From Leptotrichia wadei (GTDB lineage: Bacteria > Fusobacteriota > Fusobacteriia > Fusobacteriales > Leptotrichiaceae): a DNA stretch of 64,000 nucleotides. Location of the stretch: contig NZ_AP019829.2 of assembly GCF_007990545.2 (NCBI RefSeq), positions 930,001 to 994,000 of the forward strand. Reading direction: 5' to 3'. Of this stretch, positions 1-64,000 are shown in pieces (positions within the stretch are counted from its first letter, which is position 1; the number at the start of each line of letters is the position of its first letter). A program made the position numbers and the translations under genes. Under the pieces are notes generated by a model. It did not search any database, was not told the DNA's origin, and saw only the letters and a program-made list of their open reading frames with translations.

Positions 1-1
1 T

Positions 2-901
2 TTATACAGTTCAGAAAATATAAAAGACTGGAAATTTGAAGGGGAAATTGCAGGAGCAAATCATGGAAAACTTAAAGATTTTGGATTTATGTGGGAGTGT
101 CCAGATTATTTTCAGTTAAAGGATGAAAAAACAGGAGAAATTAAGGATTTGTTAGTATTTTCACCACAAGGACTGGAGCCTGAAGGAGATTTGTACAATA
201 ATAAATATCAGACAGGATATTTATTTGGAAAACTGGATTATGAAAAACCTGAATTTGAAATTTCATCAGATTTTGTGGAAATTGACAGAGGGCATGACTT
301 TTATGCACCACAGTCAATGGAGGATGACAAAGGAAGAAGAATTATTGTAGGCTGGATGGGAGTTCCTGAAGAAGAAGACTTTCCAACTGTGAAAAATGAA
401 TGGATTCATTGCTTGACATTGCCAAGAGAATTAAAAGTAATTAATGGAAGACTTTATCAATTGCCGATAAAAGAAATGGAAAGTATACGTGGAGAAAAAA
501 TTGAATTTAATGAAAAAGTGGCTGGAGAAGTAAAGGTTGGAACTGGGACAACTTATGAATTAAAAGCTAAATTTTCTAATTTTAATTCTGATTTTGGATT
601 GAAATTGAGAACTAGCAAAAATAGTGAAACTGTTTTGAAATTTGATTACAATGATAAGAAATTTGTATTGGACAGAACAAAGGGTGAACAACCTGATAAG
701 AGATTAAGAAAAGTTTATTTGGGAGATATTTCAGAACTGGAACTCACAGTATTTGTAGATAATTCTTCTGTGGAAGTGTTTATTAACGGTGGACAGGAAG
801 TGTTTTCATCGAGAATATTCCCTGAAAAAGGTGCGGATGGGATAAGTGTGTTTGCAGATGGAGATGCAAGTGTGAAAATTGAAAAATGGGAATGGAAATA
901 A
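2..901 (+). CDS. scrB: Sucrose-6-phosphate hydrolase (GH32), 3' part
   Basis: The 5' end lies outside the window; the open frame runs from base 2, so the ATG at 89 is internal. The frame encodes the GH32 motif ECPD (its Glu is the acid/base), then FYAPQ and GWM typical of the five-bladed propeller, and a C-terminal beta-sandwich ending near SSRIFP. The nucleophile Asp motif would be upstream. The family cleaves sucrose-6-phosphate, imported by a PTS, to glucose-6-phosphate and fructose. A beta-fructosidase or levanase of the same family is the alternative; absence of a secretion signal cannot be checked here. Confidence 0.88.
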   Translation, partial: LYSSENIKDWKFEGEIAGANHGKLKDFGFMWECPDYFQLKDEKTGEIKDLLVFSPQGLEPEGDLYNNKYQTGYLFGKLDYEKPEFEISSDFVEIDRGHDFYAPQSMEDDKGRRIIVGWMGVPEEEDFPTVKNEWIHCLTLPRELKVINGRLYQLPIKEMESIRGEKIEFNEKVAGEVKVGTGTTYELKAKFSNFNSDFGLKLRTSKNSETVLKFDYNDKKFVLDRTKGEQPDKRLRKVYLGDISELELTVFVDNSSVEVFINGGQEVFSSRIFPEKGADGISVFADGDASVKIEKWEWK

Positions 902-934
902 AAAAATTAATTAGAAAATCTAGAAGGGAAAAAA

Positions 935-2266
935 TTGATAAAGAATAAAAAATTAACAGGAAATAAAATGGTAGGAAATATAAAACTGGATATTATAAAT
1001 ATTATTGATGATATTTTGTATGAGAAAAAATATAGCAATATTCAGTTAAATTATTATTTTTCTAAAAAAAATTATACTCAAAAGGAAAAAACTTTTATTA
1101 CAAGTGTTGTGAATACTGTAATAAAAAACCTGATTTATATTGATTATTTAATTGAAAAAGGGACACGAAATGTGAAAAAACGGAAAATAAAGCAGCTTTT
1201 GAGAATTTCTGCTGCACAGCTGTTTTTTATGGAATCGGATAATGCAGGAGTGATATTTGAGGCTGGAGAAGTTGCAAAAATTATAAATGAGCATCAAGCT
1301 GGATTTGTGAATGCGGCTTTAAAGACAATTTTGAAAAGTAAAGAAAAGTTTGATAATGAGATTCCTATGGATAAAAGGGAAGGTATTATTTTATCGTATC
1401 CTCAATGGCTTGTAAATAAACTTAAAATTGATTATCCAGATAATTATTTGGAAATAATGGAGTCATATAAAAAGAGAAGTTATCTGTCGGCTAGATTTGA
1501 TAAGAATAAAATGACTAAAGAAAAATTTGAGAAATTGTTAAAAGAAATTAATACAGAAGTTTTATTTTCAGTTGATGAAGTCTATTATTTGTCAAATGCG
1601 AATATTTTTGATACGGAAATTTATAGAAATGGAGAAGCTGTAATTCAAGATGCTTCATCTTATTTGGCTGTGAAAAATTTAGCTGTGAAGGATGGAGAAA
1701 TTGTGCTTGATGCTTGTGCCGCTCCAGGTGGAAAATCTCTTGCGATTTTGCAATTATTTAATCCAGAAAAATTGATTTCTACGGATATTCATGAACATAA
1801 GGTGAAATTGTTAAATGAACTTAAAAATAAGTATGGTTATGGTAATTTTCGAGTAAGGTTAAATGATGCTGCGCAAATTGAAAATTTAGGAGTTAAATTT
1901 GATAAAATATTGCTGGATATGCCGTGCAGCGGACTTGGAGTGCTTAGGAAAAAGCCTGAAAAAATATACGAACTGACCTCAAATGATATAAAAAATTTAA
2001 AAAAACTGCAGAAAAGAATATTTGAAAGTGCGTATAAATGCTTGAAAAATGGCGGAGAAATAGTCTATAGCACTTGTACTTTTTCTAAAAATGAAAATAC
2101 AAATAATATTCAATATTTTTTGGAAAAATATGAAAATTTAGAAGTTTTAGATTTGGAAGTTCCAGAAAGTGTAGAAATTGTAAAGGATGAATTTGGTGGG
2201 GCTTATATTTCGTATGAAAATAAATATATGGATGGATTTTATATTGCAAAGTTGAGAAAAAATTAA
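935..2266 (+). CDS. rsmB: 16S rRNA (cytosine-967-C5)-methyltransferase RsmB
   Basis: An N-terminal NusB-like helical domain (about residues 15-140) is followed by a Rossmann methyltransferase domain. The SAM-binding motif LDACAAPGGKS is at 258-268, motif IV DMPCSG has Cys331 and motif VI STCTF has Cys381. The pair of cysteines is the catalytic signature of m5C RNA methyltransferases. The 443-residue length is usual. The start used is TTG 935, preceded by AGAAGGG; ATG 968 (preceded by AGGA) would remove 11 residues and is almost as good. The gap to the sucrase gene is 33 bases, so co-transcription is possible. Confidence 0.92.
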   Translation: MIKNKKLTGNKMVGNIKLDIINIIDDILYEKKYSNIQLNYYFSKKNYTQKEKTFITSVVNTVIKNLIYIDYLIEKGTRNVKKRKIKQLLRISAAQLFFMESDNAGVIFEAGEVAKIINEHQAGFVNAALKTILKSKEKFDNEIPMDKREGIILSYPQWLVNKLKIDYPDNYLEIMESYKKRSYLSARFDKNKMTKEKFEKLLKEINTEVLFSVDEVYYLSNANIFDTEIYRNGEAVIQDASSYLAVKNLAVKDGEIVLDACAAPGGKSLAILQLFNPEKLISTDIHEHKVKLLNELKNKYGYGNFRVRLNDAAQIENLGVKFDKILLDMPCSGLGVLRKKPEKIYELTSNDIKNLKKLQKRIFESAYKCLKNGGEIVYSTCTFSKNENTNNIQYFLEKYENLEVLDLEVPESVEIVKDEFGGAYISYENKYMDGFYIAKLRKN

Positions 2267-2310
2267 TGGATTTACTTGATTTTATATTATGATCAGGCGA
2301 ATATTTATTT

Positions 2311-2334
2311 AACAAGGGGTTAAGTCCCCTTGTT
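2311..2334. terminator. GC-rich hairpin AACAAGGGG/CCCCTTGTT
   Basis: A perfect 9 bp inverted repeat with a 6-base loop lies 45 bases after rsmB. The 3' flank is TTGTTG rather than a clean U-run, so termination efficiency is uncertain. A near copy of the core (AAGGGG/CCCCTT) occurs at 57401-57418, so it may be a dispersed hairpin repeat. Confidence 0.55.
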
Positions 2335-2360
2335 GTTGTGTAAATTTGAATTGTCAAATA

Positions 2361-2388
2361 TTGGAAAGAATAAAATTTTTAGTAAAAT
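2361..2388 (+). promoter_or_regulatory. Probable promoter of the cca-nudix gene
   Basis: TTGGAA at 2361-2366 and TAAAAT at 2383-2388 with a 16-base spacer, about 70 bases upstream of the ATG at 2460. Promoter-like words are common in such AT-rich DNA. Confidence 0.4.
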
Positions 2389-2459
2389 AGTTGTAGTTCT
2401 GACTTAAAGTAAAAAGATTGATTGGTTAAGAAAAAAATGATTGAAAGGACGTATTTGGA

Positions 2460-4229
2460 ATGCAATTTGATCTGGATAATGATGTGAAATTCATATTGGA
2501 ACAATTAAATAAAAATGGAACAGGATTTATTGTCGGAGGAGCAATTAGAGATAAAATTCTAAATAGAGATCCTGGAGATTATGATTTTGCTACTGACATA
2601 GAGTATTCAGAATTAAAGAGAATTTTTGCAGATTATAATCCAAAGGAAATGGGAGCACATTTTGGAATTCTTATGATACAAGTGAATGGGAAAAATTATG
2701 AGATAGCAAAATTTCGTAAAGAAACAGGAATTTATAATAGCAGATATCCAAAGGAAATTAAATTTGTAAAAACAATTGAAGAAGATTTGGCAAGAAGGGA
2801 TTTTACGATAAATTCACTAGCTTACAGTAGGAAGACTGGAATAGTTGATTTATATGGTGGAAGGCAGGATATTAGGCAGAAGGTAATAAGATTTGTTGGA
2901 AAGCCTAAATTAAGAATAGAGGAGGATGCACTTAGAATTTTGCGGGCTTTTAGGTTTGTTTCTAAATTAGGATTTAGTTTGGATAAAAAAACGGCAGAGG
3001 CTATTTATAAAAAAAGAAAGTTTTTGTCAAAAATATCGAAGGAAAGAATTTTTGATGAGTTAAGTAAAATTTTAATGGGGAATTTCGTGAAAAAGGCATT
3101 TATTGAAATGAAAAAACTAAAAGTTCTGGAAATGTTGATTCCAGAATTCCGTTATACGTATAATTTTGATCAGAATAATCCAAATAACCCAGATGACTTA
3201 TTTTATCACATAATAAAAGTTATTCATCTTTGTGATTATGATTTAATTACTAGATTTGCAGCACTTTTTCACGATTTGGGAAAAATCAATGTGAAAATTA
3301 TTGATGCAAAAGGAATTTTTCATTTTTATGGGCATGAAAAGGAAAGTACATTAATTGCTGAAGAGGAATTAAGACATCTTAGGGCTTCAAATGAGTTTAC
3401 AAATTCAGTAAAAAAAATTGTCAAAAATCATATGTTAATTTATCAAGATGTTTCAGATAAAACATTAAAAAAATTAATTATTGAGATGGATGAAAGAAAT
3501 TTAAAACGTCTGTTTAATCTGTTTTCTGCTGATTTAAATTCAAAAGGTATAAGAACTCGTACAGAAAATGATGAAATTTTACAAAATTTTAGAAATAAAA
3601 TTGAAAATATAAAAAAACAAGGAGAAGTACCACAATTTAATGATTTGGATATAACAGGAATTGATTTGATAAATCTTAAATTTAGTAATCGTGAAATTGG
3701 GAAAGTGAAAAACAGGTTGTATGAGCTTGTTCTTGGTGATGAAATTAAGAATGAAAAGGAAGAATTGGTAAAATATGTTGTAAAATATTATAATTTGAAG
3801 GATAATTTTGAGTATGAAAATTCCTGTGGTGCAATTGTTTTCAATGAGAATACAGAGAAAATTCTGCTTGTAAAAATGCACAATGGGAACTGGGGATTTC
3901 CAAAGGGGCATATTGAAAATAATGAAACTAAGGAAGAAACAGCAATTCGGGAAGTTTTTGAAGAAACAAATATAAATATAAAAATTATTCCAGGTTTTGA
4001 ACGTTTAATAAAATATATTCCAAATGAAAGAACCATTAAAAAAGTTACAATTTTTGTAGGAATCACTCAAGATGAAAATGTTAAGATTGACACTTCTGAA
4101 ATTGAAGCTTTTCAATGGTGTACCTATGAAGAGGCTTTAAAATTGGTAACTTATAAGTTGCAAAAGGATGTACTCGAAAATGCGAGGAAGGTATTTATTA
4201 GTTCAAAAATAATAAAAAAAGAAATCTAA
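2460..4229 (+). CDS. cca: CCA-adding tRNA nucleotidyltransferase fused to a Nudix hydrolase
   Basis: The N-terminus is a class II nucleotidyltransferase: GGAIRD 26-31, catalytic DYD 40-42, RRDFTINSLAY 112-122, EDALRILRAFRF 155-166. It adds or repairs the CCA end of tRNA. An HD phosphohydrolase domain follows (HD 271-272). From about residue 455 there is a complete Nudix domain with an intact Nudix box: Gly483, Glu489, Arg497-Glu498, Glu501-Glu502, Ile505. At 589 residues it is about 140 longer than ordinary CCA enzymes. Start ATG 2460 is preceded by AAAGGA. The Nudix part most resembles Ap4A- or nucleoside-triphosphate-cleaving enzymes; its substrate is not deducible. Confidence 0.9.
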   Translation: MQFDLDNDVKFILEQLNKNGTGFIVGGAIRDKILNRDPGDYDFATDIEYSELKRIFADYNPKEMGAHFGILMIQVNGKNYEIAKFRKETGIYNSRYPKEIKFVKTIEEDLARRDFTINSLAYSRKTGIVDLYGGRQDIRQKVIRFVGKPKLRIEEDALRILRAFRFVSKLGFSLDKKTAEAIYKKRKFLSKISKERIFDELSKILMGNFVKKAFIEMKKLKVLEMLIPEFRYTYNFDQNNPNNPDDLFYHIIKVIHLCDYDLITRFAALFHDLGKINVKIIDAKGIFHFYGHEKESTLIAEEELRHLRASNEFTNSVKKIVKNHMLIYQDVSDKTLKKLIIEMDERNLKRLFNLFSADLNSKGIRTRTENDEILQNFRNKIENIKKQGEVPQFNDLDITGIDLINLKFSNREIGKVKNRLYELVLGDEIKNEKEELVKYVVKYYNLKDNFEYENSCGAIVFNENTEKILLVKMHNGNWGFPKGHIENNETKEETAIREVFEETNINIKIIPGFERLIKYIPNERTIKKVTIFVGITQDENVKIDTSEIEAFQWCTYEEALKLVTYKLQKDVLENARKVFISSKIIKKEI

Positions 4230-4261
4230 AATAAAAAGATTAGGAAATAAATTGGATAAAA

Positions 4262-4966
4262 ATGAATAAAGAAAAAATTTTAGGATATGAAGTTCATCGG
4301 AAAAAGGTAAAAAATATAAATTTAAGGATAAAACCTAATATGGAAGTTTATATTTCTGTTCCAATGAATTTACATCGTAATTATATTGAGAATTTTATTC
4401 GTTCTAAAGAAGAATGGATAAAAAGTGTTTTGAAAAAGATTGAAGATGTAAAGGAAAAACAAAAGAGATTTGAATATAAAACTGGAGAAATTCATAAATT
4501 TTTAGGGAAGGAATATATTTTGACTGTAAAAATAGGACATTTTAATAGTGTAAGTTTAAAAAATAATACTAAATTAAATGAAATTATTTTAACTATAAAT
4601 GAAAATATTTTTGAAAATGTTGATGAAAAGAAAAAAATTATGGAAAAGTGGTATTTTGAAAATGCAAAAAAATTGTTTCCAAAATTTATGGAAAAATGGT
4701 TGGAAATATTGGATGAACATGTGGAAAAGGTGGTAATAAAGCCAATGAAAACTAGATGGGGTTCATGTAATTATGTAAAAAAATATGTAAATCTTAATAC
4801 AGAACTTATAAAAAGGACACCTTTTGAAATAGAATATGTAGTTTTGCACGAATTGACACATTTAAAATATCCAAATCATGGAAAAAGTTTTTATAATTAT
4901 ATAGAACGATATATGCCAAATTATAAGATTGCTGAAAAAATGTTGAATGCTAAACATTATTATTAA
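4262..4966 (+). CDS. YgjP/SprT-like zinc metallopeptidase (DUF45)
   Basis: The 234-residue protein carries the hallmark MKTRWGSC (162-169), then HELTH at 196-200 with the third likely ligand His206 in YPNHGKSF. This is the arrangement of the YgjP-like (WLM/M48-related) family. Zinc-dependent proteolysis is inferred from the motif; physiological substrates are unknown in the family. It lies 32 bases after the cca-nudix gene and is probably co-transcribed. No signal peptide, so cytosolic. Confidence 0.85.
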   Translation: MNKEKILGYEVHRKKVKNINLRIKPNMEVYISVPMNLHRNYIENFIRSKEEWIKSVLKKIEDVKEKQKRFEYKTGEIHKFLGKEYILTVKIGHFNSVSLKNNTKLNEIILTINENIFENVDEKKKIMEKWYFENAKKLFPKFMEKWLEILDEHVEKVVIKPMKTRWGSCNYVKKYVNLNTELIKRTPFEIEYVVLHELTHLKYPNHGKSFYNYIERYMPNYKIAEKMLNAKHYY

Positions 4967-5003
4967 TTAAAAAAATTAGAAAAAGAAAGTATTAAAATAA
5001 AAA

Positions 5004-5047
5004 AAGGAACTTGTCCATTAAATCAGGAAAGTTCCTCTATTTTTTAT
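5004..5047. terminator. Bidirectional terminator
   Basis: AGGAACTT (5005-5012) pairs with AAGTTCCT (5029-5036), flanked by an A-run on the left and a T-run on the right. It therefore serves both the YgjP gene (+) and the convergent carbonic-anhydrase-like gene (-), whose stop lies at its edge. Confidence 0.8.
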
Positions 5048-5433
5048 TAATTATCCATATCATAATCGACTAAAACTTCAATTTCTCCGTTTTCATAAAC
5101 AAAAAGTCCTGTTACAGCTTCATGAGGTAAATCAGTATGCATCTTTTCAGCAGCTTGACAAATGTATTTTTTTTGAATTTCATCGCTAGTTTGACATCCT
5201 GCACAATCACTATGTCCTGCTACAAAAATATGATCGGATTTGTGTTTATTCACTGAAATTAAAACAACCTTATCTTCGATACTTTTTAAATAATTTTCAT
5301 TATTGATAATTTTATTTACAGCACCTGCATCTGTAATAGTATCCACAAAGGTATATCTATAATTATTTCTAATATATTCGTTTAAAATATGGATAAATCT
5401 TCCATCCATACAGCAAACTAAAGTACAAAACAT
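5047..5433 (-). CDS. Small carbonic-anhydrase-like zinc protein
   Basis: The 128-residue protein shows the beta-carbonic-anhydrase ligand pattern: CxDxR as Cys8-Met-Asp10-Gly-Arg12, and HxxC as His74-Ser-Asp-Cys77. It is much shorter than classical beta enzymes (about 190-220 residues) and lacks most of the C-terminal region. An AGGAGG sits just upstream of the ATG at 5433. It could hydrate CO2, but short members of this fold have not been shown to do so to my knowledge; a zinc- or ligand-binding role is equally possible. It stands alone, convergent to the YgjP gene. Confidence 0.7.
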   Translation of the reverse strand: MFCTLVCCMDGRFIHILNEYIRNNYRYTFVDTITDAGAVNKIINNENYLKSIEDKVVLISVNKHKSDHIFVAGHSDCAGCQTSDEIQKKYICQAAEKMHTDLPHEAVTGLFVYENGEIEVLVDYDMDN

Positions 5434-5597
5434 AATTTCCTCCTTTATTCAAATAATTTCTTAAAATAATATATGTTTTTAATTATTACAATTTTGAAGT
5501 TATTTGAAATATATCCAAAAGATATTGAAATTATAACATATTTTTTGATAAAAATCAAAAATTTTACTTTAAATTGAAAAATAATTCTGTTACATTA

Positions 5598-5626
5598 TTG
5601 ATAAAACTTAAAAAATATAGTATAAT
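5598..5626 (+). promoter_or_regulatory. carAB promoter and start of a ~135 nt leader
   Basis: TTGATA (5598-5603), 17-base spacer, TATAAT (5621-5626): near-consensus sigma-70. Transcription would start near 5633, leaving a leader of about 135 bases before the carA ATG. I see no terminator-like hairpin or T-box in the leader, so attenuation is not supported. The rest of the 5434-5767 gap is plain AT-rich DNA apart from a small ACTTTAAAGT palindrome near 5663. Confidence 0.72.
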
Positions 5627-5767
5627 TATGAGATTAGAGATATTAGCATAACTTTTGAGTTTGACTTTAAAGTAATTTATATCACAAATCAGACATATTG
5701 ATAACAATTAAACAAATTAGAAAACAAATAATATTAAATCATTTAAAAATTTAGGGAGGTAGTATTT

Positions 5768-6850
5768 ATGTACGCATTGGATAAACAGCTTGTTTTAGAA
5801 GATGGTAGCGTGTATAAAGGATATGGATTTGGAGCAGATGTGGAAATGGCAGGAGAAGTTGTTTTTAATACCGCGATGACTGGATATCAAGAAACTATTT
5901 CAGATCCATCATACAATGGGCAAATTATTACATTTACCTATCCATTAATTGGAAATTATGGGATAAACAGAGATGATTATGAAACTATCAATCCAAGTAT
6001 TAAAGGGATTGTAACTCGTGAAATATGTAGAAAGCCTTCTAATTTTAGGAATGAATTTACATTGGATGAAGTTTTGAAAGATTTGAATATTCCAGGAATT
6101 TCAGGAATTGATACACGTAGCTTGACAAAAAAAATTAGAGAACATGGAACAATTAAGGGAATTATTGTAAGTGCAGACAAAAACCCGCAAGAAGTTGTAG
6201 AAAATTTGAGAAGTAATTCGTTGCCGACTAATCAAATTGAACAAGTGTCGACAAAAAAGGCGTTTCTTTCATCTGGAAGGGGTATGAGAGTTGTATTGCT
6301 TGATTTAGGAATGAAATCAGGAATTATGAGAGAACTTAATTCAAGGGATTGTGATATTGTTGTAATGCCTCATAATGCAACTGCTAAAGAAATTTTAAGA
6401 CAGAAACCTGATGGAATAATGTTAAGTAATGGGCCTGGAGATCCAACAGATGTTCCAGAAACAATTGTTACACTTAGAGAATTGATAGGAAAAGTTCCAA
6501 TTTTTGGAATTTGTATGGGACATCAGCTAATTTCACTTGCTTGTGGAGCAAAAACATATAAATTATTATTCGGACATCGTGGAGCAAATCAGCCAGTATT
6601 AAACTTGCAAACTGGAAAAGTTGACATTACAGCACAAAATCATGGATTTGCAGTAGATATTGAATCATTGAAGGATACAGATTTAGAACTGACACATATT
6701 GCAGTAAATGATAGAACTTGTGAAGGTGTAAGACATAAGAAATATCCAGTATTTTCAGTGCAATATCACCCAGAAGCTTCACCAGGACCTCATGATCCAA
6801 ATTATTTATTTGACATATTTATTGAAAATATGAAAAAAAATCGAAGTTAG
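5768..6850 (+). CDS. carA: Carbamoyl-phosphate synthase small (glutaminase) subunit
   Basis: It hydrolyses glutamine and channels ammonia to CarB. The N-terminal CPSase_sm domain covers about 1-150. The class I amidotransferase domain has nucleophile Cys249 in GICMGHQL and His334/Glu336 in YHPEASPGPHD. The 360-residue length is normal. ATG 5768 is preceded by AGGGAGG. carB follows after 76 bases, and both probably share the promoter at 5598. Carbamoyl phosphate feeds pyrimidine and arginine synthesis; argH lies downstream on the other strand, but no other pyrimidine gene is in the window. Confidence 0.96.
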   Translation: MYALDKQLVLEDGSVYKGYGFGADVEMAGEVVFNTAMTGYQETISDPSYNGQIITFTYPLIGNYGINRDDYETINPSIKGIVTREICRKPSNFRNEFTLDEVLKDLNIPGISGIDTRSLTKKIREHGTIKGIIVSADKNPQEVVENLRSNSLPTNQIEQVSTKKAFLSSGRGMRVVLLDLGMKSGIMRELNSRDCDIVVMPHNATAKEILRQKPDGIMLSNGPGDPTDVPETIVTLRELIGKVPIFGICMGHQLISLACGAKTYKLLFGHRGANQPVLNLQTGKVDITAQNHGFAVDIESLKDTDLELTHIAVNDRTCEGVRHKKYPVFSVQYHPEASPGPHDPNYLFDIFIENMKKNRS

Positions 6851-6926
6851 TAGTTTTGAAAAACATTTTTAACATTAATTAAAAACAAACAAAAAGAATA
6901 AAAATAATCGAAGGAGATGTAGAAAA

Positions 6927-9900
6927 ATGCCTAAACGAAAAGATATAGAAACGATTTTAGTAATAGGATCAGGTCCAATAATTATAGGACAGGCTGCTGA
7001 ATTTGACTATGCGGGGACACAGGCTTGTCTTTCATTGCGTGAAGAAGGATATAAAGTTATCCTTGTAAATTCCAATCCTGCAACTATTATGACAGATAAG
7101 GAAATTGCAGATAAAGTTTATATTGAGCCGTTGACTGTTGAATTTGTGTCGAAAATTATAAGAAAAGAACGTCCAGATGCGTTACTTCCAACTCTTGGAG
7201 GGCAAGTTGGGCTGAATTTGGCTGTGGAATTGCATGAATCTGGTGTTTTAAGAGAATGTGGGGTAGAACTTCTAGGGACTAAACTTGAATCTATAAAGCA
7301 AGCTGAAGACAGGGAATTATTTAGAGATTTGATGAATGAGCTGGGAGAGCCTGTGCCTGAATCGGATATTATTCATAATTTGAAAGAAGCACGTAGATTT
7401 GTGGAAAAAATTGGTTATCCAGTGATTGTAAGACCTGCATTTACAATGGGTGGAACTGGTGGTGGAATTTGCCATAATGATGAAGAATTGGAAGACATTG
7501 TTACAAATGGACTTAGATATTCGCCAGTAACTCAATGTTTATTGGAAAAATCAATTGCAGGATATAAAGAAATTGAATATGAAGTAATGCGTGACAGCAA
7601 TGATACGGCAATTGTTGTCTGCAATATGGAAAATATTGATCCAGTTGGAATTCATACTGGAGATTCGATTGTAGTTGCACCGTCGCAAACATTGACAGAC
7701 AGGGAATATCACATGTTGAGAGATGTTTCACTAAAAATAATAAGAGCATTGAAGATTGAAGGTGGATGTAACGTTCAATTGGCATTAGATCCGCATTCAT
7801 TTAATTATTATATTATTGAAGTAAATCCGAGAGTATCACGTTCATCGGCACTTGCTTCAAAGGCGACAGGCTATCCGATTGCAAAAATTGCTGCAAAAAT
7901 TGCAGTTGGATTGACGCTTGACGAAATTATAAATCCTGTTACAAAAAACTCTTATGCCTGCTTTGAGCCTGCACTTGATTATGTTGTAAGTAAAATACCA
8001 AGATTCCCATTTGATAAATTTGAAAAGGCGGATAGACATTTGGGAACACAGATGAAGGCTACTGGAGAAGTAATGGCTATTGGTAGAACCTATGAGGAAA
8101 GTTTGTTAAAGGCTATTCGTTCACTTGAATATGGAGTTCATCATTTAGGGCTTCCAAATGGGGATGAATTTAATTCGGAATATATTTTAAAGAGAATCCA
8201 TAAGGCTGGAGATGAAAGACTGTTCTTTATTGGAGAAGCGTTAAGACGTGGAGTTACTCCGCAGCAGATACATGAAATGACAAAAATTGATATGTTTTTC
8301 CTTGATAAAATGAAAAATATTATTGATATTGAAGTTGAATTAAAGGCAAATGTGAATAATCCAGATGTACTTCTTTTTGCTAAGAGATATGGATTTTCAG
8401 ATAAAGTTATTGCACATCGTTGGAATACGACAGAAGATGAGGTTTATAAACTTCGTGAAAAATACAATATTAAGCCTGTATTTAAGATGGTTGATACCTG
8501 TGCGGCTGAATTTAAGTCAGAAACACCTTATTTTTACTCAACTTATGAGCAAGAAAATGAAAGTGTTATAGGAGATAAGAAAAAAATTGTTGTGCTTGGT
8601 TCAGGGCCTATTAGAATCGGACAAGGGGTTGAATTTGACTATGCGACAGTTCATGCGGTAAAGGCTATAAAAGAGTCTGGTTACGAGGCAATTATTATAA
8701 ATAACAATCCAGAAACTGTTTCTACAGATTTTTCAATTTCAGATAAACTTTACTTTGAGCCGCTTACAGAAGAAGATGTTATGGCGATAATTGAGCTTGA
8801 ACATCCAGAAGGAGTTGTCGTTCAATTTGGTGGACAAACTGCGATTAACTTGGCTGAAAAATTGTCAAAACACGGTGTAAAAATATTGGGAACATCACTT
8901 GAGGAAATTGATAATGCGGAGAACCGTGATAAATTTGAAGCATTATTACATAAGTTAAATATTCCTCAGCCATTAGGAAAAACTGCGTTTGATACAGAAA
9001 CAGCTGTAAAAAATGCTGCAGAAATTGGCTATCCAGTTTTAGTTCGTCCATCTTATGTATTAGGTGGAAGAGCAATGGAAATCGTATATCGTGAAGAAGA
9101 ACTTAGACAATATATGGAAAATGCAGTAAAAGTATCACCTGATCATCCAGTGTTGACTGACAGATATTTAGTTGGAAAGGAAATCGAAGTAGATGCGATT
9201 TGCGATGGGGAAACAGTTGTAATTCCAGGAATTATGGAGCATATTGAAAGAGCAGGAGTCCATTCTGGAGATTCCATTGCCGTTTATCCTCCACAAAATG
9301 TTTCTGAAGCACATAAGCGTACATTAATTGACTACACAGTTAGACTTGCAAAAGGGCTTAATATTATCGGTCTTTTAAATATTCAATATGTAATTAGTGA
9401 CGGAGAAGTTTATGTACTGGAAGTAAATCCTAGAAGTTCGAGAACAGTTCCATTCTTGAGTAAAATCACAGGAGTTCCAATGGCAAATCTTGCAATGAAG
9501 GGAATTCTTGGAGAATCATTGAAGAGCAAAGGATATGAAACTGGATTAATTGAAGAAAGTAAAAATGTATATACAAAAGTTCCTGTATTCAGTTTCCAAA
9601 AATTAAAAGACGTTGATACAACATTAGGACCTGAAATGAAATCGACTGGAGAAGTTATGGGAAGTGATGAAAACCTTGAAAAATCACTTTACAAAGGACT
9701 TGTTTCAGCTGGAATAAAAGTTAAGGATCAAGGAAGCGTTTTATTTACAATTAGTGGAACTGCCAAAGAGGAGGCTTACGGATTAGCCAAGAGATTTTCT
9801 GATTTAGGATACCATATAATGGCTACTAAGGGTACAGCAAAATATTTTGAAGATAAAGGTCTACGTGTGGAAACTGTTGGAAAAATCGAAGAAGAAGGAA

Positions 9901-10112
9901 AATATGAACACGATGTGCTAGGACTGATTTATAAAGGACTTGTTGATATGGTAATAAATACAGCGGCTAAAAAGAAAACTGCCAGAAATGATGGATTTAA
10001 AATCAGACGTGCTGCAAGTGAGCAGGAAATTGCTTGTCTTACTTCACTTGATACAACAGATGCCTTATTAAAAGTTTTGGAATCTATTTCATTTAACGTA
10101 AGTTCAATATAG
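6927..10112 (+). CDS. carB: Carbamoyl-phosphate synthase large subunit
   Basis: The 1061-residue protein contains two homologous ATP-grasp halves. The first begins [20 protein letters not shown], the second near residue 550 begins [18 protein letters not shown]-terminal MGS-like allosteric domain starts near 930 and contains the loop ATKGTAKYF. It makes carbamoyl phosphate from bicarbonate, ATP and CarA-derived ammonia. The start ATG 6927 has AAGGAG upstream. Full length with no disruption. Confidence 0.97.
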
Positions 10113-10413
10113 ATTTAGTTTTAGTAAAAATTATAAAGAAATAAGAAAAAAAATAATTTTTAAAATTATTAATTTTTTTAGATTTGTTTTTAATACTAAA
10201 CCCCGTTTAAAAATGAGAATAAATTTTTAATAGAATTGTTCAATAGCTAATTTATAATCATTCAACTTTTTTATTTTTTATATTCGTAGGATTGCTCATT
10301 GTCGCAAATCCTACAACCTATGGCTAGTCTACGACATTTTTCTGCACTGACAAAAGACTCGCTATGCTCAAACAGTTTTGCCAGCACAGAAAAATGCTCC
10401 GACGGATTAGTTC
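10113..10413. other. Non-coding gap with two hairpins and a repeat end
   Basis: No credible gene. The part 10281-10400 is visibly less AT-rich than its surroundings and contains two stems: GTAGGATT (10286-10293) with AATCCTAC (10307-10314), and CATTTTTCTG (10335-10344) with CAGAAAAATG (10387-10396). At 10193 there is a left end (ATACTAAACCCCGTTTAAAA) of the ~120 bp repeat described at 10414. The structured part could be a small RNA or the decayed core of a larger mobile element; the sequence does not decide. Confidence 0.45.
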
Positions 10414-10530
10414 ATACTAAACTCTGTTTAAAAAATAAAAATTATATCTTAAATTACTTGAAAATATTAGGTTTATATCCTTTATTAGAAAAATTTGTAA
10501 TAAATTCGTTATTTAAATGGGGTTTAGTAT
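10414..10530. repeat. MITE-like inverted-repeat element, copy 1
   Basis: A 117 bp unit starting ATACTAAACTCTGTTTAAAA and ending with TTTAAATGGGGTTTAGTAT, the imperfect reverse complement of the start. It shares ends and length with the copy at 11079-11198. No coding capacity. Its right end overlaps the last two codons and stop of the acetyltransferase gene at 10524. Confidence 0.65.
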
Positions 10531-11000
10531 AAAATCTCTTCAAAAACATATTTCTGAACTTTCATTCCCAATCTTTCATAAAATTTTACCGCTCCAGCAT
10601 TATCAGCCCAAGCATCCAATGTCAAATTATAACATCCTTCCTTTTTTGCAAAATCCAAAGCAAAATCGTATAATTTCTTTCCAATGTTTTGCCCACGAGT
10701 ATTTTCATCAACACAAAGATCATCAATAAATAATGTTTTTATATCAGTTAGGACGTTGTGATTTGTTTGTTGCTTGAAAATACAGAAAACATAGCCAATT
10801 ACGTTATCATTTTCATCTGTTGCTACGAATATCGGTTTGTTAGGATCATTTAACATTTCTGTAAGTTCCTGAGCATTATATTTTTTGCCAGTTGCATTGA
10901 AAATATCTGGGCGGTTTTTGTGATGAACTAATAAAATTTGTTCTAGCAGATTTTCTATTTTTGGAATGTCTTTTTCTTGGGCTGGTCTAATTTCCTTCAT
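10524..11000 (-). CDS. GNAT family N-acetyltransferase
   Basis: The 158-residue protein has the GNAT core: DDLCVDENTRGQNIGKKL (acetyl-CoA-binding motif A, with the R/Q-x-x-G-x-G/A loop) and the C-terminal WADNAGAVKFYERLGM segment. It transfers an acetyl group from acetyl-CoA to an amine; the acceptor is unknown. The gene is flanked on both sides by ~120 bp inverted-repeat elements, and its stop codon lies inside one of them, so the original C-terminus may have been altered. Confidence 0.85.
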   Translation of the reverse strand: MKEIRPAQEKDIPKIENLLEQILLVHHKNRPDIFNATGKKYNAQELTEMLNDPNKPIFVATDENDNVIGYVFCIFKQQTNHNVLTDIKTLFIDDLCVDENTRGQNIGKKLYDFALDFAKKEGCYNLTLDAWADNAGAVKFYERLGMKVQKYVFEEILY

Positions 11001-11078
11001 TGTATAAATTTTCCTTTCTATAGTATTATCAAATAAGTTTTTTGTTATAAATGAATAATTTTTTGAAATTTTTATCTA

Positions 11079-11198
11079 ATACTAAATCCCATTTAAAAAA
11101 TAGAAATTATATTTTATTTATTTTTTTGTGGCAAAGGAACAAGACCTCTTGTTAAATAGAATTTATAATAAATCTATCCTTCTAATGGGAAATAGTAT
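11079..11198. repeat. MITE-like inverted-repeat element, copy 2
   Basis: A 120 bp unit from ATACTAAATCCCATTTAAAA to TTCTAATGGGAAATAGTAT. The ends are imperfect inverted repeats and match those of copy 1 (10414-10530) and the half-copies near 34919-34990. The centre differs and contains a small AACAAG/CTTGTT hairpin. It stops nine bases before the argH stop codon. Confidence 0.65.
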
Positions 11199-11206
11199 AA
11201 AATTAA

Positions 11207-12586
11207 CTAAAGAGCTTGTAAAAATTTTTTTCCATTTTCAATTTGCATTTCCACATTTTTTATTGAAGTTCCACCAAAGGAATTTCTTTTATTTACACAA
11301 TTTTCAATTGTGATTTCAGAAAGGATGTCATCTTTGAAAACATCTGAAAATTTATGAAATTCTTCAAGTTGCATATCATCAATTGCAATTTTCTTATCTT
11401 CACAGTAGGATACAATTTCTCCAACAATTTTATGAGCCTGTCTAAATGGAACATCGTGTTTTGCCAAATAATCGGCTACATCTGTTGCATTTAGAAAACC
11501 AGATTTCATTGAAGCGTAAATCTTTTCATTATTTACTGTAAGTGTGTTAAGCATTGAGTAAAAAATTTCAATTGATAGTTTAATATTGTCAATCGAGTCA
11601 AAAATTCCTTCTTTATCTTCTTGCATATCTTTATTATAGGCTAACGGAAGTGCCTTCATTGTAGTTAAAATTCCCATAAGATTTCCATAAATTCTGCCTG
11701 TTTTTCCTCTTACAAGCTCTGCAATGTCAGGATTCTTTTTCTGTGGCATAATTGAAGATCCAGTTGCAAAGGCATCATCAAGATTTATAAAGGAAAATTC
11801 AGAAGAGCACCAGATAATAATTTCTTCTGAAAATCTTGACAAGTGCATTGAAATTACAGAAATAATCATCGCAAGTTCAATTATAAAATCTCTGTCGCTT
11901 ACAGAATCTAAGCTATTTTCAGTTGGTTTTGAAAATCCAAGCTCTTTTGCAACAAAATGTCTGTCTAAGTCAAAAGTAGTTCCAGCCAAAGCTCCTGCTC
12001 CAAGTGGCATTTCATCACTTCTTTCTAAAAAGTCTTTAATTCGAGAAATATCTCTTTTAAACATTTGAAAATAAGCCATCAAATGATGAGAGAACAAAAT
12101 AGGCTGAGCCCTTTGTAAATGCGTGTATCCTGGAATAATAACATTTTTATATTTTTCAGAAAGTTCTAACAGAACATTTTCCATTTTTACAAGCAATTTT
12201 GAAATTTCATGAGCTTCTTTTCGCACATACATACGCACGTCAAGAGCTACTTGATCGTTACGGCTTCTAGCAGTATGCAGTTTTCCAGCGATAGACCCAA
12301 TAATTTGAGTCAATCTCTTTTCAATCGACATGTGAATGTCTTCATCTTCAATTTTAAATTCAAATTTTCCGCTTTGAATCTCTTCTTTTATTTGAAGCAG
12401 CCCATTTTCAATTTTTTTTTGCTCACTTTCTGCAATAATCCCTTGCTTAGCAAGCATTCTGCTGTGTGCAATACTCCCAGTAATATCTTCTTCATACATT
12501 CTTTTATCAAAAGTTATAGACGCATTAAATTTTTCTAATAATTTATTAGTTTCCTTATGAAACCGTCCTTCCCACATTTTTTTCAT
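11207..12586 (-). CDS. argH: Argininosuccinate lyase
   Basis: It splits argininosuccinate to arginine and fumarate. Family motifs are intact: TARSRNDQ (105-112), PGYTHLQRAQP (152-162, with the conserved His) and the signature GSSIMPQKKN (276-285) carrying the catalytic serine. The 459-residue length is typical. ATG 12586 has AAAGGA upstream at a slightly long spacing. No argG or other arginine genes are adjacent; carAB at 5.8-10.1 kb supplies carbamoyl phosphate for the same pathway. Confidence 0.95.
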   Translation of the reverse strand: MKKMWEGRFHKETNKLLEKFNASITFDKRMYEEDITGSIAHSRMLAKQGIIAESEQKKIENGLLQIKEEIQSGKFEFKIEDEDIHMSIEKRLTQIIGSIAGKLHTARSRNDQVALDVRMYVRKEAHEISKLLVKMENVLLELSEKYKNVIIPGYTHLQRAQPILFSHHLMAYFQMFKRDISRIKDFLERSDEMPLGAGALAGTTFDLDRHFVAKELGFSKPTENSLDSVSDRDFIIELAMIISVISMHLSRFSEEIIIWCSSEFSFINLDDAFATGSSIMPQKKNPDIAELVRGKTGRIYGNLMGILTTMKALPLAYNKDMQEDKEGIFDSIDNIKLSIEIFYSMLNTLTVNNEKIYASMKSGFLNATDVADYLAKHDVPFRQAHKIVGEIVSYCEDKKIAIDDMQLEEFHKFSDVFKDDILSEITIENCVNKRNSFGGTSIKNVEMQIENGKKFLQAL

Positions 12587-12695
12587 ATTTTATTTTTTCC
12601 TTTCCAAAGTGTTATTTTTACTAATATTATAACAAAAAAGAAGAATATTTAAAAGCCTAAAAAAATAAATTTAAATAATTAAAAAATATAAGTTT

Positions 12696-12723
12696 TTGTT
12701 TTATTATACAGATATGATATAAT
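12696..12723 (+). promoter_or_regulatory. Promoter of the AAA/PD-(D/E)XK gene
   Basis: TTGTTT (12696-12701), 16-base spacer, TATAAT (12718-12723), 30 bases upstream of the ATG, followed by GGGAGG. Confidence 0.6.
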
Positions 12724-12753
12724 TGTATAAAGAAAAAAGGGAGGAAATCAAAT

Positions 12754-14454
12754 ATGAGAAGTAATAAGAAAGTAAAATTACCAGTTGGAATATCTGATTT
12801 CAAGGATGTCATTGAAAATAATTACTATTATTTTGATAAGACAAAATTTATAGAAAATATTTTGGAAGATGGTTCTAAAGTTAAATTATTTACTCGCCCA
12901 AGAAGATTCGGAAAGACATTAAATATTTCAATGTTAAAATATTTTTTTAATGTTAAAAATAAATATGAAAATAAAAAGTTATTTGAAAATTTAGAAATTT
13001 CTAAAAGTGAATATTTTGAAAAACAGGGGAATTATCCAGTAATTTCTATCTCATTTAGAAATTATGACGAAGAAAACTGGGATGATGGGCTTAAAACTAT
13101 TAAGGGAATATTAAAAAGGGTATATTCTGAATATAAATTTTTGACTGAAAAAATGGATGATATTGAAATAGAAGAATTTAATTCTGTGCGAAGGGGATTA
13201 GATTCAGTAGAATGGGAGGCATCGCTTATCAATTTGTCAAAATATTTATATGAATATTATGGGAAAAAAGTTGTGGTGTTAATAGATGAATATGATCAGC
13301 CAATAATAGATTCTTATGTAAAAGGTTATTATGACAAAGCTATCAGTTTTTTTAAAAGTTTTTATGGATTAGTTTTAAAAGATAATGAATACTTAGAGAT
13401 GGGAGTTATGACGGGGATATTAAGAGTTGCAAAAGAGAATATTTTTTCGGGATTGAATAATTTAGAAGTTCACACAATTTTGGATAGTGAATTTACAGAA
13501 TATTTTGGAGTTATGGAAAATGAAGTAGAGAATTCTCTTAAAGATTTTGAGCTGGAATATGAATTGGATGATGTTCAAAAGTGGTATAATGGATATTTAT
13601 TTGGCAACAGAAAAGTTTATAATCCTTGGTCGATTATTAATTTTTTAAAAAGAGGAAAATTGAAGCCCTATTGGGTGAATACAAGTGGAAATGGACTTAT
13701 AAAGTTGTATTTACAAAAATTAAAAAATGAAATTTTTGAAGATTTTTCAAAACTTTTAAATAAGGAAAGTATTTTCAAACGAATTAATGATAATATGACT
13801 TTTGGAAATTTGGAAGCTAATTTTGAAAAGAATATTTGGAATTTGTTTTTTCATAGTGGATATTTAACTTTGGCAGAAGAATACGAGGAAAATAAAGAAG
13901 AAACATATTTGAAAATTCCAAATGAGGAAATCTTAAAAATGTTCTCTGAAATGTTTATTGAAATATATTTTGAAAATTATGAAAATTTTTGGTCTTTGAC
14001 TAATGCATTAAAAAAAGGAGATATTGATAAATTTAAATTAGAGTTGAATAAAGTTTTGTTAGAAAATGCTGGAGTTTTTGATGTTAATGGAAATTATAAA
14101 GAGCAATTTTATCACGGACTTATGCTTGGATTAGTTTTAATGTTGAAAAATGAGTATGAAATCGTATCGAATGGTTTTGCTGGAAAAGGACGATATGATT
14201 TGCTTTTGAAGCCTAAGAATATTTTGAAAGGAAAAGAAGGAATTATTATCGAATTAAAAGCTTTAAATATGGCAAAAAAATTAGACAAAGATAAAATTAA
14301 AGCAAAACTTGAAAATGAATGTGAAATTGCATTGAATCAAATTGATGAGAAAGAATATGGCTCTATTTTGAAAAATGCTGGGATCGAGAGAATGTTGAAA
14401 ATTGGGATTGCATTTTTAGGAAAAGAATTTGAGATAAAATTTACAAGAGAATGA
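12754..14454 (+). CDS. AAA-ATPase-like / PD-(D/E)XK nuclease-like protein, copy 1
   Basis: The 566-residue protein has an N-terminal AAA-ATPase-like domain: RPRRFGKT (48-55) is the variant Walker A and VVLIDEYD (174-181) the Walker B. The C-terminus has a nuclease-like core, GRYDLLL ... GIIIELKA near 485-500, fitting D-(x)n-ExK. This two-domain architecture (Pfam AAA-ATPase_like plus PDDEXK_9) is abundant in Bacteroidetes, Clostridia and Fusobacteria and has no established function. A close paralogue lies at 45215-46918. It has its own promoter and no obvious partner gene. Confidence 0.85.
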   Translation: MRSNKKVKLPVGISDFKDVIENNYYYFDKTKFIENILEDGSKVKLFTRPRRFGKTLNISMLKYFFNVKNKYENKKLFENLEISKSEYFEKQGNYPVISISFRNYDEENWDDGLKTIKGILKRVYSEYKFLTEKMDDIEIEEFNSVRRGLDSVEWEASLINLSKYLYEYYGKKVVVLIDEYDQPIIDSYVKGYYDKAISFFKSFYGLVLKDNEYLEMGVMTGILRVAKENIFSGLNNLEVHTILDSEFTEYFGVMENEVENSLKDFELEYELDDVQKWYNGYLFGNRKVYNPWSIINFLKRGKLKPYWVNTSGNGLIKLYLQKLKNEIFEDFSKLLNKESIFKRINDNMTFGNLEANFEKNIWNLFFHSGYLTLAEEYEENKEETYLKIPNEEILKMFSEMFIEIYFENYENFWSLTNALKKGDIDKFKLELNKVLLENAGVFDVNGNYKEQFYHGLMLGLVLMLKNEYEIVSNGFAGKGRYDLLLKPKNILKGKEGIIIELKALNMAKKLDKDKIKAKLENECEIALNQIDEKEYGSILKNAGIERMLKIGIAFLGKEFEIKFTRE

Positions 14455-14648
14455 ATTTATTAGAATTGTTCGTTAGAATTTGATAAAACAAATATTCTGA
14501 AGCTTAAATAAAAAAAATTAGGTTATCAGACAGGGGTTAATATATAAATAAAAAAATAAAAAAGAATAAATTTGGGAAAATATCTTTTAAAATTTTTGGA
14601 AAAAGGGTATACTATATTTGTATTTAATTTTTTGAAAGGAAGAATAAA

Positions 14649-16478
14649 ATGGGAAAAAATAAGATAGAAAAAAAAGAATTGAAAAGAGATAATGTAGGAC
14701 AAGAATACAAATGGAATTTATCTGATATTTATGAAAATTATTCAGCTTGGGAGAAGGATTTTGAGAAAGTTAGTGAGCTGAAAAAAGAATTGGCTGGATT
14801 TAAAGGGCAATTTGGGAATGAAGGAAAGTTATTGGAGTTTTTTCAGAAGCAGGAGGAAATGGATAAGATTTCTTATAAATTGTATCGGTATCCTCAGCTT
14901 GCGAGGGATTTGAACTCGTCGGATAAGGAGGCTGTGGAGCATTTGCAGAAGGTGCAGTTTTTATTTGCAGAGATTTCTACTGAATTGTCCTGGGTAAATT
15001 CGGAACTGGTTGATAATCGTGAGAATATTGAAAAATGGATTGAAAAAAAAGAATTTGATGATTATAGATTTGGACTGAAAAATTTGTTTAGATTGCAAAA
15101 GCATATTCTTGAGGAAAAGGAAAGCAAACTGCTGTCGTATTACAGCTCATTCTTTTCAGCACCGAGAAGCATTTATTCGGAAGTTACGGTTACGGATGTG
15201 GAATGGCCTCAAGTTACACTTAGTTCGGGAGAAAAGGTGGATGTAACGCCTGCCAATTATTCTAAAATTTTGTCTACAAATAGAAATCAGGAAGACAGAA
15301 AACTGATGTTTCAGACGTTTTATACAATTTATGAAAAGAAAAAAAATACAATTGCTGCAATTTATAACTCAATTTTGCAAAAAGGAATTGCTTCAAAGAA
15401 AGCCTACAATTACGATTCATTTTTGTTAAGCCATCTGGAAAGTGACAATATTCCAGAAGAAATTTACTTAAATCTTGTCAATACAGCGAAAAATAATACA
15501 AAACCATTGCAAAGATATTTAAAATTGAGAAAGAAAATTTTAGGACTTGAAAAATATTATAACTTTGACGGCTCAATTAATCTAATAGAATTTGACAAGG
15601 AATACGAATATGATGATGCGAAAGAAATAGTGCTAAATTCAGTTGCTCCGCTTGGAAAAGATTACGTAGAAAAAATGAAAAAAGCGATTTCAGAAGGCTG
15701 GCTGGATGTATTTGAGGCAAAAGGGAAAAGAACAGGAGCATATTCTGCAGGAGTTTACGGAGTTCACCCATATATGCTTCTGAATTATAACAAGACTTTA
15801 GACAGCGTATTTACATTGGCACACGAACTGGGACATACCTTGCACACTCTTTATTCAGATGAAAATCAGCCTTTCTTGATGGCAGACTACACAATTTTCG
15901 TAGCGGAAGTGGCTTCTACATTTAATGAAAGACTACTGCTTGACTATATGCTGGAAAATACCAATGATCCAAAAGAAAGAATTGCACTATTGGAGCAGGA
16001 AATTGGAAATATTGTTGGAACATTCTATTTTCAGGCATTGCTAGCAGATTATGAATATCAGGCACACAAGCTGGCAGAAGCTGGAGAACCAATTACAGCG
16101 GAAGTTTTGAGCAAAATTATGGAAGACTTGTTTGACAAATATTACGGCGACATAATTGAAAAAGATGATTTAATCTATATTTTCTGGGCAAGAGTTCCAC
16201 ACTTTTTCAACTCGCCATTTTACGTGTATCAATACGCAACTTGCTTTGCCTCATCAGCGATTTTATATGAAAAAATGATAAATTCAAGTGATGAAAACGA
16301 GAAAAAACAAACACTAGACAAATACATTCAATTATTAAGCTCAGGAGGAAATGACTTCCCAATGGAACAGCTTAAAAAGGCAGGAGTTGACTTGTCAAAA
16401 ATTGAAACGATTAAGGCTGTGGCGAAACAGTTTAATTTGCTGTTAGATAAATTGGAAGTGGAAATTGGGAAGTTGTAG
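14649..16478 (+). CDS. pepF: Oligoendopeptidase F (M3B metallopeptidase)
   Basis: The 609-residue cytosolic peptidase has the zinc motif HELGH at 392-396 followed by a downstream glutamate in the EVAST segment. N-terminal half YKWNLSDIYENYSAWEKD is typical of the PepF/M3B family. It degrades short peptides of about 7-20 residues. TATACT near 14608 may be the -10 element. An insertion sequence region begins right behind the stop codon. Confidence 0.93.
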   Translation: MGKNKIEKKELKRDNVGQEYKWNLSDIYENYSAWEKDFEKVSELKKELAGFKGQFGNEGKLLEFFQKQEEMDKISYKLYRYPQLARDLNSSDKEAVEHLQKVQFLFAEISTELSWVNSELVDNRENIEKWIEKKEFDDYRFGLKNLFRLQKHILEEKESKLLSYYSSFFSAPRSIYSEVTVTDVEWPQVTLSSGEKVDVTPANYSKILSTNRNQEDRKLMFQTFYTIYEKKKNTIAAIYNSILQKGIASKKAYNYDSFLLSHLESDNIPEEIYLNLVNTAKNNTKPLQRYLKLRKKILGLEKYYNFDGSINLIEFDKEYEYDDAKEIVLNSVAPLGKDYVEKMKKAISEGWLDVFEAKGKRTGAYSAGVYGVHPYMLLNYNKTLDSVFTLAHELGHTLHTLYSDENQPFLMADYTIFVAEVASTFNERLLLDYMLENTNDPKERIALLEQEIGNIVGTFYFQALLADYEYQAHKLAEAGEPITAEVLSKIMEDLFDKYYGDIIEKDDLIYIFWARVPHFFNSPFYVYQYATCFASSAILYEKMINSSDENEKKQTLDKYIQLLSSGGNDFPMEQLKKAGVDLSKIETIKAVAKQFNLLLDKLEVEIGKL

Positions 16479-16661
16479 AAAGATATTGAAATATCACGAC
16501 AAACGCATGAAGATTAGATTAAATTTTTAACAAAAGATAGTAAGAAGTCTCCGGCTTCTACAAGCGGGAGATGAATTGCTTTTTTTGTAAAAAAAATTGA
16601 AAAAAGGATATATTTATGATATAATTTATTCAGTGAAATAATATAAAAGTAGGTAATAATA

Positions 16662-17060
16662 ATGTCATATAATAGTAATTATCATTCAGTATTTGATATA
16701 AATTATCATATGATTTTTTGTATAAAGTATCGAAGAGAAGTCATTAATGATGAAATTTCTAACAGATTGAAAGAGATTTTTGAAAAAATATGTCCGAAGT
16801 ATAATATTGTTCTTAAAGAATGGGAACATGATGTTGATCATATTCATATGTTGATTAATGCTATGCCTAATACTGAACTTTCTAAGTTTGTAAATACTTA
16901 CAAAAGTGCTTCCAGCAGGTTGATAAAAAAAGAATTTCCTGAAATAAGGGGAAGATTGTGGAAAGAATATTTTTGGAGTAGAAGTTACTTAGTTGTAAGT
17001 GTCGGAGGTGCACCGTTAGAAATAATTAAAAAATATATTCAAAATCAAAAGGAGGTGTAA
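16662..17060 (+). CDS. tnpA: IS200/IS605 transposase TnpA (Y1 HUH)
   Basis: The 132-residue protein has the HUH motif His60-Ile-His62 and the C-terminal catalytic tyrosine Tyr125 in KKYIQNQ. It works as a dimer on single-stranded DNA, cutting and rejoining at the hairpin ends. All catalytic residues are present, so the element could be active. tnpB starts four bases downstream. Confidence 0.93.
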   Translation: MSYNSNYHSVFDINYHMIFCIKYRREVINDEISNRLKEIFEKICPKYNIVLKEWEHDVDHIHMLINAMPNTELSKFVNTYKSASSRLIKKEFPEIRGRLWKEYFWSRSYLVVSVGGAPLEIIKKYIQNQKEV

Positions 17061-17064
17061 TTTT

Positions 17065-18162
17065 ATGAAATATAATTTGGCATTCAGATACAGAATTTAT
17101 CCAAATAAAGAGCAGGAATTATTGATAAACAAGACTTTTGGATGTGTTCGTTTTATTTACAATACAATTTTGTATACTGCGAATAAAATTTATGAAGAAA
17201 CTGGAAAAAATAAAATAATTACACCTGCTAGTTTGAAAAGTGAAAACCAATTTTTGAAAGAAGTTGACAGTCTGGCACTTTCAAATGCTCAATTAAATGT
17301 AAGACGATCGTTTACGAATTTCTTTCAAAAGAGGGCAAAATTTCCAAGGTTCAAATCTAAAAAGAATAATATTAAAAGTTACACGACAAATTGTGTGAAT
17401 AATTCAATACGAATTGAGGAAAACAAATATTTAGTTTTGCCAAAATTGAAAAAAGTAAAATTGAAATATCATAGAGAAATACCAAAGGATTATAAAATAA
17501 AGTCGGTAACACTAACAAACAGTAATGGAAATTACTATGTTTCTATTTTGACAGAATTTGAAAAAGAAATTCAAAAAATACCAAGTTGCAATAAAGTAAT
17601 TGGGCTTGATTTTTCAATGTCTGAATTATTTGTCAGTTCTGAAAACCAAAGGGCTGATTATCCAAAATATTTTAGGATGTTGGAGAAAAAATTGAAGAAA
17701 TTACAGAAATTATTGTCAAGAAAAGTGAAATTTTCTAAAAATTGGTATAAACAAAAAATGAAAATATCAAAATTACATGAGTATATCAAGAATTGTCGAA
17801 GAGATTTTTTGCATAAATTATCGAAAAAATTGTCTGAAACATATAATGCTGTGGTTGTCGAGGATTTGAATATGAGAGGAATGAGCCAGGCATTAAATTT
17901 TGGGAAAAGTGTAGGAGATAATGGATGGGGAATATTTTTGAGGATGCTTGAGTATAAGTTGATGTTTTTAGGGAAACAATTTTTGAAGGTAGATAAATGG
18001 TTTCCGTCATCGAAGACTTGTAGTAAATGCGGAAATATTAAAGAGGAACTGAAATTATCAGAAAGAAGTTATAAATGTGAGTGCTGTGGAATTGAAATTG
18101 ATAGAGATTACAATGCGGCACTGAATATAAAAGACATTGGAAAATGGATGTTGGAATATTAG
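17065..18162 (+). CDS. tnpB: TnpB RNA-guided endonuclease
   Basis: The 365-residue protein has the RuvC-like catalytic triad intact: Asp182 (GLDFS), Glu266 (VVVEDLNM), Asp348 (DRDYNAA). The C4 zinc finger CxxC...CxxC is at 319-322 and 338-341. It is related to Cas12 and in characterised elements is guided by RNA from the element's right end to cut sites next to the target motif, aiding retention. An AGGAGG precedes the ATG. Confidence 0.93.
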   Translation: MKYNLAFRYRIYPNKEQELLINKTFGCVRFIYNTILYTANKIYEETGKNKIITPASLKSENQFLKEVDSLALSNAQLNVRRSFTNFFQKRAKFPRFKSKKNNIKSYTTNCVNNSIRIEENKYLVLPKLKKVKLKYHREIPKDYKIKSVTLTNSNGNYYVSILTEFEKEIQKIPSCNKVIGLDFSMSELFVSSENQRADYPKYFRMLEKKLKKLQKLLSRKVKFSKNWYKQKMKISKLHEYIKNCRRDFLHKLSKKLSETYNAVVVEDLNMRGMSQALNFGKSVGDNGWGIFLRMLEYKLMFLGKQFLKVDKWFPSSKTCSKCGNIKEELKLSERSYKCECCGIEIDRDYNAALNIKDIGKWMLEY

Positions 18163-18273
18163 GAAATAAAAAAACAGGGCAGGGACTGCCCGAAGAGCTT
18201 GGTAAATATATTTGGCTAGCAAAAGCAGATACTTCCCAAGAAGCTCCCGCTTCTAAAAGCGGGAGTAGTTCAC
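18163..18273 (+). ncRNA. Probable TnpB guide RNA (reRNA) scaffold
   Basis: Known TnpB systems make an RNA from the 3' end of tnpB and the right end. Here GGGCAG/CTGCCC (near 18177-18190) and the terminal CTCCCGCTTC/AAGCGGGAG hairpin lie between the tnpB stop and the right tip. The guide would be the bases after 18273. Its 5' end probably lies within tnpB. Confidence 0.55.
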
Positions 18274-18391
18274 TACTCGCAAACATAGAAAAAATAGCTA
18301 TAAAAAAAATTAACTAACAAAAAATTCAAAGGAGAACATAGATGAAGTTAATGCTCATATATGATTTGAATATCTTGAAAGAAAGGCTGAT

Positions 18392-18796
18392 GTGAACCGC
18401 ATGAATAAAAAAAAAGAATGCGAAGAGCTATGGGCAAAAAATAAATATTATGTATTAAGCAAATCGCATAAAGTGTACTTAGAAATAAGAAATTATTTGA
18501 AAGAAAAAGAAATTGATATTGTATTTATTAGTGAAAGAATACAAAAAGTAAGGGATATGAAAGAAAGTAAAAAAGATTTTAGTAATGCAATTCTTCATTT
18601 ATGGGGATATTTTAAAAAAAAGGCAACGAAGATTGAAAAACAAGGATTATTTAACATTCTGGAAGAATATATGGGAGGGAGAAATAATCAGAAATCGGTA
18701 ATTGAATATATCAATACTTTACTAAAGAAATATCCAAATAAATATTTACAAGAATCTACTTTATTAACAGGAGAAAAAGATGAGACTATGGCATGA
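18392..18796 (+). CDS. YbgA-like DUF1722 protein
   Basis: The 134-residue protein matches stand-alone clostridial DUF1722/YbgA proteins: LWAKNKYYVLSKS, LHLWGYFKK and KYPNKYLQES are characteristic. YbgA domains are found next to photolyase genes or fused to DUF523, but the biochemical role is unknown. GTG 18392 sits five bases after AAAGG; ATG 18401 is the alternative. It overlaps the next gene by 17 bases, implying translational coupling with a pyrimidine-dimer glycosylase-like protein. Confidence 0.78.
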   Translation: MNRMNKKKECEELWAKNKYYVLSKSHKVYLEIRNYLKEKEIDIVFISERIQKVRDMKESKKDFSNAILHLWGYFKKKATKIEKQGLFNILEEYMGGRNNQKSVIEYINTLLKKYPNKYLQESTLLTGEKDETMA

Positions 18797-19148
18797 ACAA
18801 ATTATTCATCTGTTGCCTAAAAACCAGCTTCTTGGTCAACATAGAGAATGTTGTGCGCTTAGGGGAAATGGATGGAAAAAGAAACATAAAACAGTAGATT
18901 ATGTATTTTTATATTCTCCATATTATTTATTTGTTTATCATTCATTGGTTATGGATGAAATGGAAAAAAGAGGGTATAAAGTTTCTAAAGAATGGAGAGA
19001 TAAGAATTATAGGGGAAAGAAAGCAGAAAATTATAATAATCTTGAAGAAAAAATTATAGATAGCCCAATTTACAAAGAACATGATAATGAATATTTAGTT
19101 GAGTGTATCGAAAATTTGCGAAAAAAAGGGATTAAATTGGAATTATAG
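18780..19148 (+). CDS. Pyrimidine-dimer DNA glycosylase-like protein (TIGR02328 type)
   Basis: The 122-residue protein starts MRLWHEQIIHLLPKNQLLGQ and contains HRECCALRGNGW, the conserved block of the T4 endonuclease V/Pyr_excise family (TIGR02328 branch). The family excises UV-induced pyrimidine dimers; activity of this branch is inferred. The stop codon at 19146 lies exactly where the ISAs1 transposase remnant begins in another frame, so the cassette abuts the broken transposase. Confidence 0.8.
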   Translation: MRLWHEQIIHLLPKNQLLGQHRECCALRGNGWKKKHKTVDYVFLYSPYYLFVYHSLVMDEMEKRGYKVSKEWRDKNYRGKKAENYNNLEEKIIDSPIYKEHDNEYLVECIENLRKKGIKLEL

Positions 19149-19598
19149 ATGTGATAGGAACCCAGAAAAAATCATAAAAAAGATAGGAAAGAAGAAGAGC
19201 TATTTCTGTTTCCAGGTAAAAGGGAACCAGAAGACTTTAAAAGAAGATATAGAAGATTACTTTGCTGACAAGGGATTCAGAAGAAAATGGAAAAAAGCAG
19301 GAACAGAAAAGGTATTACATAACGAATATAGCAGGGGGAGTGGAAGAATTTGTAAGAGCGGTAAGAGGACATTGGGCAATAGAAAGCTATCGCTGGATAC
19401 TGGATGTGACTGACATTCAGAGAAGATGCAAGTAGGACATTGAACAAAAATGTGGCAAGAAACTTAAATATTCTAAGGAAATTAGCAATCTCAATACTAG
19501 AAGAGCTGCCGTTCAGAAAGAAATTTAGCAGAAGGATAAAGAGATATATCATATCATTAGATGTAAGAAGATATTTAAAATTATTTTTTGATATATGA
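19136..19598 (+). pseudogene. ISAs1-family transposase, 3' remnant with frameshift
   Basis: The frame from 19136 reads IGIIDVIGTQKKIIKKIG and FQVKGNQKTLKEDIEDYF, matching the second catalytic Asp region and following block of ISAs1 transposases. The reading frame then changes before RGHWAIESYRWILDV (third acidic residue). A further shift near 19413 leads to EDASRTLNKNVARNLNILRK, ending TGA 19596-19598. The N-terminal half is absent. Non-functional. Confidence 0.8.
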
Positions 19599-19681
19599 AA
19601 TGCTGTTGTAAAAAAAATGGATAAATATAAAGAAACAGTTTAAAATATTCATGCGTTTGTCGTGTTGAAATATAAAATAAC

Positions 19682-19710
19682 TTGTACCCAAACTCAAAAT
19701 ATTGTATAAT
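19682..19710 (+). promoter_or_regulatory. Promoter upstream of the frameshifted lipoprotein
   Basis: TTGTAC (19682-19687), 17-base spacer, TATAAT (19705-19710), just outside the right ISAs1-like repeat, about 88 bases before the lipoprotein start codon. Confidence 0.65.
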
Positions 19711-19797
19711 AAAAAAAATACACATAAATAGTTAATACATGAAATGGAAAGATAATTTGATATAGAAAAGAACAATATAAAAGGAGATAGTGTATTT

Positions 19798-19964
19798 ATG
19801 AAAAAATAATTATGTTGGTTATATTAGCTATGACACTTGTAAGTTGTGCTTTATCTGAATTAAATGAAGCACGTGAAAGAAGAGCTGAAAGAGGAGAAAA
19901 ATGTTACGAATATTTTAGTGGATATATACATTGTGAGGATAAATTCGGAAACAAGACATACTAA
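19798..19964 (+). pseudogene. Small lipoprotein, out of frame at an A6 tract
   Basis: AAGGAGATAG precedes ATG 19798, but ATG-AAAAAA-TAA stops at once. With one more A the frame continues for about 54 codons: MKKIIMLVILAM, lipobox LVSC, then a charged tail with two further cysteines, ending at TAA 19962. An internal ATG at 19812 keeps the lipobox but is about 20 bases from the ribosome site. It is either a recent one-base deletion, a sequencing error or a slippage-controlled gene. Confidence 0.6.
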
Positions 19965-20117
19965 TAAATAATAAACTTATATAGGAAGGGCAGTGGATTC
20001 TCGTTTAGGGAGGATGTATTTTGCTCTTTTTATTTTGGTTAAATAATTGTATTTTTTAATTAATTTTCTAATTAAAATCAATTCTGTTCTCAATATTAAT
20101 AACATTGGCTTATTGTA

Positions 20118-20146
20118 TTGACAATGTAATTATAAATTGGTACAAT
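20118..20146 (+). promoter_or_regulatory. Promoter of the RelB-like gene
   Basis: TTGACA (20118-20123), 17-base spacer, TACAAT (20141-20146), 24 bases before the ATG. The preceding gap 19965-20117 holds no gene that I can see. Confidence 0.7.
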
Positions 20147-20169
20147 GAAGAAAAAAAGAGGTATTTGTT

Positions 20170-20445
20170 ATGGCAAATGCAAATTTAAGTATTAGAGTTG
20201 ATAAAGAAACAAAAGAAAAAGCAAACGAATTGTTTAACAAATTTGGCTTGACAATGACAACAGCAGTAAATATGTTCTTAAAAACTGCAATTAGAGAAAA
20301 TAGAATCCCTTTTGAATTGAAATTGGAAGAAGAGCCAAATGAAGTGACTTTAGAAGCAATGAGAGAAGCTGATAGAATTGCAAGAGATGATAATGTAAAG
20401 GGATATGACAGCATAGAGGAGTTGAGAGAGGCACTTGGTGTATAA
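20170..20445 (+). CDS. RelB/DinJ-family antitoxin without an adjacent toxin
   Basis: The 91-residue protein begins NLSIRVDKETKEKANELF and continues FGLTMTTAVNMFLKTA, the ribbon-helix-helix region of RelB/DinJ antitoxins. The C-terminal part is acidic and would wrap a toxin. A strong terminator follows at 20460 and the next gene is an unrelated membrane protein, so no YafQ/RelE partner is encoded beside it. It may be an orphan, or may answer to a toxin elsewhere. Confidence 0.85.
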   Translation: MANANLSIRVDKETKEKANELFNKFGLTMTTAVNMFLKTAIRENRIPFELKLEEEPNEVTLEAMREADRIARDDNVKGYDSIEELREALGV

Positions 20446-20459
20446 AGAAATAGGTTCAC

Positions 20460-20494
20460 ACTCAGAACTGTTTTAGTATGGTTCTGAGTTTTTT
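20460..20494 (+). terminator. Rho-independent terminator of the RelB-like gene
   Basis: ACTCAGAAC (20460-20468) pairs with GTTCTGAGT (20481-20489), followed by a T-run. Confidence 0.85.
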
Positions 20495-20521
20495 ATGATA
20501 TTATGAAGGAGTGGATTTTTT

Positions 20522-21226
20522 ATGAAAAAAATATTTTTTGTTTTAATTATTATAATAATTTTAATTATAATATTTGTTAAATTATACAAAAGAAAGATAA
20601 AATCGGATTCAGAACATACAGCTGAAGAGTTTGTTAATAAACTCGATGAATTAGGATATTTTAAGTATGCTAAAAAAGGAGATGCTCCTTCTTTAAAGAA
20701 AGAAATGTTAGAGATGATAAGAAAATATGGAAGTGAAGGAACATTAACTACGTTATGGGATGAAAATGCAAATGTAGCAAAAGATTATAGATTTTATTTT
20801 TGTGATGGAGAAACAGTTTTTGAAGGGGATGGAATACCAGATTTGATAAATGATCTACAACCTTCATTTGAAAAATTTGGAGTTAAAATCAAAATTGACA
20901 GTTTTTCAGAAGAATGGGATGACGAAAAAGGATTAAGCACCAAAATTAAAATTAATGGCACAGAGTATGAAATTTTTAAAAATTTTAAAAAAAGTGGATG
21001 GGGAGAAGCTCCTATGAGAATAGCATATGCTGTAAATAAAGAACTTGAAAAAAAAGGAATAAATGAAAAAATTTATTTAATATCAGGTGGAAATGACGGG
21101 AAATTAGTATTTTTAACAGAAGAGCAACATAAATATATCTATGCCTTTTTTAAAGATTCCAAAGAAAAGCCTCTCGAATTGAATGAATGGGGAAAGGTAA
21201 TGAAAACAGAGCCGTTGAATTTTTAA
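20522..21226 (+). CDS. Membrane-anchored protein of unknown function
   Basis: The 234-residue protein has a single N-terminal hydrophobic helix (about 4-21) followed by KLYKRK, then a soluble domain with segments such as FYFCDGETVFEGDGIPDL and NKELEKKGINEKIYLISGGNDG. I do not recognise the domain. ATG 20522 has GAAGGAG upstream. It precedes an OmpA-like protein by 24 bases and is probably co-transcribed with it. The size and setting would fit an immunity-type or cell-envelope protein, but that is a guess. Confidence 0.7.
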   Translation: MKKIFFVLIIIIILIIIFVKLYKRKIKSDSEHTAEEFVNKLDELGYFKYAKKGDAPSLKKEMLEMIRKYGSEGTLTTLWDENANVAKDYRFYFCDGETVFEGDGIPDLINDLQPSFEKFGVKIKIDSFSEEWDDEKGLSTKIKINGTEYEIFKNFKKSGWGEAPMRIAYAVNKELEKKGINEKIYLISGGNDGKLVFLTEEQHKYIYAFFKDSKEKPLELNEWGKVMKTEPLNF

Positions 21227-21250
21227 TCTATTAAGAAAGGATAAATTTAA

Positions 21251-21982
21251 ATGAAAAAAATAATTTTACTTTTCACAATAATTTTAGAATTTAATCTATT
21301 TTCAAATACACCGTATGATGAGTTTTCTCAAAAAGTGGAGAAATTGGAAGAAAAAATAAAAAATAGAGATAAAAAAGCAATTAATAATTTAGGAAATTTG
21401 TATGCAAAAGATGAAAATTCCCGCAATATTCCTAAAGCGAAAGAATATTATAGATTGGCAATAAAAAATGGTTCTGAAATTGCTAGTAAAAATCTTGAAA
21501 TAGCAAATAAACTTCCAAAATTGTGTTCTGATGGAGCGATATGTGAAAATTGGACTACGATTAGATTTGTAGATAAAGATGGAAAAATTGTGAAAATGAT
21601 AATAAAAGGGTTTCCTGTTAATAAAGAAGAAGTGACTGAGATTGAAAAACGGGAAATTAAAGGCGAAATAGAATATTTATTAAATGTTTTTCTTGAGAAT
21701 GAAGAATTTGTAATTGTTGGGTATGCTGATAAAACCGAGAATAATAAAAATAAATTATCTTTATTGAGAGCTGAAAAAATGGCAGAATTTCTGAAACGAA
21801 ATGAATTGAGAAAAGATATAAAAATTACTAAAATGATTGGAAAAGGAGCTGAAGATCCAATTGATACGAATGATACAGTAGAGGGAAGATACAATAATCG
21901 TCGTGTTGAAATTTTGTTAAAAAATGGGAAAGTTAAAAAAATTGATATTAGTAACTTGCTGAATCAACTGAAAGATGAATAA
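21251..21982 (+). CDS. Secreted Sel1/TPR plus OmpA-like protein
   Basis: The 243-residue protein has a signal peptide (about 1-17, no lipobox cysteine), one or two Sel1/TPR-like repeats (AINNLGNLYAKDENSRNIPK; AKEYYRLAIKNG) and a C-terminal OmpA-like peptidoglycan-binding domain. That domain shows IVGYADKTENNKN, LSLLRAEKMAEFL and GRYNNRRVEILL, with the conserved Asp and Arg. It is likely periplasmic and anchored to the cell wall. Confidence 0.78.
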   Translation: MKKIILLFTIILEFNLFSNTPYDEFSQKVEKLEEKIKNRDKKAINNLGNLYAKDENSRNIPKAKEYYRLAIKNGSEIASKNLEIANKLPKLCSDGAICENWTTIRFVDKDGKIVKMIIKGFPVNKEEVTEIEKREIKGEIEYLLNVFLENEEFVIVGYADKTENNKNKLSLLRAEKMAEFLKRNELRKDIKITKMIGKGAEDPIDTNDTVEGRYNNRRVEILLKNGKVKKIDISNLLNQLKDE

Positions 21983-22061
21983 ATTTTGAAAAAGTTTCGA
22001 TTTTACAAAAAGATATGGTATAATCAATATTGAAAAAAGGTTGAAGGAGAAGGTGATTTTG

Positions 22062-22430
22062 ATGAAAAAAATTTTTAATAAAAAGATTGGTATTTTAGTT
22101 TTTTCTTTGGTATGTGCTGGATTTTTGAATGCTAAACCTGTGAGAAGTGAGAATGAGGCTTTAAGACTTGTGCAAAATTCAATAATTAAGCATAGATTTG
22201 GTGGTAGTCAAGGAACGAAATGTATGAGATTTTATGTTGATGAAACAGCTGAAGAATTTGAAATTGATGTGCGAAGTAATAATGCGAAATGTGGTGGAGA
22301 TCCAAGTGTTGAGCCACGTTTGTTTAGTTATACTGTGAATAAAATAACTGGAGAACTTGCGACAGATAATTTTAGTTATGCAGAAGATCAGGGAATAGAC
22401 TGGGAAGGAGATTTTCTTCCGATAGATTAA
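22062..22430 (+). CDS. Small secreted protein
   Basis: ATG 22062 is preferred over the in-frame TTG 22041 because GGAGAAGGTG lies just before it. The product is 122 residues: signal peptide ending near FLNA, then a compact domain with two cysteines (KCMRFY and AKCGG), probably a disulphide. The ending DWEGDFLPID is acidic. Family not recognised. It stands downstream of the OmpA-like gene by 79 bases. Confidence 0.7.
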   Translation: MKKIFNKKIGILVFSLVCAGFLNAKPVRSENEALRLVQNSIIKHRFGGSQGTKCMRFYVDETAEEFEIDVRSNNAKCGGDPSVEPRLFSYTVNKITGELATDNFSYAEDQGIDWEGDFLPID

Positions 22431-22471
22431 CTTTTAATATTTTGAAGCTATTAAGAAGTAGAGTCTAAATT

Positions 22472-22540
22472 ATGAAAAAATTTATTTTAATATTAATATT
22501 TGTTTTGGGAAATTTTATTTTTGCAGAAGTAATGGATTAG
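22472..22540 (+). pseudogene. Truncated secreted protein (signal peptide only)
   Basis: ATG 22472 opens a 22-codon frame consisting of a signal peptide MKKFILILIFVLGNFIFA plus four residues, ending TAG 22538. It resembles the 5' end of the secreted-protein genes nearby. A right end of the ~120 bp repeat family lies 31 bases after the stop, so the gene was probably cut by a rearrangement. Confidence 0.5.
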
Positions 22541-22570
22541 GATACAGAGAGTTTTTTTACCTAAAACATA

Positions 22571-22589
22571 GGTTTATAGGGTTTAGTAT
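22571..22589. repeat. Right end of the ~120 bp inverted-repeat family
   Basis: GGTTTATAGGGTTTAGTAT matches the right ends at 10512-10530 and 63378-63399. No left partner is visible about 120 bases upstream. Confidence 0.45.
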
Positions 22590-22633
22590 TAGAACTAATA
22601 AATTAAAAAAAATATCATAGAATAGAGAAAAAG

Positions 22634-22676
22634 AGTTATCTAAATTCAATTACGAATATAGATAGCTTTTATTTTT
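22634..22676. terminator. Terminator between convergent units
   Basis: AGTTATCTA (22634-22642) pairs with TAGATAGCT (22659-22667, one G-U), followed by TTTATTTTT on the plus strand and an A-rich 5' side. It overlaps the stop of the minus-strand PLD gene. Confidence 0.7.
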
Positions 22677-23496
22677 GATTTATTCTTTTTTTCAATTCTC
22701 CTAATGGAATGGACTTGGAAGTTTTTATCAAATCCTTATAGACATTATTTAAATGCCTGATTACAGATTTATCAGTTATTCTTATACAAGTTTCGTGATT
22801 AAAGAGAAAGCCTGTAGTAGTAAAGTTTAAAGAACCTAAAAAGGCAATTTTGCTGTCGATTATGTAGATTTTACTATGAAGATTGTAGCTTTTTTCAAGA
22901 ATATGTATATTGAAATTATCTCGTTTTGAGTAGTAAAATTCGTGGTTTATTGTTAGTTTTCTTAAAAAAAGGGTTAATATTCCAAAAATAATGGTAAGTG
23001 CTAAAAAATTATTTTTGGAAATTGGGAGTATATTTTTTGTAAAAGAAATATCGAAAATAAAGGATGTAAAGATTTCTAACGCTGCGATGGATAAAATAAT
23101 ATAAAAAAATATTAATAGGGACTTTCCCAAAAGAAACAACCATTTTTCAGAACCTAAAATAAGATTTTGGCTATATAAGTTCTTTTTTAAAAAAGGATAA
23201 ATTCTTTCGTTATCTTTTGAAATAATGTTTACTTGAACATCTTTGTTTAATGCCTCAAAAATATCTTCAGTTATCATATCCCCACTTAAAAAGGGAGAAA
23301 TTACCGTAATTGATTTTTTAGCTTTCTGTATTGCATTTCTAACACTAATTCCAGCCTTTTTCCCAATATAAATATCACAGGAAATTCCTTCTAAAAAAGA
23401 TTGTTCAAATTTTGGGATGCTTTTTTTTCTTTCAGTTTTTGTTTTTACAGTTTTTTTTGTTGAATTATTTGTTCGTTTTGTTGTAGTTTTTTTCAT
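22669..23496 (-). CDS. Phospholipase D-like membrane protein
   Basis: The 275-residue protein has one HKD motif: His207-x-Lys209, Asp214, then GSLN 221-224. An N-terminal lysine/threonine-rich stretch (1-28) precedes a half-domain with ITVISPFLSGD. Two hydrophobic helices (about 119-144 and 163-178) lie between the two halves. PLD enzymes need two HKD motifs, so it must dimerise or be non-catalytic. Its start codon overlaps the stop of the upstream hydrolase gene (TAATG), so the two are translationally coupled. Confidence 0.8.
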   Translation of the reverse strand: MKKTTTKRTNNSTKKTVKTKTERKKSIPKFEQSFLEGISCDIYIGKKAGISVRNAIQKAKKSITVISPFLSGDMITEDIFEALNKDVQVNIISKDNERIYPFLKKNLYSQNLILGSEKWLFLLGKSLLIFFYIILSIAALEIFTSFIFDISFTKNILPISKNNFLALTIIFGILTLFLRKLTINHEFYYSKRDNFNIHILEKSYNLHSKIYIIDSKIAFLGSLNFTTTGFLFNHETCIRITDKSVIRHLNNVYKDLIKTSKSIPLGELKKRINQK

Positions 23497-24335
23497 TATT
23501 TTTCCTTCTCTTTATTTAGATCTGAACTTTTGAAAAATTCAGAAATTTCCTTCATCGTTCGTTTATCCTTTAGAATACTGGTATGAGTCGTATTTTCAAT
23601 AATTTTGAAATTATCAGATTTCATTTTTGCAGTTTTTAGAGGCACCATTCCATCGTCTTCTCCACGAATTATCATCGAATACAGCGGATTATTTGTCTTA
23701 TTTCCAATTAAAATCATATAGTCGTAATCAGGCTCGCCAAGCTGATTTACAAAACTGTCTTTTTTTGTACTAAATTGGGGAACGACTTTTCCAAGCATAG
23801 ATGGGAGTTTGTCTACAAAAGGAACATCTGCCAGATGGCTTCCGTGAGATGGTGGGGAAATAAATACGACTTTTCCTAGATTTTCAAGCGGATTTTCCTT
23901 TAAATAATACCGAAGGATTCCAGTTCCCATGGAATGTGCCACAAAATTAATTTTTATATTTTGATTAAAATTTTTGTTTATTTTTTTATGAAAATTTTCT
24001 GAGAGAATCTGCTCTTTAATAGTTTCAATATTTGGCTCTATATAAAGATCAGAAATTTCCTCAGCAGTTTCTTTCGTTGTGGGATACTGAATATTAATAA
24101 TCCTGTAATTGTCCTTAAAATTTTGAGCAATGCTTTCCATATCTGAACTTTTTCCATAAATACCATGAAGAAGTACCAAAAAATCCTGATTTTTCCGAGA
24201 TTTATCATTCTTTTCATAATAGATTTTAATTTTATATTCGTGATAGAGAAGTTTAGCTATGATATTTTTTGCTATAACAATTTCGGCTGCCTTAAATGTT
24301 GAACCAATTAATATATCTTTCATTATTTCTTTCAT
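23496..24335 (-). CDS. Alpha/beta hydrolase, lipase-like
   Basis: The 279-residue protein has the oxyanion segment LLHGIYG (55-61), nucleophile elbow AHSMG with Ser135, acid in GEDDGMVP and His in NTTHTSIL. This is a complete triad of the lipase/esterase class. ATG 24335 is used; ATG 24323 is an alternative. No clear signal peptide, although residues 11-31 are amphipathic. It is in an apparent operon coaX - hydrolase - PLD-like protein, suggesting membrane-lipid chemistry for the last two. Confidence 0.82.
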   Translation of the reverse strand: MKEIMKDILIGSTFKAAEIVIAKNIIAKLLYHEYKIKIYYEKNDKSRKNQDFLVLLHGIYGKSSDMESIAQNFKDNYRIINIQYPTTKETAEEISDLYIEPNIETIKEQILSENFHKKINKNFNQNIKINFVAHSMGTGILRYYLKENPLENLGKVVFISPPSHGSHLADVPFVDKLPSMLGKVVPQFSTKKDSFVNQLGEPDYDYMILIGNKTNNPLYSMIIRGEDDGMVPLKTAKMKSDNFKIIENTTHTSILKDKRTMKEISEFFKSSDLNKEKEK

Positions 24336-24357
24336 TTTTTACGGTTATTCCTTTTCA

Positions 24358-25158
24358 TCATATTCCGTCACTATTTTCCTTTAAAAAATTAAGTCGATAA
24401 AATTCAAAAATCCCCATTTCTCCAAGTTTTGGAACATATTCATCAATTTGCTCAATATATTCTGAAATTTTTTCTCCTTGCCCGCCAGTTGCGATAACAT
24501 AAGCATTTGGGAAAAACTTTTTGTATTGCAGAATTAGTTCTTTTATTGAGCCGACATTTCCGTAAAAGATGCCAGCATTAATTTGAGAAACTGTATTTAT
24601 TCCCAGAACAGTTTCAGGCTCTGTAAATTCGATTTTGGGCAAAGCGGCAGTATTGCTAAATAGGGCGTTTATTGAAAGTGCAATTCCTGGGATAATGCAT
24701 CCGCCCATATAAGTTGAATCCTTTATCATGTCAAAGGTTGTGGCTGTTCCAAAGTCAATTATTAAAAGTTCCTTTTCTGGATAAAGTTTTTTTGTCGCCA
24801 AAATATCTACAATTCTGTCTGCCCCAAGTCCACGTTCCATATTTGGCAAAATTTTTATTTCTTTTATCTTATTTTCTACATTGTCAAGCGTTACAAAAGT
24901 TGGATCAATTTCAAAATATTTTTTTCCAAGCCTTGTAAAGTTTTCATTAATGTTTGGAACAACCGATGAAACTATAATATTTTTTATATTTGAAATTTCC
25001 AGATTTTTGCTTTTTGAAAATTCGTTTAACATTATAAAAAGAGTATCTTCCGTAAACTCCAAATGTGTCGGTATTCTGAATGTTGCTAAAATATTTCCAT
25101 CTTCATTATAAAAAATTGGTACAATATGTGTATTTCCAATATCAAATCCTAAAATCAT
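24358..25158 (-). CDS. coaX: Type III pantothenate kinase
   Basis: It phosphorylates pantothenate, the first step of coenzyme A synthesis. The ASKHA-fold motifs are present: DIGNTH (5-10), GLGADR, DFGTATTFD, GGCIIPG and ATGG. The length of 266 is usual for CoaX. A GAAAGGA precedes the ATG at 25158. It is the first gene of a probable three-gene operon with 22 bases to the hydrolase. Confidence 0.93.
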   Translation of the reverse strand: MILGFDIGNTHIVPIFYNEDGNILATFRIPTHLEFTEDTLFIMLNEFSKSKNLEISNIKNIIVSSVVPNINENFTRLGKKYFEIDPTFVTLDNVENKIKEIKILPNMERGLGADRIVDILATKKLYPEKELLIIDFGTATTFDMIKDSTYMGGCIIPGIALSINALFSNTAALPKIEFTEPETVLGINTVSQINAGIFYGNVGSIKELILQYKKFFPNAYVIATGGQGEKISEYIEQIDEYVPKLGEMGIFEFYRLNFLKENSDGI

Positions 25159-25233
25159 AATTTTTTTCCTTTCTATAAAAAACTATTTTTAATTTCTTTA
25201 TTTTTTAACAATTTTATTTAATTTCTAGTAATT

Positions 25234-26886
25234 TTACTTCATAAATAATCCAATGTAGGCCATAATAGATAAAATAACTCCCACAATTGCTTCTCCGCTC
25301 ATTAGTCCATTTGATATTAAAAGCAGTTTTGAATGGGAATTTTTTGAAACCTTATTTCCTATAAAACTTACAAGCCCTCCTAAAAATACTGTTGAAGTCA
25401 AGTAAAATGGAACATAAATTCCAATTCCGAAAGTTAAGACTGGCAAATTTAAAAGGCTTAAAATTAGTCCAGCTACAAGGCCCATAAAGAAAATTCCTAA
25501 AAATGGGATTCCATTTATTACTGTCGCTACGATGGAAGCCTGTAATGCAATTAATTCAGTATTTTCAACAGGTCCGATTACTTTGTAGACTTTGAAAAAT
25601 ACGAAAAATAAAAATGTTATTACGAATGAACTTACGATTGCACCAATTAATTCTCCAAAAAGCTGTTCTGATGGCTTTACTTTCATTTTGTACCCTGATT
25701 TAAAGTCATTTAAAATATCGCCTGCAAGTCCGCAAGCAACTGTTATAATGCAGGCCAGCATAAATAATATTAAGGTATTTAAATTTGTATAAAATTTTAT
25801 TCCGCCAATATTTAAGCCATTTAGCATTTTATTTAAGAATGAAATTAATAAAATTGTAATTATAGCGTAAATTTCCATTGGATTGACCCCAGTTTTTCCA
25901 GTTGAATATCCAGCGATTATTGTACATAAAATTGAAATCAGCACTAAAATTAATGAAAGAAAAATTGGTAATTTATAAATAAAAGTTATAATAATTATGG
26001 AAATAACCGATAAAACGAGTAATTTTACTACAATGCTTTTATTTTCTGTATCCTTTTTCATTTTATTTACAAAAATAATTTTTAAAACTATAGCAATACC
26101 AATTCCAATCATAAATCCCATTCCAAAACTGTTTTTCATAATAGGGAAATCAGCAATTTTAAACATTTTTGCAAGTGGCTCTCCAATAAAAAGAACAATC
26201 GCACCACCTAAAAACCAGACAAATGTATTTATAAATCCAAGTACATATCCTATTCCAACTAAAAGTGGCGATATATAAATACTAAAAAGTCCATTTTTTA
26301 GTGTAACTACTGTTGGAATAAGAGATGCTTTTCCTTTTGTAGAGCTAAAATCACGAAAAAAGGCGACAATTGAGCTAAATAATGTTCCAAAAGCTACATA
26401 ACGGATATTTTCCGCACTTTTTCCTGAATCTACAAGATTATAGGCAGCTTCTCCAATTGGAAATTCCAATTTTTCCTCTTCGATCAATTTTGCACGAAAA
26501 ATATATGATAAAAATGCCCCTGCGATACTTCCACTTAAAATAGCTAAAAGCAGCTGATACTGATTAATATCCGTTAATTTTCCACCTAGAATAATGTAGG
26601 CAGGCATTGTAAAGGCAACTCCTCCAGCTACCATTGAACCAGCACTCATAATAGTATGTGCAACTGTAATTTCCTTGTTATTTGTCTTTTTAAATAAACT
26701 TAATGTTATCATAGATAATAGTGTAACCATTATAGTTGGCCATGGCAATGCTCCAAATTTTAATGCAATGTAGAAAGAGCTAGAAGACACTAGAATTGCT
26801 CCAATAATTCCTGTGAAAACTGCTGGAAATGTTATATTTATTCCGTTCCTCTCAGTTTTTGTTGCTACTTTTTTTGTTTTTCCCAT
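25234..26886 (-). CDS. OPT-family oligopeptide/metal-chelate transporter
   Basis: A polytopic membrane protein with about 14-16 helices. The N-terminal segment FPAVFTGIIGAILVSSSSFY and the later GDILNDFKSGYKMK (typical GD..DLK.G) identify the OPT/YSL family, which imports oligopeptides or metal chelates by proton symport. I choose ATG 26886 because GGGAGG lies seven bases before it. The in-frame ATG 26901 overlaps that ribosome site and has none of its own. The product is then 550 residues. Confidence 0.88.
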   Translation of the reverse strand: MGKTKKVATKTERNGINITFPAVFTGIIGAILVSSSSFYIALKFGALPWPTIMVTLLSMITLSLFKKTNNKEITVAHTIMSAGSMVAGGVAFTMPAYIILGGKLTDINQYQLLLAILSGSIAGAFLSYIFRAKLIEEEKLEFPIGEAAYNLVDSGKSAENIRYVAFGTLFSSIVAFFRDFSSTKGKASLIPTVVTLKNGLFSIYISPLLVGIGYVLGFINTFVWFLGGAIVLFIGEPLAKMFKIADFPIMKNSFGMGFMIGIGIAIVLKIIFVNKMKKDTENKSIVVKLLVLSVISIIIITFIYKLPIFLSLILVLISILCTIIAGYSTGKTGVNPMEIYAIITILLISFLNKMLNGLNIGGIKFYTNLNTLILFMLACIITVACGLAGDILNDFKSGYKMKVKPSEQLFGELIGAIVSSFVITFLFFVFFKVYKVIGPVENTELIALQASIVATVINGIPFLGIFFMGLVAGLILSLLNLPVLTFGIGIYVPFYLTSTVFLGGLVSFIGNKVSKNSHSKLLLISNGLMSGEAIVGVILSIMAYIGLFMK

Positions 26887-27230
26887 TAATTTTCCTCCCA
26901 TTTTTTAATTTTATATAAAAATATGTCTTCTTGTTAAAATTTTACTTCATTTATATGGCTTTTGTCAATGAAATTTTTAGAAATATAATTTAGTATTTAT
27001 ATGATTTTTTATTTAATGGATTTTTGTAAATTAATTGTAAAAATAAAAACTATAAAAATTGAATAACAAAGGCAAAATGAACTTTCAATATTAGATTTAT
27101 TAGAAATTATAATAAATTTTTGAATTTATTATTAAAATATATAAAAAATTGTGGTATAATGTGAAAATATGAGTATAAACAAAAAATTGAATAAAAATAA
27201 AATAATTTTTGGAAGAGGAGAATAGAATAT
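26887..27230. promoter_or_regulatory. Divergent OPT/asnS intergenic region
   Basis: A very AT-rich gap. The only good signal is TATAAT at 27155-27160 for asnS (weak -35 TTAAAA at 27132) and AGAGGAG before the asnS ATG. I see no T-box, terminator or repeat. Confidence 0.5.
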
Positions 27231-28619
27231 ATGTTATTAGAATTAAGGGAACTTCAGAAAAATACAAAAGAGTATTTGGGAAAAGAAATTGAAATTAACG
27301 GATGGGTAAAAAAAATTAGAAGTCAAAAGAACTTTGGGTTTATCGAGTTAAATGATGGAACTTTTTTTACTGGGATTCAAGTTGTGTTTGATGAAGCATT
27401 GGAAAATTTTGAAGAAATTTCTAAACTTACAATTTCAACTTCTGTTAAAGTTACAGGAATTGTGGTAGAATCGTTGGGGAAAGGACAGGATTATGAAATT
27501 AAGGCAACAAAAATTTCTGTTTATCAAAAGGCTGATTCAGATTATCCATTGCAAAATAAAAGACATACATTTGAGTTTTTGAGAACAATTGCACATTTAC
27601 GTCCTAGAACTAATGCTTTTTTTGCAACATTCAGAGTGCGTTCAATCTTGTCTTATGCAATTCATAAATTCTTTCAGGAAAAAAACTTTGTATATGTGCA
27701 AACACCAATAATTACTGGAAGTGATGCGGAAGGTGCTGGAGAAATGTTTAGACTTACAACGCTTGATATAAATAATGTTCCAAGAACTGAAAATGGAAGT
27801 ATTGACTTTAAGCAGGATTTTTTTGGAAAAGAAGCAAATCTTACAGTAAGTGGACAGTTAAATGTTGAAACATTTGCAACAGCATTTAAAAATACTTATA
27901 CTTTTGGACCGACATTCAGGGCTGAAAAATCTAATACTCCAAAACATGCGGCAGAATTTTGGATGATGGAGCCTGAAATTGCATTTGCTGATTTGGATGT
28001 AAATATGGATATTATTGAAGAAATGATAAAATATATTGTAAATTATGTGAGAGAAAATGCTAAGGAAGAAATGGAATTTTTCAATAAATTTGTAGATAAA
28101 GATCTATTTGCTAGATTGGATACTTTGGTAAATAATAAATTTGATAGAATTACTTATACAGAAGCAATTGAAATTTTGAAAAATGCAAAAAAAGACTTTG
28201 AATATGAAGTTGAATGGGGAATTGATTTACAAACTGAGCATGAAAGATATTTGGCTGAAGAGCATTTTAAAAAACCAGTATTTGTAACTGATTATCCTAA
28301 AGATATAAAAGCATTTTATATGAAATTAAATGAAGATGGTAAAACAGTAAGAGCGGTTGACTTATTGGCACCTGGAATTGGAGAAATTGTAGGTGGAAGT
28401 CAAAGGGAAGATGATTATGATACCCTTTTAGGAAAAATTCGTGAAATGGGATTAAAGGAGGAAGATTACTGGTGGTATCTTGACTTAAGAAAATATGGAA
28501 GTGTGCCGCATTCAGGATTTGGTCTTGGATTTGACAGAATGCTTATGTATATTACAGGGATGACAAATATCAGAGATGTAATTCCGTTCCCAAGAACGAC
28601 TAAAAATTTAGAGTTCTAA
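27231..28619 (+). CDS. asnS: Asparaginyl-tRNA synthetase
   Basis: The 462-residue class IIb synthetase has an N-terminal OB-fold anticodon-binding domain ([23 protein letters not shown]). Motif 2 is [21 protein letters not shown] and motif 3 is [23 protein letters not shown] and the short insertion pattern distinguish AsnRS from AspRS. It charges tRNA-Asn. It heads a plus-strand series continuing to topA. Confidence 0.96.
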
Positions 28620-28637
28620 TTATTTAGGAGGAACAAA

Positions 28638-29315
28638 ATGGGAAAAACAAAAAGAGTGATGATGATGGTGGCTATTCTTTTTACTTTTGCAACAGTTGTA
28701 AAGGGAAATTACTATATTGCAGAAAATACAGAAACTGAAGGTGGAGATGCTACAACTGTAAATGAAGAAGAAAGTATTGTCCCGCCGACAACTAAGGCTG
28801 ATGAAACTACAAAAAAAGCATTTAAGCCGCCAAAGGAAGAGGCAGTAAAGCCAAAGGAAAGAGATACTGGAACAATGCCTGCAACACAGACTGAAGATGT
28901 ATCTACAGAAGCAAAGTATAATTCATATACAAATTATGAAAATGCGACACTTGCTAAAAAAAGTTCATCGGCTACATTTAGAATGGCTCAGCTGTATTTT
29001 AGGGATGGGCTTTATGAAAAGGCTGTAAATCTGGCATTGAAGGATGAAAATCCTGACATTCCTGTTATGTATGTAATTGCGATTGGATCTCGACTTATGG
29101 GAAATAATGACAGATCAATTGACTATTACACTAGAATTTTATCACAAGATGAAAATCAGGCTGAAGCAAAATTAGGAATAGGTATTGCTTATAAATCAAA
29201 AGGGGATTTTTCAAAGGCATTGGGATATTTAAGAGACTATAATTCTACACATTCTGATGATGAAGTAAAAAAGGAAATTACAATATTAAATGAAATATTA
29301 GCTGGTTCAAGATAA
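28638..29315 (+). CDS. Secreted TPR protein
   Basis: The 225-residue protein has a signal peptide (about 1-23, ending VVKG), a low-complexity Thr/Glu/Lys/Pro linker (about 30-95) and TPR-like helices (FRMAQLYFRDGLYEKAVNLAL; AEAKLGIGIAYKSKGDFSKALGYL). It is probably periplasmic or outer-membrane associated and mediates protein contacts. Gaps of 18 bases to asnS and dprA suggest co-transcription. Confidence 0.75.
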   Translation: MGKTKRVMMMVAILFTFATVVKGNYYIAENTETEGGDATTVNEEESIVPPTTKADETTKKAFKPPKEEAVKPKERDTGTMPATQTEDVSTEAKYNSYTNYENATLAKKSSSATFRMAQLYFRDGLYEKAVNLALKDENPDIPVMYVIAIGSRLMGNNDRSIDYYTRILSQDENQAEAKLGIGIAYKSKGDFSKALGYLRDYNSTHSDDEVKKEITILNEILAGSR

Positions 29316-29333
29316 AAAATAGGGGGGATTATT

Positions 29334-30425
29334 GTGGAATGGCTTAGACTAAAGGAATATGGGATGAAAAATAACCATATAAAAAAATTGATGTTGATTT
29401 TTCAAGATTTTGAAGAATTATTTTATGAGGAAAATTTTAAATTGTTTAATGATGAGTTAAAACATCAGCTGGAAGAGTCAATGAAAATTGATATGAAGGA
29501 AAGAATAGAACTTTATGAGCGAAACAAGGTAAGAATAATTAGTGTAAATGATAAGGAATATCCAAAGAAATTAAAAAAAATAAAAGATTATCCAGTATTT
29601 TTGTACTTAAAGGGGAAAAAACTGAAGGATTATGAGAAAATAAAAATTGATAAAGATAAGATTTCAGTGGAAAATAAGCGAAATATAGCGGTTGTAGGTA
29701 CAAGAAGAGCTACAAAATTTGGAAAAACAGCTTGCGAGAAAATTATAAATGAACTTGTAAATTATGATGTGACTTTAATTAGCGGTCTTGCAGAGGGAAT
29801 TGACACAGTTGCCTTAAAAACTGCACTTGATAAGGGAATAGAAGTTGCATCGGTAGTGGGGACAGGGCTGGATATTGTATATCCCTATGACAATCGGGGC
29901 TTGTGGGAAAGGATAGCGGAAACTGGAACTATTATAAGTGAATATCCGTTGGGAACACAACCTACTAGGTGGACTTTTCCAAGAAGAAATCGGATTATTG
30001 CAGGAATGTCAGATGGAATTTTGGTGGCTGAAAGTTTCAAAAAAGGCGGTGCATTAATTACTGCAGAATTGGGATTTAGTATGAACCGTGAAATTTTTGC
30101 TATTCCAGGATTCATAAATTATCCATCTTTTGAAGGTTGTAATGATTTGATTAAAAATAATAAGGCAAAATTAATAACTTGCGGAAATGATATTGCGATT
30201 GAATTTTTGTGGGATATAAAAAAGGAAAAAAGTAAATTACAAAAATTGACAGAGGAAGAGCAGACTGTATTTGAAACGATTACAGAGGAAGTAAGTTTTG
30301 AACAGATATTGCAAAATGTGAAGGAAAAAATTGAGAAAAATAAATTATTCTCAATAATTATGAGTTTAAAAATTAAAGGATTGATTACAGAAACAAATGG
30401 GGCGAAGTATATAAGAATAGTATAA
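29334..30425 (+). CDS. dprA: DNA processing protein DprA
   Basis: The Rossmann-like DprA core is clear: VVGTRRATKFG, ISGLAEGIDTVAL, VGTGLDIVYPYDNR, SEYPLGTQPTRWTFPRRNRI and the GGALITAELG segment. The N-terminus is a helical region and the C-terminus (about 300-363) a winged-helix-like domain. DprA loads RecA on incoming single-stranded DNA. Start is GTG 29334, preceded by AGGGGGG. Length 363 is typical. Confidence 0.95.
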   Translation: MEWLRLKEYGMKNNHIKKLMLIFQDFEELFYEENFKLFNDELKHQLEESMKIDMKERIELYERNKVRIISVNDKEYPKKLKKIKDYPVFLYLKGKKLKDYEKIKIDKDKISVENKRNIAVVGTRRATKFGKTACEKIINELVNYDVTLISGLAEGIDTVALKTALDKGIEVASVVGTGLDIVYPYDNRGLWERIAETGTIISEYPLGTQPTRWTFPRRNRIIAGMSDGILVAESFKKGGALITAELGFSMNREIFAIPGFINYPSFEGCNDLIKNNKAKLITCGNDIAIEFLWDIKKEKSKLQKLTEEEQTVFETITEEVSFEQILQNVKEKIEKNKLFSIIMSLKIKGLITETNGAKYIRIV

Positions 30426-30465
30426 TTAAAGTGAGAAAATATGAGAAATTTAGGGAAGGAATAAT

Positions 30466-31173
30466 ATGGCAATAAAGTATTCAAAAAATGAAATTTTAGA
30501 AATGATAGAGAATGCAAAATTTGATATTAGAAGTTTTTATAAACAAGATTTTGTAAACTATGCAGGGAAAACAAAAGATTCAAGAGAATATTACACAGAA
30601 ATTATTGCAGAATGGTTATTGAGTCACGTTGACTTATTTAATAAGATAAAGCTAATAAATAGAGAAGGAAGTTATAGAATAGAGAGCCATGATGGAAAAA
30701 TTATAAATCAAGAGTCAAATCGTGCAGAAGAAAAAATTGCTATGAAATTATTTGATTATTCGCAAAATAAGGGAGAAATTTTTGATAAAATTGGGAAAAT
30801 TATAGATTATCAGACACCTTTAAAAAATATACAAACAGATGATGCTGGTAAAATAGATTTGCTTGCTTATAATGAAGACACTGACACTTTAAGAATTTTA
30901 GAATTAAAAAAATCAGATAGTAAAGAAACTATGTTAAAATGCCTGTTGGAAGTTTATACCTATTTAAAAATTGTAAATAAAGATAAACTTTTAAAAGATT
31001 TTGGATTACCAAAAAATACGATAGTTAAAGCCTCTCCACTTGTATTTTTTGAAGGGATGCAGTATATGGAAATGCAGGAAGACAGGAAAAATTTAAAAAA
31101 ATTAATGGAAAAAATGGAAATAGAACCAGTCTATTTAATTGAAGAAAATGGAAAATATAAAGTGAAATTATAA
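30466..31173 (+). CDS. Putative PD-(D/E)XK nuclease-like protein
   Basis: The 235-residue protein has an early conserved-looking glutamate (EEKIAMKLFDYSQ), then GKIDLLAYN and LRILELKKS, fitting E...D-(x)n-ExK of the restriction-endonuclease fold. The exact family is not recognised. It lies between dprA and topA with small gaps (40 and 70 bases), so it is expressed with DNA-metabolism genes. The AGGGAAGGA before ATG 30466 is a good ribosome site. The nuclease role is inferred from a short motif only. Confidence 0.6.
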   Translation: MAIKYSKNEILEMIENAKFDIRSFYKQDFVNYAGKTKDSREYYTEIIAEWLLSHVDLFNKIKLINREGSYRIESHDGKIINQESNRAEEKIAMKLFDYSQNKGEIFDKIGKIIDYQTPLKNIQTDDAGKIDLLAYNEDTDTLRILELKKSDSKETMLKCLLEVYTYLKIVNKDKLLKDFGLPKNTIVKASPLVFFEGMQYMEMQEDRKNLKKLMEKMEIEPVYLIEENGKYKVKL

Positions 31174-31243
31174 GAATTTAGAAAATAATTTTAAAAATAA
31201 AAAAATATTTATAAATAGAGAAAGAAATAAGGAGAAAATAGAG

Positions 31244-33622
31244 TTGGCTAGAAAGTTAGTTATTGTTGAGTCACCATCAAAGGCAAAGACCATTGAAAAA
31301 ATACTTGGAAGAAATTATGAGGTTGTTGCATCTTACGGGCATGTGATTGATTTGCCAAAAACTAAAATCGGAATAGATGTGGAAAATAATTTTGAGCCGC
31401 AGTATAAGGTTATAAAGGGGAAAGGTGAGATTTTAAAAAAATTAAAGGAAAAGGCAAAAAAGGCAAGTAATATTTACCTGGCTTCGGATCAGGACAGGGA
31501 AGGGGAAGCTATTGCCTGGCACATTTCAAATTATATTAAGCAGCCTGATAAAACTAGGAGAATTGAATTTAACGAGATAACTAAGACAGCTGTAAATAAT
31601 GCAATTAAAAGTCCGAGGGATATTAATGATAATCTTGTGAATGCACAGCAGGCTAGAAGATTGCTAGATAGGATAGTTGGTTATAAAATAAGTCCACTTT
31701 TATGGAAGATAATTAATCGTAATGCAAGTGCTGGACGGGTTCAGTCGGTTGCGTTAAAGTTGATTTGCGACCTGGAAGATGAAATAAATGCGTTTGTTCC
31801 GCAAAAATATTGGGAAGTCAGTACATTAATTGAAAAAGATATTAACCTTAATTTAGTAAAAATTGCAGATGAGAAAGTGAATAAAATATTTGATGAAAAA
31901 GTTATAAAAAAACTAAAAAAAGACTTGAAAAATGAATCGTTGACACTTGAAAAAATAGAAATTAAGAAAAAATCTCAAAAACCGCCACTTGTATTTAAAA
32001 CGAGTACGTTACAGCAGCTTGCTTCATCATATCTTGGATATGGCGCAAGTAAAACTATGAGAATTGCGCAGCAGCTTTATGAAGGGCTTGAGATTGATGG
32101 GGGAAATAAAGGGCTTATAACTTATATGAGAACAGATTCAACAAGAATTTCCATTGATGCGATAAATATGGCAAAGGATTACATAATTCAAAATTACGGG
32201 GAGAAATATGTGGGGAAATATGTCGTAAAAAATTCAAAGTCAAATGTTCAAGATGCACATGAAGGAATTCGTCCATCTGACATTAACTTGGTTCCTGATA
32301 ATATAAAGGGATATTTGACAAATGAGCAGTATAAGTTGTATAAATTAATTTGGGATAGGTTTTTAGTTTCACAGTTTGCAGCGATGCAGTATGAGCAAAT
32401 GCAAATTAATGCTACGAATAAAGATTATCATTTTAGGGGAACGATTAATAAGGTTATTTTTGATGGATATTACAAAATTTTTAAAGATGAAGATGAAATT
32501 AAAACTGGAGATTTTCCAGAATTAAAAGAAGGAAGTGTTCATCCAATTGAAAAATTAAATGTTGAAGAAGGAATTACAAAGCCGCCAACAAGATTCTCAG
32601 AAGCAACTCTTGTAAAAAAGTTAGAATCTGAAGGAATTGGACGTCCATCAACTTATGCTTCGATTGTCGAAACTTTGAAAACAAGGGAATATGTGGAAAT
32701 TATTGAAAAACGTTTTTTTCCAACATATTTGGGATATGAAGTAAAAGATGAACTTGTGAAAAATTTTAAAGACATTATGAATGTGAAATTTACAGCGAAT
32801 ATGGAAAAAGAACTGGATAAAGTTGAAGAAGGGACTGTTGAGTGGGTTCAGCTTTTGAGAGATTTTTATAGTTCATTGGAAAAGGATATTGTTAAGTTTG
32901 AAAAAGAAATTGATGAAATAAAAAAACGAAGAGTTGTGGCAGATGTAATGGATTCTGAAGGGAATCCAATGATTTTAAAAACTGGGTTGTATGGAAAATA
33001 TTTGATTAGTGAAGCAAATGAGAAGGAAAAAATTTCATTAAAGGGAATTCCTGTGTCGCCTGAAGAAATCAAAAAGGGAGAAATTTTTGTAAAGGAAGCA
33101 GTTGAAAAACTTCAAAATAACAAAAAGGGAATTCCGACTGATTATACTGATGAAAATGGAGTTAAATATGTATTGAAAGTTGGAAGATATGGAGAATATC
33201 TTGAAAGCGAAAATTATGAAACAGATGAAAAACGAATGTCGTTGCCGCTGGAATTGAAGCAAAAATATAGAAAAGGTTCTGTAATAGAACTAGATGGTGT
33301 TTTGCAAATAAATGAGGAAATGAAACGGCTTTACGAAATTGATAAAAAATTAATAGAAGAAGCTGGAGTTTGTGAATTTTGTGGAAGACCTTATGAAATA
33401 AAAGTTGGAAGATATGGGAAATTCCTTGCTTGTACTGGTTATCCAGAATGTAAGACAATAAAAAATATAAAAACTGGAAAAGTGACGAAAGTAACTGAAA
33501 AGGAAGAAAAAGCAAAAACTAAAAAAACTGCTAAAAAATCAACTTCCAAAGTAAAATCGTCTACTGCAAAAAAGAAAAAAACAGCAACAGCTAAAAAGAA
33601 GAAAACAACTAAAAAATCGTAA
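31244..33622 (+). CDS. topA: DNA topoisomerase I
   Basis: The 792-residue type IA topoisomerase has the TOPRIM domain (VIVESPSKAKTIEK; SDQDREGEAIAWH), catalytic Tyr294 in YMRTDSTRIS and the core ending near 560. There is one C4 zinc ribbon, CEFCGRPYE...CTGYPEC, and two zinc-less repeats before it. The tail is extremely Lys-rich (about 755-792), probably for DNA contact. Start is TTG 31244 with AAGGAG upstream; no ATG fits. It relaxes negative supercoils. Confidence 0.96.
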   Translation: MARKLVIVESPSKAKTIEKILGRNYEVVASYGHVIDLPKTKIGIDVENNFEPQYKVIKGKGEILKKLKEKAKKASNIYLASDQDREGEAIAWHISNYIKQPDKTRRIEFNEITKTAVNNAIKSPRDINDNLVNAQQARRLLDRIVGYKISPLLWKIINRNASAGRVQSVALKLICDLEDEINAFVPQKYWEVSTLIEKDINLNLVKIADEKVNKIFDEKVIKKLKKDLKNESLTLEKIEIKKKSQKPPLVFKTSTLQQLASSYLGYGASKTMRIAQQLYEGLEIDGGNKGLITYMRTDSTRISIDAINMAKDYIIQNYGEKYVGKYVVKNSKSNVQDAHEGIRPSDINLVPDNIKGYLTNEQYKLYKLIWDRFLVSQFAAMQYEQMQINATNKDYHFRGTINKVIFDGYYKIFKDEDEIKTGDFPELKEGSVHPIEKLNVEEGITKPPTRFSEATLVKKLESEGIGRPSTYASIVETLKTREYVEIIEKRFFPTYLGYEVKDELVKNFKDIMNVKFTANMEKELDKVEEGTVEWVQLLRDFYSSLEKDIVKFEKEIDEIKKRRVVADVMDSEGNPMILKTGLYGKYLISEANEKEKISLKGIPVSPEEIKKGEIFVKEAVEKLQNNKKGIPTDYTDENGVKYVLKVGRYGEYLESENYETDEKRMSLPLELKQKYRKGSVIELDGVLQINEEMKRLYEIDKKLIEEAGVCEFCGRPYEIKVGRYGKFLACTGYPECKTIKNIKTGKVTKVTEKEEKAKTKKTAKKSTSKVKSSTAKKKKTATAKKKKTTKKS

Positions 33623-33640
33623 AGATAAGAAGGTAAAAAT

Positions 33641-34234
33641 ATGAAGAAAAATGGAATGGATAAGTTATTTGACAAATATATGAAGAAAATTCAGTCTGGA
33701 GATACAAAGGCTATGAATGAAATTGCCCTTATTTTTCAAAATAACTATGAAGATGAAAATGCAGAAAAATGGTTTTTGAAGGCTATTGAAGCTGGAGATT
33801 ATTCGTATGCCAATAATTTAGGATATTTATATGCCAGTCGTCATGATTTTGAAAATGCAGAAAAGTATTATCAGATTGCAATTAAAAATAATGATTATGA
33901 TGCTTTAAATAATTTAGCAATTTTGTGTGAGCAATATGGAAAAATTGAAGAGGCGGAAAAATATTATTTAGAGTCAGTTGAGAAAAATTGTGAAGGTGCA
34001 GAAAAAAATTTACTTATGTTTTATGATAGTACTAATCAAACTGAAAAAGCAAAAGATCTTTATTTACATTTAGCTTGGAAAAATGATATTGATGCGATGA
34101 ATCGGTTAGGAATGATTTTTGGAAATGAAGGGAATTTTAAGGAATCTGAAAAATGGTTTTTAAAGGCTGCAGCATTGGGAGATGAACATGCCAAGAATAA
34201 TTTAAAAATATTAAAAGAAAACGTAAAAAAGTAA
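33641..34234 (+). CDS. TPR/Sel1 repeat protein
   Basis: The 197-residue protein has about five Sel1/TPR-like repeats of 34-36 residues, with recurring A-EKWFLKAIEAGD-Y-A-NNLGYLY pattern. There is no signal peptide, so it is cytosolic. It follows topA by 18 bases. No catalytic residues are visible; a scaffold role is usual for such repeats. Confidence 0.8.
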   Translation: MKKNGMDKLFDKYMKKIQSGDTKAMNEIALIFQNNYEDENAEKWFLKAIEAGDYSYANNLGYLYASRHDFENAEKYYQIAIKNNDYDALNNLAILCEQYGKIEEAEKYYLESVEKNCEGAEKNLLMFYDSTNQTEKAKDLYLHLAWKNDIDAMNRLGMIFGNEGNFKESEKWFLKAAALGDEHAKNNLKILKENVKK

Positions 34235-34918
34235 AATAATTTTTATGTTCATAAATAAGTTTTCGTTTTATAAAAATTATGGCGAAAGAAATACATTCGT
34301 ATTTAGTTATTTTTCCTTTAACGAAATTTTGCTTATTTAATGTTTTCCAAATTTGAGAACTTAAATATAATAATCTTTATAATTTAATGTAGAATGTCGT
34401 GATTTTTTTTGGAATGAAAACAACTAAACACATTTATGTGTTTCTTTCCCTATAACCTTTATAGCAAATATGTTTTATGGAGTTGTTCTATAATTTTTAT
34501 TTGTGAAAGTGAGTGTTAGCGAATTTCGTTTTCGTAGTAATTCAAGTTTATCCAAATAATGAATGTTTAGACTACTTTCCCAAATAAAATTTGGGAATAT
34601 TTCAAAAAAATGCTTAGACGAGCCAGGGATAGTGCATAGTACTTTCGCTATTCGTCATTATTTAAATATGTTAAAATAACTGTTATTGCGAAATAAAGGG
34701 AAATGACGATTGATTTCCCTTGCTTTATAAAAAGAAAAAACATAAAATTATGAAAAACATTTATTAATAATAAGCAGTTTTTCAAAATTTGAATAAAAAT
34801 TCCTTATATGAATACTTAATGATTAAATTTAATTAAAGGATATTTTATAGTTACACAGGTTGTAAACAGTACAATCTTGTAAAAAAGGCTTTAATTCCAT
34901 AAATTTTCTGATTTCTAC
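34235..34918. other. Long non-coding region with several hairpins
   Basis: Between the TPR gene and ktrA there are 914 bases with no credible ORF. This left part contains stems: ACACA/TGTGT near 34428-34441, TTCCCAAAT/ATTTGGGAA near 34577-34597, GACGA...TCGTC with inner GATAG/CTAT near 34617-34657, and GGGAAAT/ATTTCCC near 34698-34720. The 34500-34730 part is less AT-rich than its flanks. I recognise no RNA family (not tmRNA, SRP, 6S or RNase P). It may be a structured RNA or decayed mobile DNA. Confidence 0.4.
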
Positions 34919-34990
34919 TATTTAAATGGGAAATAGTATTAATCCTTTTTTTATACTATTCTCCATTTAAAAAGTGAAAATTATATTTTG
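34919..34990. repeat. Two facing ends of the ~120 bp repeat family
   Basis: A right end (TTTAAATGGGAAATAGTAT, 34921-34939) is followed 13 bases later by a left end (ATACTATTCTCCATTTAAAA from 34953). The bases after that left end (AAAATTATATTTT...TTATTTGAAAAT) also match copy 1 at 10414. Both copies appear incomplete. The remainder to 35148 is AT-rich with nothing recognised. Confidence 0.5.
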
Positions 34991-35148
34991 ATTATTTGAA
35001 AATAATACTAAATTTGTAAAAAAATAAAAATCCATTATTTGATTACTAAAAGTATATGACATTTATGTTAGTAGAATTGTTTTTTATTTATGAAATATCC
35101 TTTTAATAAAAATTCAAAATTTAAATTTTTTGTTTAAAAAGAAAAGTA

Positions 35149-35820
35149 TTAATTATCCAGATACTCCTTATTAAACTGTATCATTTTTTCAACATTTACA
35201 ACAACTAAAAGCATGTCATTTTCTAAAATTTTTTCGTCTGGTGAAAGTGATATTCTAAGTTCTTCACCTTTTCTTTTTATCCCTATTACGTTCATTTCAT
35301 ATTTTTTTCTCAAACCTAACTCAACAAGACTTTTTCCTATAATTTTTTTTGGCGCTTTAAATTCAAAAATCCTATATTTTTCAGAAAATTTCAAATGCTC
35401 TGTCACATCTGGTTTTAAAAATTCAAAAGCCAATTCTCTTCCAACACTTTCATCAGGAAATACAACTTTTCTTGCTCCAATTTTTTCTAAAATTTTTCCT
35501 TCAATTTTTGTAATAGCTTTACAAATAATTGTTTTTATTCCCAGCTCCTTTAACATAACTGTAACTAATGCGCTTGTTTGCAAACTTCCTTCAATGCAAA
35601 TAAAAGCCACTTCAAAATCATCACTGCTCACCACTTTTTTTAGAGAATTTTCTTCTGTTACATCAAAAGAAACCGCTTCTCCAACAATTCCGTCATCTAT
35701 TATCTGCTGTGTAAGTTCTTCATTTTTATCGATTACAAGCACAGTTTCGTTGTGATTATAAAGCGTCTTTGCAATACTTCTTCCAAATTTTCCCGCTCCT
35801 ATAACTAAATATCCTGCCAT
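35149..35820 (-). CDS. ktrA: Potassium uptake regulatory subunit KtrA/TrkA
   Basis: The 223-residue cytosolic protein has an RCK_N Rossmann domain with GAGKFG (8-13) and the acidic residue in VLVIDKNEE, which binds nucleotide. A TrkA_C domain occupies about 140-220. It gates the adjacent KtrB channel-like subunit. The gene is 16 bases downstream of ktrB, in the same operon; AGGAGGAAAAA precedes the ATG. Confidence 0.92.
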   Translation of the reverse strand: MAGYLVIGAGKFGRSIAKTLYNHNETVLVIDKNEELTQQIIDDGIVGEAVSFDVTEENSLKKVVSSDDFEVAFICIEGSLQTSALVTVMLKELGIKTIICKAITKIEGKILEKIGARKVVFPDESVGRELAFEFLKPDVTEHLKFSEKYRIFEFKAPKKIIGKSLVELGLRKKYEMNVIGIKRKGEELRISLSPDEKILENDMLLVVVNVEKMIQFNKEYLDN

Positions 35821-35836
35821 TTTTTCCTCCTAAAAA

Positions 35837-37177
35837 TTATCCTATTAAAATATTTTCCTGTGGATAAGTGTAACGTCCTTTTTTTAAATTTGACTTTGAT
35901 AATGCCAAAGCAATTGTAAGTGGACCAACTCTTCCAACAAACATCGTAACTATAAGTATAAATTTTGAAATGTCCGCAAGGCTTGGAGTCAAATTTCTTG
36001 AAAGTCCGACAGTTCCAAACGCTGAAAACACTTCAAAAACCAAATCCAAAAGATTCTTATTCCTTTCAAATAAAATCAATAAAAATACACAAATTGTCAT
36101 ATAAATAAGTGAAATGAATAGTACAGTTATTGCTTTACTGTATATCCTCCAGCTTACGCTTCTTTTATCATATTCAATTGTATCTTTATTTTTTAATGTC
36201 GCTAAAGTTCCTAAAATTATAAGTCCAATTGTTGTAGTCTTTATTCCGCCACCAGTTGATCCAGGGGAAGCTCCAATAAACATAAGAATAACAAATAATA
36301 GTGAAGTTGACCTCTTTAGACCCAAAATTGAAATTGTATTAAATCCTGCTGTTCTCGTCGTTACACTTTGAAAAAATGATGCTTCCAATTTTTGTCCAAA
36401 AGATAAATTTCCAATTGTACTTTTATTGGAATATTCCAAAATAAACATCGCAATCATTCCTATTATTACTAAGAAAATAGATATTTTAATACTTAATTTA
36501 GTTGTTGAAGTCAATCTTTTTTCTTTTTTCCGCAAAACATTATAACAATTTAAAATCGTTGAAAATCCAATTCCACCCAAAAATATCAGAAGCGGAATCG
36601 TCATATTTATTATAAAACTATTTTTAAATCCGTATAAATTATCTGAAAATAGTGAAAATCCCGCATTACAGAAAGCCGAAACAGAATGAAAGAAAGAATA
36701 ATAAACTGCTTTTAAAAAACCAAATTTTTTTATAAATTCAAAAAATAAAATAACAGTTCCGATAAATTCAATGACAATTACAGACAAAATAACTTTTTTC
36801 ACATATTCTTCGATTTTAAAAGTCGTGTCAATATTTATATCTTCCTGAACGATTTTTTTCGTGTAATACCCAATTTTTTTGGAAATCATAATGATTATAA
36901 CTGAGGTGAATGTTATAACTCCAAGCCCTCCAAGCTGGATTAATACTAAAATCACCATTTGCCCAAAAATATTATAAACGCTGCCTATATCAATACTGGA
37001 AAGCCCTGTCACACAAATAGCTGAAGTTGCTATAAAAAATCCGTCAATCAATTTCACACTTTTACCATACCTCATAGAAATTGGCAAAGACAACAAAATC
37101 CCACCTAAAATTGTAACTACCATAAATGAGAGCAATATTGTCATATATGGCGAAAAAGATTTATTTTTTAAAAACAT
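35837..37177 (-). CDS. ktrB: Potassium uptake membrane subunit KtrB/TrkH
   Basis: A polytopic protein with four pore repeats, each with a filter-like glycine: CVTGLS, FCNAGFS, RTAGFNT and FGTVGLS. The TrkH/KtrB family imports K+. I prefer ATG 37177 (MFLKNKSF) because GGAGG lies 8 bases upstream. The in-frame ATG 37192 overlaps that ribosome site. The product is 446 residues. Confidence 0.92.
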   Translation of the reverse strand: MFLKNKSFSPYMTILLSFMVVTILGGILLSLPISMRYGKSVKLIDGFFIATSAICVTGLSSIDIGSVYNIFGQMVILVLIQLGGLGVITFTSVIIIMISKKIGYYTKKIVQEDINIDTTFKIEEYVKKVILSVIVIEFIGTVILFFEFIKKFGFLKAVYYSFFHSVSAFCNAGFSLFSDNLYGFKNSFIINMTIPLLIFLGGIGFSTILNCYNVLRKKEKRLTSTTKLSIKISIFLVIIGMIAMFILEYSNKSTIGNLSFGQKLEASFFQSVTTRTAGFNTISILGLKRSTSLLFVILMFIGASPGSTGGGIKTTTIGLIILGTLATLKNKDTIEYDKRSVSWRIYSKAITVLFISLIYMTICVFLLILFERNKNLLDLVFEVFSAFGTVGLSRNLTPSLADISKFILIVTMFVGRVGPLTIALALSKSNLKKGRYTYPQENILIG

Positions 37178-37443
37178 TTTATTTTCCTCCATTCATTCAC
37201 TTTTTACTTTTCTAAAATAAATTTATCACATTTATTTTTTTTTGTCAATTATAGGAATGAGTTCCATTATTTTTTTATTCTAAATTATATATTAAAATAT
37301 CCAATCGAGTTGGATTATGAAAATATTAATAGTATTTTTTCAGGAGTGGATACCTATAATGATAAAAATTCTCATATAATTATTTTAATATACTGAACTT
37401 TAAAAGGAATCTATTCAAAAATTTTGTACATCTGTCTTTGAAA

Positions 37444-38151
37444 TTATCTTTTTGCAATAGCAGTAAAAGTAAATTTTTCAGGATGATGAATTATTGTTTC
37501 ATACTGAAAAAGAGTTCCGTTTGACAAATAGGCGTGAGTTTCGATGACAACAACCATATTTATATCTTTTAATTTGAGATATTTCTGTTCTTCTGGCGTA
37601 ATCTTTCTGAAATTAATATCTCTTCGAGAGTATCCAATCTTTAATTTTAAATCCTTTTCCAAATATTCATATATTGACTTTTTGGCAATCTCTTCATTCA
37701 AGAATGGCACAATTCTTCTGTCAAAAAAACTTGTGGAATAATTTAAGACTTCCCCATTTAAGGAATTTGTACGGACTACTTTGTAGAAATCGGCACTTTC
37801 AGAAACTTGAAATTCTTTCATTAATTTTTTGTTCCCTTGAACAATATATAAGCTGATTAAGTCAGTTTCAAGATTAATATTTTGAAGTTTATTTAGTTCC
37901 TGCACAGTTTGAATTGAAGTCAGAGAAATATTTTCTAAATTTTTTTTCTCCAGTACAATTGATTTTTTCCCCTTCACTTTTTGAATAAAACCTTCAGCTT
38001 CCAGCATAGAAAGAGCTTTTCTTACAGTAAGTTTGGAAAAATTATAATCTTTTGCCAAGTCATCTTCTTTTTTTAAAAAATCTCCTGGTTTAATAATACC
38101 ATTTTTAATTTTGTGTTTTATATCATAATATACTTTTTCATATTTAGTCAT
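37444..38151 (-). CDS. GntR-family regulator with UTRA domain
   Basis: The 235-residue protein has an N-terminal winged helix (ILKNGIIKPGDFLKKEDDLA type; FSKLTVRKALSMLEAEGFI at about 38-56) and a UTRA ligand-binding domain (about 90-232). Divergent from malH, it most likely represses the malH operon and is released by a sugar phosphate such as an alpha-glucoside-6-phosphate. The class includes TreR-like regulators. The gap 37193-37443 downstream shows no gene. Confidence 0.88.
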   Translation of the reverse strand: MTKYEKVYYDIKHKIKNGIIKPGDFLKKEDDLAKDYNFSKLTVRKALSMLEAEGFIQKVKGKKSIVLEKKNLENISLTSIQTVQELNKLQNINLETDLISLYIVQGNKKLMKEFQVSESADFYKVVRTNSLNGEVLNYSTSFFDRRIVPFLNEEIAKKSIYEYLEKDLKLKIGYSRRDINFRKITPEEQKYLKLKDINMVVVIETHAYLSNGTLFQYETIIHHPEKFTFTAIAKR

Positions 38152-38298
38152 TTGTATAAACCTTTCATATTATTTTTATATATTATACAATAAATTTCTT
38201 TAAATAACAACTAAAAATAAAAAGATTTATATAATAATAATAAATTTTAAAAAAGATTTATATAAACCTATTGACTTTTTGAAAATTTATGATATAAT
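38152..38298 (+). promoter_or_regulatory. malH promoter with repeated operator-like sequence
   Basis: TTGACT (38271-38276), 16-base spacer, TATAAT (38293-38298). Upstream, AAAAGATTTATATAA occurs twice (near 38220-38234 and 38252-38266). Related TTATATAAACC and TTGTATAAACC words lie near 38258-38269 and 38153-38163, next to the regulator start. They are plausible GntR operator sites for both divergent genes; the AT content makes chance similarity possible. Confidence 0.5.
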
Positions 38299-38352
38299 AG
38301 TTACTGAAATGAGAAAACAAAAAATATATAACTAATAAATTATAGGAGATGA

Positions 38353-39681
<1,329 letters not shown>

Positions 39682-39724
39682 ATTACATCTGAATAATTTT
39701 AAAATGAAAATAAATTTTTAGTGC

Positions 39725-39753
39725 TTGAAATGTTAATTAGTTTATGATATAAT
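39725..39753 (+). promoter_or_regulatory. Promoter of a small RNA (antitoxin candidate)
   Basis: TTGAAA (39725-39730), 17-base spacer, TATAAT (39748-39753), 44 bases after the malH stop codon. A terminator follows within 90 bases. Confidence 0.7.
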
Positions 39754-39759
39754 TACAAT

Positions 39760-39846
39760 AAGAAAAGAAAAACCAACTGTTTCGTTTGGAAATAAAAAAT
39801 TTGCAGAAGAAAAGGCTCTATTCTTTATTGAATGGGGTCTTTTTTT
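39760..39846 (+). ncRNA. Small RNA, candidate type I antitoxin
   Basis: The predicted ~87 nt RNA starts near 39760 and ends in a 13 bp terminator stem, AAAGGCTCTATTC (39811-39823) with GAATGGGGTCTTT (39830-39842, three or four G-U pairs), plus U-run. Its unstructured 5' part CCAACTGTTTCGTTTG (39773-39788) can pair without interruption with CAAATGGGACAGTTGG (39886-39901) of the downstream toxin mRNA: 16 pairs, three of them G-U. That covers the 5' edge of the toxin Shine-Dalgarno. It would block toxin translation. Confidence 0.65.
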
Positions 39847-39856
39847 ATGATATAAT
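39828..39856 (+). promoter_or_regulatory. Promoter of the toxin mRNA
   Basis: TTGAAT (39828-39833), 17-base spacer, TATAAT (39851-39856). The -35 overlaps the terminator stem of the upstream small RNA. The transcript would begin with the hairpin GTTAGTT/AACTAAC (39863-39882), a common protective 5' feature. Confidence 0.65.
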
Positions 39857-39913
39857 TACCAAGTTAGTTCTGCAAAACTAACAAACAAATGGGACAGTTG
39901 GGAGGTGGTAAAA

Positions 39914-39979
39914 ATGAATTGGGATTTTACTATTTTGATAGCTATAATCGTTTTATTTTTGATTATTAGTAAAAAATAG
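39914..39979 (+). CDS. 21-residue hydrophobic peptide, putative type I toxin
   Basis: ATG 39914 follows a strong GGGAGGTGG (39900-39908) at eight bases. The peptide begins MNWDFT, continues as a single hydrophobic helix of about 13 Ile/Leu/Val/Phe/Ala residues, and ends SKK. This is the profile of membrane-active type I toxins (as in Ibs, ShoB, TisB), although I recognise no sequence homologue. It lies between malH and the GH13 gene, within its own transcription unit. Confidence 0.65.
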   Translation: MNWDFTILIAIIVLFLIISKK

Positions 39980-40009
39980 TTAAAATTCATCATCGGCATC
40001 ACCTTAATG

Positions 40010-40043
40010 CCTGTCAATCTGTATATTTAGATTGACAGGTTTA
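40010..40043 (+). terminator. Terminator of the toxin mRNA
   Basis: CCTGTCAATCT (40010-40020) pairs perfectly with AGATTGACAGG (40029-40039). A smaller GGCAT/ATGCC stem precedes it, carrying CACCT in its loop, which could pair with the AGGTG of the toxin ribosome site. Confidence 0.7.
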
Positions 40044-40078
40044 AAAAAATGACTTTATTGAATATGAAGGAGAAAAAT

Positions 40079-41821
40079 ATGGATATAAAAAAATTAGATA
40101 AAAAATGGTGGAAAAAAGAAGTTGGATATCAAATTTATCCAAGAAGTTTTTATGACAGTAATAACGATGGAATTGGGGATTTGAATGGGATTACAGAAAA
40201 GTTAGATTATTTGAAGGATTTAGGAATAACGCTTATTTGGGTTTGTCCGATATTTAAGTCGCCAATGGATGACAATGGGTATGATATTTCAGATTATTAT
40301 GATGTGAATCCTGAATTTGGGACAAAGGAAGATTTGGAGAGATTGATTTCAGAGGCTAAAAAAAGAGGAATAAAAATAATTCTAGATTTGGTAATTAATC
40401 ATACTTCTGATGAGCACGAGTGGTTTTTGGAAGCATTGAGAAATCCTGAAAGCAAGTACAGAAATTACTATATTTTCAAAAGAGGAGAAAACGGATTGCC
40501 ACCAACAAACTGGAGAAGCCATTTTGGTGGTTCTGCTTGGGAAAAAGTTGAAGGTGAAGCTGATGAAAATGGGAATGAAATGTACTATTTACATTTATTC
40601 TCAAAAAAACAGCCTGACTTAAACTGGGAAAATCCTGAAGTCAGGGAAGAGCTTTATAAAATGGTAAATTATTGGCTTGAAAAGGGAATTGCTGGATTTA
40701 GAGTTGATGCAATTAATTCGATAAAAAAAAATGCAAGATATTTGGATTTGCCTGTTGATGGAGCGGATGGATTCGCCTACAGTATTAAATATACATTAAA
40801 TCAACCTGGAATCGAGGAATTTTTGGGTGAATTAGCGAAAAAAACTTTTAAAAAGCATAATTGTATGACTGTGGCTGAAACGCCGTTGTTGGAGTATGAA
40901 AGATACAATGATTTTATTGGTGAAGATGGGTTCTTTTCGATGATTTTTGATTTTAGTTATTCTGATTTGGATATGACAAAAGGTGGATTTTACTATTCAT
41001 TACGAGATATTCCAACTGTGGAATTGAGAAATAAGATTTTTGAAAGTCAGCTGACACAGCAAAAATACGGATGGGGAGCACCATTTTTGGAAAATCATGA
41101 TTTACCAAGAAGTTTGAATAAATTTTTTGGTAAAAAAGCGAATGAAACAAATGCAAAATTGTTAGCAAATGTATTTTTCTTCTTGCGAGGAACACCGTTT
41201 ATTTATCAAGGTCAAGAAATTGGAATGGATAATTTTGTGAGAAATGATATTTCTGAATTTGACGACATTGCAAGTAAAGATCAATATCAACGGGCTTTAG
41301 GAGAAGGATTTTCATCTGAAGAAGCGTTGCATTTTGTAAATAAACGAAGCCGTGACAATTCAAGAACGCCTATGCAATGGGATAGTAGCAAGAATGCTGG
41401 ATTTTCAAAAGATAAAGACTCAAAATCGTGGATAAAATTAACAGGAAGTCAAGCTGCAACAAATGTAGCAGACCAAATAAATGACAAAAATTCAATTTTT
41501 TCACACTACAAAAAAATGATTGATTTGAGACAAAATGGTAAATATTCAGATTGCTTGACTTTTGGTGATTTCATCTCTGTTCCGTTGGAGAATGAAAAAA
41601 TTATCGCTTATGTGAGAAAATATAAAAATCAAAAAGTTCTTTGTATTAATAATTTTTCTGAATTGAAACAAGAGGTTAAATTGAGTGAAATTGCGAAAGT
41701 TCTTGGAGAAAAAGAAATTAAAATTGGAGAGATTTTGATTAATAATTTTAAAGGACTTGAGAACAATGAGGTGAAAGTTGTTCTTGAAGAGTTTCAAAGT
41801 TTGTTAGTTGAAATTTTATAA
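40079..41821 (+). CDS. GH13 alpha-glucosidase (MalL/oligo-1,6-glucosidase type)
   Basis: The 580-residue cytosolic enzyme has nucleophile Asp210 in GFRVDAIN, acid/base Glu267 in TVAETPL, and Asp341 in ENHDLPRS; QPDLNWENP is typical of GH13 subfamily 31. Ala211 after the nucleophile, rather than Val, leans toward alpha-1,4 over alpha-1,6 specificity. AAGGAG precedes ATG 40079; the upstream ATG 40049 has no ribosome site. With malH it handles alpha-glucosides. Trehalose-6-phosphate hydrolase is a less likely alternative. Confidence 0.88.
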   Translation: MDIKKLDKKWWKKEVGYQIYPRSFYDSNNDGIGDLNGITEKLDYLKDLGITLIWVCPIFKSPMDDNGYDISDYYDVNPEFGTKEDLERLISEAKKRGIKIILDLVINHTSDEHEWFLEALRNPESKYRNYYIFKRGENGLPPTNWRSHFGGSAWEKVEGEADENGNEMYYLHLFSKKQPDLNWENPEVREELYKMVNYWLEKGIAGFRVDAINSIKKNARYLDLPVDGADGFAYSIKYTLNQPGIEEFLGELAKKTFKKHNCMTVAETPLLEYERYNDFIGEDGFFSMIFDFSYSDLDMTKGGFYYSLRDIPTVELRNKIFESQLTQQKYGWGAPFLENHDLPRSLNKFFGKKANETNAKLLANVFFFLRGTPFIYQGQEIGMDNFVRNDISEFDDIASKDQYQRALGEGFSSEEALHFVNKRSRDNSRTPMQWDSSKNAGFSKDKDSKSWIKLTGSQAATNVADQINDKNSIFSHYKKMIDLRQNGKYSDCLTFGDFISVPLENEKIIAYVRKYKNQKVLCINNFSELKQEVKLSEIAKVLGEKEIKIGEILINNFKGLENNEVKVVLEEFQSLLVEIL

Positions 41822-41830
41822 GAAAAATTT

Positions 41831-41882
41831 AAACTGTACCTAAAATTTATTTATAGATAAAATAAAAGGTACAGTTTTTTTT
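41831..41882. terminator. Bidirectional terminator
   Basis: AAACTGTACC (41831-41840) pairs with GGTACAGTTT (41868-41877) followed by a T-run; the convergent symporter gene ends two bases beyond. Confidence 0.85.
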
Positions 41883-41883
41883 A

Positions 41884-43137
41884 TCAGTCATAAAACTCGT
41901 TATTATTTACTTCTCTAATTTCATTTTCACTCTTTGCTACAACAATTGTACAAACAGCATCTCCAGTTATATTTACAACTGTTCTAAACATATCAATAAT
42001 TCTATCGACACCAATTACAACTCCAATTCCTTCAAGCGGCAATCCAGCTTGTTTTAACACAAGTGACAACATTAACATTCCAGCTCCTGGAACTCCTGCC
42101 GTACCGACTGAAGCTAATACCGCTGTCAAAATAATTCCAATATATTGTGTTGGTCCTAAATGAATGTTATAAAGATTTGCGATAAATACTGCCGCAACTC
42201 CTTGCATAATCGCAGTTCCATCCATATTTACTGTCGCTCCCAATGGAATTGTAAATGAGCTAATTTCTTCTGAAACACCGAATTTTTCTGATAGTGTTTC
42301 AATATTTACTGGAATTGTCGCATTACTGCTCGATGTAGAAAATGCCACTGAAACAACGTTTAAAAAGTTTTTGAAAAACTTAATTGGATTCATTTTTGCC
42401 ATACCTACAAGCATTATTTGATAAACTCCTGTGTGAATTACAAAAGCTATTAATGTCACGACAACAAATCCTATTAGTTTAACAAGCACATCTATTCCTG
42501 TTGAAGCAACTACTTTTGAAATCAGTGCAAAAACTCCAAGTGGAGCAACTTGCATTATAAGTTCTACCATTTTTAACACAAGTTCATTTGCTTCTTCAAG
42601 TAAAGTTTTTAAATTTTTAACTTTATCTCCTAAAGCAGTAATTGCAACTCCTAAAAGCAAAAAGAATATTATTATAGCAAGCATTTTTTCCTCTGACATC
42701 GCATTTACGATATTTTTCGGAATCATATCAAGCAACACGTCAATAAGTTTGCTCTGCTGAGCAATTTCATATTCTCCTTTTGGAAGATTTCCGTGAATCA
42801 TTCCTTTTCCAACATTAGTAATTTTTGCTACAAATAGTCCAATAGCTACGGCAATCGCAGTAGTTGCAAAATAAAATCCTAAAACTTTTGTCCCAATTCT
42901 TCTAAGTTTCTTTACATCTCCAATGGAAGCTGCTCCCATTGCAAGAGAAATCGAAACAAGCGGCACAATCATAACTTTCATAAGATTGATAAACATTCCT
43001 CCAAAAAACGCAAGAACTGAATCAATAACAACATCTTTTACAAACGGATTAGCTGCAAAAGGACTCAAAATCATTCCAAATACAACTCCGAGTGCTAGTC
43101 CAATCATAATTCTGGTTGTCAAGCCAAATTTTTTCAT
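41884..43137 (-). CDS. Sodium/proton:dicarboxylate (glutamate) symporter
   Basis: A DAACS-family transporter with about eight helices. Hallmarks are the serine-rich hairpin FSTSSSNATIPV, the NMDGT motif and the PGAGMLML re-entrant loop, followed by DRIIDMFRTVVNITGD. It imports glutamate, aspartate or C4-dicarboxylates. ATG 43137 (MKKFGL) is preferred. The only ribosome site (AAAGGAGG) is 28 bases upstream but is separated from the ATG by a perfect GCAGTA/TACTGC hairpin. TTG 43176 upstream has no ribosome site. The product is 417 residues. Confidence 0.88.
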   Translation of the reverse strand: MKKFGLTTRIMIGLALGVVFGMILSPFAANPFVKDVVIDSVLAFFGGMFINLMKVMIVPLVSISLAMGAASIGDVKKLRRIGTKVLGFYFATTAIAVAIGLFVAKITNVGKGMIHGNLPKGEYEIAQQSKLIDVLLDMIPKNIVNAMSEEKMLAIIIFFLLLGVAITALGDKVKNLKTLLEEANELVLKMVELIMQVAPLGVFALISKVVASTGIDVLVKLIGFVVVTLIAFVIHTGVYQIMLVGMAKMNPIKFFKNFLNVVSVAFSTSSSNATIPVNIETLSEKFGVSEEISSFTIPLGATVNMDGTAIMQGVAAVFIANLYNIHLGPTQYIGIILTAVLASVGTAGVPGAGMLMLSLVLKQAGLPLEGIGVVIGVDRIIDMFRTVVNITGDAVCTIVVAKSENEIREVNNNEFYD

Positions 43138-43427
43138 AAATTTTTTAGCAGTATAAAATACTGCCTCCTTTCCCAAATTTTTTTAGATATGCTATATTTT
43201 AACTTTTTATAGAAAAATTTACAAGTTATTTTTAAAAAATTTACTATTTTTCGGATATTTTGTTTATAAAGAGTGAATGTAAAAAACATAACTGCAATTA
43301 TTATTAAATTTGTTTTAATTTTAATATAATTAAAATCAAATATGGTGGGTATAATATAGTAGATTTAGTTTTTATACTAGTTGATTACAAATAATTATTA
43401 AATTAAAATTTTAAGAAGGAATAAAAA

Positions 43428-43772
43428 ATGAAAAAATTTTTACTATTAATGACTTTTTTTACTTCTATGGTAGCTTATGCAAGAGTTGGGGAAGTAGGAA
43501 CTAAAACATTTGAAAATGTTATAGGCTATTGTGAAAATGAGAAAGTAACTTCTATTAAAGAAGATCCAAATACTGAAAGTTATCTTGCTTATGTAAGAGT
43601 AACATATCCATTATGTAAAATAAATGGATTACGATATAGAAATATAAAATTTTCATATCGTACGAGAGATGATGGAAAATTTGTTGCAAAACAAGTAAAA
43701 AACATAAATTTAGATGGATATGATATTGAAATTAACTATGATACAAGAACCATAATATATGTAAGACATTAA
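43428..43772 (+). CDS. Small secreted protein of unknown function
   Basis: The 114-residue protein has a signal peptide (about 1-18, ending VAYA). The mature part has two cysteines (IGYCENEK and PLCKING), probably a disulphide, and beta-rich segments such as YLAYVRVTYPL and YDIEINYDTRTI. AAGGAAT precedes ATG 43428. No family recognised. It stands alone, with 290 bases of AT-rich DNA before it. Confidence 0.72.
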   Translation: MKKFLLLMTFFTSMVAYARVGEVGTKTFENVIGYCENEKVTSIKEDPNTESYLAYVRVTYPLCKINGLRYRNIKFSYRTRDDGKFVAKQVKNINLDGYDIEINYDTRTIIYVRH

Positions 43773-43873
43773 TAATATTTTATTAAATTTAAGATATCTT
43801 ACTGTTTAATTAAAATATAATTTTTATTCTTTAAATAAAGTTTATATTAATATTATTTAATTTTAATGAAATA

Positions 43874-43920
43874 AAAAATTGTCTTTTATTCTTAAAAAAA
43901 AGAGTATCAGACAGTTTTTA
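43874..43920. terminator. Terminator between convergent genes
   Basis: AAAAATTGTCT (43874-43884) pairs with AGACAGTTTTT (43909-43919), one G-U. It serves the small secreted protein gene (+) and, on the other strand, the RelE-like gene. Confidence 0.7.
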
Positions 43921-43963
43921 TTATTTTCAATTCTCAATTAACCCAATAAATTTAGAAATAATT

Positions 43964-44230
43964 CTAAATATAAATTTTATCCCTTTTATTTATTTGAACA
44001 ACCAAAATAAATAGTTCACTTTCTTCAATTTTTGCAATAATCCTATAATTTTCAACTTGATATCTCCAAAATCCTTTTAGATTATATCTCAATGCTTTTC
44101 CAAACTTTTTTGGATTATCTGTTTCGTTAAGATTTTGCTTGATATATCGCATGATTTTTAGTTTTATTGAGTTATCTAGTTTATTCAGTTGTTTTTCTGC
44201 TTTTTCTCTAATAATGACTTTATATTTCAT
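43964..44230 (-). CDS. RelE/ParE-family toxin
   Basis: The 88-residue protein has the RelE pattern: EKQLNKLDNSIKLKIMRYI, LKGFWRYQVENYRIIAKI and a short basic end (NKRDKIYI). RelE toxins cut mRNA at the ribosome. The usual GHR near the end is here INKRD, a variation that may alter activity. The start overlaps the antitoxin gene by 11 bases. Confidence 0.88.
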   Translation of the reverse strand: MKYKVIIREKAEKQLNKLDNSIKLKIMRYIKQNLNETDNPKKFGKALRYNLKGFWRYQVENYRIIAKIEESELFILVVQINKRDKIYI

Positions 44231-44456
44231 CTTCCAAGCCCATTTTTTTTACTAAATCGTCAAATGAGATTGCTTTTTCCTTGTTTGTCTTATATTCTTC
44301 ATAAGCCTCAACAGCCAATTTATAGTCTTCTTCATCTTCAATTTTTTCAAGAATTAAATCTAACATTACTTGGTTTAAATTGATATTATTTTCCTTAACA
44401 TAGTTATTTATTTTGTTCTCTATGTCAGGATTAGCATTTATAGAAACGGTTATCAT
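44220..44456 (-). CDS. RelB-like (DUF6290-type) antitoxin
   Basis: The start ATG 44456 (MITVSINAN) is chosen because AAAGGGTG lies 8 bases before it; a longer frame to 44522 adds a hydrophobic, ribosome-site-less stretch. The 78-residue product has a ribbon-helix-helix start (ENKINNYVKENNINLNQVML) and an acidic C-terminus for toxin binding. It is probably autoregulatory together with the toxin. Confidence 0.85.
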   Translation of the reverse strand: MITVSINANPDIENKINNYVKENNINLNQVMLDLILEKIEDEEDYKLAVEAYEEYKTNKEKAISFDDLVKKMGLEDEI

Positions 44457-44540
44457 TGATTTCACACCCTTTCTTATTGTTTTAATTAATAAAATTTTAA
44501 CATAAAAGATAATAAAAAGCAACGAAAATATTTAATTAAA

Positions 44541-45038
44541 TTATTTTATTTGAACTCCTTCCAATTCCAACAAAAATCGCTTAATATGAAGTCCCCCGCC
44601 ATAACCAACCAATTTCCCATCGGCACCAATCACACGATGACATGGAATAAAAATTGAAATTTTATTTCGATTATTCGCCATTCCAACTGCACGGACAGCT
44701 TTTAGATTATTGATTGCGATTGCGATGTCTTTGTAAGAACGAGTTTCGCCATAAGGAATTTTTTCAAGAGCACTCCAAACAGAAATTTGAAATGGTGTTC
44801 CTTCTTCCAAAAATGGCAAATCAAAATTTTTTCGTTTTCTTTCAAAATATTCAAAAAGTTGTTTTTTCGCTTGTTTAATCAGTTCAGTTTCACAAATTTT
44901 AAAATCATTATGTTTTTTAAAATCTTCAAAATCTGATTCCCAAATTAAATCTGTGATATGAGAGTCATTTTCCGTCGTAGCAATTCCAATTTTTCCAATT
45001 GGAGTATTTGTCTCATAAAAGTAGATATTTTTTTTCAT
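44541..45038 (-). CDS. ogt: Methylated-DNA--protein-cysteine methyltransferase
   Basis: The 165-residue protein has the active-site IPCHRVIG with Cys133, preceded by the helix-turn-helix segment (YGETRSYKDIA; RAVGMANNRN). It removes alkyl groups from O6-alkylguanine in a suicide reaction. Length and the N-terminal ribonuclease-like fold fit Ogt. No Ada-type regulator domain. Confidence 0.94.
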   Translation of the reverse strand: MKKNIYFYETNTPIGKIGIATTENDSHITDLIWESDFEDFKKHNDFKICETELIKQAKKQLFEYFERKRKNFDLPFLEEGTPFQISVWSALEKIPYGETRSYKDIAIAINNLKAVRAVGMANNRNKISIFIPCHRVIGADGKLVGYGGGLHIKRFLLELEGVQIK

Positions 45039-45214
45039 TGTTTTTACCTCTTAATTTTCATTTATAGTAAAACTACTTTAAAACTAAACTCAAAAGTTAT
45101 GGCTACTTACTTAAAATCCAAATTTATAAAATTTTAGTAGTTTTATTTTAAATAGGTTCAAATATACAATTGATTAAAAAAATTAACTTCAAATTACAAA
45201 AAGTTTTTCGTGAA

Positions 45215-46918
45215 TTATTCTCTTTTAAATTTTATTTCAAATTCTTTTCCAAAAAACGCAATTCCAATTTTTAAAATATTGTCAATTCCAGCATTTTTCA
45301 AAATTGAAGTATACTCTTTTTCTTCAATTTGATTTAGTGCAACTTCACATTCACTTAACAATTTTTCGTGAATCTTTTCTGAATCTAATTTCAAATTATC
45401 TATATTTATTGCTTTTAATTCAATGATAATTCCTTCTTTTCTTTCAAAAATATTTTTAGGTTTCAAAAGTAAATCATATCGACCTTTTCCTGAAAAATTA
45501 TTTGATGAAATTTCATACTCACTTTTTAATTTTAAAATTAATCCGAGTATTAATCCATGATAAAATTGCTCTTTATAGATTCCAGATACATCAAAAATAC
45601 TTGTATTTTCTAACAAAATTTTATTCAATTCAATTTTAAAATTTTCTATATTTCCATTTTTTAATGCATTAGTTAATTTTGAAAAATTATTAGAATTTCC
45701 AAAATATACTTCAACAAACATATTTGAGAACATTTTTAAAATTTCTTCATTTGGAATTTTTAAATATGTTTCTTCACTATTTTCATTATATTTTCTGGAT
45801 AATGTTAAATAACCGCTATGGAAAAAGAGATTCCAAATATTTTTCTCAAAATTAGCTTCTAAATTTCCAAAAGTCATGCTATCGTTAATTATTTCAAAAA
45901 TTTCTTCTTTATTCAAAAGTTTTGAAAAATCATCAAAAATTTCTTTTTTCATTTTTTGTAAATATAGTTTTATAAATCCATTCTCACTTGTATTTACCCA
46001 ATAAGGCTTTAATTTTCCGTTTTTTAAAAAATTAATAATCGACCAAGGATTATAAACTTTTTTTTCGCCAAATAAATACCCATTGTACCATTTTTGAACA
46101 TCATTTAATTCATATTCTAAGTCAAAATCTTCAAGAGATTTTTCAACTTCATTTTCCATAATCCCAAAGTATTCTGTAAATTCATCATCTAAAATTGTGT
46201 GAACTTCCAAATTATTCAATCCCGAAAAGACATTTTCCTTTGCAACCCGTAATATTCCAGTTAAAATTCCCATTTCCAAATAATTATTATCTTTCAAAAC
46301 TTTTCCATAAAATGCTTTAAAAAACGCAATACATTTCTCATAATTTCCTTTTATATAGGAATCAATTATTGGCTGGTCGTATTCATCTATTAAAACAACA
46401 ACTTTTTTTCCAGAAAGTTCGTACAAATATCTAGTCAAATTAAATAAGGAATTAATCCAGTCAGCATTATCTTTTTTCAGCCAAATAGCGTCAAAATCTG
46501 CCAAGTCACTTTGATTTAAATCATCTCTTATCAAATAAAATTCGTTATACAGCAATTTTATTTCATTTTTAATCATGTTAAATCCACTTTCCCAGTTTTC
46601 TGCATCATAATTTTTAAAAGAAATAGAGATTACAAAGAAATTCCCCTGTTTTTCAAAATATTCACTTTTAGAAATTTCTAAATTTTCAAATAATTTTTTG
46701 TTTTCGTCTTTATTTTTAATGTCAAAAAAGTACTTTAACATCGAAATATTTAAGGTTTTTCCAAATCTTCTCGGACGAGTAAATAATTTAACTTTTGAGC
46801 CATCTTCTAAAATGTTTTCTATAAATTTTGTTTTATCGAAATAGTAGTAGTTATTTTCGATAATTTCTTTAAAATCAGATATTCCAATTGGTAATTTCTT
46901 TTTTTTGCGATTTCTCAT
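45215..46918 (-). CDS. AAA-ATPase-like / PD-(D/E)XK nuclease-like protein, copy 2
   Basis: A close paralogue of the protein at 12754, near-identical over long segments including TRPRRFGKT, VVVLIDEYDQP, the PWSIINFLK block and GKGRYDLLLKPKN ... GIIIELKA. The segment corresponding to residues 110-165 of copy 1 is strongly diverged. ATG 46918 aligns with copy 1 and has GGAGAGG at 8 bases; ATG 46924 is too close to it. Function unknown for the family. It stands as a single gene. Confidence 0.85.
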   Translation of the reverse strand: MRNRKKKKLPIGISDFKEIIENNYYYFDKTKFIENILEDGSKVKLFTRPRRFGKTLNISMLKYFFDIKNKDENKKLFENLEISKSEYFEKQGNFFVISISFKNYDAENWESGFNMIKNEIKLLYNEFYLIRDDLNQSDLADFDAIWLKKDNADWINSLFNLTRYLYELSGKKVVVLIDEYDQPIIDSYIKGNYEKCIAFFKAFYGKVLKDNNYLEMGILTGILRVAKENVFSGLNNLEVHTILDDEFTEYFGIMENEVEKSLEDFDLEYELNDVQKWYNGYLFGEKKVYNPWSIINFLKNGKLKPYWVNTSENGFIKLYLQKMKKEIFDDFSKLLNKEEIFEIINDSMTFGNLEANFEKNIWNLFFHSGYLTLSRKYNENSEETYLKIPNEEILKMFSNMFVEVYFGNSNNFSKLTNALKNGNIENFKIELNKILLENTSIFDVSGIYKEQFYHGLILGLILKLKSEYEISSNNFSGKGRYDLLLKPKNIFERKEGIIIELKAINIDNLKLDSEKIHEKLLSECEVALNQIEEKEYTSILKNAGIDNILKIGIAFFGKEFEIKFKRE

Positions 46919-47013
46919 CTTCATTACCTCTCCTTTTTATTTATAAATAATTTTATTGTTTTAACTAAGTGAATATATTATAATATGAATTATAAAAAAA
47001 GTAAATTATTTGA

Positions 47014-47042
47014 TTGTTACAAAATAGATTGTATAGTAAAAT
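47014..47042 (+). promoter_or_regulatory. Probable rarA promoter
   Basis: TTGTTA (47014-47019), 17-base spacer, TAAAAT (47037-47042), 68 bases before the ATG. Confidence 0.45.
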
Positions 47043-47109
47043 ATAATAAATTTAGAATAAAAATATCGTATTAATTATTGTAATTTGAAAAGTAAAAGGG
47101 AGTAAAAAA

Positions 47110-64000: not shown

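What the first reader, a model, noticed from the sequence alone, without database searches (positions are those of the whole stretch)
39725..40043. Complete candidate type I toxin-antitoxin locus with a same-strand antitoxin RNA
Seen directly: two near-consensus promoters (39725 and 39828), a terminated small RNA (39760-39846), a 5' hairpin on the second transcript, a strong ribosome site, a 21-codon hydrophobic ORF (39914-39979) and a perfect terminator stem (40010-40039). The small RNA bases 39773-39788 can form 16 uninterrupted pairs (three G-U) with 39886-39901, touching the toxin Shine-Dalgarno. Known type I toxins (Ibs, ShoB, TisB) are small single-helix peptides silenced by RNA pairing near the ribosome site. 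Tandem, same-strand placement of the antitoxin directly upstream, with the toxin -35 inside the antitoxin terminator, is unusual. I recognise no homologue.
Basis: partly seen in the sequence, partly recalled or inferred. Interest (0 to 1): 0.88.

Follow-up and report, generated by a model that had tools for sequence, protein, structure and literature searches.

The report
Same-strand RNA-silenced toxin gene family
A bacterium of the mouth genus Leptotrichia carries many copies of a tiny gene pair in which a small RNA appears to silence, by base pairing, the message of a membrane peptide that is probably toxic to the cell itself, and the two RNA partners change their sequences in step from copy to copy while staying matched.

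Summary
Every element is at its stated place. Seventy-four analysed entries from the window's genus and five other genera of its family, some on plasmids, share one layout on one strand: promoter, small RNA, terminator overlapped by a second promoter, leader hairpin, ribosome site, short hydrophobic ORF (broken in a few). The RNA's 5' segment (helix A) is complementary to the sequence at the ribosome site, and a second segment (helix B, new here) to the leader-hairpin loop. Both change between units yet mostly stay paired: own RNA is the best partner in 35 of 43 classes; helix B p 1.4e-9. Two units of the window's own genome have exchanged RNAs that fit each other's leader 15/15 and 13/13. At the window's site orthologues keep flanks and ORF while the A/B cassette is replaced; four relatives have an empty site. 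Transcripts, silencing and toxicity are inferred. It works like a type I toxin-antitoxin system but fails TADB 3.0's opposite-strand rule, so pipelines using that rule would miss it.

The parts
39725..39753 (+). P1, promoter of the small RNA (TTGAAA, 17 nt, TATAAT)
   Evidence: a -10 at this place in 49 of 49 entries, with a -35 of at least 4 of 6 in 43 of 49
39760..39846 (+). small antitoxin RNA (predicted 5' end about 39760; terminator stem 39807-39846)
   Evidence: fold; transcript not shown
39773..39788 (+). segment A of the small RNA, complementary to the leader next to the ribosome site
39800..39808 (+). segment B of the small RNA, complementary to the leader-hairpin loop
39828..39856 (+). 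P2, promoter of the peptide mRNA; its -35 lies inside the sRNA terminator, its -10 just after the T-run
   Evidence: a -10 in 49 of 49 entries, with a -35 of at least 4 of 6 in 46 of 49
39863..39882 (+). 5' hairpin of the peptide mRNA
   Evidence: fold; alignment of 30 copies
39868..39876 (+). B', loop of the leader hairpin, partner of segment B
39886..39901 (+). A', partner of segment A; its last base is the first G of the Shine-Dalgarno
39901..39905 (+). Shine-Dalgarno GGAGG
39914..39979 (+). 21-codon hydrophobic ORF MNWDFTILIAIIVLFLIISKK, presumed membrane toxin
40010..40039 (+). 11-bp perfect stem-loop, terminator-like, only 3 T after it

Best explanation
The locus is a toxin-antitoxin module that works like type I: P1 makes an ~87-nt RNA that ends at a terminator; P2, built over that terminator on the same strand, makes the mRNA of a 21-residue single-helix membrane peptide. 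The small RNA finds the mRNA by a loop contact (segment B with the loop of the leader hairpin) and by segment A, which pairs up to and into the Shine-Dalgarno and so blocks ribosome entry. Shown by sequence comparison: the parts, their conservation, the two helices and their co-variation, copies on plasmids, in a phage-like contig and in tandem arrays, replacement of the specificity cassette, and one reciprocal exchange. Inferred: that both RNAs are made, that pairing happens in trans and blocks translation, that the peptide harms the cell when freed, and the order of contacts.
For: Window helix A 16 pairs, 0 of 2000 shuffles. Own sRNA x own leader duplex -23.8 to -38.7 kcal/mol in 33 of 33 copies, always with a block at the ribosome site and a further block, which is usually but not always B (not in L032a, L039, L043). 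Energy matrix: own partner rank 1 both ways in 19 of 23 classes, 0 of 200 letter shuffles as good in those 19. Helix anchored at the ribosome site: own partner rank 1 in 35 of 43 classes; mean score 12.0 own, 6.1 non-cognate, 6.2 dinucleotide-shuffled. Natural null: of 36 hits of a promoter-leader pattern in the species genome collection, 3 have a short hydrophobic ORF, all Leptotrichiaceae (L146 and L150 with helices of 14-15, L156 cut by its contig end); the other 33 score at most 9.6. Within genomes, helix score >=10 in 54 of 67 own pairs but 9 of 440 non-self pairs, two of the 9 being the exchanged pair. Helix B own 5.5 v 3.6 non-cognate, Wilcoxon p 1.4e-9, 44 distinct loops. Exchange in the own genome: helix A 15/15 and 13/13 against own scores 8.3 and 7.6; helix B goes the same way but less sharply (6.3 v 5.6 and 7.0 v 5.0). 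Orthologues L001 v L005: upstream 80/80, SD-to-stop 74/75, 3' part 93/94 columns identical, but sRNA 5' part 26/52 and leader 22/42, each still paired. Five plasmids; a viral contig with terminase and portal. Empty site in G005, G007, G009, G011. Seven loci keep the sRNA but have lost the peptide frame or its start (L004, L033, L034, L035, L041, L053, L083).
Against: No transcript, translation or toxicity data. Orphans exist: L069, L090, L139 and L141 have an intact ORF without a recognisable own partner, and an exact 14-base search found no cognate sRNA for L069 in its draft genome, though its P2 has lost the -35. L087 pairs no better than chance (84 of 100 shuffles as good). Eight of 43 classes are not rank 1 (L031, L042, L081, L087, L089, L126-611, L131-922, L133-2402), and four third-subfamily units (L090, L139, L141, L143) were left out of that count; counted as misses it is 35 of 47. 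Four of 23 classes fail the energy test (L084, L085, L087, L089). The anti-SD element of the 3' region is not significant in the window's subfamily. In one orthologue (L002) the ORF runs on to 38 residues.
Confidence: 0.83

Rival explanations
1. The RNA pairing is real, but the peptide is a useful small membrane protein (for example a stress or transport regulator) and the sRNA an ordinary tuning regulator; not a toxin-antitoxin module.
For: Toxicity is untested; peptide under moderate constraint (pN/pS 0.35-0.37); the window copy sits between two sugar-hydrolase genes.
Against: Dispersed copies, clean presence/absence at one site, location on small plasmids beside rep or plasmid-recombination genes and in a phage-like contig, tandem arrays, few cross-matches between units of one genome (9 of 440), and seven loci that lost the peptide but kept the sRNA: the habits of addiction modules rather than of a housekeeping regulator. 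The loss count is weak evidence, since four units lost the sRNA instead.
Confidence: 0.12
2. The two arms act in cis: read-through from P1 makes one long RNA in which A pairs with A', i.e. an attenuator-like leader, and the sRNA is only its terminated form.
For: Arms are in nested order, and the folded read-through RNA of the window forms A-A' and B-B'.
Against: A -10 lies right behind the terminator in 49 of 49 entries, with a -35 of at least 4 of 6 in 46; in 14 class representatives the Shine-Dalgarno is not more hidden in the read-through RNA (lower in 8 of 14, means 0.27 and 0.30); the exchanged pair can only match in trans.
Confidence: 0.06
3. The module is a non-autonomous mobile repeat whose inverted arms and small ORF have no protein-level role.
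For: Dispersed, multi-copy, on plasmids and a phage-like contig; insertion-sequence-like repeats adjoin some copies.
Against: Conserved start, ribosome site and hydrophobicity with pN/pS of about 0.36; arms differ completely between copies, unlike transposon ends. Terminal repeats and target duplications of the module were not looked for.
Confidence: 0.04

Closest known systems
Divergent type I pairs: tisB/istR-1, shoB/ohsC, zor/orz, dinQ/agrB (E. coli); timP/timR (Salmonella)
   Same: Small peptide toxin; antitoxin RNA from a separate gene that does not overlap the toxin gene and pairs with the toxin mRNA (PMC4147584, passages; PMC8167048, passages).
   Different: All are described there as divergent; for the four E. 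coli pairs the pairing lies in a long 5' UTR and does not overlap the initiation site. Here both genes are on one strand in tandem, the toxin promoter is built over the antitoxin terminator, and the pairing touches the ribosome site.
par of pAD1 (Fst, RNA I / RNA II) and the Fst/Ldr group
   Same: Recalled, from no call: pairing in two dispersed segments, one at the ribosome site, with a loop contact; plasmid maintenance.
   Different: Recalled: par is convergent and its complementarity comes from direct repeats read from opposite strands; here it comes from inverted repeats read from one strand. No Pfam match at a usable level for the window peptide and no NCBIfam match for six family peptides.
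Type III systems (ToxIN, CptIN, TenpIN)
   Same: RNA antitoxin upstream of the toxin on the same strand with a terminator between (PMC8167048 and PMC4147584, passages).
   Different: There one promoter, repeat RNA, and an RNase toxin bound as protein; here two promoters, a 21-residue peptide, and RNA-RNA pairing.
Type VIII creTA
   Same: Same-strand layouts are allowed (PMC10767807, passages).
   Different: There the toxin is itself an RNA; here a conserved peptide ORF is under constraint.

Membership tests
Type I toxin-antitoxin system | small hydrophobic toxin ORF with ribosome site | tested here: met
Type I toxin-antitoxin system | separate small RNA gene with own promoter and terminator | tested here: met
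   sequence level only; transcripts not testable here
Type I toxin-antitoxin system | antitoxin RNA base-pairs with the toxin mRNA | tested here: met
   complementarity and co-variation; physical pairing not shown
Type I toxin-antitoxin system | toxin and antitoxin on opposite DNA strands (rule used by TADB 3.0) | tested here: not met
   rule read in passages of PMC10767807. It is a layout criterion, which divergent pairs also meet without overlap
Type I toxin-antitoxin system | peptide is toxic when overproduced and antitoxin relieves it | not testable with these tools
   needs expression experiments
Type III toxin-antitoxin system | antitoxin RNA of tandem repeats and an endoRNase protein toxin | tested here: not met
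   a 21-residue peptide is no RNase; no tandem repeats seen on reading the 87-nt sRNA, no repeat tool run
Fst/Ldr toxin family | match to a toxin profile | tested here: not met
   Pfam: only E 0.21 and 0.49 to unrelated models (window peptide); NCBIfam: none for 6 peptides
Known RNA family (Rfam 15) | covariance model match | tested here: not met
   only a tRNA in the whole window; in 7 loci two hits, both below their families' gathering scores

The most novel reading that the evidence does not exclude
A class of RNA-antitoxin modules of the family Leptotrichiaceae, coded on one strand as a split inverted repeat, with a two-part recognition code (ribosome-site helix plus loop helix) that is replaced as a cassette, re-assorts between units of tandem arrays, and is driven apart by selection against cross-silencing, so that a genome can hold about a dozen orthogonal toxin locks and keys; plasmids and phages carry further keys.
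Probability: 0.6. Interest if true: 0.86.

Novelty: new variant of a known kind. Interest (0 to 1): 0.78.

Why it matters
In antisense type I systems the antitoxin is complementary automatically because it is read from the same DNA. Here the two arms are separate DNA sites, so complementarity has to be maintained and changed by co-evolution. Dozens of natural pairs that rarely match one another, plus exchanged partners and a replaced cassette at one locus, give a ready data set for how RNA-RNA specificity evolves, and a source of orthogonal regulators. A 2025 paper states that type I systems were known only from Proteobacteria, Firmicutes and Tenericutes, to which it adds a cyanobacterium (PMC12390103, passages); Fusobacteriota would be a further phylum. 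Prediction methods that demand opposite strands (PMC10767807) or look only on the antisense strand (PMC12390103) cannot see this class.

Tried and rejected
Cis sequestration in the read-through RNA: not supported (Shine-Dalgarno less accessible in 8 of 14, means 0.27 and 0.30; an earlier run, stopped with a script error).

An anti-Shine-Dalgarno element in the 3' region (as in hok or aapA, recalled) was tried because the 3' regions share a CACCTC-like motif and the fold of the window mRNA pairs it with the ribosome site. Contiguous helices were hardly better than shuffles (0 of 70 distinct with at most 2 of 200 shuffles as good, 5 of 70 with at most 10 of 200); duplex ranks are skewed low in subfamily 3 (median 6 of 25, rank 1 in 1) but not in the window's subfamily (11 classes, none rank 1). 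Left as suggestive for subfamily 3 only.

Known families: Pfam, NCBIfam, PHROGs (best E 0.065) and Rfam gave nothing usable.

Wider spread: the model search of 98 genomes of the phylum had 14 weak matches (E 2e-4 to 0.0072). All 14 were read: five show the layout (L084, L085, L087, L089, L090), nine do not (L086, L088, L206-L212). One strict subfamily-3 pattern in the species genome collection found the unit only in Leptotrichiaceae; other patterns were not tried there. Pattern hits in other families of the order were seen only as a truncated list and not read out. Viral scans: 1 true unit in 6 hits.

Toxin loss versus antitoxin loss: 7 loci lost the peptide, 4 lost the sRNA (L069, L090, L139, L141). 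Subfamily 3 was collected with a pattern that demands an intact ribosome site, so the comparison is biased and weak. pN/pS uses all pairs within a group, which are not independent.

The pair-type table counts only helices of 8 or more and is illustration, not a test; the tests are and the B test. In one search some subfamily-2 loops seem mis-located by folding (L077, L078, L079, L082, by reading), which lowers B scores; they were kept. L142 gave no ORF and dropped out there.

Papers: 'type I toxin-antitoxin' with Leptotrichia, 0 papers; with Fusobacteri*, 20, listing only; Leptotrichia with 'toxin-antitoxin', 27, of which 15 seen as a listing; layout searches, listings only; Fusobacterium sRNA searches, 0 papers and 9 as a listing; T1TAdb, 6 as a listing. 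Passages were read of PMC12390103, PMC4147584, PMC8309996, PMC10767807 and PMC8167048. No paper describing this family appeared in these searches; most subscription papers and all preprints are not held.

Full report
What is there. The stated coordinates are right: two promoter-like sites, a terminated ~87-nt RNA between them, a leader hairpin, GGAGG, a 21-codon hydrophobic ORF and a perfect 11-bp stem. The 16-pair complement between 39773-39788 and 39886-39901 is far beyond chance (0 of 2000 shuffles). Two details differ: the final stem has only three T behind it, and there is a second complement of 9 pairs between 39800-39808 and the leader-hairpin loop 39868-39876. The arms lie in nested order, so RNA and leader form one colinear two-block duplex.

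It is a family. A DNA search of 60 relatives gave seven orthologous copies between the same two genes (L001-L007: G000, G004, G001, G010, G012, G003, G008) and many dispersed paralogues. Reading 40 fetched stretches showed ORFs such as MMNWDLTVLAVIIILFLIFSSQK, MINQDWAILLVIIVLFLIFSRQR and MVRDWLVILLAIVIFYFVFQQNK behind the same layout; some stretches held only a similar terminator. A sequence model run on 98 genomes of the phylum hit 23 at E <= 0.01; strong copies (E < 1e-6) are in 12 of 13 genomes of the window's genus and in G022. It also led to a second subfamily (L074-L082) and, through weak hits, to a third with other peptides and terminators (L084, L085, L087, L089, L090); the other 9 of 14 weak hits are not units. 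A pattern for T-run, -10, leader and ribosome site found more of the third (G000 19 hits, reversed-pattern control 0; overlapping T-runs inflate the counts); 33 units were read, several in tandem arrays (four in L126, three in L131, four within 6 kb in L145). Genera outside the window's: g6, g8, g9, g10 (one unit, unpaired beyond chance) and g11. The genus name rests: five Leptotrichia plasmids carry copies, and three of them have the contig lengths of G022:C2, G005:C4 and G002:C4.

Promoters. In one search a -10 is found at both places in 49 of 49 entries; the best -35 at 16-18 nt matches at least 4 of 6 in 43 of 49 for P1 and 46 of 49 for P2. P2's -35 lies in the sRNA terminator.

Co-variation. 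(a) Duplex energies with terminator and ribosome site cut off: 49 entries form 23 leader classes; the own sRNA is the best partner for its leader, and the own leader for its sRNA, in 19 of 23, with 0 of 200 shuffles as good in those; the misses are L084, L085, L087, L089. (b) The longest helix anchored at the ribosome site, 74 entries, 43 classes: own rank 1 in 35 of 43; mean 12.0 own, 6.1 non-cognate, 6.2 dinucleotide-shuffled. Misses: L031 (a bulged helix, rank 1 by energy), L042, L081, L087, L089, and the rearranged L126-611, L131-922, L133-2402. Four third-subfamily units (L090, L139, L141, L143) had been left out; counted as misses the figure is 35 of 47. (c) Null from unrelated loci: a pattern scan of the species genome collection gave 36 hits; 33 are other genes with helix scores up to 9.6; the three with a short hydrophobic ORF are all Leptotrichiaceae: L146 and L150 have 14-15 pairs and L156 is cut off by its contig end. 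(d) Within genomes: score >= 10 in 54 of 67 own pairs and 9 of 440 non-self pairs; two of the nine are the exchanged pair. (e) Helix B: 44 distinct loops, own 5.5 v 3.6, Wilcoxon p 1.4e-9; third subfamily median relative rank 0.03, first and second 0.22. Examples: TGTCAACG/CGTTGACA, CTAGTAAA/TTTACTAG, CGGCATA/TATGCCG.

Rearrangements that act as natural experiments. In the window's own genome (G000:580700-583600, L133) two units have poor own helices (8.3 and 7.6) but each sRNA fits the other's leader, 15/15 and 13/13; helix B points the same way, less sharply (6.3 v 5.6 and 7.0 v 5.0). An insertion-sequence-like element lies between them (by reading). In G008 the mismatched first unit of L126 has its cognate sRNA (17 nt, two G-U, by reading) one unit upstream, where the unit has no ribosome site or ORF. 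At the window's own site two groups of orthologues (L001 v L005) are identical over 80 of 80 upstream columns, 74 of 75 from ribosome site to stop and 93 of 94 behind, yet only 26 of 52 in the sRNA's 5' part and 22 of 42 in the leader, and each is internally paired: the specificity cassette was replaced as a block. G005, G007, G009 and G011 have the flanking genes without the module; G002, G006 and G022 keep the sRNA there but lack the ORF.

Mobile context. Copies without a listed gene lie on plasmids of L. trevisanii, L. hofstadii, L. wadei (two) and Leptotrichia sp. oral taxon 221, which also carry rep or plasmid-recombination genes (the gene table is incomplete by the tool's own account), and one in a viral contig beside terminase, portal and antirepressor-domain genes (L186).

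Mechanism. Most likely the sRNA, made from P1, blocks translation of the peptide mRNA by covering the ribosome site with helix A, with helix B as a loop contact. The steps 'made', 'pairs in trans', 'blocks' and 'peptide is toxic' are inferred. The exchanged units argue for action in trans. Cis sequestration on read-through was tested and not supported.

Against. No wet data. Orphan frames without partner exist (L069, L090, L139, L141); in L069's genome, a draft of 80 contigs, an exact search found no cognate sRNA, but its P2 has lost the -35 where a multi-copy repeat adjoins it. L087 does not pair beyond chance. The peptide's constraint is moderate (pN/pS 0.35-0.37).

Place among known systems. 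It works like a type I system. Membership by layout fails the opposite-strand rule of TADB 3.0 (PMC10767807, passages); the review passages read describe antisense or divergent pairs (PMC4147584 and PMC8167048). It shares with type III the order RNA-terminator-toxin. I rate it a new variant of a known kind, in a phylum that the passages read in PMC12390103 do not list for type I.

Noticed in passing
window 43964-44522 (-): A ParE-type toxin (Pfam E 6.9e-11) behind a DUF6290 protein (E 2.5e-13): probably a type II toxin-antitoxin pair 4 kb from the finding.
   Followed up: partly
L090:300-401; L069; G026 (6 matches), G010 (10 matches): A ~100-bp multi-copy repeat, followed by a terminator-like hairpin, adjoins two intact but partnerless peptide genes in two genera; it may be the end of an insertion sequence that cut off the sRNA.
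   Followed up: partly
L133:700-2215 approx. (own genome, G000:581400-582915 approx.): An insertion-sequence-like element with terminal inverted repeats sits between the two units with exchanged sRNAs; a further upstream unit has a degenerate ribosome site (by reading).
   Followed up: partly
window 37444-41821: The module sits between a family 4 glycosyl hydrolase and an alpha-amylase-family gene, with a GntR/UTRA regulator on the other strand; weak termination behind the peptide gene may let its transcript run into the amylase-family gene.
   Followed up: no
third-subfamily units (L084, L087, L089, L126-L145): The sRNA's 5' part often has a CCTTAAGGG / CCCTAAGGG mini-hairpin, and the 3' region a CACCTC..CCTCAACCCTTAGGGG-like motif whose fit to the ribosome site and spacer co-varies loosely.
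   Followed up: partly
L186:1615-1679 (-): A viral contig with phage genes carries a third-subfamily unit whose sRNA, leader and peptide read the same as those of L140 in G026.
   Followed up: partly
L209 (G048:C16:32000-32700): In another family of the order, a 22-codon GTG-start hydrophobic ORF with its own -10 and AAAGGAGG but without the terminator/P2 overlap: a possible type I-like peptide gene of another layout (by reading).
   Followed up: no
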